64,000 nt of DNA. Origin: Caulobacteraceae bacterium. Lineage in GTDB: Bacteria > Pseudomonadota > Alphaproteobacteria > Caulobacterales > Caulobacteraceae. Shown here one piece after another: positions 1 to 64,000 of the stretch. Position 1 is the stretch's first letter. The number at the start of each line of letters is the position of its first letter. Location of the stretch: assembly GCA_027452265.1 (NCBI GenBank), contig DAIDGR010000110.1, positions 39,828 through 103,827 of the forward strand, in the 5' to 3' direction. The notes below the pieces were generated by a model. That model worked only from the letters and a program-made list of their open reading frames with translations, did not search any database and was not told the DNA's origin. The translations under genes were made by a program, and so were the position numbers.

Positions 1-453
1 GTCCGTGACGCCAAGAGCGGCGAGGACATCACCCGCAAGGTGCTGACCCAGATCATCTTCGAGGAGGAGGCGCGGGGCCAGAACCTCCTGCCGATCCAGT
101 TCCTGCGTCAGTTGATCGGCTTCTATGGCGATCGCATGCAAGCCTTTCTGCCCAGCTTCCTCGAGCTGTCCTTGGACAGTTTCATCCGCCAGCAGGAACG
201 CCTGCGCACCCAGCTGTCTTCGGTCGCGCCCGGCGGCATGGGCCTGTTCGATGAGCAGATCCGGCAGAACATGGCCTTGTTCGACCGGGCCATGAAGATG
301 TTCACGCCGTTCGCCTACCGGCCGGACGAGGCCCCCCCGACAGCGGCGGCCAAGACGCCGGCCTCGCCAGAGGCGCCCGACGCCATCGCCGAGCTGCGCG
401 AACAGATGGCCGCCCTGCAGAAGCAGCTCGCCGCCATGAGCCCAAAATCCTGA
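1..453 (+). CDS. phaR: Polyhydroxyalkanoate synthesis repressor PhaR, C-terminal part (truncated by window start)
   Basis: Frame open from base 1: VRDAKSGEDITRKVLTQIIFEEEARGQNLLPIQFLRQLIGFYGDRMQAFLPSFLELSLDSF, characteristic of PhaR. Confidence 0.93.
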   Translation, partial: VRDAKSGEDITRKVLTQIIFEEEARGQNLLPIQFLRQLIGFYGDRMQAFLPSFLELSLDSFIRQQERLRTQLSSVAPGGMGLFDEQIRQNMALFDRAMKMFTPFAYRPDEAPPTAAAKTPASPEAPDAIAELREQMAALQKQLAAMSPKS

Positions 454-464
454 CGCGGCGCGTC

Positions 465-484
465 CGGGGCCCGGCCGGGCCCCG
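465..484. terminator. Perfect 20-bp palindrome CGGGGCCCGGCCGGGCCCCG between convergent phaR and SDR; probable bidirectional terminator
   Basis: Sequence is its own reverse complement; lies between stops at 453 (+) and 494 (-). Confidence 0.55.
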
Positions 485-493
485 AACTTGGAC

Positions 494-1276
494 TCAGAAA
501 ATCGAATAGCCGCCGTCGATCACGAAGGTGTCGCCGGAATGATAGGACGAGGCGTCCGAGGTCAGATAAACGGCGATGCCTCCAAAATCCGCCGGTTCGC
601 CCCAGCGCCGCGCGGGTACGCGCGGGATCACCTTCTCGGCGAAGGCGGGTGAGGCCTGGGCGCCGGCGGTCATGTCCGTGGCGATCCAGCCCGGCAGGAT
701 GGCGTTGGCCCGCACGCCGTAACGTGCGTGCTCCACGGCGATCGCCCGCATCATCGAAATGACCCCGCCCTTGGTGGCGGCATAGGCCTCGTTTCGGGCC
801 GCGCCCTCGATCGCCGCGAGGGAGGCGGTGACCATGACTGAGCCGCCCGGATCCCCCGCCTTGGCCCGCGCCACCATGTGCTTGCAGGCCTCACGGCAGG
901 TAAAGAAGACGCCATCCAGATTGACGGCCAGCACGCGGCGCCAGACCGCGACGCTCATCTCGGAAAAGGACGGCGCGCCGCCGCCGATTCCGGCATTGGC
1001 GATCACCGAATCAAGGCGCCCCAGGGCCTCCACCGTCTCGGCCATGGCGGCCACCACCGCCGCCTCGTCGGACACATCCACGGTCTTGGCGACGACGCGT
1101 CCGCCATGCGCCTCCAGCCGGGCCTTGGCGGTCGCGTTGTAGGTTGGATTCGAACCCCAGATGGCCACGTCGGCGCCGGACTGGGCGAGGGCCTCGGCCA
1201 TGCCAAGGCCGATGCCCCGGTTGCCTCCGGTCACCAGAGCTGCCTTGCCCGCGAGGTTGAAAGGTTGATAGGCCAT
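494..1276 (-). CDS. SDR family oxidoreductase
   Basis: TGGNRGIGLGMAEAL Rossmann motif, YAATKGG active site; likely start MAYQPFNLAGK. Confidence 0.9.
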   Translation of the reverse strand: MAYQPFNLAGKAALVTGGNRGIGLGMAEALAQSGADVAIWGSNPTYNATAKARLEAHGGRVVAKTVDVSDEAAVVAAMAETVEALGRLDSVIANAGIGGGAPSFSEMSVAVWRRVLAVNLDGVFFTCREACKHMVARAKAGDPGGSVMVTASLAAIEGAARNEAYAATKGGVISMMRAIAVEHARYGVRANAILPGWIATDMTAGAQASPAFAEKVIPRVPARRWGEPADFGGIAVYLTSDASSYHSGDTFVIDGGYSIF

Positions 1277-1383
1277 CGGCGTCTCCCCGTGTCTTTGAGC
1301 CGCGGGCACGGAAGCCGGCTGCCGCGAGGTCCGTCAAGCGTGAGCCTTGATCCAAGCCTGGCCCAAGCCTAGCTAAGACGCGA

Positions 1384-2793
1384 TCAGAACAGGACCCTTG
1401 GGTTCATCAACCTCCGCGGGTCGAGGGCCTGGCGCACCGCCCGCTGCGCCGCTGTCTCCGCCGCGCTCTTATAGGCGAGAGCGGCCTTCGTCTTGAGCAC
1501 GCCCAGGCCGTGCTCGGCGCTGATCGTGCCCTCCATCTCCGTCACCAGATCGTGGACGAGGCGCGCGGCCTCCTCACGTGCGGCGGCATGAGCGTCAAAG
1601 TCGCCCCCCGGCGGCGGCAGGACGTCGAAATGGATATTGCCGTCGCCCACATGGCCGAAGGCGTCGATCCGCACGCCCGGATAGCGCGCCCGCAGCAGCT
1701 CGGAGGCGCGGGCGATAAAGGCGGCAATGCGCGAGACCGGCGTCGCCACATCATGCTTCCACACCGGCCCCTCGCCCTTCTGCGCCTCGGACTGCGCCTC
1801 GCGCAGGGCCCAGAAGGCGTTGGCCTGGGTTTCGCTGGCGGCGACCGCCGCATCGAGAATGAGCCCGTCCTCGAGACCGCGCGTCAGCAGGGCCTCCAGG
1901 GCGGGCGGGGCGGCGTCCGGGCGTACGCTGGCGATCTCGATCAGGACATACCAGGGCGGCCGACCCTCCAGGGGCTCACGGGCTCCGGCGCGTTTGCCCA
2001 CCGCCAGCTCAATGCCCAGGCGGGCGATCAACTCGAACGCCTCCAGGGTGTCGCCCACGGTCTCTCGCGCCAGGGTCAGCAAAGCCACCGCGGCCTCGGG
2101 GCTAGCCATGCCCGCCATGGCCACAGCGCGCGAGAGGCGCGGCGGGGCGAGCTTAAGGGCGGCGGCGGTGACGATCCCCAGGGTGCCCTCGGCGCCGATC
2201 AGAAGTTGCTTGAGGTCGTAGCCGGTGTTGTCCTTTCGCAGACGCCTGAGCCCGCGCCAGATTTCGCCGTCCGGCAGCACCGCCTCCAGACCCAGAACCA
2301 GATGGCGCATGGTCCCGTGGCGTAGAACGGCGGTGCCCCCGGCATTGGTCGACACCAATCCCCCGATGGTCGCCGATCCCGCCGAGGCCAGGTCCAGGGG
2401 AAAGCGGCGGCCGGCCTTCTCCGCCGCGGCGTGCACCGCCGCGAGGGTCACCCCCGCCTCGGCCACCAGCACATCGTCGGCCAGGTCGAGCGCGCGGATG
2501 GCGCCGAGGCGTTCGGTGGAGATCAGCACCTCGCCCTGCGGGATCTGGCCGCCCACCAGGCCGGTATTGCCGCCCTGCGGGGTCATGGGGAGGCCCGCCT
2601 CGCCGCAGATACGCACCACGGCGGCGACTTCATCCGTCGTCGCGGGCAGGGCCAGGAATGGCGTGGACCCGCGCCACCGGTCCCGCCACTCCACGAGCTT
2701 GGGGGCGATCCGGTCCGGGTCGCGACTGAAGCCCTTTGGCCCCAGGGCCGCCTCCAGCCGGCGCCAGACCGTCTCGGGTACGGGCGCGGTCAT
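1384..2793 (-). CDS. FAD-binding oxidoreductase (D-2-hydroxyacid dehydrogenase / GlcD-like)
   Basis: PQGGNTGLVGG FAD-binding motif, GHVGDGNIHFDV, SAEHGLGVLK C-terminal motif; start MTAPVPETVWRRL. Confidence 0.92.
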   Translation of the reverse strand: MTAPVPETVWRRLEAALGPKGFSRDPDRIAPKLVEWRDRWRGSTPFLALPATTDEVAAVVRICGEAGLPMTPQGGNTGLVGGQIPQGEVLISTERLGAIRALDLADDVLVAEAGVTLAAVHAAAEKAGRRFPLDLASAGSATIGGLVSTNAGGTAVLRHGTMRHLVLGLEAVLPDGEIWRGLRRLRKDNTGYDLKQLLIGAEGTLGIVTAAALKLAPPRLSRAVAMAGMASPEAAVALLTLARETVGDTLEAFELIARLGIELAVGKRAGAREPLEGRPPWYVLIEIASVRPDAAPPALEALLTRGLEDGLILDAAVAASETQANAFWALREAQSEAQKGEGPVWKHDVATPVSRIAAFIARASELLRARYPGVRIDAFGHVGDGNIHFDVLPPPGGDFDAHAAAREEAARLVHDLVTEMEGTISAEHGLGVLKTKAALAYKSAAETAAQRAVRQALDPRRLMNPRVLF

Positions 2794-2797
2794 GGCC

Positions 2798-3754
2798 CTA
2801 GCCCACCAGGCCCGCCGCACGGGCCAGACGGTCGCGGATCGCCTCGCCCAGCCCCTCGCCGGGAATGGGCGCGACGGCGATGGCGGTCGGGCGACCGGCG
2901 TCGGCGGCGCGCAGGGCTGAGAAGAGATTGGCGGCCGCTTCGCCAAGATCGCCGGTCGGGCTGAGGTGAATCACCTGGGCCGCCGCGTCGAAGCGCGCAT
3001 CGATCGGCTGTGGGCCGAAGGCGAGGAACGCCTCGCCAGGGCGGGGCTCCTTCGCATCCAGGCGCAACGGCGCCGCCGGGGCATAGTGGCGCAGCAGCCG
3101 CCCAGGCGAGCGCTTGGCGTCCTGCCCGGCCTCAGCCAGGGGCCCGACCAGCGCTTCGATTTCGGCCCGGGTGATCGCGCCGGGCCGCAAGAGACGCGGC
3201 GGGCCATCCAGCAGGCTGACCACCGTGGACTCCAGGCCGACGCGGCAGGGGCCGCCGTCGAGCGCGGCGGCGACCGCCGCGCCCAGTTCATCCTGCGCCG
3301 CGCCCAGAGTGGTGGGACTGGGCCGGCCCGATCGGTTGGCCGAGGGCGCCGCCAGGGGCCGCTCGATGGCGCGCAGCAGGGCCTGGGCGACCGGATGGGC
3401 CGGCGCGCGCACGGCCACGGTGTCGAGACCCGCCCGGGCCAGATCGCACACGCCGCCCTCGGCGCGCGCGGGCGCCACGAGGGTCAGAGGGCCAGGCCAG
3501 AAGGCCTCCGCGAGGGTCAGGGCGCGGGCGTCGAGCCTCGCCACCCGCTGCGCCGCGTCGAGGTCAGCCACGTGCGCGATCAGGGGGTTGAAGCGTGGCC
3601 GACCCTTGGCGGCGAAGATGGCGGCCACCGCCTCGGCCGACCCGGCGTCGGCGGCGAGGCCATAGACGGTTTCGGTGGGCATGAGCGCGAGGCGCCCCGC
3701 CTTGAGCGCCGCGACCGCGTCGGCCAGATCCGCCGCCGTCGCCTCGCCCGTCAG
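2798..3754 (-). CDS. L-threonylcarbamoyladenylate synthase (Sua5/TsaC); start uncertain (CTG 3754 or ATG 3823)
   Basis: MPTETVYGLAADA, KGRPRFNPLIAHV, APSANRSGRPSPT motifs; C-terminal Sua5 domain. Confidence 0.9.
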   Translation of the reverse strand: MTGEATAADLADAVAALKAGRLALMPTETVYGLAADAGSAEAVAAIFAAKGRPRFNPLIAHVADLDAAQRVARLDARALTLAEAFWPGPLTLVAPARAEGGVCDLARAGLDTVAVRAPAHPVAQALLRAIERPLAAPSANRSGRPSPTTLGAAQDELGAAVAAALDGGPCRVGLESTVVSLLDGPPRLLRPGAITRAEIEALVGPLAEAGQDAKRSPGRLLRHYAPAAPLRLDAKEPRPGEAFLAFGPQPIDARFDAAAQVIHLSPTGDLGEAAANLFSALRAADAGRPTAIAVAPIPGEGLGEAIRDRLARAAGLVG

Positions 3755-4377
3755 GGGACCCTCCGGGCGTGGATCGTCACGGTGACCTGAACCGGATCGG
3801 GCAGAGTGTCGGTCGCCTTCCATTCGTTCTGACCAATGCCGAAGGCGAGACGGCTGATGGTGACCTCACCCGTCATGGCCGCCTGGGCCCCGGAGATGGC
3901 GAGGGTGAAGGGCAAAGTCAAAGGCCGCGACGCGCCACGCACCGTCAAGGTCCCCGAGGCGGCATAATGTCCGGCGCCCAGGGCGACGATATGATCAGCC
4001 TCAAAGCGCGCCTGGGGGAAGGCCGGAGCGTCGAAGAAGGTCGGCGTGGGCAGGGCCTGCTCCTGATCGGCGTTTCCGGTTCTGACGCGCCGCATATCGA
4101 TCACGGCCACCACCCGCGAATGCGCCAGGTCCTTGGGGTCGAAGCGGATGGAGGCATCCCAGACGGGAAACTCGCCGGACACGCGCACGCCGCCAAAGCT
4201 GGTGACGAAACCCAGATGGGAAGCGCCCGGGTCGATCCGCCACAGGGCAGGTGTTTGGGCAGGTGTTTGGGCGGGTGTGTGGGCCGGCGTGTGAGCGGGC
4301 GCGGGGGCCGACCTTGCCGGGGCCAGGGGCGCGGCGACGGCGAGCGCCAGGGCCAGAATGGACGTCCGCGGGTTCAT
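3751..4377 (-). CDS. YceI family protein, secreted
   Basis: Signal peptide, WRIDPGASHLGFVTSFGGVRVSGEF, FAIGQNEWKATDTL. Confidence 0.9.
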   Translation of the reverse strand: MNPRTSILALALAVAAPLAPARSAPAPAHTPAHTPAQTPAQTPALWRIDPGASHLGFVTSFGGVRVSGEFPVWDASIRFDPKDLAHSRVVAVIDMRRVRTGNADQEQALPTPTFFDAPAFPQARFEADHIVALGAGHYAASGTLTVRGASRPLTLPFTLAISGAQAAMTGEVTISRLAFGIGQNEWKATDTLPDPVQVTVTIHARRVP

Positions 4378-4952
4378 CGCCCCGGCCCCGGCCACATCCG
4401 TCCCATCACGCCATCCTTGAGGAGAACCATATGCCTGAGGGCGGCGCCCACATGCAGGACGATCAGGACATAGGCGAGCTTGGCCAGAAGACCGTGCACG
4501 CCAAGGGCGGCGTCATGCGCCGCCTTCATCGGCCCAGGCGGCAAATGGCTCAGCCCGCCCAGGGCGGGCCAGGGCACGACGCCGAACAGGACGATGGGTC
4601 GGATGTGAATTAGGGGACTGGCGGAGCTGAGCGCCCAACCTGAAAGGGGCATGCCGATCATCACGCCATAGAAGGCCACATGCACGAGACGGGCGATGGC
4701 CTGCTCCCCCTGGCCCATATCCGGCGGAAGGCGGGGCGGCGGCCGCACGACCCGCCAGGCCAGGCGGACGATACTGAGGAGCAGCACGCTGATCCCGATC
4801 GACTTGTGCCATTGCACCAGGGCGTCCTTATCGAGGCCGTGCAGATCCTCGAAGCGCCAGGCGAGGCCGATATTGGTCAGGATGAGGGCCGCGATCAGCC
4901 AGTGCAGGGCCATGGCGAGACCGTTGTATCGGGTCACCGACACGCTACCCAT
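4374..4952 (-). CDS. Cytochrome b561 family protein
   Basis: RYNGLAMALHWLIAALILTN, four TM segments, HKSIGI; overlaps yceI start. Confidence 0.88.
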   Translation of the reverse strand: MGSVSVTRYNGLAMALHWLIAALILTNIGLAWRFEDLHGLDKDALVQWHKSIGISVLLLSIVRLAWRVVRPPPRLPPDMGQGEQAIARLVHVAFYGVMIGMPLSGWALSSASPLIHIRPIVLFGVVPWPALGGLSHLPPGPMKAAHDAALGVHGLLAKLAYVLIVLHVGAALRHMVLLKDGVMGRMWPGPGR

Positions 4953-5122
4953 CGCCTTGCCTCCGCATCCACGGGCTCACCATGGGCGCAAGACCGAGTC
5001 ACAGGGCCAATGTCCCCATTTTTCGGCGCGCCACGAAGCGGCTTAGCGCGGCGGCCGGATTTGTTCTAGACAAAGCCGAAGGCGGCGGTGCGTCCCCGCC
5101 CCGCAAGCGTCAGGGAGTTGGC

Positions 5123-6901
5123 ATGAGTTATCGAGCGCCTGTCCGCGATATCCTGTTCTCACTTTACACCGCGGCGGGCTTCGACGCCTTGACGCCCCTC
5201 TATCCGACGGCGGACCGGGAGACGGTGACGGCGGTGCTTGAGGGGGCGGGCACCCTGGCCAATGACGTCCTGGCGCCATTGAACCGCTCAGGCGACCGCG
5301 AAGGCTCCCGACTGGAAAACGGCCAGGTGCGAAGCCCGACCGGCTTTGATGGGGCCTACAAGGCCTTTTCGGACGGCGGCTGGCATGGGCTCGCCGCAGA
5401 GACCGCTTTTGGCGGCCAGGGGCTACCCAAGGCTCTGGAGACGGCCGTGTTCGAGCCGATCCAGGCGGCGAACATGGCGTTCGGCCTCTGCCCGATGCTC
5501 ACCGTAGGCGCCATCGAAGCCCTGTCGGCCAACGGCTCCGAAGCGCAGAAGGCGCGCTTTCTGCCCAAGCTGATCAGCGGCGCCTGGTCGGGAACCATGA
5601 ACCTGACCGAGCCCCAGGCGGGCTCGGACCTCGCCCTTGTGGCGACCCGCGCCACGCCCGACGGCGAGGCCTATCGGCTGGACGGCCAGAAAATCTACAT
5701 CACCTGGGGCGATCACGACCTGGCCGAGAACATCGTGCATCTGGTCCTTGCGCGCCTGCCCGACGCGCCGGCGGGCTCGCGCGGTCTGTCCATGTTCGTC
5801 ACCTCCAAGCGCCTGGTGCGCGACGATGGGACCTTGGGCGAGGCCAACGGGGTGCGACCGGCCAGCCTCGAGCACAAGCTTGGCATCCACGCCTCGCCGA
5901 CCTGCGTGATGCTCTATGAGGGGGCCAAGGCCGAACTCGTCGGGGCGCCGCACCAGGGTCTGGCGGCCATGTTCGTGATGATGAACGCCGCCCGGGTTCA
6001 CGTGGGCGTTCAGGGCGTGGGGCTGGCGGAGCGGGCCTATCAACAGGCCCTGGCCTATTCCCTTGAGCGTAAGCAGGGCCGTTCGGCCTGGACTGGCGCC
6101 TGGCCCTCGCGCCTGTTCGACCACCCCGATGTGCGCCGCACTCTGATGCTGATGAAGGCGAGGATCGAAGCGGCGCGCGGCGTCTGCCTCTCGACCGCCC
6201 TGGCCGGGGACCTGGCGCGGCGCGCGGTCAATCCCATGGACCGGGAGAGCGCCCGGCTACGGGAAGATCTCTTGACGCCGATCGCCAAGGCCTGGTCCAC
6301 GGACATGGCCGTTGAGGTGGCCTCCCAGGGCCTGCAGATCCACGGCGGCATGGGCTATGTCGAGGAGACCGGAGCCGCGCAGCACTATCGCGACGCGCGG
6401 ATCCTGCCGATCTATGAGGGCGCCAACGGCATTCAGGCGATCGATCTGATGGGCCGCAAGCTGGCCCTCGGCAAGGGCCGCGCGGTGCGCGAGCTGGTCG
6501 GCGATATCTTCCCTACGGCGGGAGCGCTGAAGAGCGCCGACGACGCGTGGCTGCACACCATTGGCGCACGCCTGGAGGCGGGCCTCGCCGCCGTGCAGTC
6601 GGCTACGGGCTGGATGCTGGAGCGGCGCGGACACGCCCAACCCGACGCTCTGGCCGGGGCCAGCGCCTATCTGCAACTCCTGGGCGATGTGGTGGGCGGC
6701 TGGATGCTGGCCAAGGGCGCGCTCGCGGCGTCCGAGTCCCTCGCCCGGGGCGAAGGCGACAAGGACTATTTCCGCACCAAGATCGGTCTCGCCCGGGTCT
6801 ATGCCGAGCAGGTCCTCAGCCGCGCTCCCGGCCTCGCCCAGGCGGTGAGCCAGGGGGCCATCGACCTGTTCCGCGCGACGCCGGAATCCTTGGGAGCCTG
6901 A
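5123..6901 (+). CDS. Acyl-CoA dehydrogenase, long form
   Basis: MSYRAPVRDILFSLYTAAGFD N-terminus, LTEPQAGSDLALVATRA, LQIHGGMGYVEETGAAQHYRDARILPIYEGANGIQA. Confidence 0.95.
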   Translation: MSYRAPVRDILFSLYTAAGFDALTPLYPTADRETVTAVLEGAGTLANDVLAPLNRSGDREGSRLENGQVRSPTGFDGAYKAFSDGGWHGLAAETAFGGQGLPKALETAVFEPIQAANMAFGLCPMLTVGAIEALSANGSEAQKARFLPKLISGAWSGTMNLTEPQAGSDLALVATRATPDGEAYRLDGQKIYITWGDHDLAENIVHLVLARLPDAPAGSRGLSMFVTSKRLVRDDGTLGEANGVRPASLEHKLGIHASPTCVMLYEGAKAELVGAPHQGLAAMFVMMNAARVHVGVQGVGLAERAYQQALAYSLERKQGRSAWTGAWPSRLFDHPDVRRTLMLMKARIEAARGVCLSTALAGDLARRAVNPMDRESARLREDLLTPIAKAWSTDMAVEVASQGLQIHGGMGYVEETGAAQHYRDARILPIYEGANGIQAIDLMGRKLALGKGRAVRELVGDIFPTAGALKSADDAWLHTIGARLEAGLAAVQSATGWMLERRGHAQPDALAGASAYLQLLGDVVGGWMLAKGALAASESLARGEGDKDYFRTKIGLARVYAEQVLSRAPGLAQAVSQGAIDLFRATPESLGA

Positions 6902-6909
6902 ATCGCAGG

Positions 6910-6941
6910 GGCCCGGGTCTCAGGCGCCTGAGACCCGGGCC
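6910..6941. terminator. Perfect 32-bp palindrome between convergent acyl-CoA dehydrogenase and peroxiredoxin
   Basis: GGCCCGGGTCTCAGGCGCCTGAGACCCGGGCC equals its reverse complement. Confidence 0.65.
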
Positions 6942-6948
6942 TTCGAAG

Positions 6949-7431
6949 TCAGATCTGGGCCAGCAGGTACTCGGCCGAGGAGACGCGGAATTCGCCGCCC
7001 GCCTCGACATTCAGCTCGACGACGACGCCGTCCTTGGCCAGCAGGGAATAACGCTGAGACCTTGCGCCCATGCCGAAGCGCGAGCCGTCGAGCTCGAGTC
7101 CGACCGCGCGGGTGAAGTCGCCATTTCCGTCGGCCAGCATCAGGATGTCGTCACCGACTCCCTGATCGGCGCCCCAGGCCTTCATCACGAAGACGTCGTT
7201 GACCGAGACGCAGGCGATGGTGTCGACGCCCTTGGCGCGCAGGGCCTCGGCCTGGGCCTTGAAGCCCGGGAGGTGCTTGGCCGAACAGGTCGGGGTGAAC
7301 GCGCCCGGGACGGCGAACAGGGCGACGGTCTTGCCCTTGAACAGCGCGTCGCTGGTCAGCGGAGCCGGGCCGTCCGGGCCGTACACGGTGAAGGTCGCGG
7401 CGGGAATCTGATCGCCGATCTTGACGGTCAT
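6949..7431 (-). CDS. Peroxiredoxin (Prx5-like)
   Basis: KIGDQIPAATFTVYGPDG, VPGAFTPTCSAKHLPGF. Confidence 0.94.
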   Translation of the reverse strand: MTVKIGDQIPAATFTVYGPDGPAPLTSDALFKGKTVALFAVPGAFTPTCSAKHLPGFKAQAEALRAKGVDTIACVSVNDVFVMKAWGADQGVGDDILMLADGNGDFTRAVGLELDGSRFGMGARSQRYSLLAKDGVVVELNVEAGGEFRVSSAEYLLAQI

Positions 7432-7543
7432 GACAGGCCTCCTGGCTATCGGTGGGGTGTTCGACTTAGCGAAAAGGCGTCGCCGCCGCTACCGCCGACG
7501 AGGGCTTGATTGGCGGAACCCAAGGGCCGATTCTCCAGGCCGC

Positions 7544-8117
7544 CATGTCGTCCTCCGAATCCGGCTATCTGGCGGGTCGCCTGCTGGCGGCCATGCCTGG
7601 GATCCAGGACCCCCGCTTCGCCCGGTCCGTGGTCTTCCTGTGCCTGCACGACAAGACCCACGCCATGGGCCTCGTGATCAACCGCCCCGCGGCGCAGCTC
7701 ACGCTGCGCCGACTCCTTCAGCAGCTCGATGTGGATCCTGGCGACGCGGGATCAGAGCCGGTTCTGATGGGCGGACCCGTCGAGCCCGAACGCGGATTCG
7801 TGCTGCATAGCGACGAGGCGGGTCTCAGCGAAGCCAGCGTGCGCATCAAGGGCGGCCTCGCCCTCACCGCCTCGCGGGATATCCTCGAAGGCCTCGCCGG
7901 GCGCCGCCCCTGTCCGCGATCGGCGGTCATGGCCGTGGGCTATGCGGGCTGGGACGCGGGACAGCTTGAGCGCGAGATTCGCGACAATGTCTGGCTGACA
8001 TGCGAAGCCGAGCCGGATCTGCTGTTCGACGCCGACCACGCGACCAAGTGGTCTCGCACCCTGGCCCGGCTTGGCGTCAGCGCGGCGCGTCTCGCCAGCC
8101 AGTCCGGCGAGGCGTGA
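7544..8117 (+). CDS. YqgE/AlgH family protein
   Basis: SGYLAGRLLAAMPGIQDPRFARSVVFLCLHDKTHAMGLVINRP. Confidence 0.92.
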
Positions 8118-8139
8118 GGCGGCGTCAGGGTTGCTGAAA

Positions 8140-8730
8140 TCAGAGCCGCTCGCGCAAGGCCGGCGAGAGCAGGCCGAACAACAGGTGGTCGCGCCACGCG
8201 CCGTCGATCTTGAGATAGGCCCGGGCCAGACCTTCCTGGTCGAAGCCCGCTTTCAGCAGCACCCCGCGCGAAGCGGCGTTGCTCGGCAGACAGGCCGCCT
8301 CGACCCGGTGCAGGCCGAGCCGGTCGAAAGCGAAACAGGACACCGCCTTGACCGCATCCGTCGTGTAGCCCTGGCGGGTATGGGCCTGACCGACCCAGTA
8401 GCCGATCGAACCCATCTGGGCGACGCCGCGGCGGATGTTGGAGAGGGTTATGCCACCCACCAGGGTGTCATCGCTCTTGCGGAACACGAGGAAGGGGTAG
8501 GCGACGCCGCGCTCCATGTCCTGGCTGTAGGCGGCCAGACGACGGCGATAGGCTCCCCGCGTGAGGTCATCGCTCGGCCAGGTCGGCTCCCAGGGCTGGA
8601 GAAAGGCGCGCGAAGCCTCCCGCAGGCTCGACCAGGCGCTGAAGTCGCTGGAGCGATGCGGACGCAGCCTGACCCCGCCATAGGAGAGGCGAAGATCCAG
8701 GTCAGCCGAAATCCAGTCCAGCAACGCCAT
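8140..8730 (-). CDS. GNAT family N-acetyltransferase (RimJ-like)
   Basis: VRLRPHRSSDFSAWSSLREASRAFLQPWEPTW, GYWVGQAHTRQGYTTDAVKAV. Confidence 0.9.
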   Translation of the reverse strand: MALLDWISADLDLRLSYGGVRLRPHRSSDFSAWSSLREASRAFLQPWEPTWPSDDLTRGAYRRRLAAYSQDMERGVAYPFLVFRKSDDTLVGGITLSNIRRGVAQMGSIGYWVGQAHTRQGYTTDAVKAVSCFAFDRLGLHRVEAACLPSNAASRGVLLKAGFDQEGLARAYLKIDGAWRDHLLFGLLSPALRERL

Positions 8731-8767
8731 GCCCTATTGTGCCGCGAAACCTTGCCGGACGATAGGC

Positions 8768-10036
8768 TCAGCCGAACAAGGCCGTCTGGAACCGGGACGC
8801 CGCCTCCGCCGCCTTTCGCGGCCCCAGGATCGCCACCGCACAGGCCCCAGGCGCGCGCAGGGTCGTCTCGAACGCGTCGAGATCCTCAGGCCCGACCCGA
8901 TCGATCGCCTCGATATGGGCGGCGGGCGGCTGGACGGCGCCGAGGGTCAGGAGCTCGGTGGCCGCCTGCTCGGCGCGGGAGGCCAGAGACTCGCGGGCCA
9001 TCAGAAGTCCGGATTTGAGCTGCGTCTTGGCCCGGGCCAGGGCTTCCGGCGACAGGCGCCTCGCGAAGCCGACCAGCTCGCGCGCCACGGCCTCGGCGAC
9101 GCGTCCGGCGTCTTGCGCGCCACACCCGGCATAGATCCCGAGAACGCCTGCATCGGCCCAGGCCTCGGCATAGGCGTCGATGGCGTAGGCCAGGCCCAGA
9201 CGCTCCCGCACCTCCTGGAACAGGCGCGAGGCCATGCCCCCGCCCAGGGCCTCGGCCACCACGCGATGGGTCCAGTATTGCCCGGCGGCGAGGCCTGGGG
9301 CCGGAACCAGGAAGACCAGGTGAGCCTGTTCCAGCCGCCGCGTCTCCGCCACCGCGCCCCCGATAAATGCGGCGGGTTCAGGCGCTGGGGCGGATGCGCC
9401 CGGGGCGGCGCTGAACAGCGCCTCGGCCTGCCGCAGGACCCGCGCCTCGTCGACGGCGCCGGCGACGCTGACCACCAGGCGATCCGGGGCGTAGAGCTGG
9501 GCGCGCCAGGCCTCCAGCGCCGCGGGGTCGGCGGAGGCGAGACTGATCTCGGTTCCCAGGATCGGTCGGCCCAGGGCCTGATCGGCGAAGGCCACCGATT
9601 GGGCCTGTTCGAACACCTGGTCGTCGGGCGTGTCCACCGCCTCAGCGATCTCCTGGGCCACAACGCGCTTTTCGCGAGCCAGGTCATCGGCATCCAGGCG
9701 GGGGTGCAACACCAGGTCGGCGAGCACGCCCAGGGTCAGGTCGAAGGCCTCGGGCAGGGCCCGCGCCTGAAAACTGGTGCGCTCATAACCGGTCGCGGCG
9801 TTGATCTGGCCGCCCTCGCCCTCGATCACCTCCACCAGTTCCGCGGCCCCCCGGCCGCCCGCACCCTTGAACACCATGTGCTCGAGAAGGTGCGACCAGC
9901 CGTTGCGGGTGGCGTCCTCATGGCGCGCGCCGCGACCCGCGACCACGCTGATGGCGACGCTTTGATAGCCCGGCGCCGGGTCGAAGAGGACGCGGACCCC
10001 ATTGGCGAGGTCATGCAGACGAGCGGGCTCCCTCAT
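8768..10036 (-). CDS. M16 family zinc metallopeptidase (processing-peptidase-like)
   Basis: HLLEHMVFKG (HxxEH) motif, GGMASRLFQEVRERLGLAY. Confidence 0.94.
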   Translation of the reverse strand: MREPARLHDLANGVRVLFDPAPGYQSVAISVVAGRGARHEDATRNGWSHLLEHMVFKGAGGRGAAELVEVIEGEGGQINAATGYERTSFQARALPEAFDLTLGVLADLVLHPRLDADDLAREKRVVAQEIAEAVDTPDDQVFEQAQSVAFADQALGRPILGTEISLASADPAALEAWRAQLYAPDRLVVSVAGAVDEARVLRQAEALFSAAPGASAPAPEPAAFIGGAVAETRRLEQAHLVFLVPAPGLAAGQYWTHRVVAEALGGGMASRLFQEVRERLGLAYAIDAYAEAWADAGVLGIYAGCGAQDAGRVAEAVARELVGFARRLSPEALARAKTQLKSGLLMARESLASRAEQAATELLTLGAVQPPAAHIEAIDRVGPEDLDAFETTLRAPGACAVAILGPRKAAEAASRFQTALFG

Positions 10037-11451
10037 AGGGCGAGGCAGCCTGCGATGGCGCTCTTGAGGGCGTCGAGATCCGCCGGAAGGCGGATCACGC
10101 GTTCGGGACGGCCGTTCAGGGCCAGGACCTGGGCGGGCGGGGGAACGACATCGCCCGTGGCCGCCGAGACCGCCTCTGGGAACTTGGCCGGATGGGCGGT
10201 GGCGAGGACCACGCGTGGCGAGGCCTCGCGGGTGTCGCCCGCCTCCAGGATGCCGGCGGCGGCAAGGGCGACGGCGGTGTGCGGGTCGACAAAGCCAAGC
10301 CCGCGGTCGTGGGCGAGCGCCATGGTCCGCGAAGTCTCCGCCTCATCGACCGCCCGGGCTGGACCCAGGGCGCGTATGGCGTTCAACGCCTCACCAGACA
10401 AGTTCAGGGCGCCGCCGGCCTCAAAGCCCTCAAAGGCGGCCGCGGTCGCGGCGGCGTCGCGGCCCAGGGCCTCGAACACCAGGCGCTCGAAGTTGGAAGC
10501 GGCCTGGATATCCATGGCCGGGCTTTGGGTCGGCGCCAGGGTGCCGCGAACATAGACGCCAGAGGCGAAGGCCCGGGGGAGAATGTCGTTGCGATTGGTC
10601 GCCGCCAGGATCTCGCCAATCGGCAGGCCCATGGCCCGGGCGGCCCAGCCCGCGAAGGCGTCGCCGAAATTCCCCGTCGGGACGGCGAAACGGATCTTGC
10701 CGCTGATCGTCGACGGGGTTGCCGCGCCAAGCGCCACGGCGGAAGTCGCGTAATAGACGGCCTGGGCCAGGATCCGGACGATATTGATCGAGTTGACCGC
10801 CGTAAGACGGGCCTCGCGCGCGAAGTCCGCGTCCCGGAACAGGCGCTTGACCAGGGCCTGGCAGGCATCGAAATCGCCCTGCACGGCCAGGGCATGGACA
10901 TTGGATTCGGGCGACGCGGTAATGAAGCGCCGCTGGACCTCAGAGATGCGTCCCTCGGGGAACAGGACCACGACATCGGTCCGCGCAACACCGGCAAAGG
11001 CCTCGACCGCCGCACCTCCGGTATCGCCGGAGGTCGCGCAGATGATGGTCAGACGCCCGTCTCGCCGCGCCAGCATCTCGCCGTAGAGCTGGGCGAGGAG
11101 CTGCATGGCGATGTCCTTGAAGGCCAGGCTCGGCCCGTGGAACAGCTCGAGGCGCCAGCTTGCCGGACCGATCTGGACGAGAGGCGCCACGGCCGGGTGC
11201 GCGAACCGGGCATAGGCGGCCTGGCACAATCGCCTCAGAGCGGCCGGCTCGAGGCTGTCGCCGACAAAGGGCGACAGAATGCGAGCGGCGACCTCAGCGT
11301 AGGGGCGACCCGCGAGGTCGGCGATCTCGTCGGTCGAGAGGCGGGGCCAATGTTCCGGCGTGTAGAGGCCGCCATCGGGCGCAAGGCCCGCCATCAGGGC
11401 GCCTTCGAAGTCCACGGCGGGGGCGACGCCCCGGGTCGAAACGAATCTCAT
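10033..11451 (-). CDS. thrC: Threonine synthase
   Basis: MRFVSTRGVAPAVDFEGALMAGLAPDGGLYTPE, ELFHGPSLAFKDIAMQ (PLP Lys); overlaps M16 start. Confidence 0.96.
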   Translation of the reverse strand: MRFVSTRGVAPAVDFEGALMAGLAPDGGLYTPEHWPRLSTDEIADLAGRPYAEVAARILSPFVGDSLEPAALRRLCQAAYARFAHPAVAPLVQIGPASWRLELFHGPSLAFKDIAMQLLAQLYGEMLARRDGRLTIICATSGDTGGAAVEAFAGVARTDVVVLFPEGRISEVQRRFITASPESNVHALAVQGDFDACQALVKRLFRDADFAREARLTAVNSINIVRILAQAVYYATSAVALGAATPSTISGKIRFAVPTGNFGDAFAGWAARAMGLPIGEILAATNRNDILPRAFASGVYVRGTLAPTQSPAMDIQAASNFERLVFEALGRDAAATAAAFEGFEAGGALNLSGEALNAIRALGPARAVDEAETSRTMALAHDRGLGFVDPHTAVALAAAGILEAGDTREASPRVVLATAHPAKFPEAVSAATGDVVPPPAQVLALNGRPERVIRLPADLDALKSAIAGCLAL

Positions 11452-12197
11452 CGGCGATATCGCTGCAACAGCATGGCCAGATAGAACCAGGCGAGGATTC
11501 CGGCCAGGGCGAACCAGGTTAGGGCATAGACGAAATGGTTGTTGGGAATGTCCTCGGGCAGGGCCCTCGGCTGTACCCCCGGCGCCGCCGGGCGCTCGCT
11601 CTCGGCCGCCAGCAGGTAGGGCGCTGGATGGGCCAGGCCTGCCGCCTTGCTGAACTCGGCGAGGGTCGGCCCGTCGATCAGCCGCGCGACCACCATGCGG
11701 GGCGTCCTTTGGATGACCGCCGGCCCCAGCCAGGGCTTCCCCCCGGGCGTGCGCAGGACCCCGACCACCTCGCCCATCGGCGGGTCGGTCACCGGCGTGG
11801 GGGCGGTAAAGCCTTTGAGCCCGGTCGCGAGGCCACGGTCGACGAGGATGCCATCATACGGCCCGAGCGCGGCGCGACAGGCGCCAAGCAGCCGCCAGCC
11901 GATCACGCCGTCGGCGACGGCATAGCGGAAGAGCTGCGGGCCTCGCCGAGGCGCGGGATCGCAGGCCACGGCGACCCGGACAAAGCCCTGGTCGCCCGGC
12001 GCGGCGAGAACCTGGACGAGGGGGCGCGCCGGAGCGGTCTTCAGCGCCGCGATTCGGGCCAGGAGGGCTTCCTTCCAGGCCAGGCGGTGCACCTGCCAGA
12101 CGCCAAGGCCGATCAGCCCTGAAAAGACGATCAGGGCCGCCAGGGTCAGGCCGATGGGAAACCGCGCGCCCCGCAAGGGGGGGGTCGATCCGGTCAC
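11448..12197 (-). CDS. SURF1 family cytochrome oxidase biogenesis protein
   Basis: GVWQVHRLAWKEALLARI, HFVYALTWFALAGILAWFYL; cox gene context. Confidence 0.88.
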   Translation of the reverse strand: MTGSTPPLRGARFPIGLTLAALIVFSGLIGLGVWQVHRLAWKEALLARIAALKTAPARPLVQVLAAPGDQGFVRVAVACDPAPRRGPQLFRYAVADGVIGWRLLGACRAALGPYDGILVDRGLATGLKGFTAPTPVTDPPMGEVVGVLRTPGGKPWLGPAVIQRTPRMVVARLIDGPTLAEFSKAAGLAHPAPYLLAAESERPAAPGVQPRALPEDIPNNHFVYALTWFALAGILAWFYLAMLLQRYRR

Positions 12198-12571
12198 GGC
12201 GGCGGCCTTTCACCGCGATTGCGCATCTGTGCGGCGATCATCAGGCCTTTCATTGGCCTAAGCAGCCCCAGGCATACGGCCGCGCCGATCGGCAACCACA
12301 CCGCGAGGTCCACCCAGACCGGAGGGTCGTAGATCAATTCCGTGATCAGGGCGGCGAAGACGACGATGAAGCCGGCGAACAGGATGACGAACACGGCCGG
12401 ACCATCTCCGCTGTCCACCGTGGTCAGGTCATAGCCACAGACCGGGCAGCGCGGCGCAAGTTTGAGGAACCCGACGAACAGCGCGCCCTCGCCGCACCGG
12501 GCGCAGCGCCCGCGAAGGCCACGCAGGAAGGGCGCGAGAGGCGCGCCGCGCCCTTCGCCAGCCTCGCTCAA
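12194..12571 (-). CDS. DUF983 domain-containing protein with paired CxxC
   Basis: GRCARCGEGALFVGFLKLAPRCPVCGYDL plus two TM segments. Confidence 0.9.
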   Translation of the reverse strand: MSEAGEGRGAPLAPFLRGLRGRCARCGEGALFVGFLKLAPRCPVCGYDLTTVDSGDGPAVFVILFAGFIVVFAALITELIYDPPVWVDLAVWLPIGAAVCLGLLRPMKGLMIAAQMRNRGERPPP

Positions 12572-13443
12572 TGGCCCCAGCCGGCCCCAAAGATCACGTA
12601 CAGGAACGTGAACAGGAAGAGCCAGACGACGTCGACGAAATGCCAGTACCAGGCGGCCGCCTCGAACCCGAAATGCTGCTTGGGCGTGAACCCTCCATTC
12701 AGCATCCGGATCAGGCAGACCGTGAGAAAGATGGTGCCGACGATGACGTGGAAGCCATGGAAACCCGTCGCCATGAAGAAGCTGGATCCATAGAGGCCCG
12801 AATTGGCCGCATCAGGCCCATAGAAAAGCTTTTCGGACAGGATGTGGTGGTACTCGTAGCCCTGGATCGAGGTGAACAGGACGCCCAGCATGATGGTGAG
12901 GATCAGGCCAAGCTGAGCGCCTTTGCGGTCGCCCTGCTGCAGGGCGTGGTGCGACCAGGTCACCGTCGTGCCCGAGAGGAGAAGGGTCAGGGTATTGATC
13001 AGCGGAAGCTGAAACGGCGCCACGGCCTCCACACCCTTGGGCGGCCAGGTGGCCCAGGCGGCGCTCACATCGTCAAGCGGCGAGAGCGTGCGCACGTGAT
13101 GGAACAGGGCCATCTCGAAGAAGATCCAGAACCAAGCGACGAAGAACATCACCTCCGAGGCGATGAACAGGATCATGCCGTATCGCAGGCCGATCGAGAC
13201 CACCGGCGTATGATCCCCGTGATTGGCCTCTTTGATCACGTCGCGCCACCAGGCGGCCATGGTGAAGAGCACACCAGCAGCCCCCAGGGCCAGAACCCAC
13301 CAGTCGCCCTTGGGAAGGCCCAGAATACCCTTCAACCCGATGACGAGGCCCAGGGCGAGGATCACCGCCGACATCGACCCGACCAGCGGCCAGGGACTCG
13401 GATTGACGAGGTGATAGTCGTGCTTCACGCCTTCGTGGGCCAT
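12568..13443 (-). CDS. ctaE: Cytochrome c oxidase subunit III
   Basis: YHLVNPSPWPLVGSMSA, ASEVMFFVAWFWIFF, ATGFHGFHVIVGTIFL, WYWHFVDVVWLFLF. Confidence 0.97.
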   Translation of the reverse strand: MAHEGVKHDYHLVNPSPWPLVGSMSAVILALGLVIGLKGILGLPKGDWWVLALGAAGVLFTMAAWWRDVIKEANHGDHTPVVSIGLRYGMILFIASEVMFFVAWFWIFFEMALFHHVRTLSPLDDVSAAWATWPPKGVEAVAPFQLPLINTLTLLLSGTTVTWSHHALQQGDRKGAQLGLILTIMLGVLFTSIQGYEYHHILSEKLFYGPDAANSGLYGSSFFMATGFHGFHVIVGTIFLTVCLIRMLNGGFTPKQHFGFEAAAWYWHFVDVVWLFLFTFLYVIFGAGWGH

Positions 13444-13549
13444 GTCCCGCCTTGTCTCCTACACAGGTCCCGCAGCCACGACGCCGAATCCGGCGCGCGC
13501 GACGCGCATCTCGTCCAACCTCGACACCACGGAAGTCGGCGTCGGCGTC

Positions 13550-14242
13550 CTATAGCCCCGCCTTCGCCGTTCCGCCAAGAGGTCCTGCGGCCGGCGCGGC
13601 GCGGGTCTGGGAGGCGGTGGCTTGGGGCTTGGTCTGAGCGGGCGCGGCCTTGCCCGCGTCGGTGGCCGGAAAGAAGGTATAGGACAGCGTAATATCCGGT
13701 TCGTACCGGGTGTCCCGGTCCTGCCCAAAGCGGGGGTCGACGTAATAGACGACGGGAAACTCCGCCGTCTGGCCCGGCGCGAGGGTCTGGTCGCTGAAAC
13801 AGAAGCACTCAAGCTTTGAAAAATATTGGCCGGCCGCCTCGGGGACGACATTGAAGAGCGCGCGCGCGGTGACCGGGTGGTCGCTCGTGTTCTTGACCCG
13901 GAAGAAGGCCAGGTTCGAGGCGCCCAGATGCACGGTCTGGCTGGCCTGTTCGGGCTGGAACTGGAACGGCACGCCGTTCACGTTGGTGTCGAACTTCACG
14001 ACCACGGTCTGGGCCGAGACCTGGCTGGGCGCGTAGGCGGCCCGCTTGACGGCCCCGTTGAAGCCGGTGGCCGCACAGAAGGCGCGATAGAAGGTCGGCG
14101 CCTCCGCCACCAGCCCCACCATCACCGCCAGGACGCTAAGACAGACCAGGACCACGCGCTGGTTGGCGCGGGCGCCGGCGCTCCGCGTCCCGGTCGGAGA
14201 GGCCGGGCCTTCGGGAGGGGGCTCAGGGGGTGAGGCCGCCAT
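13550..14242 (-). CDS. ctaG: Cytochrome c oxidase assembly protein CtaG (Cox11)
   Basis: FYRAFCAATGFNG, ECFCFSDQTLAPGQTAEFPVVYYVDP. Confidence 0.95.
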   Translation of the reverse strand: MAASPPEPPPEGPASPTGTRSAGARANQRVVLVCLSVLAVMVGLVAEAPTFYRAFCAATGFNGAVKRAAYAPSQVSAQTVVVKFDTNVNGVPFQFQPEQASQTVHLGASNLAFFRVKNTSDHPVTARALFNVVPEAAGQYFSKLECFCFSDQTLAPGQTAEFPVVYYVDPRFGQDRDTRYEPDITLSYTFFPATDAGKAAPAQTKPQATASQTRAAPAAGPLGGTAKAGL

Positions 14243-14372
14243 TGTGACCAATCTTGATGACCGTGATGACGAAAATAAGGACCACGAAGCCGATCAGAGC
14301 CCCGGCAAGAAGCAGGTTGCGCGCGCGCCGCGCCTTCGCGGCCGCCTCGCTTTCCTGGTTGGGGTCGCTCAT
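14223..14372 (-). CDS. Small CoxF-like single-TM cytochrome oxidase protein, 49 aa; absent from the ORF track
   Basis: Translation MSDPNQESEAAAKARRARNLLLAGALIGFVVLIFVITVIKIGHNGGLTP between ctaB and ctaG. Confidence 0.82.
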   Translation of the reverse strand: MSDPNQESEAAAKARRARNLLLAGALIGFVVLIFVITVIKIGHNGGLTP

Positions 14373-15379
14373 GGAAAAACCTGAGGGATGAGGCCCGGGG
14401 AGAGGGGCGCGAGCCCGGCCAGGCGCTCGATCAAAAGCGCCGCGAACAGGGCGAAGAGGTAGGCCAGAGAAAAGGCGAAGACGTCACGCGCGCGGCGCGC
14501 GCCCTTGCCCACCTTGTAGAGCGTCGTGCGGCCGTCCGCCGCGACGGGCTCCACATCATCGCGGGGCCCCGATGCGGCCAGACGTGCGACGAGGGCGATC
14601 AGGCCCAGGCCGCCAAGACTCGCCACAGCCGCGTAAAGGACGCCGCCCAGACCTGTGATGACAGGGGCGAGACCCAGCGGCGCGAGAACAAGGCAATAGG
14701 CAAGGATCTGCCAGCGCGTCGAGGCCCGGCCCCTGACCAGAGGCATCATCGGCACGCCGGCGGCGGCGTAGTCCTCACAGGTGTAGAGCGAAAGCGCCCA
14801 GAAGTGCGGCGGCGTCCAGACAAAGATGATGGCCACCAGGAGCCACGCGTTCAGCGGCGCCGTTCCGCTCGCGGCAGCCCAGCCGACCAGCGGCGGCAGG
14901 GCTCCAGCCAGGCCGCCGATGACGATATTTTGCGGCGTTCGGCGCTTCAGCCAAAGCGTATAGACAAGCACATAGAAGGCGATGGTGAAGGCCAGCAATC
15001 CGGCCGCCAGCCAGTTGGTCGCCAGACCCATCACGCCCACGGACAGGATCGACAGGGTCAGGCCAAGCGCCCGAGCGTCGGAGGGCTGCACGCGCCCCGC
15101 GGGGACAGGGCGTCGCTTGGTCCGGCGCATGACCGCATCGATGTCCGAGTCGTAGGCCATGTTCAGCGCGGCGGATCCGCCGGCGCCGATGGTGATGCAA
15201 AGGATGGCCGCGAACCCCAGCCATGGATCGATCGGCGTGCGCGCGCACAGAAGCCCTGTGATCGCCGTGAACACGACGAGAGACATCACCCGGGGCTTGA
15301 GCAGGGCGATGTAGTCCGATGCGCGGGCCACGTCCGCCGCCGGAGACGCTCCGGCGGCGATGGCCTCAGTCGTGTTCAT
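14369..15379 (-). CDS. ctaB: Heme o synthase (protoheme IX farnesyltransferase)
   Basis: YIALLKPRVMSLVVFTAITGLL, NMAYDSDIDAVMRRTKRRPVPAGRV. Confidence 0.96.
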   Translation of the reverse strand: MNTTEAIAAGASPAADVARASDYIALLKPRVMSLVVFTAITGLLCARTPIDPWLGFAAILCITIGAGGSAALNMAYDSDIDAVMRRTKRRPVPAGRVQPSDARALGLTLSILSVGVMGLATNWLAAGLLAFTIAFYVLVYTLWLKRRTPQNIVIGGLAGALPPLVGWAAASGTAPLNAWLLVAIIFVWTPPHFWALSLYTCEDYAAAGVPMMPLVRGRASTRWQILAYCLVLAPLGLAPVITGLGGVLYAAVASLGGLGLIALVARLAASGPRDDVEPVAADGRTTLYKVGKGARRARDVFAFSLAYLFALFAALLIERLAGLAPLSPGLIPQVFP

Positions 15380-15398
15380 GCGAGCTCCGATCGGCCGA

Positions 15399-17078
15399 TC
15401 AGTGACCGTCCGCGTGGACCACCGGCAGTTCGTTGAACTGGTGGAAGGGCGGCGGCGAGGACAGGGTCCATTCCAGCGTCGTCGCCCCGGCGCCCCACGG
15501 ATTGGCCCGAGCCGGACGGCGGCGCAGGGCGGCCTCCAGGATCATGCCCAGGAAGACCACGAGTCCGACCAGGGTGATCAGGTAGCCGATCGAGGACAGG
15601 TGGTTCCAGAACCGGAAGGCCACCGGGTAGTCGATGGACCGACGCGGCATGCCCTGCAGGCCCAGGAAGTGCTGCGGGAAGAAGATCACATTGACGCCGA
15701 CAAAGGTCAGCCAGAAGTGCAGCACGCCCAGCGCTTCATTGTAGCGCACGCCCCACATCTTCTCGAACCAGTAGTAGAACCCGGCGAAAATCGCGAACAC
15801 CGCGCCCAGGCTGAGCACGTAGTGGAAGTGGGCGACCACATAATAGCTGTCGTGCAGAGCGTAATCGATACCGGCATTGGCCAGGACCACGCCGGTGACG
15901 CCGCCCACGGTGAACAGGAAGATGAAGCCGATGGCGAACAGCATCGGCGTTTTGAACTCCAGCGATCCGCCCCACATGGTCGCGATCCAGGAGAAAATCT
16001 TCACCCCCGTGGGAACCGCAATGACCATGGTCGCCGCGACGAAGTAGGCCTGCAGGTTGAGCGGCATGCCCACCGTGAACATGTGGTGCGCCCAGACGAT
16101 GAAGCCGAGGAAGCCGATCGCCACCATGGCGTAGGCCATGGCCAGGTAGCCGAACACCGGCTTGCCCGAGAAAGTCGAGACCACGTGGCTGATGATGCCA
16201 AAGCCCGGGATGATCAGGATGTACACCTCGGGGTGCCCGAAGAACCAGAACAGGTGCTGATACATCAGGGGATCGCCGCCGCCGGCCGGATCAAAGAAGT
16301 GCGTGCCGAAATTCCGGTCGGTGAGGAGCATGGTGATGGCGCCCGCCAGAACCGGCAGGGACAGCAGAAGCAGGAAGACGGTGACCAGAATCGACCACAC
16401 GAACAGCGGCATGCGGTGCAGGGTCATGCCCGGCGCGCGCATGTTGAAGATGGTGGTGATGAAATTGATCGCGCCGAGGATCGAGCTGGCCCCGGCCAGG
16501 TGAACCGACAGGATCACGCAGTCGAACGCCGGCCCCGGATGCCCGATGGTCGAGAGCGGCGCATACATGGTCCAGCCGCCGCCGAATCCGCGTCCCGGGC
16601 CGCCATCGACGAACATCGAGGTCAGCAGCATCACCCAGGAGGCGACCAGCAGCCAGAAGCTGATGTTGTTCATCCGGGGGAACGCCATGTCGGGCGCGCC
16701 GATCATCAAGGGCACGAACCAGTTGCCGAATCCGCCAATCATGGCGGGCATGACCATGAAGAAGATCATGATCAGGCCGTGGGCCGTGACCACGGCGTAG
16801 TAGCCGTGCTTGGTCTGCTCCACGAGACCCATCAGATTGATCGCCGAATTGGGCGAGAACAGCTGGATGCCGGGCTCGGCCAGCTCCCAGCGAATCAGGC
16901 CCGACAGCAGGGCGCCGATGATCCCCGCCTGAATGGCGAAGATGATGTACAGCGTGCCGATGTCCTTATGGTTGGTCGACAGGAACCAGCGGGTGAAAAA
17001 GCCCGGTTTGGCGTCATGCGCGCCATGCCCACCCTGAACATGGGCGGCTCGACCGTGGGTCTGGGCGATGTCAGCCAT
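15399..17078 (-). CDS. ctaD: Cytochrome c oxidase subunit I
   Basis: [59 protein letters not shown]. Confidence 0.98.
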
Positions 17079-17108
17079 CTGACCTGATGCTCCCTATAAG
17101 GACTTGAA

Positions 17109-17957
17109 CTATTCGGCCTTGGCCGACGCTGCCGGCGCGGCGGCGGCGACCTGGGCGGGCTGCGGAACCTTGCTCGCCACCCAATTCTTGAACTGATCCT
17201 CGGTCACCACATCCACCTCGATCGGCATGAAGGAGTGATTGGCGCCGCAGAGCTGCGAGCACTGACCGTAGAATACGCCCGTGTGATCCGCCTTGAACCA
17301 GGTCTCATTGAGACGGCCCGGCACCGCGTCCAGCTTCACGCCAAAGGCCGGCACGGAAAACGAGTGGATCACATCCTCGGCGGTGATCTCGACCTTCACG
17401 ACCTTGCCCACCGGCACGACCATGGGATTGCTGGCGGCGAGCAGATAGGGCCGGTGCTGGGCCTTGGCGTCGTCCTCGGTGAGCGGGATCGAGGTCGCCG
17501 CGGGGATCTTCTGGTCGGGATAGGCATAGTCCCAGTTCCACTGCCGGCCGGTCACCTTCACCGTCATATACGGCTTGGGCATGTCGTGTTCAGCGAACAG
17601 CAGCTTGAACGAGAAGATGGCGATGAACATCAGGATCAGGACCGGCCCGACCGTCCAGGCGATCTCGACCGGCGTGTTGTGGCTGAACCGGGCCGGAACC
17701 GGGTTGGCGCGCTTGTTGAAGCGCACAATCACATAAACCAGCAGAACAAGGACCAGCAGCACGATCCCGGTGATGATCGGCAGCAGGATGTCGTTATGGA
17801 AGAAGATCTGCTGGGCGCGGATCTGAGAGGCCGCGGGCTGCAGGTCGATGGCCTTGTTGGCCGGCTGGCCGAGCTGGTCTTCGGCCAAGGCCTGGCCGGC
17901 GACGAGGCTCAGGACGAGAGTCGTGAGGGATGCAATCGGAGCGACGCGAAACTTCAT
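17109..17957 (-). CDS. ctaC: Cytochrome c oxidase subunit II
   Basis: Signal peptide from MKFRVAPIASL, HNTPVEIAWTVGPVLIL, VIHSFSVPAFGVKLDAVPGRLNETWF, GQCSQLCGANHSFMPIEV Cu-A site. Confidence 0.97.
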   Translation of the reverse strand: MKFRVAPIASLTTLVLSLVAGQALAEDQLGQPANKAIDLQPAASQIRAQQIFFHNDILLPIITGIVLLVLVLLVYVIVRFNKRANPVPARFSHNTPVEIAWTVGPVLILMFIAIFSFKLLFAEHDMPKPYMTVKVTGRQWNWDYAYPDQKIPAATSIPLTEDDAKAQHRPYLLAASNPMVVPVGKVVKVEITAEDVIHSFSVPAFGVKLDAVPGRLNETWFKADHTGVFYGQCSQLCGANHSFMPIEVDVVTEDQFKNWVASKVPQPAQVAAAAPAASAKAE

Positions 17958-18203
17958 GGTCCTCTCGGCTCTTTCCGCGATGGGAGGGGCTTGACCATCG
18001 CCGGCGCCCGCAAGCGCGAACGATCCCGGCGAAGGCGTCCTTGGGGCGGTGCAATAGCCATAAGACGCTGGGTTGCCAAGGCGGTTGCGCACCAGGATCG
18101 CCGCCAGCGACCGCCGCCGGGCAAATCGTGATGGCCCGCCCTTTCGGCCCGGAGCCCGCGAGGTTATGTCTCTTGACGGCTGCTCCCTCGGGTCTGTCCG
18201 CCC

Positions 18204-18317
18204 AGAGCACGATACGTTTTCGTGGAATCGGCGAAGACGCTGAATCGTGCTCTATCTTAAGCTCCCTGAGCGCGTTGCGAAGCGCCAGGTCGGTTCCGTC
18301 CAAACGCAACGCACTCT
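18204..18317 (+). repeat. Interspersed 114-bp two-hairpin repeat, copy A
   Basis: AGAGCACGAT(A)CGTTTTCGTGGAATCGGCGAAGACGCTGAATCGTGCTCT...GAGCGCGTTGCGAAGCGCC...CGCAACGCACTCT; shared by five loci in this window. Confidence 0.9.
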
Positions 18318-18345
18318 CGTCGCATCGAAGAAACGATCCCGCCGC

Positions 18346-19776
18346 ATGAACGCTCCCGCCCTGTCGCCATCGATCCTCGAAACCTCCGGCGTGTCGCCTG
18401 ACCGCGCCGCCTCCATCCTTGGCGACGCCGTGACCGGGGCCGACGATGGTGAGATTTTTCTCGAACGATCCGAGAGCGAATCCTTCCTGTTCGACGATGG
18501 CCGCCTGAAGTCGGCGGCCTATGACTCGACCCAGGGCTTCGGCCTGAGGGTGGTGGCCGGCGAAACGGCTGGCTACGCCCATTCCAGCGATATCTCAGAA
18601 GCGGCTCTTCGCCGTGCGGCGTCCTCGGCCGCCCTCGCGAAGCGTGGCTATGAAGGGGTGGCGGCGGAGGGACCGGTCGCCACCAATGCCCGCCTTTATG
18701 ATGAGGACGATCCCCTCGCGGCGCCGGGCTTCGCTGACAAGATTGCGCTCCTGCAGGAGATCGACGCCTATGCGCGGGCCCGCGATCCGCGCGTGGCCCA
18801 GGTGGCTGTTGGGCTGGCGGGCGAGCGGCGAGTGGTGGAGATTCTGCGCGCCGATGGGCGCCTCATCCGCGATATCCGCCCTCTGGTGCGGCTCAATGTT
18901 CAGGTGACGGTGGAGTCCAACACCCGGCGTGAGACCGGCTCGTCGGGAGCCGGGGGCCGGGCCGGATTCGAGACCTGGATCCGTCCGGATCGCTGGCGCG
19001 AACAGGTAGACGAGGCTCTGCGTCAGGCGCTGGTGAATCTCGAGGCGGTGGACTGCCCGGCCGGCGAGATGGATGTGATCCTCGGGCCGGGCTGGAACGG
19101 CGTGCTGCTGCACGAAGCGGTCGGACATGGCCTCGAAGGCGACTTTAACCGCAAGGGGACCTCGGCCTTTTCCGGCCGGATTGGCGAGCGGGTCGCCGCG
19201 CCCGGCGTCACCGTGTTCGACGACGGCGCCATTGCCGGTCGGCGCGGCTCCCTGACCGTGGACGACGAGGGCACGCCCACCAGCCGCACCATCCTGATCG
19301 AGGATGGAATTCTGCGCGGCTACATGCACGACCGCCAAAGCGCGCGCCTTATGGGCTGCGAGGTGACGGGTAATGGCCGGCGTCAGTCCTACGCCCACGT
19401 TCCCATGCCGCGCATGACCAATACCGCCATGTTGGGGGGATCGCACAGTCGCGAAGACATGATCGCTTCGGTCCGTCGCGGACTCTACTGCGCCGCCTTC
19501 GCCGGCGGGCAGGTGGACATCACCAACGGCAAGTTCGTCTTCCAGTGCACGGAAGCCTATCTGATCGAGGACGGGCGTCTGGGCGCCCCGGTCAAGGGCG
19601 CCAGTCTGATCGGCGATGGGCCCTCGGCCCTGACCCGGGTCACCATGATCGGCGACGACTTCGCCTTCGATCCTGGCATCGGCGTGTGCGGCAAGGCCGG
19701 TCAGGGCGTGCCTGTGGGCGTCGGTCAGCCCTCCTTGAAGATCACGGGACTGACGGTCGGCGGCACCAGCGTGTGA
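18346..19776 (+). CDS. tldD: Metalloprotease TldD
   Basis: HEAVGHGLEGDFNRKGTSAFSGRIGE (HExxxH), GQVDITNGKFVFQCTEAYLIEDG. Confidence 0.94.
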   Translation: MNAPALSPSILETSGVSPDRAASILGDAVTGADDGEIFLERSESESFLFDDGRLKSAAYDSTQGFGLRVVAGETAGYAHSSDISEAALRRAASSAALAKRGYEGVAAEGPVATNARLYDEDDPLAAPGFADKIALLQEIDAYARARDPRVAQVAVGLAGERRVVEILRADGRLIRDIRPLVRLNVQVTVESNTRRETGSSGAGGRAGFETWIRPDRWREQVDEALRQALVNLEAVDCPAGEMDVILGPGWNGVLLHEAVGHGLEGDFNRKGTSAFSGRIGERVAAPGVTVFDDGAIAGRRGSLTVDDEGTPTSRTILIEDGILRGYMHDRQSARLMGCEVTGNGRRQSYAHVPMPRMTNTAMLGGSHSREDMIASVRRGLYCAAFAGGQVDITNGKFVFQCTEAYLIEDGRLGAPVKGASLIGDGPSALTRVTMIGDDFAFDPGIGVCGKAGQGVPVGVGQPSLKITGLTVGGTSV

Positions 19777-20669
19777 GCCCGGCCCCGGCGGCCGGGCGCC
19801 TCGGCGGCCCGCTGGCCCGCCTCGTCCCGATCCTCGTCCTGGTCCTGGCCATGGCGTCCTTTCAGCTGGGCGCCTCCTTCGCCATCCGCCTGTTCTCCAC
19901 GGTGGGACCCGCCGGGGCGGCCGCCCTTCGCATCCTCGCCTCGAGCCTCATCCTCGGCGTCGTCCGACGCCCCTGGCGGGGCCTTGGGCAGGGCCGGCCC
20001 CTGCGTGGCCTGATCGTTTATGGTCTGGCGCTAGGGACCATGAACACCCTGTTCTACATGGCCCTTCGCACCCTCCCCTTGGGCATCGCCGTGGCCATTG
20101 AGTTCATCGGCCCCCTGGGCGTCGCCATGGCCGCATCGCGCCGGGTGAGCGATCTGATCTGGGTCGGCCTGGCCGTCGCGGGCCTCGCCCTTCTCCTGCC
20201 GCTGGGCCTGTCCCAGGCCCATGTGGACGGGCGCGGCGCGCTGCTCGCCCTGGGCGCAGGAGCCTGCTGGGCTGTCTATATCCTGGCTGGCCGTCGGGCG
20301 GGCGAGGCGTTCGGCGCCGACGCAGCGGGCCTGGGCGTGATGGTCGCGGCCCTGGTCTTTGTTCCAACGCAACTGGTGATTGAAGGCCCGCGCCTTTTTG
20401 TCCCCCAGGTGCTGCCCCTGGCCCTTCTGGTGGGCCTGCTTTCCAGCGCCCTGCCCTATTCGCTGGAGATGTACGCCCTGACGCGCCTGCCCACTCGCGT
20501 GTTTGGCGCTCTGATGAGCCTGGAGCCGGCCGTGGGGGCCCTGGCCGGGGCGCTGCTGATCGGCCAGCATCTGAGCCTCGCCCAGTGGGCGGGGATCGTC
20601 GCGGTCATGAGCGCTTCGGCGGGGGCGGCCGCCACCGGGACCCTGCCGGCGGACGCGCCGAGCGAATAG
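19773..20669 (+). CDS. EamA/DMT family transporter (RhtA-like), probable GTG start overlapping tldD stop
   Basis: Ten TM pattern, two EamA repeats; VSPAPAAGRLGG start in frame at 19773. Confidence 0.85.
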   Translation: MSPAPAAGRLGGPLARLVPILVLVLAMASFQLGASFAIRLFSTVGPAGAAALRILASSLILGVVRRPWRGLGQGRPLRGLIVYGLALGTMNTLFYMALRTLPLGIAVAIEFIGPLGVAMAASRRVSDLIWVGLAVAGLALLLPLGLSQAHVDGRGALLALGAGACWAVYILAGRRAGEAFGADAAGLGVMVAALVFVPTQLVIEGPRLFVPQVLPLALLVGLLSSALPYSLEMYALTRLPTRVFGALMSLEPAVGALAGALLIGQHLSLAQWAGIVAVMSASAGAAATGTLPADAPSE

Positions 20670-20694
20670 GCCGCCCTATTGGCCCCCTGAACGC

Positions 20695-22641
20695 CTACTC
20701 GCGCAGGGCTTGCGGCGAGACCTCCTGCAGGCCGGCGTCCGCATCCGGGGCGATCCCGCCGTGTCCGGGATGGGGGGGCGCGGTGTTCACCCCGTGCGCC
20801 CAGTGCTTGAGGAAGGGGGCCAGGACGAGAAACAGGGCGCCAAATCCGACCCCCGCCCAGCCGATGGCGTTGAACATGCCCAGCGATGTCCTCAGAGCGG
20901 CGGCAGGGTCGAGCACCTGCCCCCCCGCCGTGGCGGTCCCCGCCAGGGCGGCGATCCGCGCGCCGATGAATTCAGCGGCCGAGGTGGCCATGAACCAGAC
21001 GGCCATCAGCGTCGAGACCAGGGTCGCCGGCGAAAGCTTGGTCACCTCGCTCATGCCCACCGGGCTGAGGCAGAGCTCGCCGGTGGTGTGCAGCAGGTAG
21101 GCGAAGCCAAGCACCGCCAGAGGCAGGCGGAACTGGGCGTCGGCCAGCCCCCCGCTCCAGACGATCAGCAGAAAGCCCAGGCCCACCTGAGCCAGGCCAA
21201 GGCCGAACTTGGTGACCGGGTTGGGGTCGCGGCCGACCCTCCCAAGATAGGTCCACAGCCCGGCGAACACCGGCGCCAGAAGAAGGATGAATCCCGCGTT
21301 GAAGGACTGGGTCTGCGAGGCGGTGAAGCTCATATCGATCCAGATGTGCGGACCGCTCAGATGCAACCCCGGCAGCATGTCGGGCGTGGCCAGAACAAGG
21401 GTCAGGCCCAGAAGGCCGATCTCGATCGGGGCGGAGATGAGCTTCAGCTCGGTGTTCTGTTGCGCGAACAGGTTGAGCGAGGTGGCGGCCTGCTCGAACA
21501 GGGTGAAGAAGACGATCGAGCCGGCGATCAGGACGAAGGCCAGCATCAGGCGCTCGCGCTCGATCTTGCCGAGCCGCAGGAAGAAGCCGCCGAGATAGAT
21601 CAGGACCGCGATCCAGCCCAGGCCCAGGGCCCCGCCGACAAAGGCGTTATGCTGCACCAGCAGCCAGACTCCCGCGACGCCGGCCAGACCGGCGGCATAG
21701 ATGGTCCATTCCAGGCTGAGAGGCCCGAGGGTCGGCTTGGCCAGACGCACCGGATCCGGCGACTCGCCCCGGCCCTCCAGCCAGCTGCGGCCGAACATGA
21801 AGGTCACCCAGCCGGCCGCCATGCCCACACCCGCGGCGCCAAATCCCCAGGCCCATCCCAGCGTCTGGCCGAGATAGCCGCACAGCACCGCAGCCCAGAA
21901 GGCCCCGAGATTGACGCCGTAATAATAGAGGGTGAAGCCAGGATCGCGGCGCGGATCGCCCTCGCCGTAAAGCTTACCGACGATCGAGGATATGTTGGCC
22001 TTGAGGAAACCTACCCCCATGATGATCAGGGCGAGGGCCAGATAGAGGGCGTTCTGGAACAGGCTGGGGCCAGGATGGGTCGCGAGGCTGTACTCGGACT
22101 TGGGCAGGCGGGCCGGCAAGGGGGCTGAGGCGGGAAGTCCGGCGATCCTGAGCGCGCCATCGGCGTCAGAGGAGAAGGCGTAGCCGTGGCCGCCGACCTC
22201 GACCTTGACCACCTGATCGCCGCCCCGCCCTTCGGGAACCAGGGCATAGTGTGCGCCGTGAACCACAAGGTCCTGCCGCGCCGGGGGGCCCTCGACGGCC
22301 ATCAGGCCCTGACCGATCACCAGGAGCAGGGCGCCGAACGCCACGGCCTTGCGCGCGCCGAGGAACCTGTCCGCCAGGACCCCGCCCACCAGGGGCAGGA
22401 GATAGGCCAGAGTGGCGTACGATCCATAGACGCCGCTGGCGGCGGCCTGATCCATCAGGAAGTGCTGGGTCAGATAGAAAATCAGCAGGCCGCGCATGCC
22501 GTAGTAGGAAAAGCGCTCCCACATCTCGGCGAAAAAGAGAACGAACAGACCCTTGGGGTGGGTGCGCGCGAGTTGCAGGGCGACCGGCAGCCCCGTCGCC
22601 AGAGTGACCACGACGCCGACGAGAATGACGATATTGTTCAT
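20695..22641 (-). CDS. POT/PTR family peptide MFS transporter
   Basis: FAEMWERFSYYGMRGLLIFYLT, GGVLADRFLGARKAV, FTLYYYGVNLGAFW. Confidence 0.95.
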   Translation of the reverse strand: MNNIVILVGVVVTLATGLPVALQLARTHPKGLFVLFFAEMWERFSYYGMRGLLIFYLTQHFLMDQAAASGVYGSYATLAYLLPLVGGVLADRFLGARKAVAFGALLLVIGQGLMAVEGPPARQDLVVHGAHYALVPEGRGGDQVVKVEVGGHGYAFSSDADGALRIAGLPASAPLPARLPKSEYSLATHPGPSLFQNALYLALALIIMGVGFLKANISSIVGKLYGEGDPRRDPGFTLYYYGVNLGAFWAAVLCGYLGQTLGWAWGFGAAGVGMAAGWVTFMFGRSWLEGRGESPDPVRLAKPTLGPLSLEWTIYAAGLAGVAGVWLLVQHNAFVGGALGLGWIAVLIYLGGFFLRLGKIERERLMLAFVLIAGSIVFFTLFEQAATSLNLFAQQNTELKLISAPIEIGLLGLTLVLATPDMLPGLHLSGPHIWIDMSFTASQTQSFNAGFILLLAPVFAGLWTYLGRVGRDPNPVTKFGLGLAQVGLGFLLIVWSGGLADAQFRLPLAVLGFAYLLHTTGELCLSPVGMSEVTKLSPATLVSTLMAVWFMATSAAEFIGARIAALAGTATAGGQVLDPAAALRTSLGMFNAIGWAGVGFGALFLVLAPFLKHWAHGVNTAPPHPGHGGIAPDADAGLQEVSPQALRE

Positions 22642-22806
22642 GCCTGTCCCCGCCTGGCTCTTGCTGCGCGTCGTCGGCGTCGAAACAGGCGCCAGACGTT
22701 CAAGGCCCTTGGAATTCGCCCCTTAGGCGGCCCTGACCCTCTTGTACATGCGCGCGATTGTCCATCCCGCCGCGTCGGCCCAGGAGGCTTGGTAGGCCCA
22801 GGAGGC

Positions 22807-24186
22807 TCAGTAGGCGAAGGCCTGATAGGCGTGGGTCACATCGCCGGCCCAAGGCCCGTGATAGAGATCCAGCAGGCGCTCGGCGGCGGTGATCCCGGAC
22901 TCGGCGATGTCCTCGATCTCGCCCAGATAGCTGCTCTCGTCGACCATGCCGCCCGAGAGCCGGTCGCGACGCCTCAGTCCCTCATGCGCCAGGGCGACCA
23001 CGTCGCGGGCGATATCGCGCACCAGGCGACCGTGCACCTTGGCCTTGAGCGCCAGACGCGGGGCGTCGCGACAAAGCTGGGCGCGCTCCTCCATCGTCCA
23101 GTCCTTGACCAAGTCCCAGGCCGCCGCGAGGGCCGCGTCGTCATAGAGCAGCCCGGCCCAAAGGGCTGGCAGCGCACAGAGGCGACTGGTGGGGCCCCCA
23201 TCGGCGCCGCGCATCTCCAGATACTGCTTGAGGCGAACCTCGGGAAAGGCGGTGGAGGCGTGATCCGCCCAGTCCTTCAGGGTCGCGTGCTCACCCTCGA
23301 CCTCGGGCAGGCGCCCGGCGACGAAATCGGCGAAGGACCGGCCGGCGACGTCGATGTAGCGCCCGTCCCGCTTGACGAAATACATCGGCACCGACAGCAC
23401 ATAGCGGGCATAGGCCTCGTAGCCAAAGCCGTCCTCGAAAACGAAAGGCAGCATGCCGGTGCGGTCCGCGTCGGTATCGGCCCAGACGGCCGCGCGTGAA
23501 CTCAGAAGACCGCTGGGCTTGCCCTCGACAAAGGGCGAGTTGGCGAACAGGGCGGTGACCACGGGCTGCAGGGCCAGGCTGACACGGAACTTGGCCCGCA
23601 TGTCGGCCTCGCTGGAAAAATCCAGGTTGGCCTGAACCGTGCAGGTGCGGAACATCATATCCAGGCCCTTGGTCCCCACCAGGGGCATGTAGCGCCGCAT
23701 GATGCGATAGCGGCCCTTGGGCATGACCGGGATGTCCTCACGGCGCCAGTCCGGCGTGAAGCCGAGGCCCAGAAAGCCCAGGCCGAGCTCCGCGGCGACC
23801 GTCTTCACTTCCTCAAGATGGCGACCCGTCTCCTCACAAATGTCGTGCATGGTCTGCAGCGGCGCGCCGGACAGCTCGAATTGTCCGCCGGGCTCCAGGC
23901 TGATGTTCTCCATGCCGCGATTGAGGCCGATCAGCACCTCGCCGCCATCCGGACCGGGCCCGGGTTCGGTGACCGGCGTCCAGCCAAACCGCATGAGCCC
24001 CTCCATCAGGGCGCGGATCCCGGCCGGGCCGTCATAGGGGACGGGGCGGTCATCCGTCGTGCGGAAGACAAACTTCTCGTGCTCGGAGCCAACCCGGAAG
24101 CTCTCGCGGGGCTTGGCCCCAGCGGCAAACCAGCCGGCCATATCCTCAAAGGTCAAAGGACGGTCATCGCTAAGCGTTTGCGGCAT
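22807..24186 (-). CDS. Glutamate--cysteine ligase (plant/alphaproteobacterial type)
   Basis: FRVGSEHEKFVF, GGQFELSGAPLQTMHDICEE, KGRYRIMRRYMP, EMRGADGGP. Confidence 0.95.
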   Translation of the reverse strand: MPQTLSDDRPLTFEDMAGWFAAGAKPRESFRVGSEHEKFVFRTTDDRPVPYDGPAGIRALMEGLMRFGWTPVTEPGPGPDGGEVLIGLNRGMENISLEPGGQFELSGAPLQTMHDICEETGRHLEEVKTVAAELGLGFLGLGFTPDWRREDIPVMPKGRYRIMRRYMPLVGTKGLDMMFRTCTVQANLDFSSEADMRAKFRVSLALQPVVTALFANSPFVEGKPSGLLSSRAAVWADTDADRTGMLPFVFEDGFGYEAYARYVLSVPMYFVKRDGRYIDVAGRSFADFVAGRLPEVEGEHATLKDWADHASTAFPEVRLKQYLEMRGADGGPTSRLCALPALWAGLLYDDAALAAAWDLVKDWTMEERAQLCRDAPRLALKAKVHGRLVRDIARDVVALAHEGLRRRDRLSGGMVDESSYLGEIEDIAESGITAAERLLDLYHGPWAGDVTHAYQAFAY

Positions 24187-24310
24187 TCCCGAACGGCTCC
24201 CTCATGGGCCTTGGAAGGCCGCGCCCCGACGACGTCGCTCGATATCCAGGCGCCCGAACGGCGCGCGACGCGACAGACCACGGCGAATTTGGGGCGGCGA
24301 GCCGGCAAGC

Positions 24311-25042
24311 TCAACCCCCCGCCCAGTCGCCCCGGCGGGACTGCCAGAGGGCGAGGGCGGCGATCGCAGCGGTATCGGCGCGCAAAATACGCGGGCCAAG
24401 CGACACCGGCATGACGCCATCGACGGCGCGGATCGCGGCCCGCTCTTCGGCGGAAAATCCGCCTTCGGGGCCGATCAGGATCGCGCAGGGCGCGCCGGCC
24501 AGGCTCGCGTCCTCGAGGGCCTCGCCCAGCGGCGGAGCCTCGCCTGCCTCATCGCAGAAGATCAGCCTGCGACCGGAAGGCCAGGCGGCCAGAATATCGG
24601 CGAGCGGTCTCACCTCGTCGATGTCGGGGACATCAAGCCGGCCGGTCTGCTCGGCGGCCTCCACCGCGATGGACCGCAGGCGTTCGGTCTGGATCTGGCG
24701 CAGATTGCAGCGGGCGCTGACCGCGAGGCGCACCCGCCGCACGCCCAGTTCGGCGGCCTTCTCGGCCACGGTCTCCAGACGCGCACGGCGGATCAAGGTC
24801 GAGATGAGCTCCACATCGGGCGGCGTGGTCTGGGGTCGGGTGCGGTCGATCGCCTCCAGAGTTGCGGCCCGGCCCTTGGCGCCGACCAGGCGCGCGCGCC
24901 ACTCGCCATCGCGTCCATTGAACAGGGCGACCTCGCCTCCCACGGCAAGGCGCATGACGTGGACGAGATAGTGGGCCTGGCCCCGGTCCAGCGTCAGGTG
25001 CAAGCCGGCCGCCAGATCGGCCGTGACGAAGAGCCGGATCAT
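24311..25042 (-). CDS. rsmE: 16S rRNA (uracil(1498)-N(3))-methyltransferase
   Basis: IRLFVTADLAAG, ILIGPEGGFSAEE, LGPRILRADTAAIAAL. Confidence 0.95.
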   Translation of the reverse strand: MIRLFVTADLAAGLHLTLDRGQAHYLVHVMRLAVGGEVALFNGRDGEWRARLVGAKGRAATLEAIDRTRPQTTPPDVELISTLIRRARLETVAEKAAELGVRRVRLAVSARCNLRQIQTERLRSIAVEAAEQTGRLDVPDIDEVRPLADILAAWPSGRRLIFCDEAGEAPPLGEALEDASLAGAPCAILIGPEGGFSAEERAAIRAVDGVMPVSLGPRILRADTAAIAALALWQSRRGDWAGG

Positions 25043-25049
25043 GCTGTGA

Positions 25050-26603
25050 TCACGGGGCGAGCCTGTCCCCGGCCTCGTCCAGTCGTCCGCCGCCGCGAAC
25101 GAACAGGAGCCCGATCAGGCCAAGGCCCAGAAGCAGGGTGATCGAGGCGAAGCCGCCCTGCTGGGTGTGGAAAAGATGCGTGCCCTGATTGACCAACAGG
25201 GGTCCAAGCCAGCTCGTCGCCGTGCCCGACAGAGCATAGACGCCAAAAAACGCGCCGGTCTTGGCCGGAGGGGTCAGGCGTGTGAGCAGGGTCCGGCTGG
25301 AGGCGAAATGGGCGGTGATGAAGACCGCGTTCGAGAACCCGATCATCAGGAAGACCCACTCCGGCAGGGTGGTGAAGAGCGGACCTCCCCACAGTGGGGC
25401 GTGTGCGGCTCTGGGCCAGGACACGAGATAGAGAATCCGCTCCGGGCCCATGCCCAAAAGGGCGATGACGCCGAGCAGCGACATGAAGATCTCGATCCGA
25501 ACAGCGGTCTTGGGTCCGAAATGCGCGTCCAGCCAGCGGCCGACAAAACCTCCCAGCACCGCGAACAGGCTGAGCGCCACGCCAAAACCAAGCCGCTCCA
25601 GGGCGCCCCATTTCATCACCCCCGCCGCATAGATCCCGGCATAGATGAGGATGGCGACCATGCCATCCACATAGAACATCCGCGCGGCCAGGAAGGTCAC
25701 GGCGTCCCGGTGATGGCGAACGGCGCGCAGCATGTCGACGAGGTCGCGGCCGCCCCGGGCCAGGGCCTTGAGGGCCGGCGTCCGGCCGGCCGGCGCGTCC
25801 GGGGTCACAAGGAAAAAGGGCAGGGCGCCCAGTCCCAGCACGCCGGCGGACATCAGGGCCACGACCCGCTCGGGCTGGTGACTGGCGCGGCTCAGTCCGA
25901 ACAGGGGCTCTGAAGGCAGCCAGCCCCAATGGGCGGTGGACGGAAGCCCCGGCAGAGCGAAGGCCCAGGCGGTGAAGGCGAGCGCGGCGAGGCTGAAGGC
26001 GTTGCCCAGCGCCAGGGCAAGACCGGAGGCCTTGTGCGCGGCCTTGAACCCGGCCACCCGCACGAGCAGCGAGTTATGGAGGACCTCGGACCAGGAAAAC
26101 AGCACACCGATCACCGTGACCAGGGCCAGGGTTGCGGTCACCGAGAGCCCGCTGTGGTCGGGCCTTGCGAACCAAAGAGCGGCGATCAGCGGCGTCATCA
26201 GAGCGACGATCAGGGCCAGCCATGGCTTACGCCGGCCCAATGTGTCGATCGAGGCGCCCAGAAAGGGGGCGGTCAGCATCACGGCCCAGCCGGAATACTG
26301 GCTCCAGCGCGAGACCTCTTCCTGGCCCCGCACCGGGTCCCCGATCAGGGTCGCCGCCACATAGGGCATGAAGATGTAGATGGTGATCAGGACGACATAG
26401 GGGTTGCGCACCCCCTCAAACAGGGACCAGCAGACCGCGCCGGGCGACAGACCATCGCCGCCAGCCGATGCCGCGGACTCATGGAGGTGGGAGCGCGGGG
26501 AGCCGGAGCGGACCGGATCGGTGGAAGCCAAGTCCGGTCTGCCTAGAACGCCATGGGCGCCGGGGCGGGCGCGAAGAGGGCGAGAAGCGTCGGAGCGCGG
26601 CAA
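25050..26603 (-). CDS. MFS transporter (GPH/MFS_2-like); N-terminal start uncertain
   Basis: PFLGASIDTLGRRKPWLALIV, ~12 TM; first ~45 residues of the ORF are not typical and may not be translated. Confidence 0.78.
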   Translation of the reverse strand: MPRSDASRPLRARPGAHGVLGRPDLASTDPVRSGSPRSHLHESAASAGGDGLSPGAVCWSLFEGVRNPYVVLITIYIFMPYVAATLIGDPVRGQEEVSRWSQYSGWAVMLTAPFLGASIDTLGRRKPWLALIVALMTPLIAALWFARPDHSGLSVTATLALVTVIGVLFSWSEVLHNSLLVRVAGFKAAHKASGLALALGNAFSLAALAFTAWAFALPGLPSTAHWGWLPSEPLFGLSRASHQPERVVALMSAGVLGLGALPFFLVTPDAPAGRTPALKALARGGRDLVDMLRAVRHHRDAVTFLAARMFYVDGMVAILIYAGIYAAGVMKWGALERLGFGVALSLFAVLGGFVGRWLDAHFGPKTAVRIEIFMSLLGVIALLGMGPERILYLVSWPRAAHAPLWGGPLFTTLPEWVFLMIGFSNAVFITAHFASSRTLLTRLTPPAKTGAFFGVYALSGTATSWLGPLLVNQGTHLFHTQQGGFASITLLLGLGLIGLLFVRGGGRLDEAGDRLAP

Positions 26604-26808
26604 GCCGGTCCCCGACAGGGGCGGCCGCGATCGCTCGTCTTTGGCCCAGGTGGCGCGGCGCGCGGGATGATGGGACGCCCTCCGATCTTGGTCTTTTCTT
26701 AAGTCCCCTATTCAATCCTTATAGGGTGCGCGAGGCGCCGCGATAGACCCGGCGTGCTATGTTGTGGGTCTCGATCGAACCTCAACGACCCGGGATGAAG
26801 GGGAATTC

Positions 26809-27159
26809 ATGCTCAACCGGCTGCTCCGCCGAATCGCCCTCAGCCTGGTCGCCGCCGGATTCGCCGCCGGCGCGGTGATGCTGAGCGTCTTCGCCTTCGG
26901 CTATTCCGTGTTCGCCGTCCTGCGCCAGTGGCTGCCCGCGGCCGGCGCAAGCGCCCTGACCGGGGTCGCCTTCCTGATCCTGGCCGGACTTGCCCTGATG
27001 CTGGCGCCGGCCTTCTGGCCGAAGCGGCGCCGGGGGGGCCGGATCACCCTCGATGCGGACACCTTGAGAGACGTGGCCGACGGGGCCATCAGCCTTGTCG
27101 TGTCTGGACTGGCGTCACGGTCCACCGGCTTGTTTCGCCGGCGCAAGACCAAAACCTGA
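26809..27159 (+). CDS. Hypothetical membrane protein (holin-X/phage-holin-like fold possible)
   Basis: MLNRLLRRIALSLVAAGFAAGAVMLSV..., two hydrophobic segments, basic tail. Confidence 0.7.
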   Translation: MLNRLLRRIALSLVAAGFAAGAVMLSVFAFGYSVFAVLRQWLPAAGASALTGVAFLILAGLALMLAPAFWPKRRRGGRITLDADTLRDVADGAISLVVSGLASRSTGLFRRRKTKT

Positions 27160-27200
27160 AGGAGGGGGGCTAACCCCATCGGGCCCCGTCAGGATGCGCG

Positions 27201-27228
27201 CGCCCGGCCATCCGCGGAGAGCCGGGCG
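27201..27228. terminator. Hairpin CGCCCGGC-N12-GCCGGGCG between convergent genes
   Basis: Perfect 8-bp stem abutting the DUF3035 stop at 27229. Confidence 0.45.
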
Positions 27229-27792
27229 TCAGAGACCCGGAAGCTTGAGCTTGTTGGGGCCCTTGCGCGCGATGATGATCGGCTTGTCGCCGGTCAGACC
27301 GGAGATGCGCTTCTGCTCCACCGCCGCGTCCACGGGCGCCGGCGTGTTGGCGGCCGTCTGCATGGTCGGAACAGGGGCCTCGCCCTTGCGCCAGAACATG
27401 ACCCAGTCGGCGAAGCTCTTGTCCTTGTGCGCGATTGAGCCGAACTCGTCGTCGATCACATAGCGCACCAGAGGATCGGCCTGATTGGCGCCGGCCTTGG
27501 CCACCAAGGCCTTTTCGGCGTCATCTCGGACCTGCTTGTCGCGCTCGCCCAGCAGGGCCTCGCGCGCCGCGCTCTCTGGCTGAAGTTCCTGAGGCCGGGG
27601 CTCGCCAGGGGCCGGGGGTCGCAGGGAGTAGTCAGGCGGCAGGACGAGCGGCGCCTTGCTGACAACCCTGAACTCATCCGGCGAGGTCTTGCCATAGCCG
27701 AGCGCGTTGGAGAGCGATTGGCAGCCCGACAGTCCGATCACGGCGATCAGAGGGGCCATGCGCAACCAGGTCGAGACCGTCGTCTGGGTCAT
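27229..27792 (-). CDS. DUF3035 domain-containing lipoprotein
   Basis: Lipobox LSGCQS, DEFRVVSKAPLVLPPDYSLRPPAPGEPRPQE. Confidence 0.88.
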   Translation of the reverse strand: MTQTTVSTWLRMAPLIAVIGLSGCQSLSNALGYGKTSPDEFRVVSKAPLVLPPDYSLRPPAPGEPRPQELQPESAAREALLGERDKQVRDDAEKALVAKAGANQADPLVRYVIDDEFGSIAHKDKSFADWVMFWRKGEAPVPTMQTAANTPAPVDAAVEQKRISGLTGDKPIIIARKGPNKLKLPGL

Positions 27793-27883
27793 CCAATTCC
27801 TCAAGGCGAATGCCGCCCACGACGAGCGGCATAGCTGATCCGTGCGGCGAGCGCCACGCGTCTTTGTGTCAGGGCCCGACGCC

Positions 27884-28387
27884 TCACGCGCCGGTCTGCG
27901 GGGGCCCAGGCGTGACCCAAGACTCCAGCAGAAGCAGGCAGATACCCACGGTAATCGCGCTGTCGGCGAGATTGAAGATCCAGGGGAAGGCCAGGGCCCG
28001 GGCGTCGATGAAGTCGACGACGGCCCCACGCATCAGGCGGTCGATCAGATTTCCCACGGCCCCGCCGATGATCAGGCCAAGGCCCAGCCCGGTGATCAGA
28101 CGCGAATTGCGGGCGGCCCAGACGGCGAGCGCCGCCACCACCGCGCAAGCGAATACGGCCAGTCCCCAGCGCATGGCGTCCCCGCCATCCTGCAACAGGC
28201 CATAGCTGATGCCGGTATTGCCCGTCAGGGTCACACGCAGAGGACCAAAGGGGCCAAGCGTCTCGCCCGCCGCGGCGTCGCGCACCACCTGAGCCTTGAG
28301 GGCCTGGTCGGCCGTCGCCGCGATCAGGGCGGAGCCGAGGGCGAGAAGCCGTGCCGGCCAGGGGGAAGGCGCGGACGGGGCGTTCAT
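27884..28387 (-). CDS. lspA: Signal peptidase II
   Basis: ADQALK, GGAVGNLIDRLMRGAVVDFID, FPWIFNLADSAITVG. Confidence 0.95.
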   Translation of the reverse strand: MNAPSAPSPWPARLLALGSALIAATADQALKAQVVRDAAAGETLGPFGPLRVTLTGNTGISYGLLQDGGDAMRWGLAVFACAVVAALAVWAARNSRLITGLGLGLIIGGAVGNLIDRLMRGAVVDFIDARALAFPWIFNLADSAITVGICLLLLESWVTPGPPQTGA

Positions 28388-31290
28388 CGCGCCTGGGCGT
28401 CCCACCAGGCCACCGCGTCGGCGTCGCGCAGGGAGAGGTCGGGATAGCGGGGATCTTCTCCCACCTCCGGAAGGATGCGCCAGGAGCGGGCGCACTTGCG
28501 CCCCTCCGCCTTGACCGGCGATACCGCCACGCCGGGCGTCGTCTCCAGCCGGAACGCGTCGGCCGGGCCTTCGCCCAGGACCAGACGGGCCTGGCTGGTG
28601 CGGAACACCTCGGCTGGGTCAAGGCCATCGAAGGCGGCAATCAGGTCGGGATCGACGAGATGCACCACCGGGGCCGCCTCCAGAGCCGCGCCGAGGCGCT
28701 TTTCGCGGCGCTCGACCTCCAGGGCGCCGGTGACGACGCGCGTGACGGCCTGCACCTTGGCCCAGCGCGCGGCCTCGAGCGGATCGCGCCAGGAGGCGGG
28801 CGTCTCGGGGAAGACCCGCTCGGCATTGGCCGGCGCCTCGGGGAAGCGCGTGGACCAGGCCTCCTCCATGGTGAAGGCGAGCACCGGGGCCATCCAGATG
28901 GTCAGGCGTTCGAACACCAGGTCCATCACCGTTCGGCAGGCGCGCCGCCGAACCGAGTCGGGCCGATCGCAGTAAAGGGCGTCCCGGCGGATATCGAAGA
29001 ACAGGGCCGACAGGTCGTTGGACGCGAAATCGGCCAGAGGGCGCATGGCGGCGGCAAAATCGAACCGCTCATAGGCGCCGCGGACTTCCTCATCCAGCTC
29101 GGCCAGGCGGTGAAGGATGAACCGCTCCAGGGGCGGCGCCTGATCCAGCGGCAGGCGCTCGGCCTCGCCAAACCCCTCCAGGGCGCCCAGGAGGTAGCGG
29201 ATGGTGTTGCGCAGCTTGCGATAGGCGTCGACCGTGGACTGCAGGATGGTCGGGCCGATCCGCTGGTCCTCGGCATAGTCGGTGAGGGCGACCCACAGGC
29301 GCAGGATCTCCGCGCCATTGGCCTTGATCACGCTCTGCGGCTCGACCGCATTTCCGAGCGACTTGGACATCTTCTCCCCCTTCTCGTCGAGGGTGAAGCC
29401 GTGGGTCAGCACCCCCTCGAACGGGGCGCGGCCGCGGGTCGCGCAGGCCTCCAGAAGGGAGGACTGGAACCATCCGCGGTGCTGGTCCGAGCCCTCGAGA
29501 TAGAGGTCGGCAGGCCAGCGGGTCCGTTCACGCCCCTCCAGGACGAAGGCGTGGGTGGATCCGGAATCAAACCACACATCGACAATGTCCTCGACCTTCT
29601 CGTAGCGGCTCGGGTCGTGGTTGCCGAGGAAATCCCCCGACGGCCGGGTGAACCAGGCGTCGGCGCCTTCACGGGTGATGATCTCGACGATCCGGGCGTT
29701 GACATCGGGATCCTGGAGCGGCTGGCCCGTGGCGACATCGACAAACATGGCCAGCGGCGAGCCCCAGGCGCGCTGGCGGCTGATCAGCCAGTCGGGGCGG
29801 GTCTCCACCATGCCGCGAATACGGTTGCGCCCGGCCTCGGGATAGAAGCGCGTGGCGTCGATGGCGGCCAGGGCCGTCTCGCGCAGCGTACGCCCGCCAT
29901 GCGCTTCGCCCGCCAGCGGCGCATCCAGGCGGATGAACCATTGCGGCGTGTTGCGGAAGATGACCGGCGCGCGCGAGCGCCAGGAGTGGGGATAGCTGTG
30001 CTCCAGCCGGCCCCGGGCGAGAAGGCCGCCCGCCTCGATCAACGCCTTGGTCACGGCGCCATTGGCGGGGCCGAACTTGCCGGCCGCCTTGCCTTCGGTC
30101 TCGAGCACCTTGAGCCCCCCGAACAGGGGGACGTGAGCGAAATAGGCCCCGTCCTCATCCACCGTCTCGGGAATGTCGCGGAAGCCATGGGCGATCCACA
30201 GGGCGTAGTCCTCGGCTCCGTGTCCCGGTGCGGTGTGGACGAAGCCCGAACCGGCGTCCTCGGTGACATGATCGCCCGCGAGCAGGGGCACGTCGAAGCC
30301 GTAGCCGGGATCAAGCGAACGCAGGGGATGGGCGCAGACGAGGCCGTTCGGATCCACCGCTGAGACCCGACGCGCCTTGGCGATGCGCGCGGCGGCGAAC
30401 AGGCCAGGCGCCAGGGCCTCGGCCAGGACCAGCCGGTCGCCGGGTCGGACCCAGGGGTCGAACTCCAGGCCGTCCTCGAGCGTCTCCACCTCGTACAGGC
30501 CGTAGGCGATCTTCGGGTTGAAGGCGATGGCGCGGTTGGCCGGGATCGTCCAGGGCGTGGTGGTCCAGATCACCACCTTGGCCCCGATCAGGTCCGGCGC
30601 TCCGGCGACCACGGGGAATCCGACCCAGATCGTCGGCGACACGTGCGGGTGATACTCGACCTCGGCGTCGGCCAGGGCCGTGCGCTCCACAGGGCTCCAC
30701 ATCACCGGCTTGGAGCCCCGATAGACCTGGTGGGTCGCGATGAAGCGATGCAGTTCGGCGACGATCGCCGCCTCGCTGGCGAAATCCATGGTGGCGTAGC
30801 GATTGGCCCAGTCGCCCAGAACGCCGAGGCGGCGGAACTCGGCGCCCTGCTCGGCGATCCATCCGGCGGCATAGTCGCGGCAGCGGGCGCGGAATTCGGC
30901 CTTGGAGACCTCAGCCTTGCCGCGGCCCTCGGCGCGGAAAGCCTCTTCGATCTTCCATTCGATGGGCAGGCCGTGACAATCCCAGCCCGGCACGTAGTCG
31001 ACATCGAAGCCGAGCGCGAAGCGGGAGCGGACCACGAAGTCCTTCAGCAGCTTGTTGAGGGCGTGGCCGATATGGATCGCCCCATTGGCGTAGGGCGGCC
31101 CGTCGTGCAGGACGAACAGGCGCGCGCCAGCGGCCTGTCGGGCGCGGCGCACGGCGGAATAGACATCGCCCAGGCGCTCGAGCAGGCGCGGCTCAAGCTC
31201 GGGCAGGCCCGCCCGCATGGGAAAATCGGTCTTGGGCAGGAAGACGGTCTCGCGATAGTCGCGGGGCGGGGTGGGGGACGCGTCGGACAT
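28384..31290 (-). CDS. ileS: Isoleucyl-tRNA synthetase
   Basis: DGPPYANGAIHIGHALNKLLKD (HIGH), DEKGEKMSKSLGN (KMSKS); overlaps lspA start. Confidence 0.98.
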   Translation of the reverse strand: MSDASPTPPRDYRETVFLPKTDFPMRAGLPELEPRLLERLGDVYSAVRRARQAAGARLFVLHDGPPYANGAIHIGHALNKLLKDFVVRSRFALGFDVDYVPGWDCHGLPIEWKIEEAFRAEGRGKAEVSKAEFRARCRDYAAGWIAEQGAEFRRLGVLGDWANRYATMDFASEAAIVAELHRFIATHQVYRGSKPVMWSPVERTALADAEVEYHPHVSPTIWVGFPVVAGAPDLIGAKVVIWTTTPWTIPANRAIAFNPKIAYGLYEVETLEDGLEFDPWVRPGDRLVLAEALAPGLFAAARIAKARRVSAVDPNGLVCAHPLRSLDPGYGFDVPLLAGDHVTEDAGSGFVHTAPGHGAEDYALWIAHGFRDIPETVDEDGAYFAHVPLFGGLKVLETEGKAAGKFGPANGAVTKALIEAGGLLARGRLEHSYPHSWRSRAPVIFRNTPQWFIRLDAPLAGEAHGGRTLRETALAAIDATRFYPEAGRNRIRGMVETRPDWLISRQRAWGSPLAMFVDVATGQPLQDPDVNARIVEIITREGADAWFTRPSGDFLGNHDPSRYEKVEDIVDVWFDSGSTHAFVLEGRERTRWPADLYLEGSDQHRGWFQSSLLEACATRGRAPFEGVLTHGFTLDEKGEKMSKSLGNAVEPQSVIKANGAEILRLWVALTDYAEDQRIGPTILQSTVDAYRKLRNTIRYLLGALEGFGEAERLPLDQAPPLERFILHRLAELDEEVRGAYERFDFAAAMRPLADFASNDLSALFFDIRRDALYCDRPDSVRRRACRTVMDLVFERLTIWMAPVLAFTMEEAWSTRFPEAPANAERVFPETPASWRDPLEAARWAKVQAVTRVVTGALEVERREKRLGAALEAAPVVHLVDPDLIAAFDGLDPAEVFRTSQARLVLGEGPADAFRLETTPGVAVSPVKAEGRKCARSWRILPEVGEDPRYPDLSLRDADAVAWWDAQAR

Positions 31291-31494
31291 GAATCGGGTC
31301 GGCAATCTTGCGGGGAACGGGAAGGGCGAGCGGAGCCGGCGGGGATCAGGCGGCCGCCAACGGGCGGCGACCCGTCACGCCGGGCGGGTAATTCGCGGCT
31401 CGCGCGCCGTCGCCGTGGGGATCGCCAAAGTCATGCCGCCCGCTTAGCAGAGGCCGGACAAGGCCGCCAGCTTTGAGCTCAGGGCGCCGCGGCC

Positions 31495-31608
31495 AGAGCG
31501 CGTTAGGTTGGGCTGGAGCCAACCCGGCGCTTCGCAACGCGCTCAGGGACTTTGAGCCAGAGCACGATTCAGCGACTTCGCCGATTCCACGAAAACGCAT
31601 CGTGCTCG
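31495..31608 (-). repeat. Interspersed 114-bp two-hairpin repeat, copy B (reverse orientation; overlaps 3' end of ribF)
   Basis: Reverse complement GAGCACGATGCGTTTTCGTGGAATCGGCGAAGTCGCTGAATCGTGCTCT...GAGCGCGTTGCGAAGCGCCGGGTTGGCTCC...AACGCGCTCT. Confidence 0.92.
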
Positions 31609-32525
31609 AGGACCGCGCGCGCAGCCTCGGCGTCGTGGCGGATCTGCTCGACCATCAGCTCGACCGAGGCAAACCGCTCCTCCGGCCGCAGGAAGGCGAT
31701 CAGGTCGGTCTCGATCAGCTCGCCATAAATATCCTCGTCGAAATCGAACAGCCAGACCTCCAGGCGGGGCTCGACCTCGCCGGTGGTCGGATTGACGCCG
31801 ATATTGGCGACCCCGCCCCGCTCTCGCCCATCCGCCAGACGCGTGCGGGTCGCGTAGACGCCAAAGCGCGGCGCGGCATAGTCGCCCAGGGGAACATTGG
31901 CGGTCGGAAAGCCGAGCTTGCGTCCCAGCTGGCGCCCCTTCTGCACCACGCCTTCGATGGCGAAGGGCCGTCCCAAGAGGCGCTGGGCCAGATCCGGCCG
32001 GCCCGCGCGCAGGGCCTCGCGGATGGCTGTGGACGAGATTTTCGCGGCGTCCTCGTCCACCTCGGCCGCCACCGAGACGGAAAATCCAAGCTCAGCCCCA
32101 TAGCGGATCATGGCCTGAGGATCGCCCGTGCGGTCCTTGCCGAAGGTGATGTCGAAGCCGACGGCCACATGCCGGACGCCCAGGCCCCGGACCAGCACCT
32201 CCTCGGCAAAGGCCCGGTCCGTGAAATTGGCCATCTCCACCCCAAAAGGCAGCAGGTAGAGACGATCGGCGCCCAGCTCGCCCAGGCGTCGCGCCAGCTG
32301 GTGCGGCGTCATCAGGCGGAACGGCGGCGCTTCGGGGTTGAAGTGCATCCGGGCGTGCGGCTCGAAACTGATCACGCCCATCGGGGCGTCCAGCCGCGCC
32401 GCCGCCTCCCTGGCGTCATCGATCACCTTCTGGTGACCCCGATGCACGCCGTCGAAATTGCCAAGCGCGATGGCGGCGCCGCGATCAGCCTCGCCAAGGC
32501 CCTTCCAGCCGTGGATCACCCGCAT
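31569..32525 (-). CDS. ribF: Bifunctional riboflavin kinase/FAD synthetase
   Basis: ALGNFDGVHRGHQKVI, GFPTANVPLG, GVANIGVNPTTGE. Confidence 0.95.
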   Translation of the reverse strand: MRVIHGWKGLGEADRGAAIALGNFDGVHRGHQKVIDDAREAAARLDAPMGVISFEPHARMHFNPEAPPFRLMTPHQLARRLGELGADRLYLLPFGVEMANFTDRAFAEEVLVRGLGVRHVAVGFDITFGKDRTGDPQAMIRYGAELGFSVSVAAEVDEDAAKISSTAIREALRAGRPDLAQRLLGRPFAIEGVVQKGRQLGRKLGFPTANVPLGDYAAPRFGVYATRTRLADGRERGGVANIGVNPTTGEVEPRLEVWLFDFDEDIYGELIETDLIAFLRPEERFASVELMVEQIRHDAEAARAVLEHDAFSWNRRSR

Positions 32526-32531
32526 GCCGGC

Positions 32532-32969
32532 CTAAGCCTCGCCAGAGGCGGCCCGACGGGGCGCCATGACCACCGCCTCGCCCTCGGTCACGGTCTTGCC
32601 GGCGACCGTGCAGACCGTCGAGAGCGTCACCCGCGCCCGCTCCGCGTCGATCGCCGTCACGGTGGCCGTCGTCACCACCTCGTCGCCGATACGGACCGGC
32701 CGGCGAAACGTGACGGTCTGGGAGAGATAGATGGCGCCAGGTCCGGGCAGGCGCGTGCCCAGCACGGCGGAGATATATCCTGCGCTCAGCATACCGTGGG
32801 CGATGCGGCCGCCAAAACGGGTGGTCGCCGCATAGGCCTCGTCCAGATGCACCGGATTGTCATCGCCTGTGACAGAGGCGAACGCGTCGATATCCGCCGC
32901 CGTGACCGTTCGGGTCAGGGACTCGGAGTCACCCGTCTTCAGGTCCTCAAGGTAGCGGCCTGTGGTCAT
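32532..32969 (-). CDS. MaoC family dehydratase
   Basis: FASVTGDDNPVHLDEAYAATTRFGGRIAHGMLSAGYISAVLG. Confidence 0.92.
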   Translation of the reverse strand: MTTGRYLEDLKTGDSESLTRTVTAADIDAFASVTGDDNPVHLDEAYAATTRFGGRIAHGMLSAGYISAVLGTRLPGPGAIYLSQTVTFRRPVRIGDEVVTTATVTAIDAERARVTLSTVCTVAGKTVTEGEAVVMAPRRAASGEA

Positions 32970-33032
32970 GCCCCCTCCGGCGCGTCAGTTCCGCCGCGGT
33001 TCTACAGGCGCCGGCGCCGGTTTGGCGAGGCG

Positions 33033-33899
33033 TCACCAGATCAGGGCGCGCAGGGCGTAGCGGGCCACGACCCCGGCCTCGGCGAATCGCTGCTCCGCCT
33101 GATCGGCGTCAAGCGTCCCGTCGGGACGAAAGAGAACCCCGCCATCGATCCCGCTGCCCACATAAAGCGCCTCGAGACCCGCCGCCATCGCGCCCTTGAG
33201 GTCGGTCGCGAGGCCGTCGCCGATGGCCAGGATCCGCGCCGCCTTGAGCGGTCGCGCCGCGGCCGCGTCGGCCTCGGCCCGGGCAAGGCGATAGATCGGC
33301 GGATGCGGCTTTCCCGCCATCAGGACCCGCCCGCCGAGGCTCTCGTACAGGGCCGCCAGGGCGCCTCCGCAATAGATCAGGCGCGACCCACGCTGCACCA
33401 CCAGGTCGGGATTGGCGCAGACCATCTCCAGATCGCGCGCGCGGGCGGCGACAAGGCGCTCGCGGTAGTCGTCCGGCGTCTCCACCTCGTCGTCGTCGGG
33501 GCCTGAGCAGGCGATGAAGGTCGCCTTGTCGAGCGGCGCGAACTCCAGGCCCAGCCCCTCATAAAGCGCGTCGTCGCGCGCCGGACCGATGCGCCAGGCC
33601 GGCCCGGGCGCCCGGGCGGCGAGCAGGGTGCGGGTGACATCGCCGGAGGTGACGATGGCGCTCCAGGCCGCGCGGGGCGCGCCGAGCTGGTCCAGTTGCC
33701 GCGCCACCTCTGGACCGGGACGGGGCGAGTTGGAGATCAGGATCACCGGGCCCACCTCCGCCCGCCAGCGGACCAGGGCCTCGCAGGCGTCAGACCAGGC
33801 GGTCACGCCATCATGGATCACGCCCCAGATGTCACAGAGGAGGGCGTCGTAGCGCGGGGCCAGCTCCGCCAGTCCCCGCAGCGCGTCAGGTCGTCTCAT
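33033..33899 (-). CDS. TIGR01459 family HAD-type hydrolase
   Basis: YDALLCDIWGVIHDG, ILISNSPRPG, GDGLATDLKGAMAAGLEALYV. Confidence 0.9.
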   Translation of the reverse strand: MRRPDALRGLAELAPRYDALLCDIWGVIHDGVTAWSDACEALVRWRAEVGPVILISNSPRPGPEVARQLDQLGAPRAAWSAIVTSGDVTRTLLAARAPGPAWRIGPARDDALYEGLGLEFAPLDKATFIACSGPDDDEVETPDDYRERLVAARARDLEMVCANPDLVVQRGSRLIYCGGALAALYESLGGRVLMAGKPHPPIYRLARAEADAAAARPLKAARILAIGDGLATDLKGAMAAGLEALYVGSGIDGGVLFRPDGTLDADQAEQRFAEAGVVARYALRALIW

Positions 33900-33934
33900 G
33901 AGCGTGATTGTGGAGGGGATCGGGCGCGCGGCGG

Positions 33935-34813
33935 TCAGCGGGTGGGGACCGGTCGGTCCCCGCGGTAATCGTAGAAGCCGCGACCCGTCTTGCGCCCCAG
34001 CCAGCCGGCCTCGACATATTTCACCAGCAGGGGGCAAGGCCGGTATTTGGAGTCGGCCAGGCCCTCATAGAGGACGTTCATGATCGACAGGACGGTGTCG
34101 AGGCCGATGAAATCGCCCAGCTCCAGCGGGCCCATCGGGTGGTTGGCGCCGAGCTTGAGAGCGGTGTCGATGGCGTCCACCGTCCCCACGCCCTCGTACA
34201 GCGTGTAAATCGCCTCGTTGATCATCGGCACCAGGACACGGTTGACGATGAAGGCCGGGAAGTCCTCGGCATTGGCCGTCGTCTTGTCCAGGGACCGGGC
34301 GAACGCAACGGCCTGTTCGTAGGTCTGAGCGTCGGTGGCGATGCCGCGAATGATCTCCACGAGCTTCATCAGCGGCACGGGGTTCATGAAGTGCAGGCCG
34401 ATGAACCGTTCGGGCCTGTCGGTGGCCGAGGCGAGGCGGGTGATCGAGATCGAGGAGGTGTTGGAGGCGAGAAGGGTCTTGTCGGCAAGATGGGGCGTCA
34501 GGGCCCGGAAGATGGTCTTTTTGGTTTCTTCGTCTTCGGTGGCGGCTTCGATGAGGAGATCCGATTTTCCGACTTCAGCGAGATCGGGGGTTTTTCGGAT
34601 CCGGGCGATCGCGGCCGTCACATCCGCCTCGCCCACAAGACCCCGGGCGACCTGCCGGTGCATGTTGCGGGCGATAAGACCGAGGCTCTCCTCGATTTTC
34701 GCGGGCGCCACATCGTTGAGGCGCACTTCGTAACCAGCCAGGGCGCAGACATGGGCGATGCCACTGCCCATCTGCCCTGCCCCGATGACACCGACCGTTC
34801 TGATTTCGACCAT
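33935..34813 (-). CDS. 3-hydroxybutyryl-CoA dehydrogenase
   Basis: VGVIGAGQMGSGIAHVCALAG, ASNTSSISITRLA, GLHFMNPVPLMKLVEI, GRKTGRGFYDY. Confidence 0.95.
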   Translation of the reverse strand: MVEIRTVGVIGAGQMGSGIAHVCALAGYEVRLNDVAPAKIEESLGLIARNMHRQVARGLVGEADVTAAIARIRKTPDLAEVGKSDLLIEAATEDEETKKTIFRALTPHLADKTLLASNTSSISITRLASATDRPERFIGLHFMNPVPLMKLVEIIRGIATDAQTYEQAVAFARSLDKTTANAEDFPAFIVNRVLVPMINEAIYTLYEGVGTVDAIDTALKLGANHPMGPLELGDFIGLDTVLSIMNVLYEGLADSKYRPCPLLVKYVEAGWLGRKTGRGFYDYRGDRPVPTR

Positions 34814-34944
34814 CAACCGCCTCAGCCAACCGCATCACGGCCCCGGCGGGGCCGTGTGCTCACCAGACGATCAAACTCGTCTCCTTCCGTTATACAAACG
34901 CGAAAGAGATGGGCAAGAAATTGCTGCGACGCAGCGAAATCAGA

Positions 34945-35889
34945 TCAGGCCTTGACCGTGTCCAGCGCCGTCATGAGGTCTGGAACCGCCGCCTTGTAAT
35001 CCGCCACCAGGCCATAGTCGGCGACCTGGAAGATCGGCGCGTCGGCGTCCTTGTTGATCGCCACGATGACCTTGGAGTCCTTCATCCCGGCAAGGTGCTG
35101 AATGGCCCCGGAAATGCCGATTGCCACATAGAGCTGCGGCGCCACCACCTTGCCGGTCTGGCCGACCTGGTAATCGTTGGGGGCGTAGCCGGCGTCCACG
35201 GCCGCGCGCGAGGCGCCGACGGCGGCGCCCAGCTTGTCGGCGAGGGGCTCAATGACGCGCTGGAACTCCTCGGCCGAACCCATGGCCCGTCCGCCGCTGA
35301 CCACGATCTTGGCCGCCGCGAGCTCCGGACGATCGGACTTGACCAGTTCTTCGGAGATGAAGCGCGTCTTGGGCGCGCCGGGGCCCGGGTCCACGGCGGA
35401 GACGCTCGCGGAGCCGCCTTCCGCCGCCGCCTTGAAAGCCGTGGGACGCACCGTGATCACTTTCTTGGCGTCAGCCGAGGACACGGTCTCAAGGGCGTTT
35501 CCGGCATAGATCGGGCGCACGAAGGTCGAGCCGTCGACCACCTCGATGATCTCGGAGATCGGCGCCGTGTCGAGCGCGGCGGCGACCCGGGGAGCAAAGT
35601 TCTTGCCCACGGAGGTGGCCGGGACGAGGAGCGCCTCGTAATTGGCCATCAGGGGCACGACGCAGGCCGCCAGGGCCTCGGCGATCTGGTGTCCGAGGGC
35701 GTCACTCTCAGCGGTCAACACCTTGCGCACGCCGGCGATCTTGGCCGCCTCGGCGGCGACGCCGGCGACCCCCTTGCCGGCCACCAGCACATCGACATCG
35801 CCCGACAGAGCCAGGGCGGCGGTCACGGTCTTGTGGGTGTTGTCCTTGAGGGCGGTATTGTCGTGGTCCGCGAAAACGAGAACGGCCAT
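34945..35889 (-). CDS. etfA: Electron transfer flavoprotein subunit alpha
   Basis: GASRAAVDAGYAPNDYQVGQTGKVVAPQLYVAIGISGAIQHLAGMKDSKVIVAINKD. Confidence 0.97.
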   Translation of the reverse strand: MAVLVFADHDNTALKDNTHKTVTAALALSGDVDVLVAGKGVAGVAAEAAKIAGVRKVLTAESDALGHQIAEALAACVVPLMANYEALLVPATSVGKNFAPRVAAALDTAPISEIIEVVDGSTFVRPIYAGNALETVSSADAKKVITVRPTAFKAAAEGGSASVSAVDPGPGAPKTRFISEELVKSDRPELAAAKIVVSGGRAMGSAEEFQRVIEPLADKLGAAVGASRAAVDAGYAPNDYQVGQTGKVVAPQLYVAIGISGAIQHLAGMKDSKVIVAINKDADAPIFQVADYGLVADYKAAVPDLMTALDTVKA

Positions 35890-35891
35890 GG

Positions 35892-36641
35892 TCAGATCAC
35901 TCCGGCTTCGGTCTTGAGCTTGGACACCAGCTCGGCGGCGGTCTCCACTTTCACCCCGGCGGTGCGCTTGGGCGGCTCGGTTACCTTCTTGACGGTCAGG
36001 TGCGCGACCGCGAGCCCGCCAAAATCGTCAGGCGACTTGATGTCGATGGTCTTCTTCTTCGCCTTCATGATGTTGGGCAGGGAGGCGTAGCGCGGCTCAT
36101 TCAGCCGGAGGTCGGCGGTGACCACGGCCGGCAGATCCAGCTCGAGGGTTTGGAGGCCGCCGTCCACCTCACGCGTCACGCGCACGGAGCCGGCGGAGAG
36201 CTCGACCTTCGAGGCGAAGGTCGCCTGGGGCCAGTCCAACAGGGCCGCCAGCATCTGCCCCACGGCATTGTTGTCGCCGTCGATGGCCTGCTTGCCCATG
36301 ATGACCAGGGACGGACCTTCGGCTTCGACCACCGCCTTGAGCATCTTGGCCACGGCCAGGGGCTCAGGGTCCGCGTCGGTCTGGATCAAGAGGCCTCGGT
36401 CGGCGCCCATGGCCAGAGCCGTACGGATCGTTTCCTGCGCCGGCGTCGGTCCAACCGACACGGCCACGATCTCCTCGGCCAGGCCCTTTTCCTTCAGCCG
36501 GACCGCCTCTTCCACGGCGATTTCGCAGAACGGATTCATGGCCATCTTCACATTGGCCAGATCGACGCCAGACTGGTCGGATTTCACCCGGGCCTTGACG
36601 TTGTAGTCGAGCACGCGTTTCACGGGCACGAGAATCTTCAT
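35892..36641 (-). CDS. etfB: Electron transfer flavoprotein subunit beta
   Basis: [61 protein letters not shown]. Confidence 0.97.
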
Positions 36642-36741
36642 TGAGGCTCACCTTCCACGCAGAGGCCGTCGCCATAGCCTCTCCACGCCGTGTTGCAAAG
36701 CGGCGCTCACAATTGCAAGTGCGGCGCCGTGTCCCAGACCC

Positions 36742-37011
36742 ATGCCGCAAGTCGAGAAGGCCATGAACCGCGTTTTCGCCAGCACCCGGCTGATCCTGAT
36801 CGGACTGTTCATCGTCGCCTCGAGTGCGACGGCCGCCTACCAGGTGATGTACATCTGGCCGATGCAGAAGTGCGAGAAGGCCGGCGCCTGGTGGGACGGC
36901 CGCGACCGACAGTGCCTGGCGCCGATCCCGATCGCGCGGCTCACGGGTCGCATCGGACCGGTCTCGCCCCCCTCGAAATCGTCCGCCGTTCCGCGCGCGT
37001 CCTCGCGCTGA
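36742..37011 (+). CDS. Hypothetical small membrane-anchored protein with Cys pair
   Basis: MNRVFASTRLILIGLFIVASSATAAYQVMYIWPMQKCEKAGAWWDGRDRQCLAPIP. Confidence 0.65.
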   Translation: MPQVEKAMNRVFASTRLILIGLFIVASSATAAYQVMYIWPMQKCEKAGAWWDGRDRQCLAPIPIARLTGRIGPVSPPSKSSAVPRASSR

Positions 37012-37022
37012 TCGGGGGCGCC

Positions 37023-37634
37023 TCAGGCGTCGCGGTGGGCGCCCGGAACCCAAAGCACGTCCCTGGCCCCCTGGTCATTGGCCCAGCGGGCGGCGACGAA
37101 CAGATAGTCGGATAGCCGGTTGAGATAGCGCAGCGCCTCACCATGGGCGCGCGGAACGGAGGTTGCGTCCCCGCCCCCTTCCAGGGCCAGAAAGGCCACG
37201 GCGTCGCGCTCGGCGCGGCGACATACCGTGCGCGCCAGATGAAGCCAGGTCGCGGCGCGCGAGCCGCCTGGAAGAACGAAGGAGTTGAGCGGCGCCAGTT
37301 CGGCGTTTAGCGCATCGATCTCACGTTCGAGACGCGCGACCTGGGCCGCCACGATCCGCAGGGCCGGCGGCCCGCCATCGTCCTCAGCCGGCGAATAGGG
37401 CGTGGCGAGGTCCGCGCCCAGGTCGAACAGGTCATTCTGGATTCGCGACAGGGAGCGGGCCAGGGGCTCGAGCCCCTCAACCTCGCCGCGCGCAAGGCCA
37501 AGCGTGGCGTTCAATTCATCCACCGCGCCAAAGGCGACGACGCGCGGATCGGCCTTGGCGACCTCCGAGCCGTCAACCAGCCGGGTGCGTCCGCCGTCTC
37601 CGGCGCGGGTATAGATGCGCGAGAGGCGGACCAT
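37023..37634 (-). CDS. Cob(I)yrinic acid a,c-diamide adenosyltransferase (PduO type)
   Basis: IYTRAGDGGRTRLVDG, AVDELNATLG, FVLPGGSRAATWLHLARTVCRRAER, LNRLSDYLFVAAR. Confidence 0.96.
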   Translation of the reverse strand: MVRLSRIYTRAGDGGRTRLVDGSEVAKADPRVVAFGAVDELNATLGLARGEVEGLEPLARSLSRIQNDLFDLGADLATPYSPAEDDGGPPALRIVAAQVARLEREIDALNAELAPLNSFVLPGGSRAATWLHLARTVCRRAERDAVAFLALEGGGDATSVPRAHGEALRYLNRLSDYLFVAARWANDQGARDVLWVPGAHRDA

Positions 37635-37638
37635 ACCC

Positions 37639-37848
37639 CTAGTGTCCCGCCTGATGGCGGGCGAAGGCCCAGGCGGCCACCAGGACGATCACGGCGCCGA
37701 ACTGGAGCAGGACGCGCAGCCGCATCAGCTTGTTGGAGTAGGAGCGTCCGAACTCGCCGCCGCGAAACAGGGCGAAGATCCCCACCCCCAGGGTCAGGGT
37801 CACCGCCGCGAGAGACAGCGGGATGAGGATCTTGAACAGGGTCGGCAT
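37639..37848 (-). CDS. Twin-transmembrane (HIG1-like) small protein
   Basis: GVGIFALFRGGEFGRSYSNKLMRLRVLLQFGAVIVL. Confidence 0.88.
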   Translation of the reverse strand: MPTLFKILIPLSLAAVTLTLGVGIFALFRGGEFGRSYSNKLMRLRVLLQFGAVIVLVAAWAFARHQAGH

Positions 37849-37937
37849 GTGGGAGGACTCGAGAGGACGCGCGCGGGTGGGCTTTCCGGAAGGCCCGGGA
37901 AGCGCCTAGAACCTAAGGCGGCAAGGAGGCCGGCGCC

Positions 37938-38561
37938 ATGGTCATCGTTCATCACCTCAACAATTCGCGTTCGCAGCGGCTCCTCTGGCTGCTTGAAGAG
38001 CTCGGGGCGCCCTATGAGATCCGCTTCTACCAGCGCGATGCGGTCACCAATCTCGCCCCGGAGACGCTGAAGGCCGTGCATCCCCTGGGCAAATCGCCGG
38101 TGATCGAGGCGGACGGCCTGACCATCGCCGAGTCCGGCGCGGCGGTGGACTATCTGATCCGCACGCGCGGCCAGGGCCGCCTGGCCCCCGCGCCCGGTAC
38201 GCCCGAGCATGAGGCCTATCTGGAGTGGCTGCACTATGCCGAGGGCTCGGCCATGCTGCCCCTGATGTTGCAACTCTACACCATGCGCCTGGGTGAGGCG
38301 GGCGCGCCGCTCAAGCCGCGCATCGACAGCGAGATCGACAATCACCTGGGCTTCATCGCCGCGCGCCTGGGGGAGCAGGACTTCATCCTGCCCAGCGGAT
38401 TTTCCGGCGCGGATGTTCAGCTCAGCTTCGTCGGCGAAGTTGGCCGCGCTTTTGGCCGCCTGAGCGGCTTGCCAGGGCTCGCCGCCTGGGTGGAGCGGTT
38501 GCACGCCCGCCCCGCCTTCCAGGCCGCGTTGACCAAGGGCGGACCTTATAACCTGGCCTGA
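37938..38561 (+). CDS. Glutathione S-transferase family protein
   Basis: MVIVHHLNNSRSQRLLWLLEELGAPYEI, HPLGKSPVIEADGLTIAESGA. Confidence 0.93.
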   Translation: MVIVHHLNNSRSQRLLWLLEELGAPYEIRFYQRDAVTNLAPETLKAVHPLGKSPVIEADGLTIAESGAAVDYLIRTRGQGRLAPAPGTPEHEAYLEWLHYAEGSAMLPLMLQLYTMRLGEAGAPLKPRIDSEIDNHLGFIAARLGEQDFILPSGFSGADVQLSFVGEVGRAFGRLSGLPGLAAWVERLHARPAFQAALTKGGPYNLA

Positions 38562-38573
38562 CCCTCGGACGCC

Positions 38574-39368
38574 CTATTCGAAGACAAAACCGTCATCGTC
38601 GGCATAGCCCTCGAGGAAGTCGAATACGGCGGCGCGGAACGCGGCGTGGGGAATGGCCGAAAAGTGGTCACAGCCGGGGAGAACCACCGCGCGCCCCTCC
38701 GGCAAGGCCGCCGCCAGAATGGCGGGGTCGCCCGCCAGATCATCTTGCGCGCCGGCGGCCACCAGGGTTGAGGGCGCCAGCCGCGCCAGGTCCGGGATCG
38801 TCGCGCCGGCGGCGACGCCGCGGCTGCAGGCTGCGAGGGCCGCACGATCATCGCCCTGGGCCTCGGCGAATTGCCGAAAACCTCTCTGGACAGGGTCGGC
38901 GATCGCTTCAGGATCATCGGTGAGCAGCGCCTCGGCGAGACTCATGGCCGGCGCCGGAGGCGGGGGGCCGAGAAGCCGGCCGCCAATGCCGCCCAGGACC
39001 AGCTTGTCGATCCGCTCTGGAGCCGCCAGGGCCGCGGCGAGGGCCAGATGGGCCCCCAGGGAATAGCCCATGAGGTGCGCCCGGCGAATTCCGGCCGCGT
39101 CCATCAGGCGAATGATGTCGCGCGCCAGCTCGACCCGGGCATAGCGTTCAGGCGCATGCGGCTTGTCGCTCTCGCCATGGCCGCGCAGATCGAAGGCCGC
39201 GACGCGATAGCCGGCCTGGGCGAAGGCGGCGTACCAGCCGAGGCGCCGCCAGTTCTCGGCGCGATTGGAGGCGAAGCCGTGCGCCAGGACCACGACGCCG
39301 CGGACCTCCCCGTCAGGAGCCAGGTCGTCATAGGCAAGGCGAAGGTCATCGACGACGAAATGGGCCAT
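38574..39368 (-). CDS. Alpha/beta hydrolase
   Basis: LAHGFASNRAENW, LRGHGESDKP, LMGYSLGAHLA nucleophile elbow, CDHFSAI. Confidence 0.93.
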   Translation of the reverse strand: MAHFVVDDLRLAYDDLAPDGEVRGVVVLAHGFASNRAENWRRLGWYAAFAQAGYRVAAFDLRGHGESDKPHAPERYARVELARDIIRLMDAAGIRRAHLMGYSLGAHLALAAALAAPERIDKLVLGGIGGRLLGPPPPAPAMSLAEALLTDDPEAIADPVQRGFRQFAEAQGDDRAALAACSRGVAAGATIPDLARLAPSTLVAAGAQDDLAGDPAILAAALPEGRAVVLPGCDHFSAIPHAAFRAAVFDFLEGYADDDGFVFE

Positions 39369-39436
39369 GGCGCGCGAGCCTAGCCGTCCAGGCCCGGTCG
39401 GGCCAGAGGCGCCTCCAGGAGGGCAGGGCCTTGAGT

Positions 39437-39931
39437 ATGGGGCGCCGCGCGTCCTATCTGCAGCATATGACGGGTGAGGAGGTCTTCATCGGCGGCTGGA
39501 CCCTGGCGACGTTGCGCGCGCGCAGCCAGACCGAGCGCCATCAGATCTGGCGCCGCGCCCGGGCCCTGCACTCGGCCGAGGGCAATCACCTGGCGCGCGC
39601 GATCGAGAGGCTGGGCCTGCCCTATCGCGAACCCGAGCCCTTGGCAGCGGACTCGCCGCTATTGGCGCAGATGAAAGCCGTGTTCGCCACCCCCGAGGCC
39701 CGGGCTGCGGCCCTTGAGGCGACGCTGGACGGCCTGCCGGCCCTGGCCGGCCTCGACCTCCTGCTGCATCAGACGCTGGGCGAGGCCTATCGGCAGGACC
39801 CGGCCGCGACGCCTACGGCCGAGGCTCTCACGGCCGAACTCATGACGGGCCTTGGCTATCAGGAGGGCCCGCGAAAGGACTTGCCCGCGCGCTGCGTCGC
39901 CCGCTCCGGGGTCTTCTGGCGGCGGGGATAG
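39437..39931 (+). CDS. Hypothetical protein
   Basis: Non-overlapping 165-codon ORF with balanced composition, MTGEEVFIGGWTLATLRARSQTERHQIWRRAR. Confidence 0.6.
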   Translation: MGRRASYLQHMTGEEVFIGGWTLATLRARSQTERHQIWRRARALHSAEGNHLARAIERLGLPYREPEPLAADSPLLAQMKAVFATPEARAAALEATLDGLPALAGLDLLLHQTLGEAYRQDPAATPTAEALTAELMTGLGYQEGPRKDLPARCVARSGVFWRRG

Positions 39932-39986
39932 GAGCCAAAGCGCGTTCGCGTCCGGACGCGGCTGAGCCCCCTGGGGGCGTCGCGCT

Positions 39987-40100
39987 GGAGCACGATGCGT
40001 TTCCGCGGACTCCGCGAAAGCGCTGAATCGGGCTCGGTCTAAGAGTCCTTGAGCGCGCTGCGACGCGCCGGATTGGTTCCGTCCAACCGCAACGCTGGCG
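39987..40100 (+). repeat. Interspersed 114-bp two-hairpin repeat, copy C (most diverged)
   Basis: GAGCACGATGCGTTTCCGCGGACTCCGCGAAAGCGCTGAATCGGGCTC...GAGCGCGCTGCGACGCGCCGGATTGGTTCCGTCCAACCGCAACGC. Confidence 0.85.
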
Positions 40101-40122
40101 GCGACAAGGCCTGGCGTCTCGG

Positions 40123-40160
40123 CCCAAACGAAAGCGGCGGACCGGTCTCCCGGCCCGCCG
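40123..40160 (-). terminator. Probable pnp terminator hairpin
   Basis: Stem GGCGGaCCGG-TCTC-CCGGcCCGCC, followed on the minus strand by CTTTCGTTT. Confidence 0.5.
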
Positions 40161-40189
40161 CCCATTGCGGCTGGTGCGTCGCGGGCGCC

Positions 40190-42331
40190 TCAGCCCTCGA
40201 CGGCGGCCTCCTGCTTGGAGAGGTCTTCGCCAGTCTCCTGGTCGACGACCTTCATGGAGAGGCGGATCTTGCCGCGGTCGTCGAAGCCCAGAAGCTTGAC
40301 CTTCACCATCTGACCTTCGCTGAGCACGTCAGAGACCTTGTTGACCCGCTCGCGCGCGATCTGGCTGACATGCACCAGACCGTCCTTGGCCCCGAAGAAG
40401 TTCACGAAGGCGCCGAAATCGACCACCTTCACCACCTTGCCTTCGTAGATCTGGCCGACTTCGGGCTCGGAGGTGAGCGACTTGATCCAGTCCACGGCGG
40501 CCTTGATCTTAGCCCCGTCGCTGGCGGCGACCTTCACCTGACCATCGTCGCTGATATCGATCTTGGCGCCGGTCTGGGCCACGATCTCCCGGATCACCTT
40601 GCCCCCGGTGCCGATCACGTCGCGGATCTTGTCGGTGGGAATGGAGATGGTCTCGATCTTCGGCGCGTGCTCGCCCACGTCCGCCCGGGCGCCGTCAATG
40701 GCCTTGGCCATTTCGCCCAGGATGTGCAGTCGGCCGGACTTCGCCTGGCCGAGCGCCTTGGTCATGATCTCCTCGGTGATGCCGGGGATCTTGATGTCCA
40801 TCTGCAGCGAGGTGATGCCGTCGGCCGTCCCGGCGACCTTGAAATCCATGTCGCCGAGGTGATCCTCGTCGCCCAGGATGTCCGAGAGCACGGCGAAGCC
40901 GTCTGACTCCAGGATCAGGCCCATGGCGATGCCGGAGACCGGCTTCTTCAGCGGAACGCCCGCGTCCATCAGGGCCAGCGACCCGCCGCAAACCGTGGCC
41001 ATCGAGGACGAGCCGTTGGACTCGGTGATCTCGGACACCAGGCGGATGGTGTAGGGGAAGTCTTCCTTGGCCGGCAACATGGGCCGGATCGCCCGCCAGG
41101 CGAGCTTCCCGTGGCCGATCTCGCGACGGCCCGGCGCGTTCATGCGGCCCGTCTCGCCCACCGAATAGGGCGGGAAGTTGTAGTGCAGGAGGAAGCTTTC
41201 CTTGTAGGTGCCCTCCAGGGCGTCGATGAACTGCTCATCATCGCCGGTGCCCAGGGTGGCGACCACCAGGGCCTGGGTCTCGCCCCGGGTGAACAGGGCC
41301 GAACCGTGGGTGCGCGGCAGGACCGAAACCTCCGAGACGATCGGACGAACCACATCCACCGTGCGACCATCGATGCGCTTGCCGGTTTCCAGGATCGAGC
41401 GGCGGACCACATCCGCTTCGCAATCCTTGAACACGCCGGACAGCTTGGCCGGCTCATAGCCTTCGGGATTGGCTTCTGAACGGGCCAGGGCCTCGAGAAC
41501 CTTCTTCTTGGCGGCGCCCACCGCGTCATGACGCGCACCCTTGGCGGTGATGGCGTAGGCGGCCTTGAGGTCCTCGCCCACGAGCGACTTGACCTTGGCC
41601 TTGATGGCGTCGGTGTCCTCGGGGGTGAAGTCGAAGGGCTCCTTGGCGGCGTGCTCGGCCAGTTCGATGATCGCGTCGATCACCGGCTGGAAGCCCTTAT
41701 GGGCGAACATCACCCCGCCCAGGACCTGCTCCTCGGTGAGCTCCTTGATCTCGGACTCGACCATCATCACCGCGTCGTTGGTGCCGGCGACCACCAGATC
41801 CATGCGGTTCGCCGGATCCTTGATCTGATCGAGGGTCGGGTTGAGCACATACTGGCCGTCGATGAAGCCTACCCGCGCCGCGCCGATCGGGCCCATGAAG
41901 GGCACGCCCGACAGGGTCAGGGCGGCGGAGGCGGCGACCATGGCGACGATGTCCGGATCAACCTCGAGATCGTGGGACAGAACCGTGACCACCACCTGGG
42001 TCTCGTGCTTGAACCCCTTGACGAACAGGGGGCGGATCGGGCGGTCGATCAGGCGGGAGACCAGGGTCTCCTTCTCGGAGGGCCGGCCCTCGCGCTTGAA
42101 GAAGCCGCCGGGGATCTTGCCCGCGGCGAAGGTCTTTTCCTGGTAGTTGACGGTCAGGGGGAAGAAGTCGAGGCCGGGCTTGGGAGCCTTGTCGAACACC
42201 ACGGCGGCGAGAACCGTCGTCTCACCATAGGTGGCGAGAACCGCGCCGTCGGCCTGCCGGGCGATGCGGCCCGTCTCCAGGGTAAGGCGGCGACCGCCCC
42301 ACTCGATGGATTTGCGCTTGATATCGAACAT
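40190..42331 (-). CDS. pnp: Polynucleotide phosphorylase
   Basis: [40 protein letters not shown] and S1 domains. Confidence 0.98.
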
Positions 42332-42358
42332 GAGAGAAATCTCTTTCCTAACGGGCGT

Positions 42359-42380
42359 CCGAAGGGCGGATTCCCTTCGG
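42359..42380 (-). promoter_or_regulatory. pnp leader hairpin (rpsO-pnp intergenic), possible RNase III/PNPase autoregulatory element
   Basis: Perfect 8-bp stem CCGAAGGG-CGGATT-CCCTTCGG upstream of pnp ATG at 42331. Confidence 0.4.
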
Positions 42381-42502
42381 GACGGACGGGGCGGGGCCGG
42401 GCCCTAAGCCCCGGCGCCAAAAGCCCCATCCTTGGCGGGCCGGACGGATCGCGCCGGGCCCGCGTGACGACCGCTGGAACGTGCGGCCGCGAAACAGCGG
42501 GT

Positions 42503-42772
42503 CTACCGACGAAGTCCCAGAGACCCGATCAGGGTCTGGTAACGGGCCTCGTCGGAGGCCTTCAGGTGATCAAGCAGGGACCGACGCTGCGAGACGAGCT
42601 TGAGCAGCCCGCGGCGCGAGTGGTTGTCCTTCTTGTGCGTCTTGAAGTGCTCGGTGAGGTTGGCGATGCGCTCGGAGAGGATCGCGACCTGGACTTCGGC
42701 CGAGCCGGTGTCGCCTTCGGAGCGCGCATAGGTGCGGATGAGCTCGCCCTTGCGATCGGCGGTGATCGACAT
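42503..42772 (-). CDS. rpsO: 30S ribosomal protein S15
   Basis: [52 protein letters not shown]. Confidence 0.99.
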
Positions 42773-42790
42773 CGTGTTCCTTTCGCTCAG

Positions 42791-43717
42791 CTAGAGATGG
42801 AAGACCCGTGTGGGTGTGAGCGCGCCCGCACGTGCCTCGCAAAGCGCCACGAGCCGACCCCTCGAATGGGCGGAGACGATCCGGGAGGCCGGGAGCCTTC
42901 CCATCAACGGTTCCGCTTGGCGGGGGAGCAGCACGACCTGGCGGCCCTGCATCAATCTGAAGGCGTCTTCGTCGGTCACGGCCAACGCCGGGATGTCGTC
43001 CAGCGCGGTCTCGACCGGAAGCAAAGCCTCCAGCAACGCGTCCCTATGACACAGAGCGTCCAATGTTTCCAGCGTGATCCCGTTCGACGCGCGAAACGGA
43101 CCCACGCGGGTACGGCGGAGCGCGCAAACATGCCCTTCCGCACCCAGGGCGGCGGCGAGATCGCGCGCCACGGCCCGGACATAGACGCCCTTGCCGCAAT
43201 CCATCTCCAGCGTGATGTGATCGGGGTCCGGGGCCGCGACCACGGCGAGGGCGTCGATGCGGACCTGCCGCGGCGCCAGCTCCACGTCCTGTCCTTCGCG
43301 GGCGAGGTCGTAGGCGCGCGCGCCATTTATCTTGAGGGCGGAAAAGGCGGGGGGCGTCTGCCAGACCTCGCCGACGAAGGCGCCAAGGGCCGCGGCGACG
43401 GCCTCCGCGGTCGGCCGCACGGCCGACGTCGCCACCGTCTCGCCCTCCGCATCAAGGGTCGTTGTGCTCTCTCCCCACGCCAGGGTGAAGCGGTAGGTCT
43501 TGGCCGCCTCGGTCATGAAGGGGATGGTCTTGGTGGCTTCGCCCAGCGCGATCGGCAGGACGCCATCGGCCAGGGGATCGAGCGTGCCGGCGTGGCCGGC
43601 CTTCTGGGCGTTGAACAGGCGCCGCAGGCGCCCCACGGCCGGGGTCGAACCCAGGCCACGCGGCTTGTCCAGGCAGATCCAGCCGGAGATCGCCTCGCCC
43701 TTGCGGCGGCGTCCCAT
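42791..43717 (-). CDS. truB: tRNA pseudouridine(55) synthase
   Basis: [38 protein letters not shown]. Confidence 0.97.
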
Positions 43718-44151
43718 TATGCGGGCTCGTCAGGCTCTGGAGAGTCGGGGTCTGGCGCAGCGAGGTCCGCGCGGACCTTGGGATCGTCGAACAGGGCCGA
43801 CATGTGCGCGGCGGCGGCGAAGCTTTCGTCGTGCAGGAAGCGCAAATCGGGGGTGAACCGCATCTCGATCAAGGGACCCAGCCGCCCCCGAAGAAACCGG
43901 GCCGAACGGTTGAGGGCGTCCACCACCGCGGTGGCGTCGCCGCCGCCGAGCGGCTCGACGAAGCAGACCGCGTGGCGCAGGTCCGGGCTCATCCGGACCT
44001 CGCTGACCGTCACCGGATGATCCTGAAGCGCGGGATCGTCGAGGGTCTCGTGGCGGAGCACATCCACCAGGGCATGGCGGATCACCTCGCCGGCGCGAAG
44101 CTGACGTTGGCTGGGGCCGGCGGCGCGGCCGCGACGGGCGGGACGGGACAT
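43717..44151 (-). CDS. rbfA: 30S ribosome-binding factor A
   Basis: SQRQLRAGEVIRHALVDVL, VTVSEVRMSPDLRHAVCFV; upstream of truB. Confidence 0.93.
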   Translation of the reverse strand: MSRPARRGRAAGPSQRQLRAGEVIRHALVDVLRHETLDDPALQDHPVTVSEVRMSPDLRHAVCFVEPLGGGDATAVVDALNRSARFLRGRLGPLIEMRFTPDLRFLHDESFAAAAHMSALFDDPKVRADLAAPDPDSPEPDEPA

Positions 44152-44235
44152 GGCGGGGACCTCCCCACAAAGGGACGCCGCCTTAAGCGCAAGCCACGCC
44201 CCTGTCCAGAACGATGCGCCGGCCCTGCGCCTGAC

Positions 44236-45747
44236 TTAGAGCGGCGGCAGGCCCAAGCGGGTCCAGCTCTCACTCACCCGGGCCACCACCTCGGGGTCCA
44301 TGACCATCGGCCGGCCCCATTCGCGCTCCGTCTCGGGCGGCCACTTGGTCGTGGCGTCAAGGCCGATCTTTGAGCCGAGGCCGCTCTTGGGCGAGGCGAA
44401 GTCCAGATAGTCGATGGGCGTGTTCTCCACCAAGGTCACATCCCGCGCCGGATCCATGCGGGTGGAAAGCGCCCACATCACGTCCTTCCAGTTTCGCGCA
44501 TCGATGTCATCGTCCACCACGATCACCCATTTGGTGTACATGAACTGCCGCAGAAACGACCACACGCCCATCATCACGCGCTTGGCGTGGCCCGGATAGG
44601 CCTTCTTCATCGACACGACGGCGATGCGATAGCTGCAGCCTTCGGGCGGTAGCCAGAAGTCGACGATCTCCGGAAACTGACCCTGCAGGAGGGGAATGAA
44701 GAGCTCGTTGAGCGCCTCGCCCAGGACGCTCGGTTCGTCTGGCGGGCGGCCGGTATGGGTGGTCAGATAGATCGGGTCACGGCGCATGGTGATGGCGGTG
44801 ACGTGGAACACCGGGAAGCTCTCGACGCTGTTGTAATAGCCGGTGTGGTCGCCATAGGGCCCCTCCTCGGCGTACGCGTCGAGACGCACCTCACCCTCGA
44901 TGACGATCTCGGCCTGGGCCGGGACCAGCAGGGGCTGAGTCTTGGCGGGGACCAGTTCGGCCTTGGCCCCGCGCAGGAGGCCCGCGAACTGGTATTCCGA
45001 TAGGGTGTCGGGGGTCGGCGTGACCGCCGCCAGGATAACGCCCGGATCCGCGCCGATCACGGCGCAGGCCGGCAGGGCGTCGGGCTTTCCGGCGGCCTTC
45101 CATCGCCGATAGTGCTGGGCCCCGCCCCGATGCGCCAGCCAGCGCATGATCGCCCGATCCTTGCCCAGAACCTGCATGCGATAGACACCGAGGTTGAAGG
45201 CGTCCTCACGGGCGGCGGAGGGCCCCTTGGTCACCACCAGGGGCCAGGTGATCAGCGGCGCGGGCTCGCCCGGCCAGCAGGTCTGGATGGGCAGGCTCTG
45301 AAGATCGATCGCCTCGCCCTTGAGCACCACCTCCTGCACCGGCGCCCGCTTGACCACCTTGGGCGCCATGCCGAGCACGGCCCGGGCCAAGGGCCACATC
45401 TCCACCGCCTCCTCCAGGCCGCGCGGCGGCAGGGGCGAGCGCAGCTGGGCCAGGAGCTCGCCCACCTCGCGCAGCTCGGCGGCGCTGGCGCGGGACTGTC
45501 CGCCCAGAGTGACGCCCATGGCCACGCGCTTGACCGTCCCGAACAGGTTGGCGAGACACGGGATGGGCGAGAGTTCGCCATCCGCGCGCAGGACCTGTTC
45601 GAACAGGACCGCCGGCCCGCCCTTGGCCACCAAGCGCTGGCAGATCTCGGTGATCTCCAGGACCGAGGAGACGGGTTCGCGCACGCGCACCAGCTCGCCT
45701 TCGCGCTCAAGCGCGGCGATGAACTCGCGAAGATTGCGGTAGGCCAT
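44236..45747 (-). CDS. UbiD family decarboxylase
   Basis: [116 protein letters not shown]. Confidence 0.96.
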
Positions 45748-45830
45748 GGCCGCTCCCCAAGATCGGACGCCGACATAAGGCCGCCGGGGAGGACCTGTCA
45801 CCTCGTGATGAGAGGCGGTATGGCGTAATC

Positions 45831-46055
45831 ATGATCCGCTTTGATCTTGAGGACCTTCCGCCCAAGGCCGCCGCGCGGCTCAGGGATCTGGCCGAGGGCG
45901 AGACCCTGCTTCTGGTGGAGCACGGCCTGGTGGTCGGCGCCCTGACCGCGACGTCGACGCCGGATCAGGACGCGTCGCCGCCGCCGCCCGACCCCGACGC
46001 GTCCATGGAAGAGGTGCTGGACCACTTCAAATCGATCATCGACGAGGCGTTCTGA
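45831..46055 (+). CDS. Hypothetical small protein (Phd/antitoxin-like sequence feel)
   Basis: MIRFDLEDLPPKAAARLRDLAEGETLLLVEHGLVVGALTAT...; sits in a coding-free gap. Confidence 0.6.
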   Translation: MIRFDLEDLPPKAAARLRDLAEGETLLLVEHGLVVGALTATSTPDQDASPPPPDPDASMEEVLDHFKSIIDEAF

Positions 46056-46073
46056 GCGGGGACTCCGATCGCC

Positions 46074-47396
46074 CTAATGCAGCTTGACGCTAGGGGTCGG
46101 ACCCCGGCCGAGCAGGCTGACCAGGCTGCGCCAGGCCACCACCCCGCCCCCATGCAGGGCGGCCTCGTGCATCTTGTAGAGCGAATCGTACATCAGGCGG
46201 GCGAACATGCCCTCGACCATGACGCCGCGCCCGACCACGAAGCCCATCAGGTTGCCCACCGTGGAATAGTGGCCGAGTGAGACCAGGGAGCCGAAGTCGT
46301 GATAGACGAACGGCTTGAGGGGTTCGCCGCGCAAGCGCCGGGCGATCTGGCCCAGCATGTGGTCGGCCATCTGATGCGCCGCCTGGGCGCGGGGCGGCAC
46401 AGGCGCATCGAAGCCTGGACGCGGGCAGGCGGCGCAATCGCCCATGGCGAAGATGTCCGGATCGCGGGTGACCTGCAGGGTCGGTTCGACGACGAGCTGG
46501 TTGATGCGATTGGTCTCCAGCCCGTCCATGTGAGCGAGCACCTCCTGCGCCTTTACCCCGGCCGCCCAGACCACCAGCTCCGCGGGGATCTCCGTCCCAT
46601 CGGCGAGCCGCACGCCCGTGGCGCTGACCTCGGCCACCCGCGCGCGGGTGCGGACATCCACGCCCAGTTCGGTCAGGAGCTTGTGCGTGGCGTCGGAGAT
46701 GCGGGCGGGAAGAGCCGGAAGGATACGCTCAGCGGCCTCGATCAGGATGATCCGCACGTCCCGGGCCGGGTCGATCCGGTCCATGCCGTAGGCGAGCACA
46801 GCCCGCACCGTGCGATGCAGCTCGGCGGCCAGCTCGGTCCCCGTGGCGCCGGCGCCGATGATCGCCACGCTGAGTTGACCGGGCCGCAGGGGCGTCTGCT
46901 GAGAATTGGCCCCAAGGCAGGCATTGACGAGGCGCCGGTTGAAGCGCGCGGCCTGCTGCTGGGTTTCCAGGGGAATGGCGTATTCCGCCGCTCCGGGCGT
47001 ACCGAAATCGTTGGTGACGCTGCCGATCGCGAGGACCAGCGTGTCATAGGAGATGTCGCGGGCCGGCATGATCTGGCGGCCATCCTCGTCGACGACCGCG
47101 CCGAGCTTCAGCGCCTTGGCCTTGCGATCGAGGCCCGCGACCTCGCCCAGGGCAAAGGTGAAGCCGCGCCAGCGGGCCTGGGCGAGATAGTTCAGTTCGT
47201 GCTGTGACCGGCGCAGGCTGCCCGCCGCCACGGCATGAAGCAGGGGCTTCCAGATATGGGTGCGGCCCCGGTCCACCAAGGTGACCGCCACTTCACCCGA
47301 GCGGCTGTATTTGCGCCCCAGCTTGGTCGCCAGCTCAAGGCCTGAGGCGCCCCCGCCGGCGATCACGATGCGATGTGCTCTCGTTGGCCCCGTCAT
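46074..47396 (-). CDS. Type II NADH dehydrogenase / NAD(P)/FAD-dependent oxidoreductase
   Basis: RIVIAGGGASGLELATKLGRKY, AIIGAGATGTELAAELH, FAMGDCAACPRP; start MTGPTRAHR. Confidence 0.93.
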   Translation of the reverse strand: MTGPTRAHRIVIAGGGASGLELATKLGRKYSRSGEVAVTLVDRGRTHIWKPLLHAVAAGSLRRSQHELNYLAQARWRGFTFALGEVAGLDRKAKALKLGAVVDEDGRQIMPARDISYDTLVLAIGSVTNDFGTPGAAEYAIPLETQQQAARFNRRLVNACLGANSQQTPLRPGQLSVAIIGAGATGTELAAELHRTVRAVLAYGMDRIDPARDVRIILIEAAERILPALPARISDATHKLLTELGVDVRTRARVAEVSATGVRLADGTEIPAELVVWAAGVKAQEVLAHMDGLETNRINQLVVEPTLQVTRDPDIFAMGDCAACPRPGFDAPVPPRAQAAHQMADHMLGQIARRLRGEPLKPFVYHDFGSLVSLGHYSTVGNLMGFVVGRGVMVEGMFARLMYDSLYKMHEAALHGGGVVAWRSLVSLLGRGPTPSVKLH

Positions 47397-47451
47397 GTCT
47401 GCCCCCCGGGGCCTCAGGGCCCGTGACATCAAAGAGGTAGAGCGCCTGCGC

Positions 47452-47811
47452 TCAAGGCGAAAGGGGCGATGGCCCGCAGGACGTCCCGGCGCCCGCGGAG
47501 ATTGCGGCTGAGGCCAGCCGCACGGGCTGGCCGTGCGGTGTTCGCTCATAGGCCTGGGCCCAGGCTTCGCGGCGGGACGACAGGGTGGCGGAGTCAAATT
47601 CGCCCATGGCGAGGAGACAGGCCTCCAGGGCGCAGACCACAGCATGGTGATAGGCGTCCGGCGCATCGGGATCGGCGCCGGAGGCAAGGGCGGCGCCGAG
47701 GCTCGTGGCCCACGCGCCGCGGGTCAGGCGCCCCGCATCCTGGAGGGCCACGGCCAGGGCGAAGGCCTCGGCCTGCCAGGGCTCGGTGAAGGCCTGGTCA
47801 TGGGTCGTCAT
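47452..47811 (-). CDS. Nitrile hydratase accessory protein
   Basis: EPWQAEAFALAVALQDAGRLTRGAWATSLGAALA, immediately downstream of the beta subunit. Confidence 0.9.
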   Translation of the reverse strand: MTTHDQAFTEPWQAEAFALAVALQDAGRLTRGAWATSLGAALASGADPDAPDAYHHAVVCALEACLLAMGEFDSATLSSRREAWAQAYERTPHGQPVRLASAAISAGAGTSCGPSPLSP

Positions 47812-47815
47812 GGAC

Positions 47816-48472
47816 TCAGACCGGCTCAAGATAGGGCTCCCACAGGTCGAGATGGACGAGGCTCGGCGCCTGGGCGCGGTCGCCCCAGAGCTCACAAGCG
47901 TCAAAACGGACCTGGTAGAGAGGCTGGGGGTCCTCACCCCGTCCGTGGGCGTTGGAATCGGGCAGGACGTGAACGCCATGCAGGCGAGCAATCACGCCGA
48001 CATGGCCGCGCGCATAGCGCGGCAGGCGGGTGTGCCCGGGCGGGTTCAGGTGGCGCGCCCGTACCTTGTCGCCGACGGCGAAGCGCGGGGGACGGACCTG
48101 AGGCCGGTGGGCGGGGCCGCCAAGGTTCAGTCGCGCGACCATGGCCTTCGCGTTCACCGGCGTCGCGCGGGGCGCCGCTGGGTCGGCCCGGCCGCTGGAC
48201 AGCTCCTGAGCGCTGATCAGACCCTGCTTGACGAGCAGATCGGTCAGGGCGGCGAACCAGCGCCCGTAATAGGGCATGGGCAGATAGTCGGTCGCGGGCA
48301 GGCTCTCGCGGTGGAAGCGGGACTCATCGAGCGTCCAGCGCCCCTGCGCGCCGGCGGCCAAGGTGAGGGCCAGGACGCGGGCCTCCCAGGGCGCGTGGAA
48401 CAGGGCGGCCTCAGGCCGCGCATCGATCGGCCCCATTCCGTCCATCCCGCCCATGTCGTGCACGCCGTTCAT
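47816..48472 (-). CDS. nthB: Nitrile hydratase subunit beta
   Basis: [65 protein letters not shown]. Confidence 0.95.
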
Positions 48473-49125
48473 GCGCCCCGCCCCCTCGAGCGTGGCTCTG
48501 GGATCAGGGCGGTCCCGACCATGCTATCGCGGCTCACCAGGGCGGCGAGATCGTCCTCGCTCCAGCCACCAGTCCCGGCGGGTCGCTCCGGGATGACCAG
48601 GTAACGGACCTCGGAGGTGGAATCCCACACGCGCACCTCGGTCGTGGCCGTCAGGCTGACGCCAAATTCGGCCAGAACGCCCCGCGGATCGCTGACCGCA
48701 CGGGCGCGATAGGCGTTGGACTTGTACCAGGCTGGCGGCAGGCCCAGAACCGGCCAGGGATAGCAGGAGCACAGGGTGCAGACGACCAGGTTGTGCACGC
48801 CGGGGCCGTTTTCCACCGCCACCATGTGCTCCCCGCCTCTTCCGCCATATCCGAGTTCAGCGATGGCGGAGGTGGCGTCGGCGCGCAGGCGCTCAAGATA
48901 GGCCGGGTCGGTCCAGGCCCGGGCCACGACCCGCGCCCCGTTCCGGGGGCCTATGCGGCGCTCATAGGTCTCGATGATGGCGTCCAGGGCGGCCGGGTCC
49001 ACCAGCCCCTTCTCCACCAGCAGGGACTCCAGGGCCTTGACGCGCAGGGCCATGTCCGACGGCAGCGTCTGGCCGCCCCCGCCTTCATGGGTGTGGTCGT
49101 GCGGATGGTCATGGTCGTGCGGCAT
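48469..49125 (-). CDS. nthA: Nitrile hydratase subunit alpha, Co-type, His-rich N-terminus
   Basis: [31 protein letters not shown] metal-binding motif (CTLCSC); [21 protein letters not shown]. Confidence 0.96.
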
Positions 49126-49141
49126 GCGGGTGGGTCCCTCC

Positions 49142-50617
49142 TCAGCCGGCATGGAGCGGGGCGGGCAGGAAATCCGGCCAGCGTCCGAGGCCGCCGTCCT
49201 CCATCAGAAGGCCGGTCCAGGTGCGGTCGGCGTGGGTCGCCCGCCAGGTGAGAAGCTCACGCGCCTGATCCAGGGCGCGCGCCGGATCCGCCAGGGGTTT
49301 GCCCCAGTCCGGATCGGCGAGAAGGTCGAAGGCCAGGCTCTCGCCGGAGCCGAAATGGACGAAGGCCGCCTCGGCCCCGCGACTGACGCAGAGATTGCGG
49401 GTCTCGATCCTTCGGTCCCAGGGCCCCCAGCCCTCGCCGCGTCGCGTCAGGCTGGAGCGCCAGTCCCATTCCCAGTGCGCGGCGGCGCGCCAGACCGGGG
49501 GAGTCGCGCCATGCAGAAAGGGCGTGAGCGGGCGGCCGTCGCATTGCGCCGGGATTGCCACGCCCAGGGCCTCGCACAGGGTTGGAAAGATATCCACCGC
49601 CTCGGTGAAGGCCTCGACCACCGCGCCGCGGACCGCGACCGGACGGGGATCCCGGATCAGGCAGGGAATGTGATAGCTGGCCTCATAGAAACCGCCCTTG
49701 CCGATCAGACCCTGGTCGCCGAGCTGTTCGCCGTGGTCGGCGGTCACCACGATCAGGGTGTCGTCCCAGGTCCCGCGCTGCTCCAGCGCCGCCCAGACCC
49801 GGCCGAGCTGGGCGTCCACCTCGGAGATCATGCCGAAATACTGCGCCTGAATGCGCGCCATCTCTGTCCGCTCGGCAGGTGCGGCCATGGGCCCGGATGT
49901 CATCAGGCGCGCGTGCAGAGCGTGCGGGTCGGCCGGAGCGGGAACGGGGTCAGGCATGTCCGCGGGGTCGAACAGCTCCGCATAGGCGCCCGCGGCGCTA
50001 TAGGGCGGATGCGGCCTCAGATGGCTGAGATGGGCGAACCAGGGGCCTTGGCGCGTCTCCAGCCAGGCCAGGAACACCTCGGTGAGATGGGCGGCGAGGC
50101 TGTGCTCGGCGGGCCGCGCCGGCTCGCCCTTCAGCGCCGCGAGGCTGGCCTCGGCCCCGCCCGGGCCCACCACATGACCGCGGGCGCCCAGCCAGGCGAG
50201 CCAGGGCGACAGATCGCCCATGGGAAGATGCAGACCTGTGGCGAACCCCGGCAGGATCGCCTCATAGGTGGCGAGACGCGGATCCTCCGGCCCTGTGGCG
50301 AGGCGCGGGTCGAGGGCCTGGTCGGTATAGCCAAACAGGGTGGGCTCAAGACCGGCGCGGGCGGCCGCCCTGGCGAGATTGTCAAACCGCACGTCGAGCG
50401 GCGTCCCGTTGGCGACCACCCGATGGGTCATGGCGTAGAGGCCCGTATAGAGCGAGGCCCGGCCGGGGCCGCAGGGCGCGGCCTGGGCGTAGTGTCGGGC
50501 AAATCTCACCCCCTCCCGGGCCAGGCGGTCGAGATGAGGCGTGCGGGCCACGGGATGACCCGCGACGGACAGGGCGTCGCCGCGAAACTGGTCGAGTGTG
50601 ATCAGGAGGACGTTCAT
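49142..50617 (-). CDS. Sulfatase-superfamily hydrolase (phosphonate monoester hydrolase-like)
   Basis: [53 protein letters not shown] (CxPxR formylglycine motif), [15 protein letters not shown]. Confidence 0.9.
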
Positions 50618-50763
50618 GGTCTGGTCCGCCAAGGGCTAGCATTGGCGTTCGCCCGGCGAAAGCGGCGGACTGCGCCATCGGGAGCCCGCCCCGCATCAGG
50701 GGGGGCTTGGCCTCGCGACAAGGCTGCGCCTAAGTCGCGGCGAGCGATCCTGTTTCGCTCGCG

Positions 50764-52446
50764 ATGGAGACGCCCTTGCCCACCGATATCGAGATTGCGC
50801 GCGCCGCCAAACCGCAAACGATCGCCGAGATCGGCGCCAGGCTTGGCGCGCCGGCCGAGGCCCTGATCCCCTATGGCTGGGACAAGGCGAAGATCGACCG
50901 CCACTTCCTCGCCCGCCTTGAGGCGAGCGAAGGTCCCGAGGGGGCGCTGGTCCTGGTGACGGCCATGAGTCCGACCCCCGCGGGGGAGGGAAAGACCACC
51001 ACCACGGTGGGGCTGGGCGATGCCCTGACCCGGATCGGCAAACGCACCGCGATCTGTCTGCGGGAACCCTCGCTGGGCCCCTGTTTTGGCATGAAGGGCG
51101 GGGCGGCCGGCGGCGGCTACGCCCAGGTGATCCCGATGGAGGCGATCAACCTGCACTTCACCGGCGATTTCCACGCGATCACCAGCGCCCACAACCTGTT
51201 GAGCGCCATGATCGACAACCACATCTACTGGCGCCGCACCCCGACGCTTGATCCGCGCCGCATCACCTGGCGACGGGTGATGGACATGAACGACCGCAGC
51301 CTCCGGCAAATCGTCTCCGGCCTGGGCGGCAATGGCGCGCCGACCGAGACCGGCTTCGATATCACCGTGGCCTCAGAGGTCATGGCCATTCTCTGTCTCG
51401 CCCGCGACCTTGGCGATCTGGAGGCGAGGCTCGGCCGGATCCGAATTGGCGAAGACGCCGAGGGATCGCCTGTAACCGCCGCGGATATTGGCGCCTCAGG
51501 CGCCATGGCCGTGCTTCTCGCCGACGCCGTTCAGCCCAATCTCGTCCAGACGCTGGAGGGGACGCCGGCGCTGATCCACGGCGGGCCGTTCGCCAATATC
51601 GCCCATGGCTGCAATTCGGTGATCGCCACGCGCGCGGCCCTCAAGCTCGCGGACTATGTGGTCACCGAAGCCGGGTTCGGCGCCGATCTCGGGGCCGAAA
51701 AGTTCTTCGACATCAAGTGCCGTCAGGCCGGGCTTTCGCCCAGGGCCGCGGTGATCGTCGCCACGATCCGCTCGCTGAAGATGAACGGCGGGGTCGCCAA
51801 GGATGAGCTGAACCAGGAAGACCTGTCGGCCCTGGAGCGGGGCTGCGCCAATCTTGGCCGTCACATCGCCAATGTGCGGGGGTTTGGCGTGCCGGTCGTG
51901 GTCGCCATCAACCACTTCGCCGCCGACACGGCCGCCGAGGTCGCCGCCGTTCAGGCTTACTGCGCCGCGCAGGGGGTTGAGGCGATCCTGTGTCGCCATT
52001 GGGCCGAAGGCGGCGCCGGCGCGGAGGCCCTGGCTCGGAAGGTGGCGGAGCTGGTGGAAGGCGGAAAGGCCCAGTTCTCACCCCTGTACGCGGACGAAAC
52101 CCCCCTTTGGGACAAGATCGAGACCATCGCGACCCGGATTTACGGCGCGGGAAAGGTGGTGGCTGACGGGGCCGTGCGTACGCGGCTGAGGCGCTGGGGC
52201 AAGGCCGGATTCGATCATCTGCCGGTGTGCATGGCCAAGACTCAGTACAGCTTTTCCACCAATCCCAGCCTTCTGGGCGCGCCCAGCGGCCACGAACTGC
52301 ATGTGCGCGAGGTGCGTCTCGCCGCCGGCGCCGGCTTCGTGGTCGCGATCTGTGGGGACATGATGACCATGCCCGGGCTGCCCCGGAACCCCGCGGCCGA
52401 GACCATTGGCCTCGACGCGGAGGGCCAGATCGTCGGCCTCTTCTAG
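50764..52446 (+). CDS. fhs: Formate--tetrahydrofolate ligase (start may be TTG 50776)
   Basis: [63 protein letters not shown]. Confidence 0.97.
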
Positions 52447-52513
52447 AGCCGCGCAATCCGGGTCATCATCGGATCTGACGTTTGCGTCTCAATTCGCGTC
52501 TCAGGGAGACCCC

Positions 52514-53284
52514 ATGCGTTACGAGATTTCCGGCACGGTGATGCAGACCGTGGGCATTGATCTGGCGCCTGGCGAGACGGTGTACAGCCAGACCGCCTCC
52601 ATGGCCTGGATGAGTCAGGGCGTGCGCATGCACACCAATACCGGCGGCGGCCTGTTCGCCGGCCTCAAGCGCACCCTGGCGGGGGGCAGTTTCTTCGTCA
52701 CAGAGTTCACGGGCGAGGGGCCCGGGGGCCATGTGGCCTTCGCCCCGCGGTTTCCCGGCACGGTCCTGGCGCGCCGCCTCGGGCCCGGCGAGTCCCTGAT
52801 CTGCCGTAAGGAAACGTTTCTCTGCGCTGAAAGCTCGGTGAGTTTCGACCTGGCCTGGCAACAGCGGATCGGCTCGGGCTTCTTCGGCGGCGCGGGCTTC
52901 ATCCTGCAGCGCGTCACCGGGCCCGGAACCGTCTTTCTCGACCTGTCAGGCGAGGTGATCAACCGCCGCCTGGCGCCCGGCGAACGGCTTTATGTCCACG
53001 CTGGGCATGTGGGGGTGCACGAGCCCACCGTCGCCTTCGACATCCAGCTTGTGCCTGGCTTTCGCAACATTCTGTTCGGCGGCGAGGGCCTGTTCCTGGC
53101 CAGTCTCACCGGGCCCGGCGAGATCTGGCTGCAGTCCATGCCGATCCTGAACCTCGCCGAAGAGGTGGCCCGCTACATGCCCGGCGGCGACCGCGGTTCG
53201 GGCGGCGGCAGCGTGGCCGGGACCCTGGCCGCCGGAGGCCTTGTGGGCGGCCTGCTTGGAGGCCTCCTCAGCGGCGACAACTGA
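52514..53284 (+). CDS. TIGR00266/AIM24 family protein
   Basis: MRYEISGTVMQTVGIDLAPGETVYSQTASMAWMSQGVRMHTNTGGGLFAGLKRTLAGGSFFVTEF. Confidence 0.94.
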   Translation: MRYEISGTVMQTVGIDLAPGETVYSQTASMAWMSQGVRMHTNTGGGLFAGLKRTLAGGSFFVTEFTGEGPGGHVAFAPRFPGTVLARRLGPGESLICRKETFLCAESSVSFDLAWQQRIGSGFFGGAGFILQRVTGPGTVFLDLSGEVINRRLAPGERLYVHAGHVGVHEPTVAFDIQLVPGFRNILFGGEGLFLASLTGPGEIWLQSMPILNLAEEVARYMPGGDRGSGGGSVAGTLAAGGLVGGLLGGLLSGDN

Positions 53285-53302
53285 CAGCGCCCCGGCCCCT
53301 CA

Positions 53303-53416
53303 AGAGCACGATGCGCTTTTGTGGAATCGGCGAAGACGCTGAGTCGTGCTTTGTCTTAAAGTCCTTGAGCGCATTGCGAAGCGCCGGGTTGGCCCCATCC
53401 AAACGCAATGCACTCT
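53303..53416 (+). repeat. Interspersed 114-bp two-hairpin repeat, copy D
   Basis: AGAGCACGATGCGCTTTTGTGGAATCGGCGAAGACGCTGAGTCGTGCTTT...GAGCGCATTGCGAAGCGCCGGGTTGGCCCCATCCAAACGCAATGCACTCT; fills a convergent intergenic gap. Confidence 0.92.
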
Positions 53417-53420
53417 GGGC

Positions 53421-53942
53421 TCAGCCGCCGACGCGCATGGGCCCCATGAAGTCGCGCTTGCCGAGCGGCACGCCCTGGCTGCGCAGGATGTCGTAGGCTG
53501 TGGCGCAGTGGAAATAGAAGTTCGGCAGGGAGAAGGAGAGCAGAAAGTTCTCGCCCGTGAAGGGAATCTGCGTGGCGCCGAGTTTGAACGCGCAGGGCCG
53601 ACCCTGCAGGACTTCGACCCGTTCGCGCGAAATGGCTTTGAGGGCGGCGAGCGCGTCGGCCAGAATGCCTTGCAGGCCGGCATAGTCGTGGGGGCGCTGG
53701 TCGGTTGGCGGACCGAATTCGCCAGCCTCGACGCCTTCGATCGCTTCAATCGAGTGGTGCACGATGCTCACAACCTGAAACCGCAGGGGCGCCATGTCGG
53801 GAAACAGGCGTACGTCCACCAGAGCGTTGGGATCGGTTCCGTTATCGGTGCAATGGGTCAGGCCGCGATCGAGGACGCCGGTCATCGCGGTGACCGTCTG
53901 GATATAGTTCGCCACGGTGGCGTCGTAGAGGGAAATGGCCAT
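53421..53942 (-). CDS. DUF1993 family protein
   Basis: MAISLYDATVANYIQTVTAMTGVLDRG, SLPNFYFHCATAYDILRSQGVPLGKRDFMG. Confidence 0.93.
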   Translation of the reverse strand: MAISLYDATVANYIQTVTAMTGVLDRGLTHCTDNGTDPNALVDVRLFPDMAPLRFQVVSIVHHSIEAIEGVEAGEFGPPTDQRPHDYAGLQGILADALAALKAISRERVEVLQGRPCAFKLGATQIPFTGENFLLSFSLPNFYFHCATAYDILRSQGVPLGKRDFMGPMRVGG

Positions 53943-53984
53943 ATCGGGTCCTTGTTGTTCCTAACGGCTTGAATCGACAGGGCT

Positions 53985-54749
53985 TTAGCCTCGAAACCGG
54001 CGGTTCAGCTTTCGCATGCCGCCGATCCAGCGCTCATAGTCGCCCGTCTTGCGACGCATATAGTCCAACACCTCGGGGTGGGGCAGGATCAGGAAGCGCT
54101 CGGCCTCGATCGCTTCGAGGCAGATCTCCGCCACCGTTTCCGGCTCCATCATGCCATCGATGCTGGCGACGCCGTCTGGATTGCCGGCGGTCATGGCCGT
54201 GCGCACCGCCTGGGGACAGAGGACGCTGACCTTGATGCCCTGATCGCCATGGGTGATGGCCAACCATTCGGCCAGGCCCACGGCGGCGTGCTTGGTCACC
54301 GCATAGGGGGCCGATCCGATCTGGGACAGGAGGCCCGCCGCCGAGGCGGTATTCACCAGATACCCCCCGCCCCGCGCCGCCATGCGCGGGACCAGAGCCC
54401 GGGCGGCCCAGACATGCGACATGACATTGATCCGCCAGATTCGGTCCCAGGCCTCGTCCGGCGCCTCGGCTCCGCCCCCCACGCCAATGCCGGCATTGGA
54501 GCAGAAGAGGTCGATGGGCCCCTCCTCCGCCTCCACCGTTTCGATCAAGGCCACAAGATCGGCCTCGCGAGAGACATCGACGCGGAACCCGCGTCCGCCG
54601 GTCGCCGCGGCCGTGGCGAGGGCCCCTTCACCATTGAGATCGGCGCAGATCACCTTGCGCGCGCCGGCCCGGGCGAAGCGCTCGGCCATGGCCTTGCCGA
54701 TGCCGCTCGCCGCGCCGGTGACCACCGCGATCCTGTCCTTCAGCTCCAT
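53985..54749 (-). CDS. SDR family oxidoreductase
   Basis: AVVTGAASGIGKAMAERFARAG, SNAGIGVGG, YAVTKHAAVGLAEW. Confidence 0.94.
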   Translation of the reverse strand: MELKDRIAVVTGAASGIGKAMAERFARAGARKVICADLNGEGALATAAATGGRGFRVDVSREADLVALIETVEAEEGPIDLFCSNAGIGVGGGAEAPDEAWDRIWRINVMSHVWAARALVPRMAARGGGYLVNTASAAGLLSQIGSAPYAVTKHAAVGLAEWLAITHGDQGIKVSVLCPQAVRTAMTAGNPDGVASIDGMMEPETVAEICLEAIEAERFLILPHPEVLDYMRRKTGDYERWIGGMRKLNRRFRG

Positions 54750-54790
54750 GCTCGGGCTCCTTCCAGCCGGTTCGGTTCAGGCCAAGCCGA

Positions 54791-56134
54791 TCAGGGCCGG
54801 CGATAGACGACCCCGCCCTTCATGACGAAATTCACGCGCTCGGTGGCGGCGATGTCCGCCGTCGGATCGCCCGGCATGGCCACCAGATCGGCCAGATAGC
54901 CCGGCGCGATACGCCCCAGATCCCGGGCGCGGCGCAGGACGGCCGCATCGGTCGCCGTCGCGGCGGTCAGGGCCTGTTCGGGGCTCATCCCGTCCTTCAC
55001 CATCCACTCCAGTTCGCGCCAATTGGTCCCGTGCGGGAAAACCCCAACATCGCTTCCCATGCCGATGGTCACACCGGCCGCCAGGGCCTCCTTGAACACG
55101 GCGGCCGCCTGGGCCATGGCCGGGGTCGGCGGGTCCCCGGGCTTGTAGCCCTGAAAATATTCGCTGGTCGCCTCCACGGCGGTCAGGGTCGGCATATAGG
55201 CGATGTGCTTCTCCGCCATTTCGCGGAACAGCTCCGGCGTGCCGCCATAGCCGTGCTCAATGGTGTCGACGCCGGCTTCGATCGCCCGGCGCAGCCCTTC
55301 AGTCGTCGAGGTGTGCACGGCGACGGGCCGGCCAAGGCTGTGCGCCACCTCGACCGCGGCGCGCAGCTCCGCCTCGGTGAAGGTGGGGACGCCCTCGCCC
55401 TGCGGGCCCACGCGATAGTCGGCGTAGAGCTTGATCCAGTCCGCGCCCCGCGCCGCCTGCTCGCGCACCGCCGCGGTGATTCCGTCGACCCCATTGGCCT
55501 CCTGTCCGCCCTGGGGGAGGTCGATATCGGGGCGGTAACGGCCCACGGCCGGACCGTAGGCGCCCAGGGCGACGATGGCGCGCGTGGCGACGAACATGCG
55601 TGGACCCCGAATGATCCCCTGATCGATAGCGTCGCGCACGCCGACATCGGCATAGCCCGCGCCCTCGGTCCCCAGATCGCGCAGCACCGTAAAGCCCGCC
55701 ATCAGCGTATCGCGGGCGTGAACGCCGGCGCGCAGGGTGCGCAAGGCGGGCGCCTCCTTCAGCACCTGATCGTCCCACAGGGTCTCGTTATAGGGGTGCA
55801 GAAGGACGTGAGAGTGCAGGTCCATAAGGCCCGGGATCAGGGTCTCCCCGGGCAGGTCGATCACCTTGGCGCCCGGAGGCGGGGCGACCTGGTCCGCCGG
55901 CCCCACGGCCGTGATGGTCTCGCCGGTCACCAGCACGACCCAGCCCGCGTGCTCAGCCTGCCCCGCCGTCCAGACCCGCGCCGGGCGCAGAAGATAGACG
56001 GTCCGAGGCGGAGCGACGGAGCGGCCCGCCTGGGCGAGGCCCGGGAGGGCGCTAAGGCCAAAGAGCAGGACAAGGCCAAGAAGCGGACCCCATCCCGGCG
56101 TGAACCTGGACCGAACGGCGGCGGCGCGACTCAT
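54791..56134 (-). CDS. Amidohydrolase family protein (secreted, imidazolonepropionase-like)
   Basis: Signal peptide, LIPGLMDLHSHVLLHPYNETLWDDQVLKEAPALRTLRAGVHARDTLMAGFTVLRDLGTEG, HGYGGTPEL. Confidence 0.93.
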   Translation of the reverse strand: MSRAAAVRSRFTPGWGPLLGLVLLFGLSALPGLAQAGRSVAPPRTVYLLRPARVWTAGQAEHAGWVVLVTGETITAVGPADQVAPPPGAKVIDLPGETLIPGLMDLHSHVLLHPYNETLWDDQVLKEAPALRTLRAGVHARDTLMAGFTVLRDLGTEGAGYADVGVRDAIDQGIIRGPRMFVATRAIVALGAYGPAVGRYRPDIDLPQGGQEANGVDGITAAVREQAARGADWIKLYADYRVGPQGEGVPTFTEAELRAAVEVAHSLGRPVAVHTSTTEGLRRAIEAGVDTIEHGYGGTPELFREMAEKHIAYMPTLTAVEATSEYFQGYKPGDPPTPAMAQAAAVFKEALAAGVTIGMGSDVGVFPHGTNWRELEWMVKDGMSPEQALTAATATDAAVLRRARDLGRIAPGYLADLVAMPGDPTADIAATERVNFVMKGGVVYRRP

Positions 56135-57270
56135 CAGGGGAGGCTCGGATCGATCAGGTATTTGCCGCCGGTGGCGCGGCGGGCATAGGCGGCGATGACG
56201 GCCGGATCGAGCGCCTGGCGGAGTGAAATCGTCTGGTCGTAGTGGCTGGCGAAGGTGGTGCGGATCTCGCGTCCGACCCTTTCGCGCAGGGCCGCCGCCG
56301 CCTCGGGCCCGATGCGCATCAGGAAGGGGGTCAGGAGCCAGCCGCCAAGCCCCCAACTCATGCCGAAGCTGCGGACCAGCTCGGTGGGGCCAAGATCGAG
56401 GGCGCCGTAGATATAGACCTGCTTGTGCACGCTCGAGCCGTAGCGGCTGTACGCGCCGGCCTTACGGCTCGCCACCACCTCCATGGCCGACAGGATCTGG
56501 CCGGCCAGACGCCCGCCGCCGATGGCGTCGAAGCCAAGCGTGGCGCCGGTGGCGTCCAGCGCTGCGATGAGCGCGTCCTGGAAGTCCGGCGTGCTGGTGT
56601 CGAGGACATGTCTGGCGCCCTGACTCCTCAGGAGCTCCGCCTGGGCCGGACTGCGAACGATGTTCACCAGGGCAATGCCGTCGGCCTGGCAGGCGCGGTT
56701 GAGCATCTGGCCGAGATTGGACGCCGCCGCGGTGTGCACCAGGGCGCTGTGCCCCTCGCGCTTCATGGTCTCGATCATGCCGAGCGCGGTCAGGGGATTG
56801 ACGAAGCAGGACGCGCCTTCCCGGGCCGTGACGCCCTCGGGCAGGACGAGGCAATCGGCCGCGCGCACCGTACGGTACTGGGCGTACATGGCCCCGCCAA
56901 TCGCGGCCACGGTGCGGCCGATCAGGGCCTTGGCCGTCTCGCCGGCCGCGATCACCGTCCCCGCGCCTTCATTGCCCACCGGCATGGACTCGCCCACCCG
57001 GGCCGCCAGAGCCTTGAGCGCCGCGGCGCTCACCGGCCCGGCGACCGCCGGACGCGCGGCGCTTCCCGTGGCCACCAGGCTCGCCGGGTCCGCGGGACCC
57101 AGCAGCAAGCCAAGGTCTGAGGGGTTGATGGGTGTGGCCTCGATACGGATCAGCACCTCATCCGGGCCGGGGGCCGCGATCTCCACCTCCGCCAGGCTCA
57201 GCTCCAGGCGGCCCTCCGGCGACAGCAGCGAGCGCAGTTGCATCCCCGTCTTCGGCGCGTGTTCTGACAT
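56134..57270 (-). CDS. Zinc-binding-dehydrogenase/quinone oxidoreductase-like (MDR) protein
   Basis: MSEHAPKTGMQLRSLLSPEGRLELSLAEVEIAAPGPDEVLIRIEATPINPSDLGLLLG. Confidence 0.9.
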   Translation of the reverse strand: MSEHAPKTGMQLRSLLSPEGRLELSLAEVEIAAPGPDEVLIRIEATPINPSDLGLLLGPADPASLVATGSAARPAVAGPVSAAALKALAARVGESMPVGNEGAGTVIAAGETAKALIGRTVAAIGGAMYAQYRTVRAADCLVLPEGVTAREGASCFVNPLTALGMIETMKREGHSALVHTAAASNLGQMLNRACQADGIALVNIVRSPAQAELLRSQGARHVLDTSTPDFQDALIAALDATGATLGFDAIGGGRLAGQILSAMEVVASRKAGAYSRYGSSVHKQVYIYGALDLGPTELVRSFGMSWGLGGWLLTPFLMRIGPEAAAALRERVGREIRTTFASHYDQTISLRQALDPAVIAAYARRATGGKYLIDPSLP

Positions 57271-57290
57271 GAATCCCGTTTCCTTCCCCA

Positions 57291-57404
57291 AGAGGACGAT
57301 GCGTTTTCGTGGAACCGGCGAAAACGCAGACTCGTGCTCGGTTTTAAAGCCCTTGAGCGCGTTGCGAAGCGCCGGGTTGGCTCCGTCCCAACGCAACACG
57401 CTCT
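57291..57404 (+). repeat. Interspersed 114-bp two-hairpin repeat, copy E
   Basis: AGAGGACGATGCGTTTTCGTGGAACCGGCGAAAACGCAGACTCGTGCTC...GAGCGCGTTGCGAAGCGCCGGGTTGGCTCCGTCCCAACGCAACACGCTCT. Confidence 0.9.
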
Positions 57405-57499
57405 ACGCGTCGACGGCCCGCTTCCTGAGCCGGGCGCCTTTGGAGCCCTGAGGGACCACAGGGCGGGACAAGGTGCAAGGCGTCGATCCAGCCCACGGC

Positions 57500-57535
57500 C
57501 CAAAAAGCAAAGAGCCCGGTCTTTCGACCGGGCTC
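57500..57535 (-). terminator. Rho-independent terminator of the OmpA-family gene
   Basis: Minus strand GAGCCCGGTC-GAAA-GACCGGGCTC then TTTGCTTTTT: perfect 10-bp stem, tetraloop, U-rich tail. Confidence 0.85.
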
Positions 57536-57565
57536 CCGCTTCAGGCTTGGACTTCAATCAGCGGA

Positions 57566-58810
57566 TCAGAAGTCGATGTGGATCGTGGAGCGCCGGTTCA
57601 GCGGCTCCTTCACGCCGGGGGGCGTCTGGACGGCAAGGTCGTCCATACCCGTCCAGCTCACGCTGAGCGTGTCCTGCGGAACGCCCAGGGCGACCAGCGC
57701 GTCGGCCGTGGCCTTGGCGCGGCGCTCGGAGAGCCGCAGATTGTAGGCGCGGGTGCCGGAGGTGTCGGTGTGACCCACCACCAGCTCCTTCTTGGCGTGG
57801 CCCGCCGTGGCGTACTGCGCCGCATCCTGGAGCACGTTCTGCGCTTCCGGCGTGATCACATACTGATCCCACGGGAAGTAGATGACGTAATCACGCGCCG
57901 TGTAGACCGGAGCCGGGGGAGGCGGCGGCGGCGGAGGCGGCGGCGGAGGAGGCGGGGGAGGCGGCGGCGGCGGCGGGGGCGGCGGCGGAGGCGGCGGCGC
58001 CGGCGCCTTGGCGAAGCTGTACCGCAGGCCCAGGGCCACGGAGTGATCGATGTAGCGGACCTTGTAAGACTGGCCGCTCACGAAATCGTGGACCTTCTCG
58101 AGCCCACCGCTCAGGAAGGTGTAGGTCAGATCGACATTGACCCGGTCGGTCACCGCGTAGGTGAAGCCGCCGAGGAGCTGGTAGGCTTCCTGGGCCGGAG
58201 AGGAGTCGATGTCGACGAACGTGCCTTGGGCCGAGGCTGGAAGGCCGGGACCAAAGGCGTGGCCGTTGACCCGCACTTCGCTGAGATAGTTGACGCCGAT
58301 GCCGGCGCCGACAAACGGGCTCAGGCGATACTGCGGCAGCAGGTCGACGATGCCGTTGACCATGAAGGTCAAGGAGTCGACGGTGCCGTAGGGGTGGGTG
58401 CAGGAGCCCGACAGAGCGCCCGTATTGGGATTGTAAGCCTCGGTGCTGCCGGCCCCGCAGATCACGGTCTCATTGCCGGTAAAGCTGCTCGCGCCCTTCA
58501 GCACGCCAGGCCGATAACCGCCCTGAAGCTCCAACCGGAAGTAGGGGTTGAAGCGATAGCCGACCCGGGCGAACACATCGACGTTCTGATAGTCCTTGAG
58601 GGTCAGGGCCTGGGTGGCCTGGTCCTCGGGGATCAGACGGAAGTCGTCGGGGAAGTGGCCGCCGATATCGACAGCGCCGTACCAGCCCGGCGTCGACGCC
58701 GAAAAGGGCGCCGGAGACATCGGTCCACCCATTCCATCGGACTGGGCCATGGCCGCGCCCGCGATCAACATCAGCCCCAAAGCGGAGCCCACGAGGAGTC
58801 TTGGTTTCAC
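57566..58810 (-). CDS. OmpA family outer-membrane protein with poly-proline linker (GTG start)
   Basis: VKPRLLVGSALGLMLIAGAAMAQ signal peptide, beta-barrel N-domain, 28-Pro tract, VVGHTDTSGTRAYNLRLSERRAKATADALVALGV. Confidence 0.92.
   Translation of the reverse strand: MKPRLLVGSALGLMLIAGAAMAQSDGMGGPMSPAPFSASTPGWYGAVDIGGHFPDDFRLIPEDQATQALTLKDYQNVDVFARVGYRFNPYFRLELQGGYRPGVLKGASSFTGNETVICGAGSTEAYNPNTGALSGSCTHPYGTVDSLTFMVNGIVDLLPQYRLSPFVGAGIGVNYLSEVRVNGHAFGPGLPASAQGTFVDIDSSPAQEAYQLLGGFTYAVTDRVNVDLTYTFLSGGLEKVHDFVSGQSYKVRYIDHSVALGLRYSFAKAPAPPPPPPPPPPPPPPPPPPPPPPPPPPPPAPVYTARDYVIYFPWDQYVITPEAQNVLQDAAQYATAGHAKKELVVGHTDTSGTRAYNLRLSERRAKATADALVALGVPQDTLSVSWTGMDDLAVQTPPGVKEPLNRRSTIHIDF
57914..57997 (-). 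repeat. Low-complexity CCN tract coding 28 consecutive prolines
   Basis: 28 successive CCG/CCC/CCT codons on the minus strand. Confidence 0.9.
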
Positions 58811-59161
58811 GTCACCCTCTTTTATCTTGCGCCGGACCTGAAGGCCCGGGCGGTTGCAATTCGCCGGCGAGTTCATCGCCAACCATCGCGGCGCTCGGAT
58901 GGAGCTAGGTTCCAACGCCGCCAATATAAATCTCGATCCGCGCGTCCACGCCTGATTTCGTCGATTTCGCGCAAACCCAGCCTCATTTTGGCTCAGTGTG
59001 GCCGAAATGCCAACATTTCAGCCTCTTGGCCGTACCTATCGCGCCCTGATCGCTTCGCGCACAAGGCCACCCCACTCCACGGGAGAAGGGCGCGTGACAG
59101 GGCTCTGAAGATGACCGAACGATTTACGGACGAGGAATGAAAAAGGCGTGAAAGCCGCAAC

Positions 59162-59182
59162 CGCCGGCCCCCAAGGCCGGCG
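59162..59182 (-). terminator. Probable terminator of the MFS gene
   Basis: CGCCGGCC-CCCAA-GGCCGGCG perfect 8-bp stem; minus strand continues with a T-rich stretch (TTTCACGCCTTTTTC). Confidence 0.5.
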
Positions 59183-59192
59183 CTAGAGACGT

Positions 59193-60410
59193 TCAGGTCG
59201 GGCCCGCCTCGCCCTCGGCGCGCACGCCGAGGGCGATGACGCCCAGGGCCAGGAGCATGAGGCCCCCCGCCAGAAGAAAGGCGGCGCCTGGCAGGCCGCG
59301 CCGGACGCCCCAGGCGAAGGCCTGGGTGACGATCAGGGGACCAAGAATGGCGGTGAGGCCACCCAGGCTCGATAGGCCGCCTTGAAGCGCGCCCTGGCGG
59401 CTGGCCTCGGTCCGGCGCGACATCAGGCCGTTGAGGGCGGGATAGGCGAGGTTGGAAAGGGCGCCGGGAAGGAAAAAGGCATAGACCTGCCAGGACCGCG
59501 TCGCGAAGGCATAGGCGAGGACGCTTGCGGCGCCGCTGGCCACCCCAAGCAGGGCCGCGCCGCGATCGCCCAGGGCCTTGACCGCGCGGCCGGTGACCAG
59601 GGCCTGCACCAGGACGCTGGTGAACCCGACATAGGCCAGCGAAAGTCCGATATCGCGCGGGCTCCAGTGGAATTGCTGAGTGGTCCAGAAGGCCCAGGTG
59701 GCCGGATAGACCGCGCCGCCCAGTTGCCAGACGGCCCAGGCCAGGATCAGGGCTCCAGCTCCACGGCCGGCGCCAAGCAGGGGGGCAAAGGCGCCCAGCA
59801 GATGAGCCTCGCGCCAGCGAAAGGGCCGCCGGTTCTCGGCCGCCAGGGTTTCGCGCATAAACAGGAAGAGGGCCAGGGCGCTGAGGGCGGCGAGGCCCGC
59901 CGCGGCGATGAAGGGCGCACGGGGGCCCAGCCCCGCGATCAATCCTCCCGCGGCCGGCCCCAGGATGAAGCCCGCGCCCCAGGCCCCGCTCAGCCACCCA
60001 AAGGCGGCGCTACGCTCCTGCGGCGGGGTGACGTCGGCGATCACGGCCCCGGCCGGTCCGATGACGGCGCCGAACATGCCCGCAAGGCCCCGGCCGACGA
60101 ACAGCCAGAGGAGATTGGGCGCAAGGGCCATGACGCCATAATCGAAGGCGAAAGCGACCATGCTCAAGGTCAGGACCAGGCGCCGGCCGAAGCGGTCGCC
60201 AAGCTGTCCCATGACCGGGGCGGCGACAAACTGCCCCGCGGCGAAGATCCCCACCAGCCAGCCGCTCGCCTGGGTCGCCGCCGGCAGGTCGAGATGGCCC
60301 AGCCGCATGACCAACTCCGGCAGGACCGGCGCGGCCACGCCATAGCCCATGGCGTCCACCAGCACCGCACTGAGCGCCAGGGGAATCGCGGGGTGGGCGA
60401 AGTGCGGCAT
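59193..60410 (-). CDS. TCR/Tet family MFS transporter
   Basis: APVMGQLGDRFGRRLVLTLSM, GRGLAGMFGAVIGPAGAVIADVTPPQERSAAFGWLSGAWGAGFILGPAAGG. Confidence 0.93.
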   Translation of the reverse strand: MPHFAHPAIPLALSAVLVDAMGYGVAAPVLPELVMRLGHLDLPAATQASGWLVGIFAAGQFVAAPVMGQLGDRFGRRLVLTLSMVAFAFDYGVMALAPNLLWLFVGRGLAGMFGAVIGPAGAVIADVTPPQERSAAFGWLSGAWGAGFILGPAAGGLIAGLGPRAPFIAAAGLAALSALALFLFMRETLAAENRRPFRWREAHLLGAFAPLLGAGRGAGALILAWAVWQLGGAVYPATWAFWTTQQFHWSPRDIGLSLAYVGFTSVLVQALVTGRAVKALGDRGAALLGVASGAASVLAYAFATRSWQVYAFFLPGALSNLAYPALNGLMSRRTEASRQGALQGGLSSLGGLTAILGPLIVTQAFAWGVRRGLPGAAFLLAGGLMLLALGVIALGVRAEGEAGPT

Positions 60411-60448
60411 GTGAGGACTCGCCCGGTCGCCGTCAGGAACGGAAAAGA

Positions 60449-60524
60449 TGGCGCCGCCTAGGTGACTCGAACACCTGACCTACGCATTACGAATGCGCCG
60501 CTCTACCGGCTGAGCTAAGGCGGC
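60449..60524 (-). tRNA. tRNA-Thr (anticodon CGU), CCA encoded
   Basis: GCCGCCTTAGCTCAGCCGGTAGAGCGGCGCATTCGTAATGCGTAGGTCAGGTGTTCGAGTCACCTAGGCGGCGCCA folds as cloverleaf; loop TTCGTAA. Confidence 0.95.
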
Positions 60525-60787
60525 CCCGGCTTTGCCCGGTTTGGATCGGGCGGGGATATTTGACCGCTCTTAGCCTCCCTTGGGCTCGTCGCCAAGGGAG
60601 GCCGCAAAGCCGCGTGGCCCGCGCCCGCGTGAGGGCCCGTGTGATGGCCCGTGTGATGGATGGCGCCGAACAGGGCCAGGGCGCCGAGGATCGAGGCGAG
60701 GGCCAGGCCCATCATCGCCCAGAAGGCGCCGCTCAGGACCTTGATGTCGGGCTGGGCGATATCCGGATCAGGCGGGGGCTCGGCCAT
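60515..60787 (-). CDS. Hypothetical single-TM protein with His-rich segment; tail runs into tRNA-Thr
   Basis: MAEPPPDPDIAQPDIKVLSGAFWAMMGLALASILGALALFGAIHHTGHHTGPHAGAGHAA; C-terminal end uncertain. Confidence 0.55.
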   Translation of the reverse strand: MAEPPPDPDIAQPDIKVLSGAFWAMMGLALASILGALALFGAIHHTGHHTGPHAGAGHAALRPPLATSPREAKSGQISPPDPNRAKPGPP

Positions 60788-60792
60788 GGGGA

Positions 60793-61512
60793 TCAGATCT
60801 CGCGCGCCCAGCGGGCAAGGGTGTCGAGGAGGTCGGTCTCGGTCGGCGCGGCGGCGGCGAAGGTCGGGAGGCCGAGGGCCGCCACGGGAGCGAGAACGGC
60901 GGCGGAAAGGCCGATGAGCGCCGGGCGGAAGGCCGGCCGCCCGATCAGGGCCTGGGCGAGGAACTCCCCGCCCCGGGGAGAGTGCAGGAGGACGGCGCGG
61001 ACCGTCTCGACCCCGGCCCAGGCGGCGGCGTCCAGCGTCACAGGATCGGTGCGATAGAGGTCGAGTCGGCGGGCGTCGAGACCGCCGGCGGTCAGGGCGC
61101 CGGTCAGATCCCCGGCCGGGGCTTCGGCGGAGAGGTGCAGGATAGGTCCGGACAGCCGGCCCGCCCCCCGCGTGGCGAGGATCAGCCTGGCCAGGGCGGC
61201 GACATCGCCCTTTGCCGAGACCACCTCGGCGAAGCCGGCCTCGCGCGCGGCGGCGGCGGTGGCCTCGCCCACGGCGAAGGCCAGGGGCGGAGCGCCTCGC
61301 ACCCCCCGGGCGGAGCAGGCGCGTACCGCGTTGGCGCTGGTGAAGGCCACGGCGGCGAGACCGGAGAGGTCCAAAGCGCCCTCTCCCAGCGGACGGGTTT
61401 CCAGCAGGGGGTGAACGAGGGGGACAAGACCCAGGCGGGCGACGCGCTCGCCCGTGGCCGAGGCGCCGGGCTGGGCGCGGGTGATCCAGACGCGCGGCGC
61501 GTCAGAGGGCAA
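60793..61512 (-). CDS. hemD: Uroporphyrinogen-III synthase (probable TTG start)
   Basis: RVWITRAQPGASATGERVARLGLVPLVHPLLETRPL, AVAFTSANAVRA; follows hemC. Confidence 0.85.
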   Translation of the reverse strand: MPSDAPRVWITRAQPGASATGERVARLGLVPLVHPLLETRPLGEGALDLSGLAAVAFTSANAVRACSARGVRGAPPLAFAVGEATAAAAREAGFAEVVSAKGDVAALARLILATRGAGRLSGPILHLSAEAPAGDLTGALTAGGLDARRLDLYRTDPVTLDAAAWAGVETVRAVLLHSPRGGEFLAQALIGRPAFRPALIGLSAAVLAPVAALGLPTFAAAAPTETDLLDTLARWAREI

Positions 61513-62431
61513 GGGCGCCCCCGGCCTCCGCCGCGATGGCCTGGCCAAGGCGCCGTCCGAGATCCCGGGCCTGGACGCGCGGGTCGTCGCCAGAGAGATC
61601 GATCTCTCCCTCCTGGCGGAAGCGCCGGTCGCCATTGGGGGTCAGGGCCTCGGCCACCAGGACAAGATGGGCGCCGTTCACCTGCGCATAGGCGCCGATG
61701 GCCGTGCGACAGGAGCCTTCCAACACCTCGAGCACGCCACGCTCGGCGGCCACGGCCAGGGTGGTCGGTCCATGCTTGAGCGGGGCGAGCCAGGGGGCGT
61801 CCGCATCCTCGGCCCGGGTCTGGATGGCCAGAGCGCCCTGCGCCGCAGCCGGCGGGCATTCGCGCGGATCAAGCAGGCCGCGCGGCAGGTGCGAGAGGCC
61901 GAGCCGGTTGAGGCCTGATGCGGCCAGGAGGATGGCGTCCGCCTCGCCGGCCTCCATCTTGGCGAGTCGGGTGTCCACATTGCCGCGCAGGGGGATGATC
62001 TGCAGGTCCGGGCGCTTGTGCAGGGCCTGGGCGGCGCGGCGAAGGCTGGCCGTGCCCAGGCGCGCGCCTTGGGGAAGCTCGGCCAGACTGGCGTGATGCG
62101 GGCTCAGAAAGGCGTCGCGCGGGTCCTCCCGCACGGGCACCGCCGCGATGACAAGGCCGGGCACATCCTCGGCCGGCACGTCCTTCATGGAGTGGACCGC
62201 GCAGTCGACGCGGCCCTCCAGCAGGGCCTCCTCAATCTCCTTGGTGAACAGAGCCTTGCCGCCGATCTCGGTCAGGCGCCGGTCCTGGATGCGGTCGCCG
62301 GAGGTGATGACGCGCTCCAGAACCACCTCCGCCCCGGGCGCGGCCAGGGCTATGGCGTCGCGCATATGGCCAGATTGGGTGAGGGCGAGCTTGGACCCGC
62401 GGGTTCCGATGCGTATCACTGGGGCTGTCAT
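61502..62431 (-). CDS. hemC: Hydroxymethylbilane synthase (porphobilinogen deaminase)
   Basis: VIRIGTRGSKLALTQSGHMRDAI, GKALFTKEIEEALLEGRVDCAVHSMKDVP, IIPLRGNVDTRLAKMEAGEADAILLAASGLNRLG. Confidence 0.97.
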   Translation of the reverse strand: MTAPVIRIGTRGSKLALTQSGHMRDAIALAAPGAEVVLERVITSGDRIQDRRLTEIGGKALFTKEIEEALLEGRVDCAVHSMKDVPAEDVPGLVIAAVPVREDPRDAFLSPHHASLAELPQGARLGTASLRRAAQALHKRPDLQIIPLRGNVDTRLAKMEAGEADAILLAASGLNRLGLSHLPRGLLDPRECPPAAAQGALAIQTRAEDADAPWLAPLKHGPTTLAVAAERGVLEVLEGSCRTAIGAYAQVNGAHLVLVAEALTPNGDRRFRQEGEIDLSGDDPRVQARDLGRRLGQAIAAEAGGALAL

Positions 62432-63581
62432 GACCGCACACCTAGACCACAGCCCCCGAACGGGCGCCAGAGGCGAAGACGGCGACAGCCTTCCCCGCCC
62501 CCTGACCGTTCTTGGGATCGAGACGAGTTGCGACGAGACCGCCGCGGCGGTGGTGCGCCTTGACCCTGGGGGTGGGGTGAAGGTGCTGTCCTCAGCGGTG
62601 CGCACCCAGGGCGAGGACCATGCCCCCTTCGGCGGCGTGGTTCCGGAGATCGCCGCGCGGGCCCATGTGGAGACCATCGAGATCCTCGCCGCCCAGGCGC
62701 TCGACGAGGCCGGGGTGACCCGGGCCGCATTGGATGGGGTGGCGGCCACGGCCGGACCGGGCCTCGTCGGCGGCGTCATGGTCGGCCTCGCCTTCGCCAA
62801 GGCCGCGGCTCTCGCCCTGGGCAAACCGCTGGTGGCGGTGAACCATCTGGAGGGCCACGCCGTCTCCGCGCGCCTGGCCCAGGACACGCCCTATCCGTTC
62901 CTGCTGTTGCTGGTTTCGGGCGGCCACTGCCAGCTTCTCGACGTGCGGGGCGTGGGGGTGCGACGGCGCCTCGGCAGTACGGTGGACGACGCCGCCGGCG
63001 AAGCTTTCGACAAGATCGGCGTGGCCCTGGGCCTGACCTATCCCGCGGGGCCGGCCCTGGAGCGTCTGGCGGAGGGTGGCGACCCCCGACGTTTCCCCCT
63101 GCCGGTGGCCCTGAAGGGCCGGGCGGGGTGCGACTTTTCATTTTCGGGCCTGAAGACGGCGGCGGCGCGACTGGCCCAAAGCCTTCACACGGATGACGAC
63201 CGACGCGACCTCGCCGCGGCGGTTCAGGCGGCCATTGCGGGTCAGCTCGTCACGCGGACGGCCCGGGCCATGGCCCTGTTCGCCAAGGATCATGGGCCAG
63301 GGGACCGTCGCTTCGTGGTGGCGGGAGGGGTCGCGGCCAACACCCATCTGCGCACCAGGCTGATGGACCTGTGCCAGAGTGAAGGCTTCAGCTTCGCCGC
63401 CCCGCCCCTGGCCTTCTGTACGGACAATGCCGCGATGATCGCGCTTGCGGGCGCCGAACGCCTGGCCCTGGGCCTCAGCGACGACCTTGACGCACCGGCG
63501 CGTCCGCGCTGGCCGCTGGACGAAGCCGCGGCCGCCGCCACGCCGACGCACCGGCCGGGGCGCAAGGGGGCCAAGGCATGA
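62430..63581 (+). CDS. tsaD: tRNA N6-adenosine threonylcarbamoyltransferase TsaD
   Basis: [58 protein letters not shown]. Confidence 0.97.
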
Positions 63582-64000
63582 GCGAGGCCAGACGTGTCGG
63601 GGTGATCGGCGCGGGCGCCTGGGGAACCGCCCTCGCCCAGATCTGCGCCCGGGCGGGCCTGGAGGTGGCGCTTTGGGCCCGCGAGGCAGAGGTCGTGAAG
63701 GCGATCAACGCGACCCATGAGAACGCTCTGTTCCTGCCGGGCGTCGCCCTGGATCCGGCGATCACGGCGACCGCCGCGCCCCAGGGCCTGGCCGGCCTCG
63801 ACCTGATCTTCGCCGCGCCGCCAGCCCAGCATCTCCGAGCCACCCTCCAACACCTCGCCCCAGGCCTCGAGCCGGAGGCCAGCCTCGTGATCTGCGCCAA
63901 GGGGGTGGAGGCCGGAACGCTAAAACTGATGAGCGAGGTCGCCGCCGAGGTCCTGCCAGGCGCCCGTATCGCGGTCCTGTCAGGGCCCAGCTTCGCCGAA
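63578..64000 (+). CDS. gpsA: NAD(P)H-dependent glycerol-3-phosphate dehydrogenase (truncated by window end)
   Basis: [60 protein letters not shown]; start overlaps tsaD stop (ATGA). Confidence 0.96.

Follow-up and report, generated by a model that had tools for sequence, protein, structure and literature searches.

The divergent spacer between coxB (COX2) and tldD, both recognized by their Pfam domains, contains a 114-nt element of two hairpins joined by a linker (copy A, Table 1), which is separated by 28 nt from the likely start codon of tldD downstream. It is one of five copies in the window, by which we mean the whole 64,000-nt stretch of Caulobacteraceae DNA analyzed here, and the existence of all five was confirmed. 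The count in the original prediction of GANTC at 9 of 10 site positions across copies A–E was also reproduced when the site states were checked copy by copy. The TGA bulge of copy B (window positions 31569-31571) is at the same time the stop codon of the FAD synthetase/riboflavin kinase gene, as read from the end of the open reading frame at 31569.

Table 1 Repeat copies in the window, with the parts of copy A (neighbouring genes assigned by Pfam)
Feature	Position	Strand	GANTC site 1/site 2	Description
Copy A	18204-18317	+	GAATC/GAATC	Complete two-hairpin element
Hairpin 1 of copy A	18204..18253	+		Fold of copy A: outer stem AGAGCACGAT/ATCGTGCTCT and inner stem with apical loop; the 3' arm has a 3-nt bulge, TGA
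Site 1 of copy A	18225..18229	+	GAATC	Apical loop of hairpin 1
Site 2 of copy A	18241..18246	+	TGAATC	Bulge (TGA) joined to ATC from the outer stem
Hairpin 2 of copy A	18268..18316	+		Inverted relative of hairpin 1; without bulge, without GANTC
Copy B	31495-31608	-	GAATC/GAATC (minus strand)	TGA bulge provides the FAD synthetase/riboflavin kinase stop codon
Copy C	39987-40100	+	GACTC/GAATC, plus an extra GAGTC	Convergent spacer beside PNPase gene; most diverged of the five
Copy D	53303-53416	+	GAATC/GAGTC	Convergent spacer, AIM24-family and DUF1993 genes
Copy E	57291-57404	+	GAACC (lost)/GACTC	Flanked by two minus-strand genes

Architecture, distribution and relation to known repeats

Comparison across species revealed compensatory changes in 18 of the 24 pairs of the two-hairpin consensus, so that pairing has been kept while the stem sequences were replaced. 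Hairpin 2 is an inverted relative of hairpin 1: the model scores nearly as well on one strand as on the other in several relatives. A mirror bulge, TCA (within GATTCA), is present in hairpin 2 of many relatives and missing from that of copy A. The TGA/TCA bulge was seen again in many families in a bulge scan, which covered part of the hairpins, often shifted the register (TTG-AAT for TGA-ATC) and is used here qualitatively. The length of 114 nt, a multiple of 3, was found in 59 of 65 unique copies from the genome of origin, most of which have at least two stop-free frames. The terminal repeats are imperfect (AGCACGATGCG versus AGCGCGTTGCG); among the end tetramers CTAG is one of the commonest in this genome, with CCAG and others equally common, and it is dominant in relatives.

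The prediction that the repeat is dispersed was borne out. The host genome is a 2.73-Mb draft, 98.9% complete, which named relatives place within Caulobacteraceae close to Phenylobacterium, in a genus with uncultured MAGs among its members. In it, blastn retrieved 45 matches and a covariance model as many as 89, with antisense and partial hits among them, from which we estimate about 65-80 copies; the 65 unique ones are the basis of the site statistics below. Some are nearly identical, and some stand in head-to-tail arrays. Arrays of at least two elements were observed at L036:1-299, L041:2612-2839, L033:2521-2748 and L031:284-512, some of them at contig ends, where the assembly may break, so that copy number may be underestimated. 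Relatives were detected in 186 of 250 Caulobacteraceae genomes, spanning 15 of 22 genera and including genomes from the family of C. crescentus itself, and were thinner across Alphaproteobacteria (31 of 290 sampled genomes, a count that includes two Caulobacteraceae). No Rfam family matched the element at the gathering threshold or at E values up to 1, and neither plasmid nor phage collections contained a match.

A repeat carrying GANTC is not new in kind. The Caulobacter CcrM-associated intergenic repeats, or CIR elements, are said to have been described by Chen and Shapiro in 2003 (J Bacteriol 185:4997). CIR elements are about 110 nt long and consist of two arms and a linker; one arm bears GANTC in its terminal loop, the termini carry TA, and the many, mainly intergenic copies occur in Caulobacteraceae and other Alphaproteobacteria (PMC2229807, PMC10969869). 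They were reported to lie exclusively between genes and to have stop codons in each of the six frames (PMC2229807, PMC10969869), whereas neither what GANTC does in them nor how they move was settled (PMC2229807). The present repeat shares the length class (114 nt), the many copies, the two linker-joined arms and the loop GANTC (50/65 here, 10/32 in other genomes), and differs in having two in-frame genic copies, open frames in most copies and a 4-bp target duplication, a feature listed as unknown for CIR. Strict intergenic position and stop codons are observations on CIR rather than its definition; we therefore read them as a difference and keep the assignment at 'CIR-type'. The repeat is thus apparently of CIR type, having been set beside C. 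crescentus CIR1-4 by description, that is, by anatomy and taxonomy.

Other short repeats are less close. Rickettsia palindromic elements, to which ours can be likened by description, are also short, palindromic and found in frame in protein genes; they are known mainly from insertion within genes, whereas genic copies are rare here (two were found). Rhizobium-specific intergenic mosaic elements (RIME) are likewise dispersed palindromic repeats of Alphaproteobacteria, although to our knowledge no GANTC rule applies to them. In Phenylobacterium-group copies, hairpin 2 presumably has its likeness in RIME hairpins such as AACCGGTTCCCACTTTTCGG, and hairpin 2 of three loci of that group (L164, L153 and L167) reads like what we take to be rhizobial CCGATAACCGGTTCCCACTTATCGG-type repeats, a possible CIR-RIME link.

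Evidence for insertion and mobility

The tetramers flanking each copy have the form CNNG, and they were equal in 14 of the 52 non-tandem copies compared with 5.1 in shuffles (p = 5e-5); copies in tandem arrays were left out, as arrays repeat their junctions trivially. The matching concerned the two variable bases alone and was seen only for a total length of 114, which is the signature of a 110-nt core flanked by a target duplication of at most 4 bp. In relatives most copies have CTAG at either end, and a target duplication and a terminal repeat are indistinguishable there. An independent indication came from a copy lying in frame in an acyltransferase gene (Acyl_transf_3; L008:1501-1614, equivalent to G000:C110:13719-13832), where it adds 38 codons. 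In 8 of 13 congener orthologues, tblastn revealed that exactly these 38 residues, equal to 114 nt, are lacking at the position of the copy, as expected of an empty site. An N-formylglutamate amidohydrolase gene holds a second young copy, also in frame and close to the C-terminal end (L005:1312-1425; G000:C2). The 4-bp CNNG target duplication, the empty-site comparison with its gain of 114 nt and the two in-frame genic copies are new here, and a target site duplication is a trait of MITEs, the non-autonomous elements of DDE type.

These features make it probable that the element is a CIR-type, MITE-like non-autonomous mobile element in which GANTC is mainly a by-product of the hairpin signal. 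A 110-nt core, AGC...GCT, with its two hairpins inverted to each other, would insert at CNNG (in relatives almost always CTAG) and create the 4-bp duplication, most likely moved by a transposase acting in trans. The conserved signal would be a hairpin in which an ATC stem adjoins a bulge of three nucleotides, TGA, the bulge being the putative recognition feature. No transposase for the element was found, which counts against this reading.

REP-like movement by a RAYT (Y1_Tnp) transposase seems scarcely credible. In outline, bulged hairpins in inverted pairs, outside genes and near 3' ends, do look like the BIMEs of REP/RAYT systems. The element's own genome, however, contains no Y1_Tnp, nor do the single-contig genome G323 and the element-rich G004, and the domain occurs in 11 of 31 element-bearing genomes; RAYT was rejected as the mobilizer on these grounds. 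The target duplication differs as well, and we know of none that results from RAYT/IS200-type movement.

GANTC sites and CcrM

The density of GANTC in the elements, 16.8 per kb, is far above chance and compares with 1.55 for coding DNA and 2.57 for the remaining intergenic DNA, an enrichment that, since the copies are related, amounts to one fact rather than many. The window as a whole is poor in GANTC, with 111 occurrences against 279 expected from dinucleotide shuffles. Of the 65 unique copies, 50 retain site 1 and 52 retain site 2, which ranks the sites 32nd and 27th in conservation among 110 four-base windows; comparison with unpaired positions only gave p = 0.014. The original prediction that GANTC is retained beyond other positions is therefore weakly supported in this genome.

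It had also held that the central base varies, and here the two sites part. At site 1 this is the case (23 GAATC, 22 GACTC, 3 GAGTC and 2 GATTC), and no other of the 110 windows has so high a centre-minus-flank entropy. At site 2 it is not: A occupies the central position in 94% of the copies, and the conserved word is TGAATC, with N fixed too. Other genomes separated the sites further. Among 32 copies taken from them, 10 have GANTC at site 1; GGAA is fixed there while T and C change, and the site is probably a lineage-specific loop sequence. Site 2, on the other hand, is the second most conserved of 108 four-base windows in copies from other Caulobacteraceae genomes. As its GAATC arises where the bulge meets the stem, GANTC would come mainly as a by-product of the hairpin signal, and the pattern suggests that site 2 belongs to the invariant form of the hairpin. 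A TGA bulge from which GANTC follows automatically is a concrete alternative to selection by CcrM. The observation behind the prediction is confirmed, and its interpretation partly supported.

A ccrM gene is present in this organism, its absence having been named as grounds for abandoning the prediction. Its 364-aa product combines an N6_N4_Mtase and a RAMA domain, and the gene is on the contig of the window, ~18.5 kb upstream of it, so that the element's GANTC sites are probably methylated; the same is probably true of both sites in other CcrM-bearing hosts. Dam sites are known to couple IS10/IS50 transposition to the passage of the replication fork via hemimethylation. By analogy, GANTC at the hairpin foot could tie transposition of this element to fork passage, with site 2 selected as a CcrM site. 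We regard this as unlikely. The presence of ccrM would favour it, as would the deep conservation of site 2, mirrored in hairpin 2 of several families, and the strong local enrichment in a GANTC-poor genome. A constraint on GANTC alone would, however, let N vary, and N is nearly always A at site 2; moreover, hairpin 2 in this genome has no GANTC, and the motif is kept where CcrM was not detected. TGAATC conservation by itself fits both bulge recognition and a need for methylation, as both predict it.

Genomes in which CcrM was not detected bear on this choice. The RAMA domain was missing from 4 of 34 element-bearing genomes: G328 and G457, of one family and 99-100% complete, G390 (93%) and G478 (90%). 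With the host CcrM as query, G457 and G390 gave no match and G328 and G478 weak partial ones, versus E values below 1e-150 for positive genomes; the best match in G328 is a different DNA methylase, to which sequence assigns no specificity. The motif is kept in most of the G328 copies listed and mostly gone from G457. In G390, TGAATC is found in one hairpin of 8/8 copies, and the other hairpin keeps its TCA bulge as AAATTCAC, which is not GANTC; one bulge is thus retained where no GANTC forms. G390 and G328 still avoid GANTC (observed/expected 0.38-0.47), so the loss of CcrM may be recent, its gene may be absent from a draft (G390 being 93% complete) or another GANTC enzyme may have replaced it, and these genomes are accordingly suggestive, not decisive, in pointing to the bulge rather than GANTC as the selected feature. 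For the same reason GANTC avoidance was uninformative as a proxy for CcrM.

A broader version of the methylation argument would see an ancient mobile element spread across much of Alphaproteobacteria and gated by CcrM, in which the TGA-bulged hairpin provides a hemimethylatable GANTC, movement is tied to the fork and the motif lingers after loss of CcrM; we hold it to be rather improbable. GANTC as such does not emerge as the selected feature, given the low frequency of site 1 elsewhere, the fixed N of site 2 and its persistence without detected CcrM. A fixed hairpin shape combined with a local loop feature would explain the two sites better than dedicated cell-cycle methylation switches, which the comparisons suggest to be the weaker reading. 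With the target duplication, the empty site and the bulge alternative in hand, both the reason for GANTC in CIR-type repeats and their manner of movement become directly testable.

Genomic context

Gene neighbourhoods were classified with a simple codon-usage gene finder. Among 51 classifiable copies, 22 lie in convergent, 24 in tandem and 5 in divergent spacers, where the share of spacer bases would predict 5%, 50% and 45%, respectively. This context points to copies inserting, or surviving, at a distance from promoters and speaks against a general promoter role. The proposal in the original prediction of a dispersed CcrM/GcrA module acting on promoters or replication timing is therefore very improbable, although ccrM is present and copy A does lie close upstream of tldD. 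Divergent, promoter-bearing spacers are strongly avoided, site 1 varies between species and visual inspection of the two strands showed no agreement of either site with the GcrA motifs YGAKTCG/YGAKTCK (PMC7987155).

The same bias could mean that the element is useful to its host at the 3' ends of genes, in the manner of REP/BIME sequences, with transcribed hairpins that end or protect mRNAs, copies kept for that purpose and GANTC incidental. Besides the excess in convergent spacers, 18 of the 24 copies between tandem genes share one orientation (p = 0.02). Purifying selection against insertions into promoters would nevertheless give the same bias, the retained pairing can equally reflect a mobility signal, two young copies are inside genes and the gene calls come from a simple finder. 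We therefore judge such a function unlikely.

GANTC-rich repeats of this kind can inflate the apparent enrichment of CcrM sites in intergenic DNA. Two Phenylobacterium-group genomes carry a copy at the same place with near-identical flanks (L149:1501-1612 and L168:1501-1612), an orthologous insertion that can be used as a gauge of GANTC decay.
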